Positions 1 through 41,957 of a stretch of 41,957 nucleotides of DNA are shown piece after piece. The notes beneath the pieces were generated by a model. The model saw only the letters and a program-made list of their open reading frames with translations, was not told where the DNA came from and did not search any database. A program made the position numbers and the translations under genes. Numbering within the stretch: position 1 is the first letter of the stretch; every line of letters begins with the position of its first letter. Origin of the DNA: Nitrosospira sp. (GTDB lineage Bacteria; Pseudomonadota; Gammaproteobacteria; Burkholderiales; Nitrosomonadaceae); the NCBI GenBank assembly GCA_013450215.1, contig JACDSH010000042.1, forward strand, positions 1 through 41,957. Reading direction: 5' to 3'.

Positions 1-139
1 CAAGCCTGACTGTAGTTCCTTTATGCAGCCCTGCCCTAACGAGCCTGGCTACAGCATCCTCCAAAATATCAGCGTCCTCCTATTCGGAAGCGCGATTTAT
101 TATTTACCGTTATCAGCACTTCAATTCTTTCGAGCCCCC

Positions 140-1345
140 TCAGTCCCAGCTGAGAGCCCCACCGGTCTGGTACTCGGTAACACGCGTCTCAAAGAAGTTC
201 TTCTCCTTCTTGAGATCCATCATCTCGGACATCCATGGGAAAGGGTTATTAGCACCAGGGTAGAGCGTATCCAGTCCGATCTGTTGGCACCGACGGTTGG
301 CAATGTATCTCAGATACTCCTTGAACATCGGCGCATTCATGCCCAATACGCCCCTCGGCATGGTGTCCTCTGCATACCGGTACTCCAACTCAACCGCTGT
401 CTGCATTAGTCCATTAATCTCATCTCGAAACTCCTTCGTCCAGAGCTGCGGGTTCTCCATCTTGATCTGGTTGATTACGTCAATCCCGAAGTTGCAGTGC
501 ATCGACTCATCCCTCAGGATGTACTGGTACTGCTCTGCTGCACCGGTCATCTTGTTCTGCCGACCCAGGGCCAGTATCTGAGTAAAACCTACGTAAAAAA
601 ACAGCCCCTCCATGATGCATGCGAATACGATCAAACTCCTCAGCAACTTCTGATCGGCCTCCAGAGTACCGGTCTCAAAGTGAGGGTCTGTCAGGGTATC
701 GATGAACGGAATCAGGAACTCGTCCTTATCACGGATTGAAGTGACCTCATGATAGGCATTGAAGATCTCGCCCTCGTCCAGACCCAGAGACTCAACGATG
801 TACTGATAGGCATGGGTATGAATTGCCTCCTCGAATGCCTGTCTCAGAAGATACTGCCGACACTCTGGATTGGTAATATGGCGGTATGTTCCGAGTACGA
901 TATTGTTCGCTGCTAACGAATCAGCCGTCACAAAGAATCCTAAATTTCGCTTAATCAGCCGCCTCTCATCCTCGGTCAGTCCATTAGGGTCCTTCCAGGT
1001 GGCGATATCCCGACTCATGTTTATTTCCTGGGGCATCCAGTGGTTGGCACATGCCGAGAGATACTTCTCCCATGCCCACTTATACTTGAACGGCACCAGC
1101 TGGTTCACATCTGCCTTGCAATTAATAATCTGCTTATCTTCGACCGATATCCGGCGGTTAGAACCCCCTCCTCCGGATTGATCATCCCCTCCACCATCAA
1201 CCCTCGTATCAGCATCCCCGACCAAGGTCATTCCACCTGCAACATGAAGCTTTTTCCCGCTCAAGGCCATCGGCTGCACGCCCCCTGATACAACCTGCAA
1301 CATCGGCGTTCCTGATTGCATTGTTTCATTCTCAATATTCAGCAC
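140..1345 (-). CDS. nrdB: Class Ia ribonucleotide reductase, beta (radical) subunit
   Basis: The protein (401 aa) holds the di-iron/tyrosyl radical that starts reduction of ribonucleoside diphosphates by NrdA. The ferritin-like core shows an iron-ligand and radical block EEAIHTHAY (residues 172-180), in which E173, H176 and Y180 match E115, H118 and radical Y122 of the E. coli enzyme. DESMHCNFG further on supplies the last Glu and His ligands. The tyrosine is present, so this is a conventional radical-bearing enzyme. Residues 1 to about 68 precede the conserved core and look like a flexible linker with Gly-rich stretches; many betaproteobacterial NrdB proteins have a variable extension here. 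The gene lies 33 bp after nrdA on the same strand, so the two are probably co-transcribed. The 139 bases beyond its stop contain no gene or terminator that I can see. Confidence 0.96.
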
Positions 1346-1378
1346 AGTCTTCTCCTTTTATTCCTGACGATCTATGAA

Positions 1379-4234
1379 TTACTGGCAAGACTCACACTCT
1401 GGGGTATCGATAGAACAGTACTTTAGGTCTGTCGCTGTCGCAGCCGCACTCACCCCCCCATCCGCCGGCACAGCGTTCAATACGCCCGCGTTTACTGTGG
1501 ACTTCTCTGCCGAGGTTGCACCCAGTGTGCGCAGATAATAGGTCGTCTTAAGACCTCTCAGCCATGCCAACTTATAAGTCTCATCTAACTTCTTCCCAGA
1601 AACGCCCGCCATATAAATATTGAGCGACTGAGCCTGATCAATCCATTTTTGTCGTCTCGATGCCGCCTCGATCAGCCAGTGAGGCTCGACCTCAAATGCG
1701 GTGGCATAGAGCCTACGGATATCAGCCGGCGCCCGGTCTATCTTGCTCAGCGCCCCATCAAAATACTTAAGATCAGAGATCATCACCTCATCCCAGAGCC
1801 CGACCGCTCTCAAATCTTTTACCAGGCTCTCGTTTGCAATCGTGAACTCTCCCGACAAGTTGGACTTGACATAGAGGTTCTGGTAGGTCGGCTCGATACT
1901 GGCGGATACGCCGATGATGTTTGAGATGGTCGCGGTTGGCGCGATCGCGAGGCAGTTTGAATTACGCATCCCGTGCTGCTTGATGCGTTCACGCAAGAGC
2001 CCCCACTCTAAGGTCGACGAGCTGTCCACCTCGACATAGCCGCCACGCTCCTCTCTCAGTAAGTCGAGAGTATCCTGCGGCAAGATCCCACGATCCCACA
2101 AACTGCCCTGGTAGGATGCATAACACCCCCTCTCCTCGGCCAGTTCAGTCGAGGCCCAGTAGGCCTGATAGGCGACCGCCTCCATCGAATGGTCTGCGAA
2201 CTCAACCGCTTGCTCAGAAGCGTACGGAATTCGCAGCATATGCAGACAATCCTGAAACCCCATGATGCCCAGACCCACTGGGCGGTGTTTCAGGTTTGAA
2301 TTACGCGCCTTAGCAACGGCATAGAAGTTAATATCGATTACATTGTCCAGCATCCTCATGGCCGTTCTGATGGTACGCTTGAGCTTCTCGGTATCAAGCC
2401 TTCCGTCCTTGATGTGTGCTGACAAGTTAACCGATCCCAGATTACACACCGCGATCTCATCAGAGCTCGTATTTAATGTGATCTCCGTACAAAGATTAGA
2501 GCTATGCACGACCCCAACGTGATTCTGGGGAGACCGGATATTGCACGGGTCCTTGAAGGTGATCCATGGATGCCCAGTCTCGAACAGCATACTCAGCATC
2601 TTGCGCCATAGCTGCTGAGCGGGAACTTTTTTGTATAGGCTCAACTCGCCACGATCAGCCTTCTCCTCGTAGGCCAGATAAGCACTCTCAAAAGACTTGC
2701 CGAACTTCTCATGGAGGTCGGGCACATCCGATGGTGAGAATAGAGTCCACTCACCCCCCTCCATCACCCTCTTCATGAACATGTCCGGAACCCAGTTGGC
2801 GGTATTCATGTCATGGGTCCGGCGCCGGTCATCCCCTGTATTCTTTCGTAGCTCTAGGAACTCCTCTATATCAAGGTGCCATGTCTCTAGGTATGAGCAG
2901 ACAGCCCCCTTCCGCTTACCTCCTTGATTCACCGCAACTGCGGTATCTGATACCACCTTGAGAAAGGGAACCACTCCCTGAGACTTGCCATTGGTCCCCT
3001 TGATATGCGACCCCATCGCTCTCACCGCAGTCCAATCATTACCCAGACCACCAGCATACTTGGCGAGAAGCGCATTCTCTTTAATCGCCTCGTAAATACC
3101 GTCCAAGTTATCCGACACCGTGGTCAGATAGCACGACGATAGCTGAGACCGGCACGTACCCGAATTAAACAGAGTCGGTGTAGAGCTCATGAAATCAAAA
3201 CTCGACAGGACATGATAGAACTCGATCGCACGAGCCTCTCGGTCCACCTCATTCAGAGCAAGCCCCATCGCAACCCGCATAAAGAATGCCTGCGGTAATT
3301 CGATCCTCTGATCCTGCACATGCAAGAAATAACGGTCATACAGAGTCTGCAATCCTAGATAGCCAAACTTTAAATCTCGGCTGGCATCGAGCACCTTCGC
3401 CAATCGAGGCAGATCGAACTGAGCCATCCTGCCATCCAACAACTCGGCATCGATACCCCTCTTGATGAATTCGGGGAAGTATCCAGCGTATCGTGACAGC
3501 ATCTCTTCCTGTATTACCTCCTCACCCAGAACCTCGACCCGGATGGTATGCAACAATAGTCGCGCTGTCACGTAGCTATAGGCAGGCTCTTTCTCGATCA
3601 ATGCTCGGGCAGAGAGAATGACCGACTTCCTCACCTCCTCCGCCGGAACTCCATCGTACAGATCCTTTAGTGTGGCCTTGAGTATCAGCGTAGCGCTCAC
3701 CGTTTCGTTCAGCCCTGCGCAGGCAGACTCGATCAGCGCCAGCAAACGAACCGTATCAAGGGGGACTCTATTTCCACCCTCCATCACATGCAAGATACTG
3801 GCAGGCATCTCTGCCGCAATCGCAGCCTTTTGCCTTGCCCTCTCTCGAGTCCTTTCCTCTCGGTAGAGCACATAGGACCGCGCCACGTCGTGATCACCCG
3901 ATCTCATCAGAGCGAGCTCCACCTGGTCCTGGATATCCTCAATATGGAAGGTCCCACCTTCTGGCTGATGTCGTATCAGCGCGCTGACCACATTATTGGT
4001 CAGCTGACCGACCACCTCCCTCACTCTGGTTGAGACCGCACCCTGACCCCCATTCACAGCGATAAAGGCCTTGGTCATTGCGATGGAGATCTTGCTCGGT
4101 TCGAAAGAAACTACCGAGCCATTGCGGCGAATTATTTTGTGCTGGGAGTACCGCGAGTCTTGTGAGGTGGCAGCTGGAGAAAAGTCGTAATTGGGCGTTA
4201 GCACCGGATCGGTGTTGTCTGCTGCGAGCTGCAT
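1379..4234 (-). CDS. nrdA: Class Ia ribonucleotide reductase, alpha (catalytic) subunit
   Basis: This 951-residue subunit reduces NDPs to dNDPs. An N-terminal ATP-cone (about 33-130, RRNGSVVSFEPSKI) senses ATP/dATP, and residues about 150-240 look like a second cone-like or linker domain. The length fits the longer NrdA type known from Pseudomonas and betaproteobacteria. Catalytic residues visible: C368 (SSCYL) and C597 (AVCNLG) as the redox pair, N580/C582/E584 (SNLCTE) as the thiyl loop, Y899-Y900 (TYYLRT) for radical transfer, and a C-terminal CESCQ (C947, C950) that re-reduces the site. An AAGGAGAG ribosome site lies just upstream of the ATG at 4234. NrdR-like boxes lie about 100-145 bp upstream, so repression by NrdR is likely. 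Confidence 0.97.
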   Translation of the reverse strand: MQLAADNTDPVLTPNYDFSPAATSQDSRYSQHKIIRRNGSVVSFEPSKISIAMTKAFIAVNGGQGAVSTRVREVVGQLTNNVVSALIRHQPEGGTFHIEDIQDQVELALMRSGDHDVARSYVLYREERTRERARQKAAIAAEMPASILHVMEGGNRVPLDTVRLLALIESACAGLNETVSATLILKATLKDLYDGVPAEEVRKSVILSARALIEKEPAYSYVTARLLLHTIRVEVLGEEVIQEEMLSRYAGYFPEFIKRGIDAELLDGRMAQFDLPRLAKVLDASRDLKFGYLGLQTLYDRYFLHVQDQRIELPQAFFMRVAMGLALNEVDREARAIEFYHVLSSFDFMSSTPTLFNSGTCRSQLSSCYLTTVSDNLDGIYEAIKENALLAKYAGGLGNDWTAVRAMGSHIKGTNGKSQGVVPFLKVVSDTAVAVNQGGKRKGAVCSYLETWHLDIEEFLELRKNTGDDRRRTHDMNTANWVPDMFMKRVMEGGEWTLFSPSDVPDLHEKFGKSFESAYLAYEEKADRGELSLYKKVPAQQLWRKMLSMLFETGHPWITFKDPCNIRSPQNHVGVVHSSNLCTEITLNTSSDEIAVCNLGSVNLSAHIKDGRLDTEKLKRTIRTAMRMLDNVIDINFYAVAKARNSNLKHRPVGLGIMGFQDCLHMLRIPYASEQAVEFADHSMEAVAYQAYWASTELAEERGCYASYQGSLWDRGILPQDTLDLLREERGGYVEVDSSSTLEWGLLRERIKQHGMRNSNCLAIAPTATISNIIGVSASIEPTYQNLYVKSNLSGEFTIANESLVKDLRAVGLWDEVMISDLKYFDGALSKIDRAPADIRRLYATAFEVEPHWLIEAASRRQKWIDQAQSLNIYMAGVSGKKLDETYKLAWLRGLKTTYYLRTLGATSAEKSTVNAGVLNAVPADGGVSAAATATDLKYCSIDTPECESCQ

Positions 4235-4331
4235 ATCGAACTCTCCTTATATATTCTGTTTCTATTGCAATACTAAACGGGCAGCACCCCTCCTCATGTT
4301 ATATCAGGACAGATAGCCAGCATGTCCATTG

Positions 4332-4349
4332 ACTACTACATCTAGTAGT
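4332..4349. promoter_or_regulatory. NrdR-box-like operator, proximal copy
   Basis: This is a perfect inverted repeat with 7-bp arms (ACTACTA / TAGTAGT) around CATC. Its inner CTA-N4-TAG core matches the heart of the NrdR box consensus. It lies in the leader of nrdA, and its centre (4340.5) is 32 bp from the centre of the next palindrome, about three helical turns. Paired boxes with this phasing are typical of NrdR control of ribonucleotide reductase operons. NrdR itself is not in the window. Confidence 0.75.
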
Positions 4350-4366
4350 TCATTAAATCATATTCA

Positions 4367-4378
4367 ACTATTAATAGT
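4367..4378. promoter_or_regulatory. NrdR-box-like operator, distal copy
   Basis: This perfect 12-bp palindrome, ACTATTAATAGT, again has the CTA-N4-TAG core. Together with 4332-4349 it forms a phased pair in front of nrdAB. On the minus strand a TATAAT hexamer lies at 4409-4414, but I see no convincing -35 for it, so the exact promoter position relative to the boxes is uncertain. The rest of the 4235-4525 gap is AT-rich and contains no gene. Confidence 0.75.
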
Positions 4379-4525
4379 ATTTGCATATGGAAGTGTAGTT
4401 TTGTATAAATTATAAAATAATGCAAGCATTTTTTACGAATATCGCTAAATAAAAAATTATAAATCTAGGTACCCCGAGTCATGCCCTTTGATACTTCTAA
4501 TCAGATCTCTCAACACCGACGTAAC

Positions 4526-5278
4526 TTATTGTGAGATGCCGATCAATGCACCCCGATCAAGAAGGTCTCTCATCACCACCAGACCCCCCTCAATCACGGC
4601 CCCCGGTTCAGGATGTTGACTCTCTTTAGCGATAGTCTCAAGCGCTCTCCGGCCGGTGTTCTTCGTGTTCCCGAACAGACCTAGCAGTCTTGTGGTGAAT
4701 GCATTGATCTCCATGAATTGAACCTGATCACCCGCATCGCGGAATACCAGCAGGTAGGTCTCTGCCGGCACAACTCTGACACCTGACTCGATGCGATGGA
4801 CGGGCCAGTGATAATGCAGACTCGCAAGAACCGGATTCAGAACCGGACGCCCCTCGAGCAGGTCCCCCTCTCGGTCGATTTGATTCCAGTCCGGCTCACG
4901 GGTTGATATAGAGAGCACCAACTCAATCCACTCGTAGTGAGCGAGCTCTATCATGTATCTAGGGTCACTCGCAGACGGGTTCCACTCGTCCTTCAAAAAG
5001 TGGATGAACTCGTCCGGTATCTGACGAAAGAATGGTGACTGGCAGCGGTGTTTGGCTAAGAAGGCCCTCACCAATCTCGTCCAACGGCGCAGCCCTAAAA
5101 CCTCTCTCAGTACGGGAAAGCAGGTCAGGAGGAAGCTCTCTATATTTTTGTAGACCAGGCCCTCGTATACCCGCATCCGCCTCGCTTCAATCCCGCTCGG
5201 ACATGGATGTTTTTTAGGATCTCTCAGATGAGCGGTAAACTCATACTGAAATCGCTGAAATTCAAGAGGTGCTAGCAT
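4526..5278 (-). CDS. DUF2063 partner protein of the MNIO enzyme (HvfC/BufC-like)
   Basis: The 250-residue protein has an N-terminal DUF2063 domain (about 5-95; RRMRVYEGLVYKNIESFL followed by a FPVL segment) and a C-terminal domain with HYHWPVHRI and FMEINAFT, as in the HvfC/NGO1945 family. In this family the protein partners a DUF692 MNIO enzyme and is thought to recognise or deliver the precursor peptide; old annotations as a DNA-binding protein are unsupported. I chose the ATG at 5278 because AGGAAAG stands correctly before it. A longer frame opening at 5329 would overlap the upstream gene by 68 bp and has no ribosome site. Even so, the gene overlaps the end of the MNIO gene by 17 bp, which suggests translational coupling. 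It is the last gene of the cluster. Confidence 0.88.
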   Translation of the reverse strand: MLAPLEFQRFQYEFTAHLRDPKKHPCPSGIEARRMRVYEGLVYKNIESFLLTCFPVLREVLGLRRWTRLVRAFLAKHRCQSPFFRQIPDEFIHFLKDEWNPSASDPRYMIELAHYEWIELVLSISTREPDWNQIDREGDLLEGRPVLNPVLASLHYHWPVHRIESGVRVVPAETYLLVFRDAGDQVQFMEINAFTTRLLGLFGNTKNTGRRALETIAKESQHPEPGAVIEGGLVVMRDLLDRGALIGISQ

Positions 5279-6110
5279 CTCTTTCCTGGCTGTATCTCGC
5301 CTGATTCTGGGCGATACGTTTAACCTCAATCATCAACTGATCAAGTGGCGGGATATTAAAGTCCCTCTCCAGCAGTGTCGGCAACACCCCATGGATGCGG
5401 TAGGACTCATCCAACAGCGACCAAACAGGCTCGATCACGTCCTCACCATGGGTATCGATGACCAGATCCTCATCCTCCTGATAGTGTCCTGCCATGTGCA
5501 GGTAGACAATACGCTCCGCTGGCATGGAACGGATAAACTCAATCGGGTCGTAGTCGTGGTTGATGCTGTTGACGTACACATTATTCACGTCGAGATGCAG
5601 ATCACAGTCCGCTTCCACTAAAACGGACCGGATAAAATCGACCTCACTCATCTCGGCAATGGGCGCCTGCAAATAAAAAGAGGCATTCTCTATCGCGATA
5701 CGGCGCTGCAGAATATCTTGAGTGATCCGTATCCGCGAGGAGACATACCTCACAGCCTCCTCGGTGAAGGGGATTGGTAATAGATCGTACAGATGTCCAT
5801 CATCAGAACAGTAGGATAGATGCTCGGTGTAGAGCAGTACTTGGTGCTGATCGAGGAACCTCTTGATCTTATAAAGCAGATCCTCATCCAAAGGGGATGG
5901 GCTCCCGATTGAGAGCGACAGCCCGTGACAGACGAATGGATATCGTTCGGTGAATCTACGCAGGTCACGCCCCAGCGAACCACCGATATCGATCCAGTTT
6001 TCGGGTGCTACCTCAAAAAAATCGATACCGTCTGGGACATGCTCCTTCAGCGAGGGGATCATCTCTCGCCGAAATCCCAGACCCGCGCCTGTAAGTTTTA
6101 GGCGGCTCAT
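5262..6110 (-). CDS. DUF692 multinuclear non-haem iron oxidase (MNIO; HvfB/BufB-like)
   Basis: The 282-residue TIM-barrel enzyme belongs to the DUF692 family that uses two or three irons and oxygen to modify cysteines in ribosomal peptides (MbnB in methanobactin, HvfB and BufB in copper-related peptides). Candidate ligands are spread as expected: H62 (CHGLSLSIG), E96-H97 (TEHLSYC), E141 (AIENAS), D174 (LDVNNVYVN), H205 and H209 (YLHMAGH), D219 and H221 (IDTHG), and E248 (LERDFN). It sits between a small secreted Cys-motif protein and a DUF2063 protein on one strand, the canonical precursor-enzyme-partner order. Its ribosome site is weak (AAGAG), which would keep enzyme levels below those of the precursor. 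The identity of the modification (thiooxazole, oxazolone/thioamide or other) cannot be read from the sequence. Confidence 0.93.
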   Translation of the reverse strand: MSRLKLTGAGLGFRREMIPSLKEHVPDGIDFFEVAPENWIDIGGSLGRDLRRFTERYPFVCHGLSLSIGSPSPLDEDLLYKIKRFLDQHQVLLYTEHLSYCSDDGHLYDLLPIPFTEEAVRYVSSRIRITQDILQRRIAIENASFYLQAPIAEMSEVDFIRSVLVEADCDLHLDVNNVYVNSINHDYDPIEFIRSMPAERIVYLHMAGHYQEDEDLVIDTHGEDVIEPVWSLLDESYRIHGVLPTLLERDFNIPPLDQLMIEVKRIAQNQARYSQERDASTS

Positions 6111-6183
6111 GGCTCTTGCGCGCGACTATATACCCATGCCGAGATACTCGCCCTCACGATAGCCCGAAACCGCCGCCTCTCAT

Positions 6184-6546
6184 TTATTTCTTCTTGGCGA
6201 GCTCGCCCTTACCCAGCTCGGTCTTTTCAATAAATCCGTCCTTGTTGGCGTCCATATGCTCGAACATGACATCATGATGCTTGCTCCATTCTTCCTTGCT
6301 GACCTTGCCGTCCTTATTGGTATCCGCCATGGTCACACCACACATCCCCTCAGTGGTCTTCATTGATCCACACTTACCCTGTCCACACTTGCCCTCTCCA
6401 GCCTTCACTTGTGCGACCATGTAGCCTTTATCCAGGGGCTGAGCTACGAATGGGTTATCGGCGGCAGCGGCGATTGGTGCCACTCCGAGAGTGGCCGCAA
6501 AGGCGGATCCAACAGCGATTGAAATGACCGATTTTTTGTAGAGCAT
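6184..6546 (-). CDS. Secreted EGKCG-motif, EF-hand protein; probable MNIO substrate (bufferin/HvfA-like)
   Basis: The 120-residue protein begins with a Sec signal peptide (hydrophobic core about 8-28, likely cleavage near A29/D30). The mature part contains a Cys-Gly cluster EGKCGQGKCG (51-60) and EGMCG (66-70), giving three cysteines (54, 59, 69) that resemble the EGKCG motifs modified by HvfB-type enzymes. Two textbook EF-hand loops follow, DTNKDGKVSKEE (75-86) and DANKDGFIEKTE (99-110), and the tail is Lys-rich. The ribosome site AGGAG is 7 nt before the ATG. It is first in a three-gene cluster, 73 bp before the MNIO gene, so it is the obvious substrate. Family knowledge suggests copper sequestration in the periplasm; EF-hands suggest Ca2+ binding. 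Substrate status and metal are inferred. The 278 bp upstream contain no other gene. Confidence 0.85.
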   Translation of the reverse strand: MLYKKSVISIAVGSAFAATLGVAPIAAAADNPFVAQPLDKGYMVAQVKAGEGKCGQGKCGSMKTTEGMCGVTMADTNKDGKVSKEEWSKHHDVMFEHMDANKDGFIEKTELGKGELAKKK

Positions 6547-6824
6547 AATGATCTCCTATGTGCATAAAAAATTTTTGCGTCACAGTCTGCTGACAAATCC
6601 AGCAAAAGCTTGCTACCGATAATTCGCGAACCGAACCCCTCTCAGGGTAGATCGCTTGCTATGTCGGATCGAGTTTTAGGGTCGTGACAGCCCCGCCAAA
6701 AAAGCATAGCACAACTCCTCTCTAGAAGCCCCCTTCGAGCAGAGGCGGAAGACCTCTCGACAAGCAACACTCACATAATAACGAAGAAGCTCACTGCGAG
6801 CTATCAGTCACGACCCGACCTGAG

Positions 6825-7730
6825 TCAAGTACGATTCGCTGCAAATGCACGCGCTGCCCTTGATCCGGAGGGCCTTCCCAAAAAGTTGCAGATGAAGTTA
6901 CCAGCAGAGATCAGTCTATCCATATCTACGCCCGTCTCGATCCCCATTCCATTTAGCATATAGAGTAGGTCTTCACTCGCCACATTACCGGATGCGCCGG
7001 GCGCATACGGGCACCCGCCCAGACCCGCTACCGAAGAGTCGAGCACGCTGATACCGCACTCTAGAGCAGAATAAGCATTGGCAAGTGCTTGACCATAGGT
7101 GTCATGAAAGTGTCCTGCAAGATTCTTCAGTGGCACCCTCCCCGCCACCACCTCGATCAGGCTCCGCGTCTTGCCCGGGGTGCCAGTCCCGATTGTGTCC
7201 CCCAGGGAAACTTCATAGCAACCCATGCGTAATAACTCTGCCGCGATATCTGCCACCCTATCCGGCTCTACTGATCCCTCGTATGGGCACCCGAGGACAC
7301 AGGATATATATCCCCTCACCCTCACCCCACCCGCCTGGGCGACAACACATATCTCATCAAAACGTGCCAACCCCTGCTCGATAGAGCAGTTGGTATTCCT
7401 GCTCGAAAAAGTCTCGCTCGCACTCGAGAATACGGCGATCTCGCTAACCCCAGCGGCTAATGCCGCTATGAGGCCCTGCATGTTAGGAACCAGCGCTGGA
7501 TAGCTCACCCCGGGCCACTTGTTTATACCTGCCATGACCGCCGCATGATCCGCCATTTGCGGCACCCACTTCGGCGACACAAATGCGGCCGACTCCACCA
7601 CGGACAGACCCGCCTTCGAGAGTCTCTCAATCAGCTCGATCTTGACTGAGGTCGGCACACTGATGGATTCATTCTGCAGACCGTCACGCGGCCCGACCTC
7701 AACTATCTTTACATACTCTGGAAGACCCAT
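6825..7730 (-). CDS. mvaB: Hydroxymethylglutaryl-CoA lyase
   Basis: This 301-residue TIM-barrel lyase cleaves 3-hydroxy-3-methylglutaryl-CoA to acetoacetate and acetyl-CoA, the last step of leucine breakdown. It shows [11 protein letters not shown] (catalytic Asp/Arg region) at the N-terminus, the metal-binding HFHDTYGQ, and the C-terminal signature [14 protein letters not shown] with the conserved cysteine. The start at 7730 has GGAAAGAGGG before it. No other leucine-catabolic gene is next to it, so its physiological partner genes must lie elsewhere, or the enzyme serves another acyl-CoA. It is divergent from the gene starting near 7898, with shared control DNA of about 170 bp. Related HMGL-type aldolases are the main alternative, but the signature strongly favours the lyase. 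Confidence 0.93.
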
Positions 7731-7897
7731 TCCCTCTTTCCTTTTTTTGCCATATAAATTATTTCAACATGCAACCGCTACTGCCATCACCTCTCAGATT
7801 AGGATGATTCATCCCCCCTCAACAAATCGCACGCCAGTATATAATGTCTCCTTTCATAAATTCAAAGTCAGTTTGGATATGGCTCACAACTACCGCG

Positions 7898-8548
7898 ATG
7901 AATGACACAAAAGTAGATCAGGGAATGTCGACGATCGATTCCTGTACTCGGCACGGGGAAGAGGTGCTGGCCACTCAGCAACTCCTGATTAAGGAAAGGG
8001 GGTACGATTTTGCTCCCGAGTTCAAGCAGATGACGACCCATCTCTATCTGGTCGGGGTTATGTGGCGCCATGGAGAGGACCTTGATCTATCGATTGATGC
8101 CCGTGATCATGCCTTTGACGCATTGGCCTCGCTGCTGGTTAACCGAGGCATGAGAAAGAAAGAGGCCGAGAAACGGATTGCATTCCTCCGCGGCATGTCT
8201 CGTTTAGAAGATGGTGGCGATACGCTTGCCATCACTGCCGGCTACCAGGCGTCTCCCGGTGACCCTGCTCTGCTCACAGTCTTTGATGAGTACCTTGATG
8301 AGGTACGGGTCTCGGGTGCCCTCTGGCGGCTCTATGACCGCGGCAAGAAGACTATGTTCATAGGTGGCGGTGCGGCGGCCTTTGTCGCGATATGGTTTGT
8401 AACGATCTTCATACCTGATAGTGGCGCGATATCGATACTCGCCGTGGGCGTCGTTGCCGCCGGTCTGGTCGTTATTCCGACCTTCCTGATTGGCTTACTG
8501 TTCTACCGGAAGAAGATCAAGAAGGCCGACCCGAAAATGGCTCCATAG
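7898..8548 (+). CDS. Hypothetical protein with two C-terminal membrane segments
   Basis: I do not recognise this family. Residues 1-150 (counting from the ATG at 7898) are soluble, charged and probably helical, with the segment [18 protein letters not shown] and a Lys/Glu-rich stretch after it. Two hydrophobic segments follow (about 153-172 and 177-203), and the C-terminus is strongly basic ([11 protein letters not shown]), which suggests an inner-membrane protein with both ends in the cytoplasm. The start is uncertain: the frame opens at 7844, but that ATG overlaps a TATAAT hexamer (7840-7845) that may be a -10 element; 7898 and 7925 are alternatives, and only the last has a Shine-Dalgarno-like GGGA, placed rather close. 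It precedes folD by 68 bp on the same strand. Confidence 0.72.
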
Positions 8549-8616
8549 CCGCGGGTAACACCAGGGGTAGTTCCACCCGTATTAACACGAAACGATATGG
8601 CTGGTTCAAACAAATA

Positions 8617-9474
8617 ATGAGTGCCAAGATCATCGACGGCAATGTGCTTGCTCGCGAGATACGCGCAGAGTGGAAGGCGCGCTCTGATCTCTTAACCGAG
8701 CAGGGCATGCAACCCGGACTGGCGGTGATCATCGTCGGCAGCAATCCAGCCTCCAGCATCTATGTACGGAACAAGGCCCGAGCCTGTGATGAGGCCGGCA
8801 TCCATTCTGAAATTCATTCATTTCCAGAGAGCACGAACCAGAATGAAGTAATTCTGCGAATCCGGGAGTTAAATGCAGACCCTCGCATCCACGGCATTCT
8901 GGTGCAGCTGCCACTACCAAATCATTTCGAGAGCAGGGAGATCATTGCATCCATCTCGGTTGAGAAGGATGTGGACGGTTTTCATCTCTACAATGTGGGC
9001 GCACTGGTCACCGGTAATACCGTCTTCCCTCCATGCACCCCCTTTGGCGTGATAAAAATGCTGGAGAAAAATAATATCGCGATCGAAGGTCGTCATGCGG
9101 TGGTCGTCGGCCGTAGTAATATCGTCGGCAAGCCGATGGCACTCATGCTGCTGGAAAGAGGGGCCACCATCACCATCTGCACATCAAAGACGCGCAATCT
9201 AGCTGACCATACGCGGCGGGCTGATATCCTGGTAGTGGCTACCGGCAGGCCTCACATGATCACCTCCGACATGGTCAAGCCAGGCGCAGCTGTGATCGAT
9301 GTGGGCATTAACCGCATGCCCGACGGCAAGCTCACAGGCGATGTAGACTTCGAGTCCGTCAAGGAAGTTGCGGGCCACCTCACCCCGGTCCCCGGTGGCG
9401 TGGGTCCGATGACGATCAGTATGCTCCTGTGCAGCACCATCGCGGCCGCAGAGCGTGCCCTGGCACGCGCTTAA
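8617..9474 (+). CDS. folD: Bifunctional methylene-THF dehydrogenase / methenyl-THF cyclohydrolase
   Basis: The 285-residue enzyme interconverts 5,10-methylene- and 10-formyl-tetrahydrofolate, using NADP+. Visible family marks include the N-terminal catalytic region [14 protein letters not shown] (the K of YxxxK), the substrate loop GILVQLPLP, the dinucleotide site [13 protein letters not shown], and the C-terminal [14 protein letters not shown]. Its length is typical (about 285). The start at 8617 is consistent with the usual MSAKIIDG opening. It ends 40 bp before the aceE start on the same strand and may be read with it. Confidence 0.97.
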
Positions 9475-9514
9475 ACTCAGTTCAGTTAAGCCAAACAAAC
9501 CCGAGATAAGAGAC

Positions 9515-12184
9515 ATGGAACCCCTACCCGACATAGATCCGCAAGAGACGCAGGAATGGCTAGAGGCACTCGAGTCTGTGCTCGCGCAGGGTGGATCGGA
9601 TCGAGCGCACTACTTACTCGAGAGGCTGGTAGAAAAGGCCCGCCGTTCAGGGGCCTACCTCCCCTACAGTGCAACCACCGCCTATATCAATACCATCCCA
9701 CCCGGCAAGGAGGGCCGCTCACCCGGCAATTATGCACTTGAGCAACGTATCCGGTCCTACGTACGGTGGAACTCAATGGCGATGGTGCTTCGCGCCAATA
9801 AAGAGACCAATGTCGGCGGTCATATTGCGAGCTTCGCCTCCGCTGCAACACTCTACGATGTCGGATATAACCACTTCTGGCATGCTGCCAGCGCGGATCA
9901 CGGTGGTGATCTGGTACTCGCCCAAGGTCACTCCTCACCCGGCCTTTATGCCTACGCCTTCTTACTAGGAGAACTGACTCAGGAACAGCTCAATAACTTC
10001 CGCCAGGAGGTGGGGGGTAAGGGGCTCTCCTCCTACCCTCACCCCTGGTTAATGCCCGACTTCTGGCAGTTCCCAACAGTATCGATGGGGCTCGGTCCAT
10101 TAATGGCGATCTACCAGGCGCGTTTCATGAAGTATCTGGATAGCCGCGGACTGATCAAGACCAAGGGACGCAAAGTCTGGGCATTCATGGGCGATGGCGA
10201 GATGGATGAGCCTGAATCTCTGGGCGCAATCTCACTCGCATCACGCGAAAGCTTAGACAACCTGATCTTTGTAATTAACTGCAACCTCCAGCGTCTCGAT
10301 GGGCCGGTACGCGGTAACGGTAAAATCATCCAAGAGCTAGAGGGTGATTTCCGCGGCGCAGGATGGAATGTCATCAAAGTGATCTGGGGGTCCTATTGGG
10401 ACCCGCTGCTAGCGCGAGATACCAAGGGACTATTGCAGCAGCGAATGATGGAGTGTGTTGACGGCGAGTACCAGACCTTTAAGTCTCGGGATGGCGCTTA
10501 TGTACGTAAGCACTTTTTTGGGAAGTATCCAGAGCTACTGGAAATGGTCGCCAATATGTCTGACGACGATATCTGGCGTCTGAACCGTGGTGGACATGAT
10601 CCTCATAAAGTCTATGCCGCCTACGCTGAGGCTGCAAAGCATACTGGGCAGCCCACCGTAATACTTGCCAAGACCATTAAAGGATACGGAATGGGTGAGG
10701 CGGGTGAGGCCCAAAATATCACTCATCAGCAAAAGAAAATGGGGACTACCTCGCTGAAAGCATTCCGTGACCGGTTTGGTTTAAAGATTGCGGACGACAA
10801 GATCGACGAAATACCCTACCTCGTGTTCGATCAAGACTCCCCCGAGCTCGCATACATGCAGTCCCAACGCAAGTCCCTGGGGGGATTCCTCCACCGGCGT
10901 CAACGCAAGGCAGACCCACTAAAGACCCCCCCATTGTCTGCCTTTGAGTCATTACTCAAGGCCAGCGGTGAAGGGCGAGAGTCTTCCACCACCATGGCAT
11001 TCGTACGCATACTCAACATCCTAGTAAAAGACAAGACCATTGGCCAGCGAGTGGTCCCGATTGTTGCAGACGAGTCGCGCACCTTTGGTATGGAGGGAAT
11101 GTTCCGACAGCTTGGGATCTGGTCCTCGGTGGGTCAGCTCTACACGCCACAAGATGCTGACCAGTTGATGTACTACAAGGAAGATAAGAACGGACAGATC
11201 CTGCAGGAGGGCATCAATGAGGCCGGGGCGATGTCATCATGGATTGCCGCTGCAACTGCTTATAGCACCCACGGCGTGCAGATGATCCCATTCTTCATCT
11301 TCTACTCCATGTTCGGATTCCAACGTATCGGTGATCTGGCCTGGGCGGCGGGGGATATGCGCTGCCGCGGTTTCCTCTTGGGCGGCACTGCCGGGCGCAC
11401 CACCCTTAACGGCGAGGGACTTCAGCATGAAGACGGCCATAGCCACCTGTCGGCTTCAACCATTCCCAACTGCATATCCTACGACCCCACATTCGGCTAC
11501 GAGCTTGCAGTCATTATCCAGGATGGGATGCGCCGCATGTATCAGGATCAGGAGGATGTATATTATTACATCACCGTAATGAACGAGAATTACCCCCACC
11601 CGGAAATGCCTAAGGATGCGGAGCAGGGGATACTTCGGGGGATGTATCTATTCCGTAAGGGTAGCGAGACCATATCAGGAGGCTCAACTCTACGAGTGCA
11701 ATTACTCGGCTCCGGTACCATCCTTCGTGAGGTCATCGCAGCAGCGGAAATACTCGATCAAGATTTTGGTATTTCAGCTGACATCTGGAGCGTCACCAGC
11801 TTCAATGAGCTCCGTCGTGAGGCGCTGGATGTAACACGCTGGAATATGCTGCACCCCTCTGAACCGGCAAGACTCTCATATGTTACAAACTGTCTCAAGG
11901 ACTGCACAGGACCCGTAGTGGCAGCAACTGACTACATGAAAATATTTGCTGACCAGATCCGAGAGTTTGTGCCGGGTCGATACAAGGTATTGGGCACAGA
12001 TGGCTTTGGTCGTTCCGATACACGGGAAAAGTTACGCCAATTCTTCGAGGTGGACCGACACTATGTCGCCATCGCAACCCTCCAAGCACTTGCCGAGGAT
12101 GGCAAGATATCAGCAGAGACTGTGGCCCAGGCAATCAAAAAGTTTGGTATCGATCCGGACAAGCCCAACCCGGTAACGGTATAA
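9515..12184 (+). CDS. aceE: Pyruvate dehydrogenase E1 component (homodimeric type)
   Basis: The 889-residue enzyme decarboxylates pyruvate with thiamine diphosphate and acetylates the lipoyl group of AceF. It is the large homodimeric E1 of proteobacteria. The ThDP site GDGEMDEPES begins near residue 225, with the following Asn residues in INCNLQRLDGPV; the central and transketolase-like C-terminal domains are complete. I start at the ATG at 9515 (MEPLPDIDPQETQEW), where AAGAGA precedes and homologues begin. The open frame extends back to 9455, but that part runs into the end of folD. aceF follows after 77 bp. No E3 (lpdA) gene is adjacent. Confidence 0.97.
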   Translation: MEPLPDIDPQETQEWLEALESVLAQGGSDRAHYLLERLVEKARRSGAYLPYSATTAYINTIPPGKEGRSPGNYALEQRIRSYVRWNSMAMVLRANKETNVGGHIASFASAATLYDVGYNHFWHAASADHGGDLVLAQGHSSPGLYAYAFLLGELTQEQLNNFRQEVGGKGLSSYPHPWLMPDFWQFPTVSMGLGPLMAIYQARFMKYLDSRGLIKTKGRKVWAFMGDGEMDEPESLGAISLASRESLDNLIFVINCNLQRLDGPVRGNGKIIQELEGDFRGAGWNVIKVIWGSYWDPLLARDTKGLLQQRMMECVDGEYQTFKSRDGAYVRKHFFGKYPELLEMVANMSDDDIWRLNRGGHDPHKVYAAYAEAAKHTGQPTVILAKTIKGYGMGEAGEAQNITHQQKKMGTTSLKAFRDRFGLKIADDKIDEIPYLVFDQDSPELAYMQSQRKSLGGFLHRRQRKADPLKTPPLSAFESLLKASGEGRESSTTMAFVRILNILVKDKTIGQRVVPIVADESRTFGMEGMFRQLGIWSSVGQLYTPQDADQLMYYKEDKNGQILQEGINEAGAMSSWIAAATAYSTHGVQMIPFFIFYSMFGFQRIGDLAWAAGDMRCRGFLLGGTAGRTTLNGEGLQHEDGHSHLSASTIPNCISYDPTFGYELAVIIQDGMRRMYQDQEDVYYYITVMNENYPHPEMPKDAEQGILRGMYLFRKGSETISGGSTLRVQLLGSGTILREVIAAAEILDQDFGISADIWSVTSFNELRREALDVTRWNMLHPSEPARLSYVTNCLKDCTGPVVAATDYMKIFADQIREFVPGRYKVLGTDGFGRSDTREKLRQFFEVDRHYVAIATLQALAEDGKISAETVAQAIKKFGIDPDKPNPVTV

Positions 12185-12261
12185 AAGTTAGGGGGCAAAG
12201 TCTTTAAGGCTATTAAGTCACTGATACCGCCCTTGCATTGAAAATAATTTAAGGAAAAATC

Positions 12262-13569
12262 GTGGCAGAGACTAAACAGGTGCTGGTCCCCGATATCGGC
12301 GACTTCAAAGATGTCCCCGTGATCGAGTTACTGGTTAAGCTCGGTGATACCGTGAGGATGGAAGATCCACTGATCTCGCTCGAGTCGGACAAGGCTACGA
12401 TAGAGGTCCCCTCCCCCCTCGATGGGGTCATCAAAGAAATAAGTGTCAAGCTCGGTGATAAGGTTTCACAAGGGTCCCTCATCCTGACGGTAGAAGTCTC
12501 GACCACAATTCATGCGAGTTCAAGTTCAGCTACAGAGACTCGCACACCGAGCATCACTCCTGCACCCGTGCCGACCAGTCTGGAGACAACTTCGATCTCC
12601 ACCCCTGCGCCGATTCGTCAGCCCCCGCCTGTCCCTACACTCACCACGGATGCAGGTACGTTTAATAAAGCACATGCCGGACCCTCTGTCCGACGTTTCG
12701 CACGTGAGCTCGGGGTGAATCTCGCCCTAGTTAGAGGCAGTGGATTAAAACAGCGCATCCTCAGAGAGGATGTGCAGTCTTATATCAAGAATGAGCTTTC
12801 AAAACCGCGCGGTGGCGGGGCAGATCTAAATCTCCTCCCATGGCCGCAGGTGAACTTCGCTAAATTCGGTCCGGTTGAGTCAAGGCCATTATCGCGTATT
12901 AAAAAAATGGCGGGTGCGAACCTGCACCGAAACTGGGTAATGATCCCTCATGTCACCCAATTCGATGAGGCCGACATTACAGAAATAGAATCTCTCCGCA
13001 AGCAATCAAATGAAGCCTCTGGAGGAAGTGGGGGTAAGGCCACCCTGCTGGCCTTCTTAATGCAAGTAACAACAGCAGCCCTAAAAAAATTCCCAGAGTT
13101 CAATGCCTCCCTCGATCAGAGCGGAGATGAAATGAATCTAGTGATCAAGAACTACTACCACCTAGGCTTTGCCGCAGACACCCCTAACGGTCTGGTGGTC
13201 CCGGTGATCCGTGATGTCGACCAGAAGAATGTATTGAAGATCGCAGAAGAGTTAGGTCAACTCTCATCACTCGCCCGTGAGGGGAAACTGAAACCCACTG
13301 AAATGCAGGGGGCGAGCTTCACCATCTCAAGTCTCGGGGGCCTCGGTGGCACCGCCTTTACACCCATCATCAATGCGCCGGAGGTTGCGATTCTGGGAAT
13401 CTCCCGGGCCAGTATCAAACCGGTTTATCGCGATGGTCAATTCGTTCCGCGTCTGATCCTGCCGATCTCTCTATCCTATGACCATCGCGTGATCGATGGA
13501 GCATCCGCCGCACGTTTCACCACATACCTATCTGAATTATTGTCCGACACAGACCGAGTCCGCTTGTGA
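12262..13569 (+). CDS. aceF: Pyruvate dehydrogenase E2, dihydrolipoyl acetyltransferase
   Basis: The 435-residue core protein of the pyruvate dehydrogenase complex moves the acetyl group from lipoate to CoA. It has a single lipoyl domain (about 4-80) with the lipoylated lysine K44 in ESDKATIE, a long Pro/Thr/Ser linker (about 85-135), a peripheral-subunit-binding domain (about 140-176), and a catalytic domain ending with YDHRVIDG (H408, D412). One lipoyl domain rather than the three of E. coli is common in other proteobacteria. The start codon is GTG, preceded by AAGGA. It follows aceE directly. Confidence 0.96.
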   Translation: MAETKQVLVPDIGDFKDVPVIELLVKLGDTVRMEDPLISLESDKATIEVPSPLDGVIKEISVKLGDKVSQGSLILTVEVSTTIHASSSSATETRTPSITPAPVPTSLETTSISTPAPIRQPPPVPTLTTDAGTFNKAHAGPSVRRFARELGVNLALVRGSGLKQRILREDVQSYIKNELSKPRGGGADLNLLPWPQVNFAKFGPVESRPLSRIKKMAGANLHRNWVMIPHVTQFDEADITEIESLRKQSNEASGGSGGKATLLAFLMQVTTAALKKFPEFNASLDQSGDEMNLVIKNYYHLGFAADTPNGLVVPVIRDVDQKNVLKIAEELGQLSSLAREGKLKPTEMQGASFTISSLGGLGGTAFTPIINAPEVAILGISRASIKPVYRDGQFVPRLILPISLSYDHRVIDGASAARFTTYLSELLSDTDRVRL

Positions 13570-13656
13570 GAGACAGGCTCCAACGTAAAAGACACCACCC
13601 GGTCGGTCTGTCGAAAGCCTTCTGCATATCATCACATTCCCATGCTCTAGTAAATA

Positions 13657-14331
13657 ATGACTAAACTGGGTCCTCGCCTCGTTGGCATTTTCGGCGGCAC
13701 TTTCGACCCCATTCATTACGGTCACTTGCGTATCTCTGAGGAACTGGTCGAGACAATGAATCTGCGTGAGATGCGCTTTATTCCTGCCGGGGCGCCGCGC
13801 CTGCGCGCCCCCCCCATCGCATCGCCATACCACCGTGCAGGAATGGTACAAGCTGCAATCCAGAGTAACGTCCGCTTCATTCTAGACGAACGTGAGATCT
13901 ATCGCCCCGGAACGAGCTACAGTGTGGACACGGTCCGCGAACTCCGTCAGGAGATGGGGGAGGATGTCACTCTCTGCCTTGTGATGGGTGCGGATGCTTT
14001 CATGAGACTTAGCGAGTGGCATGCCTGGCATGATCTTTTCAGTTTATGCCATATCATCATTGCAGCCCGGCCCGGTCATGACCTGACAGCACGTCTTGAC
14101 TCTCTCCCGCAGGCGTTAAGAGAGGAGAGCTCACGCCGCTGGGCGCACAGCTTAGCGGATCTCGAGTCTGCACAATGCGGATTGATCTATATCGCGCCGA
14201 CAATACTTTTGGATATCTCAGCAACCGTCATCCGCACACTCATCAGCACTCAGAGTAGCGCACGGCATTTGCTCCCGGAGGCCGTTCTCGATTATATTGA
14301 AACGAATCACTTGTACTCAGGAGAGGAATGA
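13657..14331 (+). CDS. nadD: Nicotinate-nucleotide adenylyltransferase
   Basis: The 224-residue enzyme adenylates nicotinate mononucleotide in NAD synthesis. The nucleotidyl-transferase motif GGTFDPIHYGH lies near the N-terminus, and the C-terminal ISATVIRTLI matches the ISSTxIR signature of the family. Length is normal. It overlaps the next gene, rsfS, by 4 bp (ATGA), the usual nadD-rsfS-rlmH order of proteobacteria, so the three are probably translated from one message. Confidence 0.96.
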   Translation: MTKLGPRLVGIFGGTFDPIHYGHLRISEELVETMNLREMRFIPAGAPRLRAPPIASPYHRAGMVQAAIQSNVRFILDEREIYRPGTSYSVDTVRELRQEMGEDVTLCLVMGADAFMRLSEWHAWHDLFSLCHIIIAARPGHDLTARLDSLPQALREESSRRWAHSLADLESAQCGLIYIAPTILLDISATVIRTLISTQSSARHLLPEAVLDYIETNHLYSGEE

Positions 14332-14774
14332 AACTTGATAAGCTAGTAAAAGTTGCTGTGGCCGCACTAGAAGATGTTAAGGCTCACAACATCACGGTCT
14401 TGAATGTTATCGGAGCGACGACCTTATTTGATCGAATGATCATTGCCAGTGCTGACTCTACTCGCCAGACCAGGGCATTAGCAAATAACGTACAGGATAA
14501 GGTCCGTTCCGGTGGGGGTGCGGTATACGGCATTGAGGGGGGTGAGACTGGGGAGTGGGTACTGGTGGATCTCGGCGATGTGCTGGTACACATCATGCAA
14601 ACTAGTGTCCGTGCCCACTATAATCTTGAAGAGTTGTGGGCTGGCTCAGTTTCAGAAAAGGTCGACGTGATTACGACCGTCGCAAGCAAGCTCAAGCCCA
14701 CTGCCAGACCGCGTAAGCCGCCGACTAAACTGGCCTCTACCGCCAAGCGAACTAAATCAAAGCCATCTGAATAA
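14328..14774 (+). CDS. rsfS: Ribosomal silencing factor RsfS
   Basis: The 148-residue protein belongs to the Iojap/RsfS family, which binds ribosomal protein L14 and blocks joining of ribosomal subunits when nutrients are scarce. Family marks are ALEDVKAHNITVLNV, the TLFDRMIIASADSTRQ segment, and the GEWVLVDLGDVLVHIM block, followed by LEELW. A Lys/Pro/Thr-rich tail of about 30 residues at the C-terminus is outside the conserved domain. It starts inside the end of nadD and is 9 bp from rlmH. Confidence 0.95.
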   Translation: MKLDKLVKVAVAALEDVKAHNITVLNVIGATTLFDRMIIASADSTRQTRALANNVQDKVRSGGGAVYGIEGGETGEWVLVDLGDVLVHIMQTSVRAHYNLEELWAGSVSEKVDVITTVASKLKPTARPRKPPTKLASTAKRTKSKPSE

Positions 14775-14783
14775 ATTTAGATC

Positions 14784-15254
14784 ATGAGACTACTCATCCT
14801 AGCAGTTGGCAACAAGATGCCAGAATGGGTAGAAACAAGCTTTGCTGAGTATGCCAAGCGCATGCCTCACGAGGCGAGTATTGAGCTAGTTGAAATCAAG
14901 CCAGAAAAACGAGGTGGCGGCAAGAATGTAGACCAGTTGATGGCCGCTGAGGGCGCTCGTATCCTATCAGCAATCCCCCCAAGATGCCGTACAGTGGCTC
15001 TAGATGAAAGGGGTCGTCAGTGGACTACAGTTAAACTAGCTGATTCCATTAGTGGTTGGATGAAAAATGGTGGTGACACCGCATTCATCATTGGTGGCGC
15101 GGATGGGCTTGATGCCAGCATCAAGAATTCAGCGGACGAAGTCTTGGCACTGTCTGCTCTAACACTCCCCCACGCCTTGGCTCGGGTCCTTTTGGCAGAA
15201 CAACTATACCGCGCACTATCTCTCATAAAACGGCACCCCTACCACCGGGCATGA
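14784..15254 (+). CDS. rlmH: 23S rRNA pseudouridine-1915 N3-methyltransferase
   Basis: The 156-residue SPOUT-fold methyltransferase acts on helix 69 of 23S rRNA in the assembled ribosome. The AdoMet-binding knot region shows FIIGGADGL, and the C-terminus has the typical ending [18 protein letters not shown]. It is third in nadD-rsfS-rlmH. In many relatives a maf pyrophosphatase gene comes next, but here only 229 bp separate it from rng. A 49-codon frame starts at 15251, overlapping the stop as ATGA, and ends at 15400; it is unsupported by similarity that I recognise. Confidence 0.96.
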
Positions 15255-15483
15255 CGATCACCCGCGTCCGCACATTTAAGTCAGGCCCCTTGGTGTCGGC
15301 GGAGATCCCGAGACAGGCTGCACATGGTTGTCGTTTAGGTGCATGGACTCAAATAGAGCTGTTTCATAGATGTTACGTGGCGGGCGTACCGGAGAGTTAA
15401 GCGCATCATGATTCAGCTAAAAAATCGCATCTATCTAGCATCCCATAGCCCTTTCATCAGAAACCCTAGCTGAGTCTTTATTT

Positions 15484-16935
15484 ATGAGTAGTGAAATCCT
15501 TGTCAACATCACCCCGCAGGAGACACGTGTAGCCTTGATGGAGCAGGGTGTGGTACAGGAGTTGCACATAGAACGCAACAACAACTACGGCATTGTCGGT
15601 AATATTTACAGCGGTCGCGTCAGCAGGGTACTCCCGGGAATGCAATCGGCCTTCATCGATATCGGTCTTGATCGTGCCGCTTTCCTCCACGTTGCAGATA
15701 TCTGGCGGCTAAAACAGGATGGTGATACAAATAAACCGATCGAGACACTCCTCCATGATGGCGAGAGTATCCTGGTACAGGTGATCAAGGACTCAATCGG
15801 CACCAAGGGCGCGCGCCTGTCCACCCAGATCAGTATCGCAGGACGCATGCTGGTTTATCTGCCGCAGGAGTCCCATATCGGAATCTCTCAGCGGATCGAG
15901 AGCGAAGCTAATCGCGATTTACTTCGGGAGAGACTCCAGCACTTATTACCTTCTGATGAGAGGGGGGGGTATATCATCCGCACCATGGCAGAGGCTGCCA
16001 ACGAACAAGACTTGCGAACAGATATAGCATATCTGCACAAGCTATGGCGCAATATTCGAGAAAGGTCTTCCATCACCACGCCCACCTTACTCTATCAGGA
16101 CCTGTCACTCAGTCATCGCGTCCTCCGAGATTTTGTTGATGATGACACGGTCCGCATCCTCGTTGATTCGCGTGAGGCCTTTCAGAAGATGATTTTATTT
16201 TCTCAAGACTATATGGTCAATATGTTAGCCCGGATCAATCTTTATGGGGGTGAGCGCCCACTATTTGATCTGTATGGGGTTGAAGATGAGATCGAGCGGG
16301 CCCTTGCAAGGCGGGTTAACTTAAAATCAGGCGGATATCTCATCATCGACCAGACCGAGGCCCTCACCACCGTAGACGTTAATACTGGTGGCTTCGTTGG
16401 CATAAAGAGCTTCGACGATACAATCTTCAAGACCAACCTAGAGGCGGCACAAGTAATCGCTCGTCAGCTGCGACTGAGAAATCTGGGCGGCATCATTATT
16501 GTTGATTTTATCGACATGGAGAATGAGGAGCACAAGGATGCGGTACTTGCAGAGCTCAAAAAGGCGCTCGCTAAAGACCGCACCCGTATGACTGTCAGCG
16601 GCTTTACAGCACTGGGGCTCGTAGAGATGACCCGGAAGCGTACACGCGAGAGTCTTTCCCATGTCTTATGCGAGACCTGCCCCACCTGCCAAGGCCGAAG
16701 CGAGGTCAGAACAGCGCAAACGATATGTTATGAAATCCTACGTGAACTACTCCGCGAATCCCGCCAGTTCGATGCACGCGAGTTTCGTATCCTTGCTTCA
16801 CAACAGGTCATCGATCTATTCCTCGACGAAGAGTCGCAAAGCTTGGCACAACTGGGTGACTTCATTGCCAAGCCCATTAGCCTGCAAGTCGAGGCTGCCT
16901 ATACTCAGGAACAGTATGACGTGGTCCTGATGTAG
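15484..16935 (+). CDS. rng: Ribonuclease G
   Basis: The 483-residue endoribonuclease matures the 5' end of 16S rRNA and helps degrade mRNA. It begins with the family sequence (S/T)EILVNITPQETRVAL, has an S1 RNA-binding domain at about 38-125 (YSGRVSRVLPGMQSAFIDIG), a catalytic DNase I-like domain with DVNTGGFVG (near residue 297) and IIIVDFIDM (near 338) carrying the metal-binding aspartates, and the zinc-link CETCPTCQG (near 395-402). It lacks the long scaffold tail of RNase E, so it is RNase G. Confidence 0.96.
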   Translation: MSSEILVNITPQETRVALMEQGVVQELHIERNNNYGIVGNIYSGRVSRVLPGMQSAFIDIGLDRAAFLHVADIWRLKQDGDTNKPIETLLHDGESILVQVIKDSIGTKGARLSTQISIAGRMLVYLPQESHIGISQRIESEANRDLLRERLQHLLPSDERGGYIIRTMAEAANEQDLRTDIAYLHKLWRNIRERSSITTPTLLYQDLSLSHRVLRDFVDDDTVRILVDSREAFQKMILFSQDYMVNMLARINLYGGERPLFDLYGVEDEIERALARRVNLKSGGYLIIDQTEALTTVDVNTGGFVGIKSFDDTIFKTNLEAAQVIARQLRLRNLGGIIIVDFIDMENEEHKDAVLAELKKALAKDRTRMTVSGFTALGLVEMTRKRTRESLSHVLCETCPTCQGRSEVRTAQTICYEILRELLRESRQFDAREFRILASQQVIDLFLDEESQSLAQLGDFIAKPISLQVEAAYTQEQYDVVLM

Positions 16936-16987
16936 CCGTATGAACACCCCATCTGCCCACTAAATCTACTGCTACTCCTTAATTAAA

Positions 16988-18187
16988 TCAATGATGCCCC
17001 TTCGTCTCAGCCTCAGGTGGCGCTAAGTGGGTGAACTCTACGCTATCTTCATATGCTAGCTCGGTCGTCCCCGTCGCCTTAATTAGTTTGCCGGCCAGGA
17101 ATCCACACCCCAGTGCGAGCGTTACACTGACAATGATTCCGATGAATTGAACTCCGGCTATTCCCGGAACCACCATGATGGCGATCAGCGCACCCAGAAT
17201 TCCTGGCATCCCATGCAAGTTATGGACACCACAGGTATCAATAATTTTAAACCGCGATTCCAATGCGGGCTGAATAAAAACATAACCAATGACGCAGACT
17301 GCGCCGGCTAGTAAGCCGATCCCAAAAGCACCTGACGGCGAAACTATATTGACCGTTGATCCGATGGCAACACCTCCCGCTAGGGCGGCATTAGCCATAT
17401 CGACCATTGAGGTCTTTCCCTTATGAAAGTATGAGCTAAGGAAGTAGGTGCTGATGGTCGCTCCGCAAAGCGCGAGCACGGTATTGACCACTGTCTGAGG
17501 CATCTCCTCAAAGGGAACGATGGCTGCTGCGAAACTTGGCCAGAAGAGCCACAGAACCATTGACCCAAGCATCGCAAAACGATCGGACGTGGCATCAGAC
17601 TCAATCGGTTGACTGCGCTGCAACTCGGTGGTCAGCGCGATGGATAGGCCCAACCCAAAGTAAGCTCCAAAGGCGTGGATGATGACTGAGCCCGCCGTAT
17701 CCTGGAACCCCTTTGTGAAGCCCAACGCACCATCCAGCACCAGATATTCATTCATTAGGTATGCCGGAATCAGAAAAATCGCCAGCAATGCGTATTGAAA
17801 AACCCGTAAACGTCCAAGCACTGCGCCCATGGCAATCAGTGCAGCTGCTACTGCGAATTCAGCAAACATTAATGCCTGAACTGTATTCGGGGCGATGGCG
17901 TGCCCCATTATTCCATTCGCTCTGAGCAGTATATACAGAGGGAGCCCCACCGCAACCACCAGATAGGTTCCCGTCGTGGCACCGAATCCGTATCGGCGAA
18001 CGAACACCATCAGAAATCCAAATCCCACTAATAGCATGGCCAGGATATGGATGACAAAGTTGTACTGGGATACTTGCCGAGCTTCACTGAGCTCCGGAAC
18101 AGCCGCCCCCTCACTCGCCCAAGCGCTGAAACAAAACAAAAAAAGATTCGCTACAACAGACAGCGCCATGCAGAAGCTTCTTTTCAT
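16988..18187 (-). CDS. Rh50-type ammonia channel
   Basis: The 399-residue membrane protein should pass NH3/NH4+ across the inner membrane. An N-terminal signal sequence (about 1-25) is followed by about eleven hydrophobic segments. IHAFGAYFGLG and DTCGVHNLHGMPG contain the pore histidines in an Rh-type context and distinguish it from AmtB. Rh50 is known from Nitrosomonas and a few other bacteria. I start at 18187, where GGGGAG stands before the ATG; the frame opens at 18205 without a ribosome site. No glnK is adjacent, as expected for Rh rather than Amt. The C-terminal tail (LAYEDSVEFTHLAPPEAE) is cytoplasmic. Confidence 0.9.
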   Translation of the reverse strand: MKRSFCMALSVVANLFLFCFSAWASEGAAVPELSEARQVSQYNFVIHILAMLLVGFGFLMVFVRRYGFGATTGTYLVVAVGLPLYILLRANGIMGHAIAPNTVQALMFAEFAVAAALIAMGAVLGRLRVFQYALLAIFLIPAYLMNEYLVLDGALGFTKGFQDTAGSVIIHAFGAYFGLGLSIALTTELQRSQPIESDATSDRFAMLGSMVLWLFWPSFAAAIVPFEEMPQTVVNTVLALCGATISTYFLSSYFHKGKTSMVDMANAALAGGVAIGSTVNIVSPSGAFGIGLLAGAVCVIGYVFIQPALESRFKIIDTCGVHNLHGMPGILGALIAIMVVPGIAGVQFIGIIVSVTLALGCGFLAGKLIKATGTTELAYEDSVEFTHLAPPEAETKGHH

Positions 18188-18205
18188 TTGCGTCTCCCCA
18201 TCCAC

Positions 18206-18585
18206 GATAATTGTTTAGCATACCCCGCTGCAGAGTGTGTACCTCGTCGGCCATAAATACAATAGGGTTATGCCAGATACTTGCCCGACCAAGAAAGTTA
18301 ACCCACTCTCCAGGAGAACCATTGGACAACAGCTTGACTAGCTAGCCCAAGGATGGATTTATTTAGAACCGGATGATCAATATTACATTTATTGTGACGA
18401 ACAAAAGCAAACGGCCACCGAGATTCGATGGCCGTTCCTTGAAAACTGAATTATTGATGAAGACAAACTTTAGAAAGTTCTTCGCTCTCTAAGAACCAAC
18501 ACAATTCTCACGAACTTCTGCCCCGAGGGAGATCTCAGAACGACTCTGAGGTGCAATCATAATGCCACCTGAATTATTTTTTGAG
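18206..18585. other. Intergenic region between Rh50 channel and His-rich protein genes
   Basis: These 380 bases hold no credible gene. They should contain the promoter of the Rh50 gene (minus strand, near 18200-18330) and the end of the transcript of the preceding minus-strand gene. Apart from the hairpin at 18410-18436 I see no repeat or recognisable operator, and no convincing -35/-10 pair. Confidence 0.5.
18410..18436 (-). terminator. Hairpin, possible terminator of the His-rich protein gene
   Basis: An 8-bp perfect stem (AACGGCCA / TGGCCGTT) continues after one mismatch with three more pairs and a 3-nt loop. On the minus strand it is followed by a moderately T-rich stretch. It lies about 150 bp past the stop of the gene ending at 18586 and before the Rh50 start, which fits an intrinsic terminator, though the U-tract is imperfect. 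Confidence 0.5.
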
Positions 18586-19185
18586 CTATGACTTGGCACC
18601 TGACTTACGGCGACGTAGCCATAAGAAAGCACCGATACCGGCTGCGGCAAAAAAAACTGCAGCCTCCATCAAGCCAGGGGACGAGCCATGGCTCCCATGC
18701 CCACCACCCTCACCAACTGTTAACGGGATACGGACCTTCTCCTTCATCGCTCCGGCCTCCTCTGTTTCCAGCAGCACGACATACTGACCGATGTCAGCCA
18801 TGTCGACCTCTCCGAGCGAGATGCTCCCGGATGGGTATATCTTTGGCGGGAGGGATAGTATCTCATGTCCATTCGGACCATGGCCCTCCATCACTACCCG
18901 TACAGCCAGTGGAAGCTTCCGAGACTCGGGGTCGTTCAAGTCCACCGACATGAGGATGATCCCCGTTGCAGGTATCTGCTGACAGAACGCGTGCATCGGA
19001 GGGATCTCCCCCTTCGGTTTCTCATAGGCGCTAAAATTTACAGAGAAGGCTCCGCCATTGATGACACAATCACCCGAATGGTGACCCTCATGGGCAAGCA
19101 TCAGCTGCGCATGGGCTGGTACCGTCACCAGCATTATCAGTACCGCCCAACTCAGCCGCTCAGCCCATCCAGATACTCTGTTCAT
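18586..19185 (-). CDS. His-rich periplasmic protein with C-terminal membrane anchor, function unknown
   Basis: I do not recognise the family. The 199-residue protein has a signal peptide (hydrophobic 11-24, cleavage near AHA/QL at 26), and an N-terminal His/Cys patch LAHEGHHSGDC (30-40, with a second cysteine at 68) that could bind metal or form a disulfide. A beta-rich middle region (about 75-155) follows, then a Gly/His/Ser hinge (GGGHGSHGSSP, 160-170). One hydrophobic helix (171-190) is capped by RRRK, so the protein should be tethered to the inner membrane and face the periplasm. GGAG precedes the ATG. It lies just upstream of the Rh50 gene on the same strand but about 400 bp away, with a hairpin between, so co-transcription is doubtful. 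Confidence 0.82.
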   Translation of the reverse strand: MNRVSGWAERLSWAVLIMLVTVPAHAQLMLAHEGHHSGDCVINGGAFSVNFSAYEKPKGEIPPMHAFCQQIPATGIILMSVDLNDPESRKLPLAVRVVMEGHGPNGHEILSLPPKIYPSGSISLGEVDMADIGQYVVLLETEEAGAMKEKVRIPLTVGEGGGHGSHGSSPGLMEAAVFFAAAGIGAFLWLRRRKSGAKS

Positions 19186-19679
19186 AACATCTCCGTATTA
19201 ATACCAAGTTAATCGTGTGCCCGGTGGTCCTACCTAGACAAATCGCTTGCCAGATACTCAGTGTGGCCACGTGCTGACTCGCAAAGAGTTCCGATCGCCG
19301 AGAAGATTTGAGCGGAAGCGGCCTAGCATTAATTTGCGGATGCCCCACCGACCGAAATCTTTATGTCAATCCGCAGGAGAGAAAGTCCGTGCCGATGCAT
19401 AGAACAGCCAAGATTCGGGATTGTATAACAAACTATCCGAGAATAGGAATCCGCATGGTTATAAGTATCACCGGATCAGCTGGGCCTGTTTATATGCTTT
19501 TGTTTTATAAAATTACCTCTGCCTATCTTGTCTGTAGAGACCCATAGATCGTAGGCTATTTAAGTCTTCTGCATGTAGGCAACCGCACCATTTAAAGAGA
19601 GGCATACTTGCTGTACAATGTTTTTTCTGGTATTAAACTGTCCTCGAACCAGCGCAGAAAAATCAAAAAGGATCCAAAG
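19186..19679. other. Intergenic region between His-rich protein gene and dksA
   Basis: About 490 bases between two divergent genes. A 79-codon plus-strand frame (19308-19547) has no ribosome site and no recognisable protein, so I do not call it. The right end carries the probable dksA promoter. I see no repeat, RNA gene or mobile-element remnant. Confidence 0.5.
19591..19619 (+). promoter_or_regulatory. Candidate sigma70 promoter of dksA
   Basis: TTTAAA (19591-19596) and TACAAT (19614-19619) are separated by 17 bp, matching the consensus at 4/6 and 5/6 positions. Transcription would start near 19626, leaving a leader of about 55 nt before the dksA ATG at 19680. Confidence 0.5.
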
Positions 19680-20105
19680 ATGCCGCAAGCGCCACTTCGT
19701 AAACAGGCCGCTCCTTACCTGCCAAAAAAAGGAGAAAGCTACATGAGCTCCAAGCAACTCATGCATTTTCGCAAGATACTGGAAGGCATGAAAATTGAGT
19801 TGGGGCAAGATATAGATCGGACAGTTCACACCATGCAGGAAGAAGCTACGATCTTCGCCGACCCCAATGACCGAGCCAGTCAGGAGTCTGATGTCGCGTT
19901 GGAACTACGTAACCGAGATCGCGAACGTAAGCTCATCAAAAAAATCGATGCGACTATCGCAAAGATAGAAACGGAAGACTACGGTTACTGCACCAGCTGC
20001 GGAATTGAGATTGGACTGAAACGACTGGAGGCACGACCTACCGCCACACTATGCATTGACTGCAAGACACTCGACGAGATAAGAGAGAAGCAAATAGCTA
20101 AGTAG
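19680..20105 (+). CDS. dksA: RNA polymerase-binding transcription factor DksA
   Basis: The 141-residue protein binds the secondary channel of RNA polymerase and works with ppGpp to reset transcription of rRNA and amino-acid genes. The coiled-coil tip motif DPNDRASQE carries the conserved aspartates, and a four-cysteine zinc finger (CTSCG ... CIDC) lies near the C-terminus, so it is the zinc-dependent form. I start at 19680, where AAGGA is 8 nt upstream; the frame stays open back to 19608, but that part overlaps the likely promoter. The gene ends facing pnp over a shared terminator. Confidence 0.94.
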
Positions 20106-20136
20106 GGTTGTCCTGCGCATGATCCAAAGTTGACTT

Positions 20137-20173
20137 AAAAAAAGCCCCGTATCTTGCGATACGGGGCTTTTTT
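20137..20173. terminator. Bidirectional intrinsic terminator between dksA and pnp
   Basis: A GC-rich perfect 10-bp stem (20144-20153 with 20158-20167; GCCCCGTATC arm) closes a 4-nt TTGC loop. It is flanked by seven A on the left and six T on the right, so it has a U-tract in both directions. It ends the converging dksA and pnp transcripts. Confidence 0.93.
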
Positions 20174-20204
20174 ATAATCACACCCTCAAGTGGTAACCAC
20201 CTCG

Positions 20205-22316
20205 CTACGAAGGCGCGCCACTATCAGCAACCTCGCTATTAACTGCCTTCATACTAAGGCGTAACCGCCCCTTTTCATCAGCCTCCAGCACCTTAACGCG
20301 GACCGCTTGGCCTTCCTTGAGATGATCAGAAACATTATTAACGCGCTCATTCGCAATCTGAGAGATATGCAGCAGTCCATCCTTACCCGGCAAAACACTA
20401 ACAATTGCGCCAAAGTCCAAGAGCTTCAGTACCGTACCATCATATATCCTGCCAACCTCTACCTCAGCGGTAATATCTTCGATACGCTTTCTCGCCAGCT
20501 CACCGCCCTCAGCGCTGATGCAGGCGATCATGACAACTCCATCATCAGTAATGTCAATGGTCGTTCCAGTCTCCTCCGTCAGCGCACGGATTACCGCACC
20601 ACCTTTACCAATCACGTCCCGAATCTTCTCCGGATTAATTTTGATTTTGATGATGCGCGGAGCGTGCTCTGAGATTTCCTCACGCGTTGAAGGTAATGCC
20701 TTCTTCATAATTTCTAGAATATGCATACGCCCATCTTTGGCCTGGACCAGAGCTGCATGCATGATCTCCTTGGTAATCCCCTGAATCTTTATATCCATCT
20801 GCAGTGCAGTGATGCCACGATCGGTACCGGCAACTTTAAAGTCCATGTCACCCAGATGATCTTCATCTCCAAGAATATCGGTCAGTACTGCAAAACGATT
20901 ACCCTCCTTGATCAGTCCCATCGCGATACCTGCCACGTGCGCCTTCAACGGCACGCCCGCATCCATTAATGCTAAGCACCCGCCACAAACAGATGCCATA
21001 GAACTGGAGCCATTGGATTCAGTAACTTCAGATACAACCCTCAGTGAATAACCAAACTCTTCAGCAGAGGGCAGTACCGCTACTAACGCACGCTTAGCAA
21101 GCCGTCCATGGCCGATTTCTCGGCGCTTGGGTGTGCCCACCCGTCCAGTCTCACCGGTAGCATAAGGGGGCATGTTGTAGTGCAACATGAACCGGTCCGT
21201 ATAGTCTCCTTGCAACGCATCAATCCTCTGTTCATCTCGGCCTGTTCCCAAGGTGGCTATTACCAGTGCCTGAGTCTCCCCTCGGGTAAAAAGAGCAGAT
21301 CCATGTGTTCGTGGTAGCACACCATTCCGGATAGTGATGGGCCGCACGGTGCGGGTATCACGTCCATCGATCCTCGGTTCGCCATCAAGAATCCGTGACC
21401 GTACAATCTTTGACTCGAGTGCAAAACAAACTTCCTTAACGGCCTGTCCATCTGGCCCGTTCTCAGTACCGACCCCAATCTCAGTAAAAACCCGTTTCCA
21501 GATTTTATCTATTGTCTCTGACCGGGCTTGCTTTTGCTTCAGCTGGAATGCCGCACACAGATCCGGCTCTGCCAGTTTGGCAATTCTCTCAGCTAAGGCA
21601 AAATCTCTTTCAGCCGGCACCCAGTCCCAAGCAGTTACACCCGCCTCATCCGCCAATTCGTTAATTGCATTGACTACCGGCTGGAGCTGCTGGTGGCCAA
21701 ACATGACCGCACCTAGCATCACATCTTCCGGCAACTCAGAGGCCTCAGACTCAACCATCAGTACCGCTTGCTGTGTCCCCGCCACTACCAAGTTCAATTG
21801 GGTTTGTTTCAGTTCGGTCGTGGTTGGATTAAGTACATAGTCGCCATCAATATAGCCGACTCGAGCCGCAGCAATGGGCCCACCAAAGGGAATGCCAGAA
21901 AGAACCAATGCCGCAGAGGCGCCGATCATTGCCGGGATATCTGAATCAACTTCGCTATCAGATGACAAGACCGTGGCAACGATCTGTACTTCATTATAAA
22001 AATTGTCGGGGAATAATGGGCGGATGGGGCGATCAATCAGGCGAGAGGTGAGTATTTCTTTTTCAGAAGGGCGTCCTTCGCGCTTAAAGAAACTTCCAGG
22101 TATTTTACCGGCGGCGTAAGTTCTCTCCTGATAGTCCACAGTCAAAGGGAAGAAATCTTGTCCCGGCTTGGCGTTTTTTGCGCCCACCACAGTAACCAGC
22201 ACCACGGTGTCGTCCATTGTCACCATCACCGCGCCATGTGCCTGCCTTGCAATTTCGCCGGTTTCTAGTGTGAGTTGATGACGTCCGTAGGAGATACTTT
22301 TCTTGATTGGTTTCAA
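20205..22316 (-). CDS. pnp: Polyribonucleotide nucleotidyltransferase (PNPase)
   Basis: The 703-residue phosphorolytic 3'-5' exoribonuclease acts in mRNA decay and RNA quality control. It has two RNase PH-like domains (about 1-220 and 310-545), the second with the active region [22 protein letters not shown] domain (about 555-615; [16 protein letters not shown]) and an S1 domain (about 620-690; [20 protein letters not shown]) follow. The start codon is TTG, with AAGGA at good spacing; a non-ATG start may limit translation. It follows rpsO after 104 bp, the conserved rpsO-pnp order in which PNPase commonly controls its own message. Confidence 0.97.
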
Positions 22317-22420
22317 TTGACTATCCTTTTTCTATGAAAGCACTGCCGTTCTGCGCCCAGTTGTTCCATGCAACAAGATCCACATTATTGCTAGCCGTTT
22401 CCCCGCTCAGGGGGGCCGGT

Positions 22421-22690
22421 CTACTTCCGAAGACCCAAACGCTCGATCAATGTCCGATAGCTATCGACACTTCTGCTCTTAAGATAATCGAGTAATTTAC
22501 GGCGGCGATTTACCATCCGTAATAACCCGCGACGGGAATGGTGGTCCTTAACATTGGCCTTGAAATGGCCAGTCAATTCATTAATGCGGGTAGTTAGCAG
22601 CGCTACCTGCACCTCAGGAGAGCCGGTATCACCAACAGCCCTTTGATAACTGAGCACCACCTGCGCTTTTTGATCGGTTGTGACTGGCAT
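22421..22690 (-). CDS. rpsO: Small ribosomal subunit protein uS15
   Basis: This 89-residue protein binds 16S rRNA helix 22 early in 30S assembly. Its length is exactly that of the family when started at 22690 ([12 protein letters not shown]), where GGAG stands 10 nt upstream; the longer frame to 22732 adds 14 non-conserved residues. Marks include [20 protein letters not shown], the DHHSRRGLL loop that contacts rRNA, and the end LGLRK. It leads the rpsO-pnp unit. Confidence 0.97.
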
Positions 22691-22943
22691 ATGTATATTC
22701 TCCAATAAATGCCTGATACGAAAGGCGGACATTCTACCCTTTAATGGGGGAAACTCTCAAGTAACTCGCTTAATTTATTTCGACGCCGGGGATGCTCCTA
22801 AAATAAATAGCATTCAACCCAGCCTGAAAAACCGCGGCCTCAGCATTAACAGGTCCGCTCACATCAAGACCAAGACCCGCGCGCGATGTTGCCACTCTAC
22901 GTCGAGTCTACTCATTTTCTGGAAAATTGGGCAGGGCTAGGGG

Positions 22944-22972
22944 TTGACCAAAGATCGACTAACCGTTACTGT
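22944..22972 (+). promoter_or_regulatory. Candidate sigma70 promoter of ilvB
   Basis: TTGACC (22944-22949) and TACTGT (22967-22972) are separated by 17 bp, about 50 bp before the ilvB ATG. The -35 matches at 5/6 and the -10 is weak at 3/6. The wider 22733-23026 gap separates divergent rpsO and ilvB and shows no attenuator hairpin that I can identify. Confidence 0.45.
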
Positions 22973-23026
22973 CCTTAGTTCTGCGCATTGCATTATTGAT
23001 GCCTAACATTAGGAATAGCTTAAGGT

Positions 23027-24730
23027 ATGGATACGGATTTAACAGGCGCCGAGATCACAATACGCTGCTTGCAGGAAGAGGGGGTGGATTATATCTTTGG
23101 CTATCCCGGCGGTGCCGTTCTCTTCATTTATGATGAACTGTTCAAACAGGATAAGGTCAAGCACGTCCTAGTCCGTCACGAACAGGCAGCAGTTCATGCG
23201 GCGGACGGCTATGCTCGTTCGAGCAACAAGGTTGGGGTCGCCCTAGTAACATCAGGTCCTGGCGTAACGAATGCCGTCACAGGAATTGCTACCGCCTATA
23301 TGGACTCAATTCCATTAGTCATTATTAGTGGTCAAGTGCCAACCTACGCCATTGGCCTGGATGCGTTTCAGGAGGTCGATGCGATCGGAATCACACGCCC
23401 CTGCGTCAAGCACAATTTCCTGGTTAAAGATATCGCCGAACTAGCGACCACCATCAAGAAAGCATTCTACATCGCCTCGACCGGTCGTCCCGGACCTGTG
23501 CTGGTCGACATCCCTAAAGATATCAGTCAGCAGAAAGTGCCATTCTCCTACCCCGATAGTGTCTCACTGCGCTCATACCATCCCGTTGCTAAAGGCCACT
23601 CTGGGCAGATCAAGAAAGCGGCACAACTGATACTGGAGGGGAAGCGTCCAATGATCTACGCCGGCGGTGGCGTGATCCTGAGTGATGCAGCCCCGCAACT
23701 AACCGAACTGGTCAGGTTACTGGGATTCCCATGTACCAACACACTAATGGGTCTAGGAGGGTTTCCAGCCACAGACAAACATTCTGTCGGCATGCTGGGA
23801 ATGCACGGCACCTACGAAGCCAATATGGCGATGCAGCATTGTGACGTACTCATCGCTATCGGCGCCCGTTTTGATGACCGCGTGATCGGCAACCCCAAAC
23901 ACTTTTTCAATGAAGACCGCAAGATCATACATATCGACATTGACCCCTCTTCTATCTCTAAACGGGTCAAGGTGGATGTCCCCATTGTCGGCCGCGTCTC
24001 CGATGTGCTAGTCGAACTCATCAAACAACTCAAGGCCGGCAAAACGAAGCCTGACCAAGTTTCGCTCAAAGCCTGGTGGAAACAGATTGATCTTTGGCGT
24101 GCACGCGACTGTCTCAAGTACGATCGCGCGAGCAAAATCATCAAGCCACAAATGGTAGTCGAGAAACTTTATCAGATCACAAAGGGCGATGCCTTTATCA
24201 CCTCAGATGTCGGTCAGCATCAAATGTGGGCGGCGCAGTTCTACAAGTTTGACAAGCCGCGCCGGTGGATCAATTCCGGCGGCTTAGGAACCATGGGATT
24301 CGGTCTCCCGGCAGCAATGGGGGTGCAGTTTGCCAACCCACACGGCGCGGTCGCTTGCGTCACTGGTGAGGCTAGCATTCAGATGTGTATTCAAGAATTA
24401 TCCACCTGCAAGCAGTATGGATTACCCCTCAAGATCATTAACCTTAACAACCGCTACATGGGGATGGTGCGCCAGTGGCAGGAATTTTTCCATGGCAACC
24501 GCTACGCTGAGTCCTACATGAATGCACTACCAAACTTTGTCAAACTGGCCGAAAGTTATGGTCATGTCGGCATGAAGATTGAGCAGCCGGGCGATATTGA
24601 AGGAGCCCTGAAAGAGGCTTTCAAACTTAAAGACCGCTTGGTATTTATGGACTTTATTACCGACCAGACCGAGAACGTATTCCCGATGATACCTGGGGGC
24701 AAGGGACTCTCCGAAATGATCCTAGTTTAA
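23027..24730 (+). CDS. ilvB: Acetolactate synthase, large (catalytic) subunit
   Basis: The 567-residue ThDP- and FAD-dependent enzyme makes acetolactate or acetohydroxybutyrate, the first common step to valine, leucine and isoleucine. Family marks include GYPGGAVLFIYDEL, the catalytic Glu in LVRHEQAAVHAADGYAR, TSGPGVTN, and the ThDP site TGEASIQMCIQELST followed by NNRYMGMVRQWQ. The site has GEA where many enzymes have GDG, a conservative change I believe is usual in betaproteobacteria. It leads ilvB-ilvH-ilvC, with the small subunit gene starting 5 bp after its stop. The paralogue names ilvB, ilvI and ilvG cannot be separated by sequence alone. Confidence 0.95.
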   Translation: MDTDLTGAEITIRCLQEEGVDYIFGYPGGAVLFIYDELFKQDKVKHVLVRHEQAAVHAADGYARSSNKVGVALVTSGPGVTNAVTGIATAYMDSIPLVIISGQVPTYAIGLDAFQEVDAIGITRPCVKHNFLVKDIAELATTIKKAFYIASTGRPGPVLVDIPKDISQQKVPFSYPDSVSLRSYHPVAKGHSGQIKKAAQLILEGKRPMIYAGGGVILSDAAPQLTELVRLLGFPCTNTLMGLGGFPATDKHSVGMLGMHGTYEANMAMQHCDVLIAIGARFDDRVIGNPKHFFNEDRKIIHIDIDPSSISKRVKVDVPIVGRVSDVLVELIKQLKAGKTKPDQVSLKAWWKQIDLWRARDCLKYDRASKIIKPQMVVEKLYQITKGDAFITSDVGQHQMWAAQFYKFDKPRRWINSGGLGTMGFGLPAAMGVQFANPHGAVACVTGEASIQMCIQELSTCKQYGLPLKIINLNNRYMGMVRQWQEFFHGNRYAESYMNALPNFVKLAESYGHVGMKIEQPGDIEGALKEAFKLKDRLVFMDFITDQTENVFPMIPGGKGLSEMILV

Positions 24731-24735
24731 AGATT

Positions 24736-26326
<1,591 letters not shown>

Positions 26327-26339
26327 AAACAGTAACAGT

Positions 26340-26363
26340 TTAAGGTGTCATGTGGCACCTTAA
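26340..26363 (+). terminator. Hairpin after ilvC, possible partial terminator or processing site
   Basis: A 10-bp stem with one G-U pair (TTAAGGTGTC / GGCACCTTAA, loop ATGT) ends in a very short T-run. A second hairpin follows at 26368-26393 (9 pairs with a 2-nt bulge). Together they could reduce read-through into psd or stabilise the ilv message; the short U-tract makes full termination unlikely. Confidence 0.45.
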
Positions 26364-26428
26364 TTACCGGACTCCCTCGAAGGGAGGGTCCGCGTTTCAT
26401 TGACCACTTCTCACTCTCGACCGACTTG

Positions 26429-27073
26429 ATGAATTATCCCCACCCCCTCATTGCCCGCGAAGGCTGGTTTTTTATCGCGATTGCAACAGTCATCACAATA
26501 CTGGTTAATATCTATGCCGGTTTGCTGTGGGCTCTTCCGCTCTGGGTGATCACGATCTTCGTTCTTCAATTCTTTCGTGATCCACCGCGCGCCATTCCGC
26601 ACCAAACCAATGCCGTGCTAGCGCCCGCTGACGGCAGAATTGTTGCGGTGGAGAATGTACAGGACCCCTATCTCAACCGTGAGGCCATCAAGGTGAGCGT
26701 GTTCATGAACGTGTTCAATGTCCACTCCAATCGCAGTCCGGTGGATGGTGAAGTACACGGGCAGTGGTACTTCCCCGGAAAGTTCATCAATGCCGACTTG
26801 CCTAAGGCCTCACTGGAGAATGAACGCAACGCATTATGGTTAAAGACTGCGAGTGGCGCCGATGTGACCTGCGTTCAAGTCGCCGGATTAATTGCAAAGC
26901 GTATACTGTGCTACGTAAAGCCAGGTGAGCATCTCATGCGCGGCCAGCGCTTTGGTTTCATCCGATTTGGTTCACGCGTGGATACCTATCTCCCCCTCGA
27001 TACCAAAATCAAGGTTAGTATCGGTGACAAAGTTTATGCGACGCTGACCGTGCTCGCAGAATTCCCCCAGTAA
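26429..27073 (+). CDS. psd: Phosphatidylserine decarboxylase, short form
   Basis: The 214-residue proenzyme becomes phosphatidylethanolamine-forming decarboxylase after self-cleavage at a Gly-Ser pair that creates a pyruvoyl group; here this is G181-S182 in RFGSRVD. It belongs to the short Psd type rather than the longer E. coli type. An N-terminal hydrophobic region (about 13-46) anchors it in the membrane, followed by FRDPPR and the active-site stretch [15 protein letters not shown] start at 26429 ([13 protein letters not shown]), where homologues begin, although the ribosome site is poor. pssA follows, making a two-gene phospholipid unit. Confidence 0.93.
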
Positions 27074-27170
27074 CTCGAGCTGCGTATTGCCTGCTGTTTA
27101 CCATCCAGTCATAACCGTTTACCATGCACCGGTCTTCCCGTGTGTTGTGTAAATAAGGCTTAACCCTCAG

Positions 27171-27929
27171 ATGCCCCGATTCCTGCTCAAATCCAATCTA
27201 CGGCGCCGCGGCATTTACCTGCTACCTAACCTGTTCACGACTGCTGCATTATTCGCTGGTTTTTACGCGATTGTGCAAGCGATAAATGGCCATTTTGAAC
27301 ACTCGGCCATATCGATTTTCATCGCAATGGTGCTGGACGGGCTGGATGGCCGGGTAGCACGCCTTACCCATACCGAGAGCGAGTTCGGTGCAGAGTACGA
27401 CAGCCTGTCCGACATGATCTCGTTCGGCGCAGCTCCTGCCCTAGTTATGTATGAATGGGCCCTCAAGGATATGGGCAAGCTAGGCTGGATTGCGGCCTTT
27501 ATTTATTGCGCCTGCGCCGCACTTCGGCTAGCGCGTTTCAATACCAATCTGGAGATAGCCGACAAACGTTTCTTCCAAGGACTGCCCACCCCGGCGGCGG
27601 CCGCATTAATCGCTGGACTGATATGGGTGACTCTCGATTTCCAAGTGAAGGGAACAGACATCAAGTGGGTCGCTTGGGGAACAACTCTATTTGCGGGTCT
27701 CACCATGGTGAGCAGCCTCCCTTATTACAGCGGCAAAGAGATCAATCTGCGCAAGAGCGTTCCCTTCGTCACCATCCTTCTATTAGCACTATTCTTCTTC
27801 GTGCTCATCCCGAGCCAGCCACCCGTTGTATTGTTCTCTCTGTTCCTACTTTATGTCTTGTCGGGCTATGTTATATGGGTGTGGAGAATGGTGAAAAAAA
27901 GGAAGAATATCAAGGCCCCGATTGCTTGA
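27171..27929 (+). CDS. pssA: CDP-diacylglycerol-serine O-phosphatidyltransferase
   Basis: The 252-residue integral membrane enzyme joins CDP-diacylglycerol and serine to phosphatidylserine, the substrate of Psd. The CDP-alcohol phosphatidyltransferase motif is complete: D59-G60, A63-R64, G73, D77 and D81. Several hydrophobic helices follow, and the C-terminus is basic (RMVKKRKNIK). It belongs to the multi-TM type (type II) rather than the phospholipase D-like E. coli type. It lies 97 bp after psd. Confidence 0.95.
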   Translation: MPRFLLKSNLRRRGIYLLPNLFTTAALFAGFYAIVQAINGHFEHSAISIFIAMVLDGLDGRVARLTHTESEFGAEYDSLSDMISFGAAPALVMYEWALKDMGKLGWIAAFIYCACAALRLARFNTNLEIADKRFFQGLPTPAAAALIAGLIWVTLDFQVKGTDIKWVAWGTTLFAGLTMVSSLPYYSGKEINLRKSVPFVTILLLALFFFVLIPSQPPVVLFSLFLLYVLSGYVIWVWRMVKKRKNIKAPIA

Positions 27930-27974
27930 CAGTCCTCGTTGCACAAACAGTAAAAACCGTTTATATTCGATTTC

Positions 27975-28061
27975 ATGAAGTACATTGAATGCGCCCCCTC
28001 TTCTCTCTACCCCCCGGTCGATTTGCCATTATTGGCCGAGCTGCTGCGCCTTGTGCGCTAA
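27975..28061 (+). CDS. Possible Leu-rich leader peptide before leuA
   Basis: A 28-codon ATG frame ends 93 bp before leuA. Seven of its residues are leucine, six of them in the last twelve codons (LPLLAELLRLVR), and the Leu codons include rarer ones (TTA, CTT, CTC). A leader peptide whose translation senses leucyl-tRNA would look like this. Against it: no good ribosome site precedes the ATG, and I find no clear terminator/antiterminator hairpins between it and leuA. A chance ORF is quite possible. Confidence 0.25.
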   Translation: MKYIECAPSSLYPPVDLPLLAELLRLVR

Positions 28062-28092
28062 CTGACCCGATCTCTCCCCTGAACGTGCTCTG

Positions 28093-28121
28093 TTGAATCT
28101 GTTTTACGGATTCCGTATTAC
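28093..28121 (+). promoter_or_regulatory. Candidate sigma70 promoter of leuA
   Basis: TTGAAT (28093-28098) and TATTAC (28116-28121) are separated by exactly 17 bp, each 4/6 to consensus. A start near 28128 would leave a short leader before the leuA ATG at 28155. If used, it would bypass the Leu-rich ORF at 27975-28061. Confidence 0.45.
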
Positions 28122-28154
28122 AATCGCAATACATTCCTTCAACCGGAGAATGCT

Positions 28155-29687
28155 ATGAAAGACCATTTGATTATTTTTGATACGACGTTACGCGACGGTG
28201 AGCAGAGTCCTGGCGCGTCCATGACCAAGGAAGAGAAGGTCCGCATCGCACGTCAACTCGAGCGCATGCGCGTAGATATAATCGAAGCAGGCTTCCCGGC
28301 TGCCTCTAATGGCGACTTCGAGGCCGTTAAAGCAGTCGCTGACAGCATCAAGGATAGCACTGTCTGTGGACTAGCCCGGGCTACCGAAGCAGACATTAAG
28401 CGTGCTGGCGAAGCCTTGAAGGGCGCCAACTCTGGTCGCATTCATACCTTCATCGCCACCTCTCCGATTCATATGGAGAAGAAACTACGCATGTCTCCAG
28501 AGCAAGTGATAGAGCAAGCAGTAAAGGCGGTGAAGTGGGCCCGCCAGTATACCGACAACGTGGAATTCTCTCCTGAAGATGCTGGTCGATCGGATATTAC
28601 GTTTCTCTGCCGGGTACTGGATGCTGTGATCGAGGCGGGTGCAACGACGCTCAATATCCCTGACACCGTTGGCTATACCATGCCAGAGCAGTTCGGCTCT
28701 TTAGTCCGTACCTTACGCGAGCGTATACCGAACTCCGATAGAGTGGTCTTCTCGGTACATTGCCATAATGATCTGGGCTTAGCAGTGGCGAACTCATTAG
28801 CCGCGGTAATGAACGGTGCCCGCCAGGTGGAGTGCACCATCAACGGACTCGGCGAACGTGCCGGCAATGCAGCGCTGGAAGAGATCGTGATGGCGATACG
28901 AACCCGCCAAGACTTTTTCCCGTGTGACACTCGCATAGATGCAACCCATATCGTACCCGCCAGTAAGCTGGTATCCGGCATTACCGGTTTTCCTGTTCAG
29001 CCAAACAAGGCCATTGTCGGCGCGAACGCATTCGCGCATGAGTCTGGCATACACCAGGATGGCGTACTCAAGCACCGTGAGACCTATGAGATCATGCGTG
29101 CGGAAGATGTTGGATGGGGTGCAAACAAGTTATTGTTAGGCAAACACTCTGGTCGTAACGCCTTTCGCAGCCGTCTGGCCGAACTTGGCATCGCGCTCGA
29201 GTCGGAAGAGGCGCTCAATACTACATTCATGCGCTTCAAGGAATTGGCCGATAAGAAACATGACATCTTCGATGAAGACTTACACGCGCTGGTATCAGAT
29301 GAGGCTATGACCCCTCAGGAACAGTACAAGCTCCTATCTTTAATTGCGCACAGTGAAACCGGTGAGACGCCTCATGCGCGGGTCGTAATTGCAGAGGGAG
29401 GTAAAGAGCTGCAGGCCGAGTCAGGCGGTAGCGGGCCGGTAGATGCCACCTTCTGCGCCATTGAAAAAATACTGGCCAGTGGTGCCGACTTACAATTATA
29501 TTCAGTGAATAACATCACCAGCGGTACCGACTCACAGGGAGAGGTTACGGTTCGTCTTCAAAAATCTGGGCGCGTTGTTAATGGTCACGGGGCGGACACT
29601 GATATCGTCGTAGCCTCCGCCAAGGCTTATCTTAGTGCACTCAACAAATTGCACAGTAAGCTAAATCAGGCACACCCTCAGGTATAA
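28155..29687 (+). CDS. leuA: 2-isopropylmalate synthase
   Basis: The 510-residue enzyme condenses acetyl-CoA with 2-oxoisovalerate, the committed step of leucine synthesis. The catalytic TIM barrel opens with [16 protein letters not shown] and carries the metal site [14 protein letters not shown] and [13 protein letters not shown]. The C-terminal third (about 390-510) is the LeuA allosteric domain that binds leucine. GGAG lies before the ATG. It closes the ilv-psd-pssA-leuA block; leuCDB are not in the window. Confidence 0.97.
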
Positions 29688-29726
29688 CAATATCCCACAT
29701 TCACCCCGATTCCCAAGCGCGAATTC

Positions 29727-30242
29727 GTGAAAATAAAACATTACTCTGTCACTCTGCTGCTATGCATATTGACCTTTCTTTCATCTGCCGCTCAGGCTCA
29801 AGGATTTTCCTTCAAGGATACCTCTGGGAAGATACACTCCCTCTCTGACTATCGAGGCAAGTGGGTTTTAATAAATTTCTGGGCCACATGGTGCCCGCCA
29901 TGTTTAGAAGAAATTCCAGACCTGGTATCCCTCTATGAAAGCCGCAAGGATGTCATGGTGATCGGTATCGTGATGGACTACAGAGACCCAAAAACAGTAT
30001 TGAAGTTCGTCGACTCTCTGGCGATCTCCTACCCAATTGTATTCGGTAGTAAAAGTGTCGCCGCACAAGTTGGTCCGGTGTCGATGCTGCCCACCACCTA
30101 CCTGTTCAATCCCGCCGGCAGACCGGCGGCCTACAAGGTGGGGATAATCTCTCGGAAAAGCCTAGAGGATTTCATGCGAGATTATTCAGCAAGTGGCGCA
30201 AAAAACCCACCCGGTGAGCCGATCCAGCTCCGGAGTCGCTGA
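29727..30242 (+). CDS. Secreted TlpA/ResA-like thioredoxin-fold protein
   Basis: The 171-residue protein has a signal peptide (about 1-24, cleavage near AQA/QG) and a thioredoxin fold with the redox motif WCPPC (C56, C59) in INFWATWCPPCLEEIPDL, and the cis-proline in SMLPTTYLF. Such proteins reduce disulfides in the periplasm, often for cytochrome c maturation or copper-site assembly. The precise client cannot be read here, and no ccm gene is adjacent. The start codon is GTG with a poor ribosome site. It converges with proS. Confidence 0.9.
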   Translation: MKIKHYSVTLLLCILTFLSSAAQAQGFSFKDTSGKIHSLSDYRGKWVLINFWATWCPPCLEEIPDLVSLYESRKDVMVIGIVMDYRDPKTVLKFVDSLAISYPIVFGSKSVAAQVGPVSMLPTTYLFNPAGRPAAYKVGIISRKSLEDFMRDYSASGAKNPPGEPIQLRSR

Positions 30243-30275
30243 AAACTTCTGCCCGAGTGAGGCGGGGGAGCATTG

Positions 30276-32000
30276 CTAGAGATATTCCACCTGACTCTCA
30301 GATACTCTTGATTTCAAAAAATTAACCGCGCCCTCTAAAGAAATAATCTGAGAGTTGTCATCCCGACGGCCCTGATATTCGATATTGCCCTCTTTCAGAC
30401 CACGTTCACCGATAACGATCCGGTGAGGGATGCCAACTAGCTCCATATCTGCAAACATGATTCCTGGACGTTCATCGCGGTCATCCAGCAGGACTTCAAT
30501 ACCGACATTAGAAAGTTCCTTGTATAGCCTCTCTACCGCATCTTTAACCTGGACGCTCTTCTTCAGGCCGATGGGAACAATAACCAACTGAAACGGCGCC
30601 ATTGCAGATGGAAAGATGATTCCATGATCATCATGATTCTGCTCAATCGCAGATGCGACAATGCGCGACACACCAATCCCGTAACAACCCATTTCTATTA
30701 ATTGCGACTGTCCAGACTCATCAAGGTAGCTGGCCTTCATTGCCTCTGAATATTTAGTACGTAGCTGAAAAATATGTCCGACCTCGATGCCGCGACAGAT
30801 CTCAAGCTTACCCTTACCGTCAGGAGAAAGGTCATCAGCGATCACGTCACGAATGTCGAAGACATGATCAGGCTCCTTGGTGTCACGGCCGAAATTAACA
30901 CTCTTTAAATGATGATCAGCCTCGTTCGCACCACAAACGAAGTTACTCATTCCCGCGACAGATTTATCCGCAATAATGGGCAACCCCAGACCGACGGGTC
31001 CGATATACCCTGGAGGGCAGCCGGTCTGGGCAAGAATCTCTTCTTCATTTGCCAGACGAAATTCATCAAGAGAGAGGGCCTTCCTAGCTTTCACTTCATT
31101 CAGGTGGTGATCCCCACGTAATAGCAGTAAGTACATCTCTCCATTTGCAATAATTGCCAAGGTTTTCAAGGTCTGTTTGATCGAGACGCCTAGGAATGCT
31201 GCGACCTCTTCACAAGTTTTTTTCCCCGGCGTCACGATTTTTTGCATCACTCCACCAGCCGCTTCACGTGGCTTTACCGGATTCAATGCCTCTGCCAGCT
31301 CGAGATTGGCGGCATAATCAGAATCGGGGCAGAAGGCTATTGCATCCTCACCCGATTCCGCGAGCACATGAAACTCATGCGAGCTGCTACCACCGATCGC
31401 TCCTGGATCTGCTGTGACTGCACGGAATCTCAGCCCCAGCCGAGTAAATATTCGCCCATAGGTATCATGCATCACTCGGTATGTCTGCTCAAGACTGTCC
31501 ACATCAGCATGAAACGAGTAGGCATCCTTCATTACAAATTCGCGGGCACGCATCACACCGAAACGAGGTCGGATCTCGTCTCGGAACTTGGTTTGAATCT
31601 GGTATAGATTAAGCGGTAGCTGTCGATAACTTTTAATCTCCCGCCGAGCGATATCGGTTATAACCTCTTCATGTGTGGGGCCGAAACAAAAATCTCGTTG
31701 GTGTCGGTCTTTAATTTTCAGCATCTGCGGGCCGAATACGTCCCACCGTCCAGACTCCTGCCACAATTCTGCGGGCTGTACCGCAGGCATGAGGAGTTCC
31801 ACTGCCCCACTCCTATCCATCTCCTCGCGTACAATATTCTCAACCTTCCGCAGCACCCTCAACCCCAGTGGCATCCAAGTATAGAGTCCGCTGCCAAGAC
31901 GCTTAATGAGTCCGGCCCGCAGCATCAGCTTGTGACTGACTAGCTCAGCCTCAGCGGGCGCCTCCTTGAGAGTAGAAATGAAAAATTGTGATGCTCGCAT
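30276..32000 (-). CDS. proS: Prolyl-tRNA synthetase, bacterial type with editing domain
   Basis: The 574-residue class II synthetase charges tRNA-Pro. It starts with [19 protein letters not shown] and shows class II motif 2 around [17 protein letters not shown], with [17 protein letters not shown] as motif 3. A YbaK-like insertion (about 225-395) is present and should edit Ala-tRNA-Pro. The C-terminal anticodon-binding domain is complete. It diverges from rppH across a 335-bp gap. Confidence 0.96.
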
Positions 32001-32335
32001 GACTGCTCCATGGTAGCGTAAACGGCATTGATTTTACCGTGAAACGGGACCAACCGTCTTGTTAGGCGTTGATTGTAAACGCCACTGTATTTCATAGGGG
32101 GCATCAGACCAGCAAGATAATCTACACAACACCGTCGTTACCTCTGGAACGGATTCGAGTCTTACTTTAGTAAGCTCGAGGTCGTTGAATGTTACGACAA
32201 GATATGTCCTACTGATTCATCCTGACGCGTTCCAAGAAAAATTGATTGTTATACCTATGCCACTTTTATCCACTTTCAATCTAGGATAAAATATGAAAAT
32301 CTCATCCCGCTGTGACGAATCATCAGGCAAATCAC
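32001..32335. other. Divergent intergenic region between proS and rppH
   Basis: These 335 bases should hold both promoters. I see two inverted repeats. One has GGCGTT/AACGCC arms near 32065-32083. The other (32156-32178) has a CTTACT/AGTAAG core extended by CGAG/CTCG with one bulged base. No gene or tRNA is visible, and no clear -35/-10 pair. Confidence 0.5.
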
Positions 32336-32890
32336 ATGATCGACCGTAACGGATACCGCTCCAATGTTGGCATCATTCTTCTAAATTCAAAAAACGAAGT
32401 CTTTTGGGGCAGACGCATTAAGCAAGACTCCTGGCAATTCCCGCAGGGCGGTATCAAGGCGGGCGAGAGTCCAGAGCAAGCGATGCATCGGGAGTTGACA
32501 GAGGAGGTGGGCCTACACCCGCACCACGTCAAGATTATTGGCCGCACTCGTGACTGGTTGCGCTACGAAGTGCCGGATCAATGGGTAAGACACGAATCGC
32601 GGGGAAGCTACCGTGGTCAAAAACAGATCTGGTATCTATTGCGCTTGGTTGGGCGAGACTGCGATATATCTTTACGTTCCAGCGCCCGACCTGAGTTCGA
32701 TGCCTGGCGATGGAATCAATACTGGGTAGAACTGTCATCGGTCGTAGAGTTCAAGCGCCAAGTTTATCAACAGGCCTTGACCGAGTTGGCCCGCCTGCTC
32801 AGCAACGATCTTCATGACGGTAGCTGTTATACAGGTTGTAGTCGTAATGAGGATCAGGACGCGGCTACTTTAGCCCAAAAAGTCGATTAG
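32336..32890 (+). CDS. rppH: RNA pyrophosphohydrolase (Nudix)
   Basis: The 184-residue enzyme removes pyrophosphate from the 5' end of mRNA and so triggers RNase E decay. The Nudix box [23 protein letters not shown] region (first and last residues quoted in part) has all catalytic Glu residues. The start at 32336 ([15 protein letters not shown]) matches the conserved N-terminus; a GTG eight codons upstream also opens the frame but is less likely. The last 25 residues are a variable tail. Confidence 0.94.
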
Positions 32891-33021
32891 ACTTACCTTG
32901 GGATCGGGAGCGATCGTTATAACCCTGTTCTAAATTTCATGGTCAGTTTCTTATAAAGGGTTTATATTTCGTCAGGCGTAATCGGCTGCGCCACCACAGC
33001 CGCGCTTTAAGGAGAATACTA

Positions 33022-34017
33022 ATGATATTGCGAACACTCATTGTATCGTTGCTATCAATTTGCGCTATTGCTGCCTCAGCCACTGCATCAGCCAGCGAAC
33101 CTATCCAACCGATTAAAGCCGCTGCGCCAAAGAATGTCGGAATGGTGGAGCTGGGCAAAATGCTCTTTTTTGATCCACGTCTCTCTAAATCAGGTTTCAT
33201 CTCGTGCAATTCTTGCCACAACCTCAGTATGGGCGGGACCGACAACCTCAAGACCTCTATCGGGCATAAATGGCAACAAGGACCCATCAACTCACCAACG
33301 GTCCTGAACTCCAGTATGATGCTTGCACAATTCTGGGATGGTCGTGCTAAGGATCTTAAGGAGCAAGCCGGTGGACCCATCGCCAACCCTGGTGAGATGG
33401 CCTTCACACACGAACTGGCCGTAGATGTGCTGCATTCCATCCCTCAGTACCGTGCTCGGTTCAAGCAGGTTTTTGGATCAGATCAAGTTAACATCAGCAT
33501 GGTGACCGATGCCATCGCAGCCTTTGAAGAGACCTTAGTTACCCCAGACTCACGGTTCGACAAATGGCTTAAAGGCGACAAGAAGGCCATCACTCAGGCC
33601 GAGCTTGATGGTTACAAGCTGTTTAAGGATAAGGGCTGCGCAAGCTGTCATTATGGGACAGCTGTCGGTGGAACCTCATTCCAAAAGATGGGTGTTCGTG
33701 AGCCTTACAAGACAGCTAGCAAGGAAGAGGGTCGGATAGGGGTTACTGGCAAGGATTCAGACCGTTTTGTGTTCAAAGTGCCTACCCTACGCAATATTGA
33801 ACTAACTTACCCCTACTTCCACGATGGTGCTGCAGAGACTCTTGAGGAAGCAGTGAATACAATGGCTCGAATACAGCTTGGCCACGAATTCAGCAAGGAA
33901 GAGAATGCCAAGGTCGTATCCTTCCTGAAGACCCTGACCGGGAAACAGCCCGATTTCAAGCTGCCCATCCTGCCAGCCTCCACGAATGAGACTCCAAGAG
34001 CTAAGCCATTCGATTAA
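33022..34017 (+). CDS. Di-haem cytochrome c peroxidase, Nitrosomonas CcpA type
   Basis: The 331-residue periplasmic enzyme reduces hydrogen peroxide with electrons from small cytochromes c. A signal peptide (about 1-24) is followed by two haem-binding CXXCH sites, CNSCH (62-66) and CASCH (206-210). The segments GKMLFFDPRLSKSGFISC, GHKWQQGPIN and VPTLRNIELTYPYFHDGA are, as I recall, almost those of the structurally known N. europaea enzyme, which works without prior reduction. A strong ribosome site (TAAGGAG) and its own terminator suggest a single-gene unit. Confidence 0.93.
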   Translation: MILRTLIVSLLSICAIAASATASASEPIQPIKAAAPKNVGMVELGKMLFFDPRLSKSGFISCNSCHNLSMGGTDNLKTSIGHKWQQGPINSPTVLNSSMMLAQFWDGRAKDLKEQAGGPIANPGEMAFTHELAVDVLHSIPQYRARFKQVFGSDQVNISMVTDAIAAFEETLVTPDSRFDKWLKGDKKAITQAELDGYKLFKDKGCASCHYGTAVGGTSFQKMGVREPYKTASKEEGRIGVTGKDSDRFVFKVPTLRNIELTYPYFHDGAAETLEEAVNTMARIQLGHEFSKEENAKVVSFLKTLTGKQPDFKLPILPASTNETPRAKPFD

Positions 34018-34087
34018 TTAGCAGAAGAGTTCTCGTACTTGTTTTAGGTGTCCCCTCTTAAATATAAAAGAGGTGCCTTGCCATAAT

Positions 34088-34122
34088 TGCCCAGGTTGAG
34101 TTTGCAGCCTGGGCATTTTTTT
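34088..34122 (+). terminator. Intrinsic terminator of the cytochrome c peroxidase gene
   Basis: An 11-bp stem (34088-34098 with 34105-34115, one G-U pair, AGTTTG loop) is followed by seven T. A smaller hairpin (34054-34073, CCTCTT/AAGAGG) lies just before it. It separates the peroxidase gene from the hfq block; the rest of the 34018-34318 gap should contain the hfq promoter. Confidence 0.92.
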
Positions 34123-34318
34123 AGATGAGCCCTGAGTTTCCTCTCTGTCTTACCATCCTACCCCATGAATTTTAATCATTCAGCCCAAGATTAAATCTAA
34201 GAATGATCCATTTCAATTTACAGGGACGCTTCTATTTTCTCTTCCTTTCTGGAATATAGATTTGCTCCTTAAAATCAAGTAGAGTTCCCTCTTGAATAAT
34301 TAAAATAAGGAGTCCTCC

Positions 34319-34564
34319 ATGAGCACCAAGGGGCAACTACTACAAGATCCATTTCTAAATGCCCTGCGAAAGGAACACATTCCGGTCTCAATTTATCTGG
34401 TGAATGGTATTAAGCTGCAAGGCCATATCGACTCATTCGATCAGTACGTCATTCTATTAAAAAATTCCGTTACCCAGATGGTATATAAGCACGCTATATC
34501 CACCGTGGTTCCTGCTAGGGCCATTAGCATTCCCCCTGACACTCCAGACACACCTGATGCCTGA
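34319..34564 (+). CDS. hfq: RNA chaperone Hfq
   Basis: The 81-residue Sm-like protein forms hexamers and helps small RNAs pair with mRNAs. Both Sm motifs are present: [21 protein letters not shown] with [17 protein letters not shown], and [11 protein letters not shown]. The C-terminal tail is short (about 15 residues), as in other betaproteobacteria. AAGGAG stands 7 nt before the ATG. Its last codons overlap the hflX start (ATG at 34557), which points to coupled translation. Confidence 0.97.
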
Positions 34565-35744
34565 CCAACCCATCTGCAGTCCTGCCATTATCAATATCAA
34601 TGCCGCCATACTCGTCAGCCTTGATTTTGGCAGAGGCTGCTACGCTGAATATCTAGAGGAACTACGACAACTCGCTGCAAGCGACCGGATTACAGTCTCT
34701 GCTGTAATCACAGGGAAGCGGTCCCGCCCAGATCCTGCTTTTTACGCTGGTACTGGCAAGGTGGATGAGATTGCCGCAGTCATCGAACAGACGGGCGTCT
34801 CGCTTGTGATCTTCAATCACAATCTCTCCCCCGCCCAACAGCGCAACCTCGAACAACGCCTCCAGTGTCGTGTGCTGGACCGTACGAGCTTGATACTGGA
34901 TATTTTCGCGCAACGCGCGAAGAGTCACGAAGGTAAGTTGCAAGTCGAACTGGCTCAGCTTGAGCACCTCGCCACTCGCTTAGTACGTGGGTGGACTCAT
35001 CTAGAACGTCAAAAGGGAGGGATCGGCTTGCGTGGCCCCGGTGAGACCCAATTAGAGACTGACCGACAGCTACTTCGTAAGCGTGTTAAATTGCTGAAGG
35101 AGAGGCTTGTAAAGTTTCAACGGCAACGCGAGGTACAGCGGCGTTCCAGACAACGTGCAGACGTAATGTCGGTCTCTATTGTGGGATACACCAATGCCGG
35201 CAAATCTACACTTTTCAATAGTCTCACTCGCTCACAGGCCTACACTGCCAATCAATTATTTGCCACACTGGATGCCACCACCCGTAAGCTCTTCATTCCT
35301 GATCATGGGCAGCTGGTGATTTCCGATACGGTTGGCTTCATTCGGGACTTACCGCACACATTAGTAGCCGCATTTCGTGCCACGCTAGAGGAAACAGTCC
35401 AGGCCGACATACTGCTACACGTTGTAGATTCAGGTAGCCCCAATCGAGATGAGCAGATCGCAGAGGTCAACAAGGTGTTGCAAGAGATCGGTGCAGACAA
35501 GATCCAACAAGTTCTGATACTAAACAAGATAGACTTGGCTAACTTAACGTTAGCGGTTCCGGGTTACGGGCGGGATGAGTGTGGTAGAATAAATCAAGTT
35601 CGTTTGAGCGCAAGAACGGGCGCAGGAATTGAATTAATTAGGCTGGCACTGGTCGAAGTAATTGGGCAACGTACTTCACAGCGATACACGATACAGCCAA
35701 AAGTTGGAGCCATAGCCGGCAGAGCTGTTGAGTCTTCACTCTGA
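34557..35744 (+). CDS. hflX: Ribosome-associated GTPase HflX
   Basis: The 395-residue GTPase splits stalled or stressed ribosomes. An N-terminal HflX domain (about 20-125) and a coiled-coil linker with [18 protein letters not shown] precede the G domain: G1 [10 protein letters not shown]3 DTVGF and G4 NKID are all present. It overlaps hfq by 8 bp, in the conserved hfq-hflX-hflK-hflC order. Confidence 0.96.
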
Positions 35745-35806
35745 ACTGGCGACCGAAAAGGTCACTTGATGGTTGTATCGATATTAAACAAAAACTAGGA
35801 ATCAAC

Positions 35807-37009
35807 ATGGGATTAAACGACCCACAGTGGGGTAGAAAAAAGGGTAACTCCGGCCCGCCTGATCTTGATGAGTTGTGGCGCAACGTTAACAAGAAACTCA
35901 ATAGCCTCCTTAAACGCAAGAGTGGCGGAGGGGGAGGTGAAGGGTCGGACGGCGGTGAAAAGCCTACCGGTGGCAAACCACTTCACTTTCGAGGCGGCAT
36001 TGGTCTTATTGCTGGAGTGCTCTTGCTGATGTGGGTATCAAGTGGTTTCTATATCGTTAATGAAGGTCAGCGCGGCGTGGTTCTGCGTTTTGGTAAATAC
36101 GTAGAGACCACACAGGCAGGACTCCGTTGGCATATGCCATACCCGGTTGAAGTAGTTGAATCCGTTAACGTGAGCCAAGTTCGCACAGTCGAGATCGGTT
36201 ACCGCAACAATGTGAGAAGCAAGGTGCTGAAAGAATCTCTCATGCTGACCGATGATGAGAACATTATTGATATTCAGTTTGCGGTCCAATATATTCTGAA
36301 GAACCCTGAAGAATTTTTATTTAACAACCGCGAACCTGAAAGTGCGGTGATGCAAGCAGCTGAAACCGCGATTCGTGAAGTGATTGGTAAGAGCAAGATG
36401 GACTTCGTTCTTTATGAGGGTCGTGAACAGGTTGCTGCACAAACAACTGTGCTAATGCAAGAGATCTTAGACCGCTACAAGATCGGTGTCGCCATCAGCA
36501 AGGTGACCATGCAAAATGCGCAACCACCAGAACAGGTTCAGGCGGCATTCGATGACGCTGTGAAGGCTGGGCAGGATAGAGAGCGTCAGAAGAACGAAGG
36601 ACAGGCTTACGCTAATGACGTTATTCCTAAGGCACGCGGTAATGCCGCACGTCTGATGGAAGAGGCTGAGGGTTACAAGCAGCGCGTGATCGTAAGCTCT
36701 GAAGGTGATGCCAGCCGGTTCAAACAGATCCTCGTCGAGTATAACAAGGCGCCTGGCGTAACTAGGGACCGCCTGTATCTAGACATGATGCAACAGGTCC
36801 TCTCTAGCTCCACCAAGATACTGGTAGATCAAAAGAGTGGCAACAACCTGCTTTACCTACCTTTAGATAAACTGATACAGACCAGTGGCCCCTCTCCAAC
36901 ACCTGCTCCAATTACAGAGACGCCCCCCTCAGTTGCACAAGAGACTGGGCTAGATGCCGGCGCTCGTACGCGTGAGGCATTCCGTGGCCGTGAACGGGAG
37001 TCAAGATAA
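35807..37009 (+). CDS. hflK: FtsH protease modulator HflK
   Basis: The 400-residue SPFH/band 7 protein forms with HflC a cage around the FtsH protease. A cytoplasmic N-terminus with a Gly-rich stretch (about 40-60) precedes one membrane helix (about 65-85), and the band 7 domain (YIVNEGQRGVVLRFGKY onwards) and coiled-coil region are periplasmic. The C-terminal 50 residues are Pro/Thr-rich. It ends 1 bp before the hflC start, so the two proteins are made together. Confidence 0.96.
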   Translation: MGLNDPQWGRKKGNSGPPDLDELWRNVNKKLNSLLKRKSGGGGGEGSDGGEKPTGGKPLHFRGGIGLIAGVLLLMWVSSGFYIVNEGQRGVVLRFGKYVETTQAGLRWHMPYPVEVVESVNVSQVRTVEIGYRNNVRSKVLKESLMLTDDENIIDIQFAVQYILKNPEEFLFNNREPESAVMQAAETAIREVIGKSKMDFVLYEGREQVAAQTTVLMQEILDRYKIGVAISKVTMQNAQPPEQVQAAFDDAVKAGQDRERQKNEGQAYANDVIPKARGNAARLMEEAEGYKQRVIVSSEGDASRFKQILVEYNKAPGVTRDRLYLDMMQQVLSSSTKILVDQKSGNNLLYLPLDKLIQTSGPSPTPAPITETPPSVAQETGLDAGARTREAFRGRERESR

Positions 37010-37885
37010 ATGAAAAATAGTTCAACTCTAATTGGTATCATTGGCGCCCTTTTATTTCTGGGAAGCTCTTCTCTTTATATCGTTGACCAACGTCAGCAAG
37101 CGATCGTTTTCCAGTTGGGAGAAGTGGTGGATGTAAAGTCTGCCCCGGGACTTTATTTTAAGCTCCCCTTAGTTCAGAACGTCCGCTTCTTTGAGTCACG
37201 TATCATGACAATGGATACTGTCGAACCGGAACGTTTCATTACATCAGAGAAGAAGAATGTGCTTGTTGACCTATTCGTCAAATGGCGAATCGTAGATGTA
37301 AAGCAATACTACATCAGCGTTCGTGGTGACGAGATGCTGGCTCAAAACCGTCTTGCTCAGACCGTTAATTCAAGTATGCGAGACGAGTTCGGTAACCGCA
37401 CGGTGCATGATGTAGTTTCTGGTGAGCGTGACAAGATTATGGAGATCATGCGCCAAAAGGCAGATGCCGATGCTCGCAAGATCGGGGTGGAGGTGGTTGA
37501 TGTTCGCCTGAAACGCGTTGACCTGCCAATGGAGGTTAGCGAATCTGTCTACCGCCGGATGGAGGCTGAGCGTAAGCGCGTAGCAAATGAATTACGTTCG
37601 ACCGGTTCCGCGGAATCTGAAAAAATCCGTGCAGACGCGGACCGTCAACGAGAGGTCCTCCTCGCAGAAGCGTATCGAACTGCTCAGGATGTCAAGGGTC
37701 AGGGTGATGCTAAGTCTTCATCCATTTATGCAGCTGCTTTTCAACAAAACCCTGAATTTTATTCTTTCTACCGCAGCCTAGAGGCCTATAAACAGACATT
37801 CAGGAATAAGACTGATATGATGGTTCTCGAACCTAGCTCCGACTTTTTTAAGTACCTGAAAAATTCAGGACGAGGCGGAAAATAG
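37010..37885 (+). CDS. hflC: FtsH protease modulator HflC
   Basis: This 291-residue partner of HflK has an N-terminal membrane anchor (about 5-23), then the band 7 domain (VDQRQQAIVFQLGEVVDV) and a coiled coil rich in Glu/Arg/Ala (about 185-240). It is the expected length for HflC and directly follows hflK. Confidence 0.96.
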   Translation: MKNSSTLIGIIGALLFLGSSSLYIVDQRQQAIVFQLGEVVDVKSAPGLYFKLPLVQNVRFFESRIMTMDTVEPERFITSEKKNVLVDLFVKWRIVDVKQYYISVRGDEMLAQNRLAQTVNSSMRDEFGNRTVHDVVSGERDKIMEIMRQKADADARKIGVEVVDVRLKRVDLPMEVSESVYRRMEAERKRVANELRSTGSAESEKIRADADRQREVLLAEAYRTAQDVKGQGDAKSSSIYAAAFQQNPEFYSFYRSLEAYKQTFRNKTDMMVLEPSSDFFKYLKNSGRGGK

Positions 37886-37955
37886 CTTTACGTTTCACCT
37901 GAATCATTTGCGTGGATACATGATTTATTGAGGTGTCTGTCGGAGCTATCGCGGC

Positions 37956-38141
37956 ATGTGGGACACTTTGTTAATGGCACTTGCGTTGATGTTGGTAATG
38001 GAAGGAATGCTGCCGTTCCTCCTCCCCAGTCAGTGGCGTGAAGCCTTCAAAAAACTAACCGAGGCTGGTGATAACCAGATCCGCTTCATCGGCTTAACCT
38101 TGATGCTAACGGGCGTGCTGTTGCTCTACCTTGTCAAATAA
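37956..38141 (+). CDS. DUF2065 small inner-membrane protein
   Basis: The 61-residue protein is two hydrophobic helices (about 3-24 and 42-60) joined by a basic-acidic loop, with the family segment LVMEGMLPFLLPSQWR. DUF2065 genes typically sit between hflC and hisZ or purA; the function is unknown, but position suggests a link to the HflKC-FtsH complex. Confidence 0.9.
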   Translation: MWDTLLMALALMLVMEGMLPFLLPSQWREAFKKLTEAGDNQIRFIGLTLMLTGVLLLYLVK

Positions 38142-38185
38142 CTCCCACCGGCACACCTTCCTGAAGTCGTTCCTCAATCTCAAAC

Positions 38186-39355
38186 ATGCGTAACTGGCTT
38201 CTTCCCGAATACATAGAGGACATCCTGCCTGCCGAGGCATTAGCTATTGAGGCGACTCGTCGGCGTGTACTAGATAGGATGTTGGTACATGGTTATCAGC
38301 TGGTGGAGCCGCCCATGCTTGAATATGTCGAATCACTGCTCTCAGGGAGCGGCGGTGATCTAGACTTACGCATGTTCAAGGTGGTGGATCAGTTGAGCGG
38401 CAGGATGATGGCCCTCCGTGCAGACATGACACCCCAGGCAGCGCGTATTGATGCACACCTGCTAAACCGCAATGGCGTCACCCGCCTCTGCTACGCAGGC
38501 AGTGTTCTTCATACGGTTCCATCTGGACTGACTCGCACCCGTGAACCACTTCAGATTGGCGCCGAACTGTACGGTCATGTTGGGTTGGAGAGTGACCTAG
38601 AGATCCAGCAACTCATGTTGCAGTCCCTTTCAATTGCCGGAATTACACAGATTCATCTTGATCTCGGCCATGTCGCCGTATTTCGCGGTTTAGTTAAGGG
38701 TGCGGGGATATCTAACGAACTGGAAACCCAGCTATTCTGTGCACTCCAGTCAAAAGACATTTCCGGACTGAGGGATCTCTGTGACCAATTAGACAAGATC
38801 ACTGACAAGAAAGTGCGCCATGCTCTGATGCTGTTACCTGAATTGTATGGTGACAAGAAGATACTTGAAGATGCTCGCAAGCTTCTACCTGACTTCCCAG
38901 AGATTCAGACCGCCCTAAATGAATTGGAATCAGTTGCATCAGAACTGAGCCCTCTGGTAGACACTCTGTCCTTTGACCTGGCTGATCTGCGGGGCTATCA
39001 GTATCACACCGGCATGGTCTTCGCTGCTTATGCTAAAGGCTGTCCTAATGCAGTGGCATTGGGGGGGCGATATGATGAAATAGGCAAGGCTTTTGGACGG
39101 TCACGTCCGGCGACCGGCTTTAGCATGGATCTCCGTGAGTTATCTGGGCTGGTTAAACCCGCCCCCTATCCGAAGGGTGTTCTTGCATCTTATAAGAAGT
39201 CCGATAAATCTCTTGATAAAGAGATCGAACGGCTCCGCAGCGAAGGTCAGATCGTTGTCATCAATTTGCCAGGGCATCAAAATGACCAAGATGCCCTTGG
39301 CTGCGATCGTCAACTGGTGATGGACCAAGGAGTCTGGAAGATAGAGAAGATCTAA
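38186..39355 (+). CDS. hisZ: ATP phosphoribosyltransferase regulatory subunit HisZ
   Basis: The 389-residue protein resembles the catalytic core of histidyl-tRNA synthetase (LPEYIEDILPAEA at the N-terminus, RADMTPQAARIDAHLL as class II motif 2, GGRYDEIGKAFGRSRPATGF as motif 3) but lacks the anticodon-binding domain. Such proteins act with the short HisG to form the first enzyme of histidine synthesis. hisG is not in the window. Its place between DUF2065 and purA is standard in betaproteobacteria. Confidence 0.94.
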   Translation: MRNWLLPEYIEDILPAEALAIEATRRRVLDRMLVHGYQLVEPPMLEYVESLLSGSGGDLDLRMFKVVDQLSGRMMALRADMTPQAARIDAHLLNRNGVTRLCYAGSVLHTVPSGLTRTREPLQIGAELYGHVGLESDLEIQQLMLQSLSIAGITQIHLDLGHVAVFRGLVKGAGISNELETQLFCALQSKDISGLRDLCDQLDKITDKKVRHALMLLPELYGDKKILEDARKLLPDFPEIQTALNELESVASELSPLVDTLSFDLADLRGYQYHTGMVFAAYAKGCPNAVALGGRYDEIGKAFGRSRPATGFSMDLRELSGLVKPAPYPKGVLASYKKSDKSLDKEIERLRSEGQIVVINLPGHQNDQDALGCDRQLVMDQGVWKIEKI

Positions 39356-39466
39356 ACTCGAATTACGAAAGAATTTATATGACCAAGTCTCACCTAAGAT
39401 TATATCAACTCAAACTAAGCCAATATTTCTCATTCAATCCCGTTTCGCAAAAAAGTAATCTTATAA

Positions 39467-40786
<1,320 letters not shown>

Positions 40787-40923
40787 AGTCAGATTGAGAT
40801 TGAACGGTCGCTGGTGACTCACTTCGATAGCCTCCTGACTGACTGTCTCTTTAGTTAACACTAGCAAATCTCTCCTCCCTGTTAGCAGGGTCACTGCCAG
40901 CCTACTCAACACTTACCAAAAAG

Positions 40924-41364
40924 ATGCATCCCTTTACGGTCCGAGTTGCGCACTGGCAAACCGACAATCCTGCGTTGCGTTCCATTCGTGAGACTGTATT
41001 CATTCATGAGCAGAATGTCCCGGTCGAGTTGGAGTGGGACCAATTTGACAAGGATTGTCTTCATCTGCTAGCACTCGATGCCACTAACAGACCGATCGGC
41101 ACCGCACGACTTTTACAAGACGGTCATATCGGACGAATGGCCGTACTCAAGGAGTGGCGCGGATGCGGCGTGGGTACTGCACTCTTGAAGCATCTGCTGA
41201 GAGAGGCAAAGTTGCGAGGGCTTGTGGTTGCGATTGTCAACGCGCAGACCTATGCGGTCCATTTCTATATGCGATTTGGTTTCCAGTCAAAAGGAGATGA
41301 ATTCATAGACGCGGGGATCCCCCACGTTCGGATGCTACTGCAACTAGATAAGCAGGCCGATTAG
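40924..41364 (+). CDS. GNAT family N-acetyltransferase (ElaA/YjcF-like)
   Basis: The 146-residue protein has the acetyl-CoA binding loop WRGCGVGTALL and family segments IRETVFIHEQNVPVELEWD and ARLLQDGHIGRMAVLKEWRG. These match the small ElaA/YjcF group, whose substrates are mostly unknown. It is alone downstream of purA (137-bp gap) and converges with the porin gene across a terminator. Confidence 0.88.
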   Translation: MHPFTVRVAHWQTDNPALRSIRETVFIHEQNVPVELEWDQFDKDCLHLLALDATNRPIGTARLLQDGHIGRMAVLKEWRGCGVGTALLKHLLREAKLRGLVVAIVNAQTYAVHFYMRFGFQSKGDEFIDAGIPHVRMLLQLDKQAD

Positions 41365-41394
41365 GGAGATAACGCGGGATCTGCCCCTCGAATG

Positions 41395-41426
41395 AAAAAT
41401 GCCAGCTTATATCAAGCTGGCATTTT
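41395..41426. terminator. Bidirectional intrinsic terminator between acetyltransferase and porin genes
   Basis: A perfect 13-bp stem (41396-41408 with 41414-41426) closes an ATATC loop. The AAAA and TTTT ends of the stem supply a U-tract in both directions. It ends the converging transcripts. Confidence 0.92.
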
Positions 41427-41451
41427 AAACGTCACTCTAAAGATCTAGAGA

Positions 41452-41955
41452 CTAGAACGGAAGCGTAAAGTCCATTGAGAATAACACCTGATCCTTTTGA
41501 CCACCAAACGGCGTGTAGGCAGCTTGAGTTAAGCTGTCAGCCCTATCGTAACGGATATTAGGTCGAACATTAAACTGCTGTAGCGCTTTAGTATCAATTT
41601 TCAGCCTTTTTGCGGGTTTCCAATTTGCGCCAATGGTGACAGCATAATAGTCAGCAGGCGTACTCATACTCGAAGCCCCCGCTCCATGAAGCGCAAAACT
41701 ATGCAATTGGTTATTGCCATCCGCATTAGTGCCGGCCGCAACTCGACCTGGTTGAAAAACACGGAAGCCATCCCGGTCACGGAACCACTCACCACGGACA
41801 CCGATCGATAGATCGTGCAGCACATCTTGGTACAGGTGCGTGTTAACACCAAACCACTGAGCTTGCCCTTGTCCACCGAGGTGGGTTAGGTTTATATTGT
41901 CCGCATAACCATGGTCATGCTGCAAAATAAAGTGTGTCTTTGGGGTGATCATGTG
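41452..41955 (-). CDS. Outer-membrane beta-barrel porin (BBP2/OmpL-like), 3' part only
   Basis: The frame is open to the window edge, so the N-terminus is missing; an internal Met at 41952 is not a real start because the frame continues upstream. The visible 167 residues are alternating amphipathic strands with Asp/Asn/Gly turns, the segment FNVRPNIRYDRAD (typical of the beta-barrel porin-2 family), and end in a phenylalanine (TLPF), the signal for outer-membrane assembly. The substrate is unknown. Confidence 0.82.
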   Translation of the reverse strand, partial: HMITPKTHFILQHDHGYADNINLTHLGGQGQAQWFGVNTHLYQDVLHDLSIGVRGEWFRDRDGFRVFQPGRVAAGTNADGNNQLHSFALHGAGASSMSTPADYYAVTIGANWKPAKRLKIDTKALQQFNVRPNIRYDRADSLTQAAYTPFGGQKDQVLFSMDFTLPF

Positions 41956-41957
41956 CT

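Follow-up and report, generated by a model that had tools for sequence, protein, structure and literature searches.

The hvfABC-type operon and its host

The window, the whole stretch of 41,957 nucleotides that was analysed (Nitrosospira sp., contig JACDSH010000042.1), carries three minus-strand genes between positions 4526 and 6546. The feature is confirmed as real, far beyond chance, and consists of the following elements.

4526..5278, minus strand: hvfC, DUF2063 partner (the open reading frame opens at 5329)
5262..6110, minus strand: hvfB, MNIO (DUF692), predicted thiooxazole-forming enzyme (PF05114, NF003818, 3BWW)
6184..6546, minus strand: hvfA-type precursor of 120 residues, with a Sec signal peptide, an EGKCG/QGKCG/EGMCG segment and two EF-hand loops
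6460..6546, minus strand: signal peptide, residues 1–29 (KK n-region, hydrophobic core, AAAA-D), assigned by eye from the sequence
6421..6456, minus strand: NPFxxxxLxxGY-type stretch, residues 31–42, possible recognition part (F33, L38 and Y42 invariant in 25 aligned chimaeras)
6385..6387, minus strand: C54 of EGKCG, predicted modification site
6370..6372, minus strand: C59 of QGKCG, predicted modification site
6340..6342, minus strand: C69 of EGMCG, 6 residues ahead of EF loop 1
6289..6324, minus strand: EF-hand loop 1, residues 75–86, DTNKDGKVSKEE
6217..6252, minus strand: EF-hand loop 2, residues 99–110, DANKDGFIEKTE
6700..6717, minus strand: upstream element GAGTTGTGCTATGCTTTT, candidate promoter, some 153 nt upstream of where hvfA starts

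The original prediction had placed here three minus-strand open reading frames in the manner of an HvfABC-type MNIO operon: a precursor with C54, C59, C69 and two EF-hand loops, a DUF692 enzyme with its metal ligands, and a DUF2063 partner. Each of these points was borne out by the sequence and by profile matches. HvfB matches PF05114 with an E-value of 1e-103 (Pfam), clears the cut-off of NF003818 (431.6 against 360 bits, NCBIfam) and matches 3BWW at 6.5e-78. Its motifs around H62, H97, E141, D174/N176/N177, H205, D219/H221 and E248 are intact and align with those of 3BWW, which we take to hold the metal ligands. This assignment comes partly from the accessible part of PMC13419390. HvfC clears the cut-off of NF050145 (276.9 against 142 bits, NCBIfam) and matches 3DEE at 1.7e-15. 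As its start, the ATG at 5278, which follows GGAAAGAG, is more likely than the TTG at 5329; hvfC and hvfB would then overlap by about 17 nt. Within the upstream element, TTGTGnTATnCTnTT is common to six of six aligned upstream regions of the genus. A sigma-70 promoter scan of positions 4300–6900 returned nothing, Rfam gave no match, and a Pfam search of positions 18586–19185 of the window led nowhere.

EF-hand_5 was found in two stretches of the precursor, with 46.1 bits for a cut-off of 25.9 and an E-value of 2.4e-12 (Pfam). K4K5, the hydrophobic stretch and AAAA-D read by eye as a Sec signal peptide, which, as in HvfA and bufferin (PMC13419390, accessible part), is probably the leader for HvfBC. 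The precursor scores below the cut-off of the HvfA equivalog NF050188 (21.1 against 95 bits) and just below that of KCGExKCG_twice, NF050137 (19.2 against 19.5 bits; both NCBIfam); among matches with E-values up to 1, none to DUF2282 (PF10048, bufferin Buf1) was present on the cluster. With two EF-hand_5 behind a short EGKCG segment, a signal peptide, and MNIO and DUF2063 genes alongside, it is the same kind of protein as the Buf_EGKCG|EF-hand_5 chimaera of Antoine et al. (2025; PMC12452194, accessible part). The notion that the fusion might be undescribed was thus rejected. In the AlphaFold2 model the mean pLDDT is 54.5, with values of about 65–74 for residues 71–110 and below 50 in the motif part; a structure search with this low-confidence model gave no match at an E-value of 0.001.

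The host genome (1.6 Mb in 59 contigs, 99.8% complete) contains one AMO-family match (9.5e-122) and one multi-haem match to PF13447 (5.9e-150), the family that we take to hold HAO. The named relatives of the locus belong to Nitrosomonadaceae, Nitrosospira and Nitrosovibrio. On these grounds the host is an ammonia oxidiser of the Nitrosomonadaceae, a case that the original prediction had raised. There is a single PF05114 match in this genome, yet two chimaera genes; the second is unlinked, lies on another contig (C31:16261-16668), and has the same layout with three motif cysteines.

Distribution and the spacing between cysteine and EF-hand

The search that had been proposed for the EF-hand plus EGKCG architecture near DUF692 genes found it upstream of HvfB at 25 of the best 80 HvfB loci of named genomes, taken from a longer list; at 44 the upstream precursor had motif cysteines only, and at 11 there was none by the criteria used. 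Chimaeras occur in Nitrosomonadaceae, in Thiobacillus and other Hydrogenophilales-type records, in Ectothiorhodospiraceae MAGs and in Tahibacter soli. Of the 25 loci with EF-hands and cysteines, 16 have at least one chimaera whose EF pair has CG motifs both before and behind it. Three loci (L044, L052, L057) carry tandem precursors, one being a 74-residue EGKCG protein without EF-hands and its neighbour a single-cysteine EF chimaera. In a tree of 81 HvfB proteins, 70 of which bear a label (the 11 loci without precursor have none, and L100, where one loop is clear, counts as cysteine-only), the EF label needs 9 changes against a mean of 21 after shuffling, and at least 5 changes are forced by well-supported branches. 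EF-bearing precursors are clustered on this tree but arose or disappeared at least five times, unless they were swapped with the operon.

HvfB exceeds the cut-off in 91 of 125 genomes of the family, with some match in 97 and none in 28; cysteine-bearing EF chimaeras were seen in 40. In all eight genomes of the host's genus with an HvfB match, the chimaera adjoins hvfB. A sample of 399 genomes of the order gave 54 with a match at 1e-12; to judge from the listed match ranges, the matches outside the family mostly cover the leader and motif part only, with one clear full-length match (G287).

The last CG cysteine precedes the first Asp of EF loop 1 by 6 residues in 75 of the 76 cysteine-bearing chimaeras of the family, and by 7 in the remaining one. 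The same spacing was found in 27 of 30 proteins from named loci, the others having 7, 17 and 45; the two sets overlap, coming partly from the same organisms. The distance from the leader to the first cysteine ranges from 8 to 61 where it was scored (16 of the 76 and 3 of the 30 were unscorable), and that between cysteines from 5 to 15. EF1 and EF2 are 24 residues apart in 76 of 76 family chimaeras and 28 of 30 named ones. All 25 aligned chimaeras, which were chosen from 31, have C69 and G70; the six omitted include the spacing exceptions L100 and L106, two of the three. At one locus (L213), the entire [GEGxCG + EF + EF] unit is duplicated. Because of the fixed spacing to EF1, the invariance of C69 and G70 and this duplication, C69 appears to be part of the EF module, and C54 and C59 part of the variable repeat segment. 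The fixed register may reflect a functional coupling, or may merely be a conserved domain edge; the Tyr-Gly found at the same place as Cys-Gly in homologues from genus g4, described below, counts toward the latter.

HvfB-less genomes and the motif cysteine

None of the eight genomes of genus g4 reaches the HvfB cut-off, and all seven EF homologues of this genus lack the motif cysteine, with Tyr in its place and Gly retained. Over the 83 chimaera-class proteins examined, a CG cysteine stands beside EF1 in 74 of 74 from HvfB-bearing genomes; of the nine from genomes without an HvfB-type enzyme, seven, all from g4, are cysteine-free, and two, from G087 (99% complete) and G140 (80%), keep one CG cysteine without any HvfB match. 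Several HvfB-less genomes are drafts of 72–92% completeness, in which a single absence carries little weight; this does not apply to G011 (99%) and G017 (97%). G014 and G023 also count among the HvfB-less genomes, because their MNIO is at 34–35% identity and far below the HvfB cut-off. G004 was dropped before counting, as its sole match is a decayed fragment behind a stop, with neither leader nor cysteine. Nineteen EF proteins below 100 bits were set apart as a Nitrosomonas HxC-type class with the cysteine in another context; in this sample of the class all keep the cysteine, both the 7 from genomes without HvfB and the 12 from genomes with it. A Pfam search of a cysteine-rich neighbour in G087 led nowhere.

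The original prediction had counted homologues unlinked to a DUF692 gene against itself. Such paralogues do exist, also in the host genome, and to that extent count in part against the prediction. Reading these proteins as MNIO substrates is not contradicted, because all 74 from HvfB-bearing genomes keep the CG cysteine next to EF1.

Behind the cysteine-free gene of G011 lie two hvfC pieces in collinear order (iE 3.2e-10 and 1.5e-4), and hvfB is missing. As a control, 0 of 20 mononucleotide shuffles gave a match at an E-value of 1; plain tblastn with the HvfC of the window alone reached only 0.037. The locus has the appearance of a decayed operon. In a tree of 124 columns, the cysteine columns included, g4 groups with the single-cysteine, HvfB-adjacent class of Nitrosospira-type genomes, with a support of 93 at this fork and 33 of the 83 inner branches open. 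The cysteine changes once on this tree, against three changes of HvfB, and a paired sign test was not significant. The loss of the cysteine accompanying that of HvfB in g4 is only suggestive, because two other HvfB-less genomes keep the cysteine; with one event in effect, two counter-examples and the non-significant test, co-loss was rejected as proof. The presence of amo was likewise rejected as an explanation of hvf loss: amo was found in three of the eight g4 genomes and missed also in G001, G002, G004, G006 and G009, so that its absence from drafts is uninformative.

Proposed working and comparison with known systems

The three genes very probably make a small secreted copper-holding protein with rebuilt cysteines and two calcium-type EF loops. 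The main reading, to which we assign a probability of about 0.7, is that the operon produces a secreted copper-binding protein of the captophorin/oxazolin type with a built-in EF pair. By homology to the characterised HvfABC, FonABC and bufferin systems, HvfC would bind a leader formed by the signal peptide and possibly by the NPFxxxxLxxGY region too; the di-iron MNIO HvfB would oxidise C54, C59 and C69 to 5-thiooxazoles, with a loss of 4 Da each and up to 12 Da in all; this would occur in the cytosol, before Sec export and cleavage of the signal peptide near A29; and the thiooxazoles would bind and buffer copper in the periplasm. HvfBC and FonBC install 5-thiooxazole at EGKCG cysteines at −4 Da per site, HvfBC prefer full-length HvfA with its signal peptide, and the products of both bind copper (PMC12668002, PMC13097082 and PMC13419390, accessible parts). 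That some cysteines of the precursor are modified by HvfBC is highly likely, and that thiooxazole and copper are involved is nearly as likely. Modification of all three is only predicted, because a FonA fragment that had just one repeat stayed unmodified (accessible parts of PMC12668002 and PMC13097082); for the same reason, the many single-cysteine chimaeras may not be substrates. As to the EF pair, we propose that it would be loose in the low-calcium cytosol, allowing modification and export, and would fold on a metal outside, most likely Ca2+, fixing the C69 site or ring beside EF loop 1. Metal-triggered folding as the purpose of the pair is tentative, and the probability given above does not extend to it.

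The EF domain could itself be the functional part, as a Ca2+ buffer, a sensor or in EfhP-type signalling, with modified cysteines only tuning or anchoring it and copper secondary. The EF part does seem useful without modification, because cysteine-free homologues with two recognisable loops persist in seven of eight g4 genomes (position 6 of loop 1 is no longer Gly in five of the seven), and Antoine et al. propose calcium homeostasis or signalling as an added role (PMC12452194, accessible part). This account is nevertheless unlikely in view of the CG cysteine kept throughout the chimaeras of HvfB-bearing genomes and of the EF-less EGKCG precursors at the three tandem loci, even though a single-cysteine EF chimaera adjoins each. 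It is highly improbable that HvfBC leave the chimaera unmodified and its cysteines are plain thiols or disulfides: this would agree with the unprocessed single-repeat FonA and with the cysteines kept in G087 and G140, but the chimaera adjoins hvfB wherever the host's genus has an HvfB match, and EGKCG and QGKCG, two motifs 5 residues apart in the precursor of the window, resemble known substrate motifs.

The metal of the EF pair was considered separately. When a chimaera profile was compared with solved sequences, lanmodulin came first (6mi5, 5.9e-14; 8fns, 8.7e-14), ahead of Ca2+ proteins, among the 60 of 267 matches shown. The loops of the chimaeras are 12 residues apart, corresponding to the spacing of 24, and a linker of this length (12–13 residues) is a hallmark of lanmodulin, compared with about 25 in Ca2+ EF proteins (PMC10232371, accessible part). 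Position 9 of loop 2 is acidic in 76 of 83 chimaera-class proteins. A lanmodulin-like pair with a lanthanide or some other hard metal, and not Ca2+, as its ion is improbable all the same: the precursor has two EF-hands rather than four and scores 21.2 bits for a cut-off of 135 with the lanmodulin profile NF053806; proline at loop position 2 is found in 0 of 166 loops (T and A in the window); all 83 proteins have Ser or Thr at position 9 of loop 1; and the 6mi5 score is the sum of two stretches (29.6 + 26.5 bits). In the structure search, Hans-lanmodulin came first at an E-value of 0.52, level with a Ca2+ carrier domain. The spacing of 24, seen by eye also in Nitrosomonas EF paralogues outside any MNIO context, may be common in bacterial EF pairs, and lanmodulin may lead merely as the solved protein with a 12-residue spacing. 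Binding of Ca2+ at both loops is only predicted, because the top solved-sequence match is lanmodulin.

A bolder and doubtful extension of the main reading would make [GEGxCG + EF + EF] a composite two-metal module, in which the C69 thiooxazole edges EF-hand 1. Once exported, the protein would fold, and perhaps dimerise, on binding Ca2+ or a lanthanide, and its copper affinity would be set in this way; until then the EF pair, as a switch, would hold the MNIO substrate in an unfolded state. If so, one small protein would read both a periplasmic hard metal and copper. Ammonia oxidisers rely on copper enzymes and need periplasmic copper handling, and HvfB is widespread in the family, as given above. 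The fixed register turns a published, unexplained fusion into a testable proposal for cooperation between a modified-cysteine copper site and an EF-hand, for which g4, without HvfB and without the cysteine, is a natural control. What would make the feature of interest is this register, together with the second, unlinked copy and the control offered by g4, all three computed here from sequences.

The published chimaera shares with that of the window a signal peptide or N-terminal hydrophobic helix, a short EGKCG segment that lacks 17-residue repeats and precedes two EF-hand_5, and adjacent MNIO and DUF2063 genes (PMC12452194, accessible part). Compared with the accessible part of that paper, the 6-residue spacing from cysteine to EF1, the EF pair flanked by CG motifs, the unlinked paralogues of ammonia oxidisers, the loss of the cysteine with that of HvfB, and the lanmodulin-like spacing were seen here only; its main text has no word starting with Nitroso, ammonia or lanthan. 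The fixed distance to EF1 appears to be a new detail on an already described fusion. Literature searches, which left most subscription papers outside, found only PMC12452194 for MNIO or thiooxazole with EF-hand, and nothing for lanmodulin with MNIO, DUF692 with Nitrosospira, or ammonia-oxidizing with copper and bufferin.

HvfABC of Haemophilus influenzae has the same A-B-C order, signal peptide and EGKCG motifs, and HvfB and HvfC of the window exceed the cut-offs of these families; unlike in that system, no DoxX-type hvfX gene was noticed beside the cluster. We know of no EF-hands in the HvfA of H. influenzae. That protein has three AEGKCGEGKCG motifs (PMC13419390, accessible part), whereas the precursor of the window falls below the HvfA cut-off. 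The captophorin/fontiphorin system FonABC is alike in its EGKCG-type cysteine motif, its MNIO with a PME1 partner and its minimal cluster of three genes; FonA has seven modification sites, and a term search of the accessible part of PMC12668002 found no mention of an EF-hand. Lanmodulin resembles the precursor as a small periplasmic protein with adjacent EF-hands 12 residues apart, and is the top solved-sequence match; it has four EF-hands with proline at position 2, whereas the protein of the window has two hands without this proline, joined to an MNIO motif.

Second chimaera and tandem precursors

The window genome carries a second gene for a chimaera, in which EGKCG-type Cys motifs are joined to EF-hand loops, on another contig (C31:16261-16668, or 3762-4169 (+) of the fetched locus L063). 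Its product carries two EF-hands along with three motif Cys. The 4.6-kb stretch around the gene showed no MNIO, and copies resembling it, also apart from hvfB, occur in four further genomes of the genus. In genus g2, a tandem pair of precursors stands ahead of hvfB (loci L044, L052, L057, L011, L045, L050, L056 and others). One member has three to four Cys, and is either EF-hand-bearing or a 74-residue form without EF-hands; the other is a single-Cys EF-hand chimaera.

Other features of the window

6700-6717, (-): element TTGTGnTATnCTnTT, common to the regions upstream of hvfA at six loci of the genus
18586-19185, (-): His/Gly-rich protein, secreted-looking by sequence, with a C-terminal hydrophobic segment

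The element lies about 153 nt from the hvfA start codon. A Pfam search with the His/Gly-rich protein returned no match; its gene is adjoined by one of the ammonium transporter family (16988-18205).

Genomes without an HvfB match and genus g4

The chimaera of G087, a genome without an HvfB match, is adjoined by a 104-residue Cys-rich protein (L220, 1290-1604 (-)) that resembles a copper storage protein and for which no Pfam match was obtained. In G004 (L079, around 1342-1464 (-)), a member of the chimaera family has decayed to an EF-hand fragment devoid of leader and Cys; HvfB was not found in this incomplete assembly (74%), which belongs to the genus of the window genome. Three Spy-like periplasmic proteins (L072, 5504-6061; L080, 2891-3559; L233, 489-1157, the last from a genome without an HvfB match) have their N-terminal 46-66 residues or so in common with captophorin precursors; the label is based on an LTXXQ match for the L072 protein only.

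The same locus, L072, from G014 of genus g4, encodes at 1490-5224 a distant MNIO with DUF2063-like, DoxX-like, sigma-factor and anti-sigma-like proteins. With its genes named by eye, this set looks like a bufferin-type cluster.
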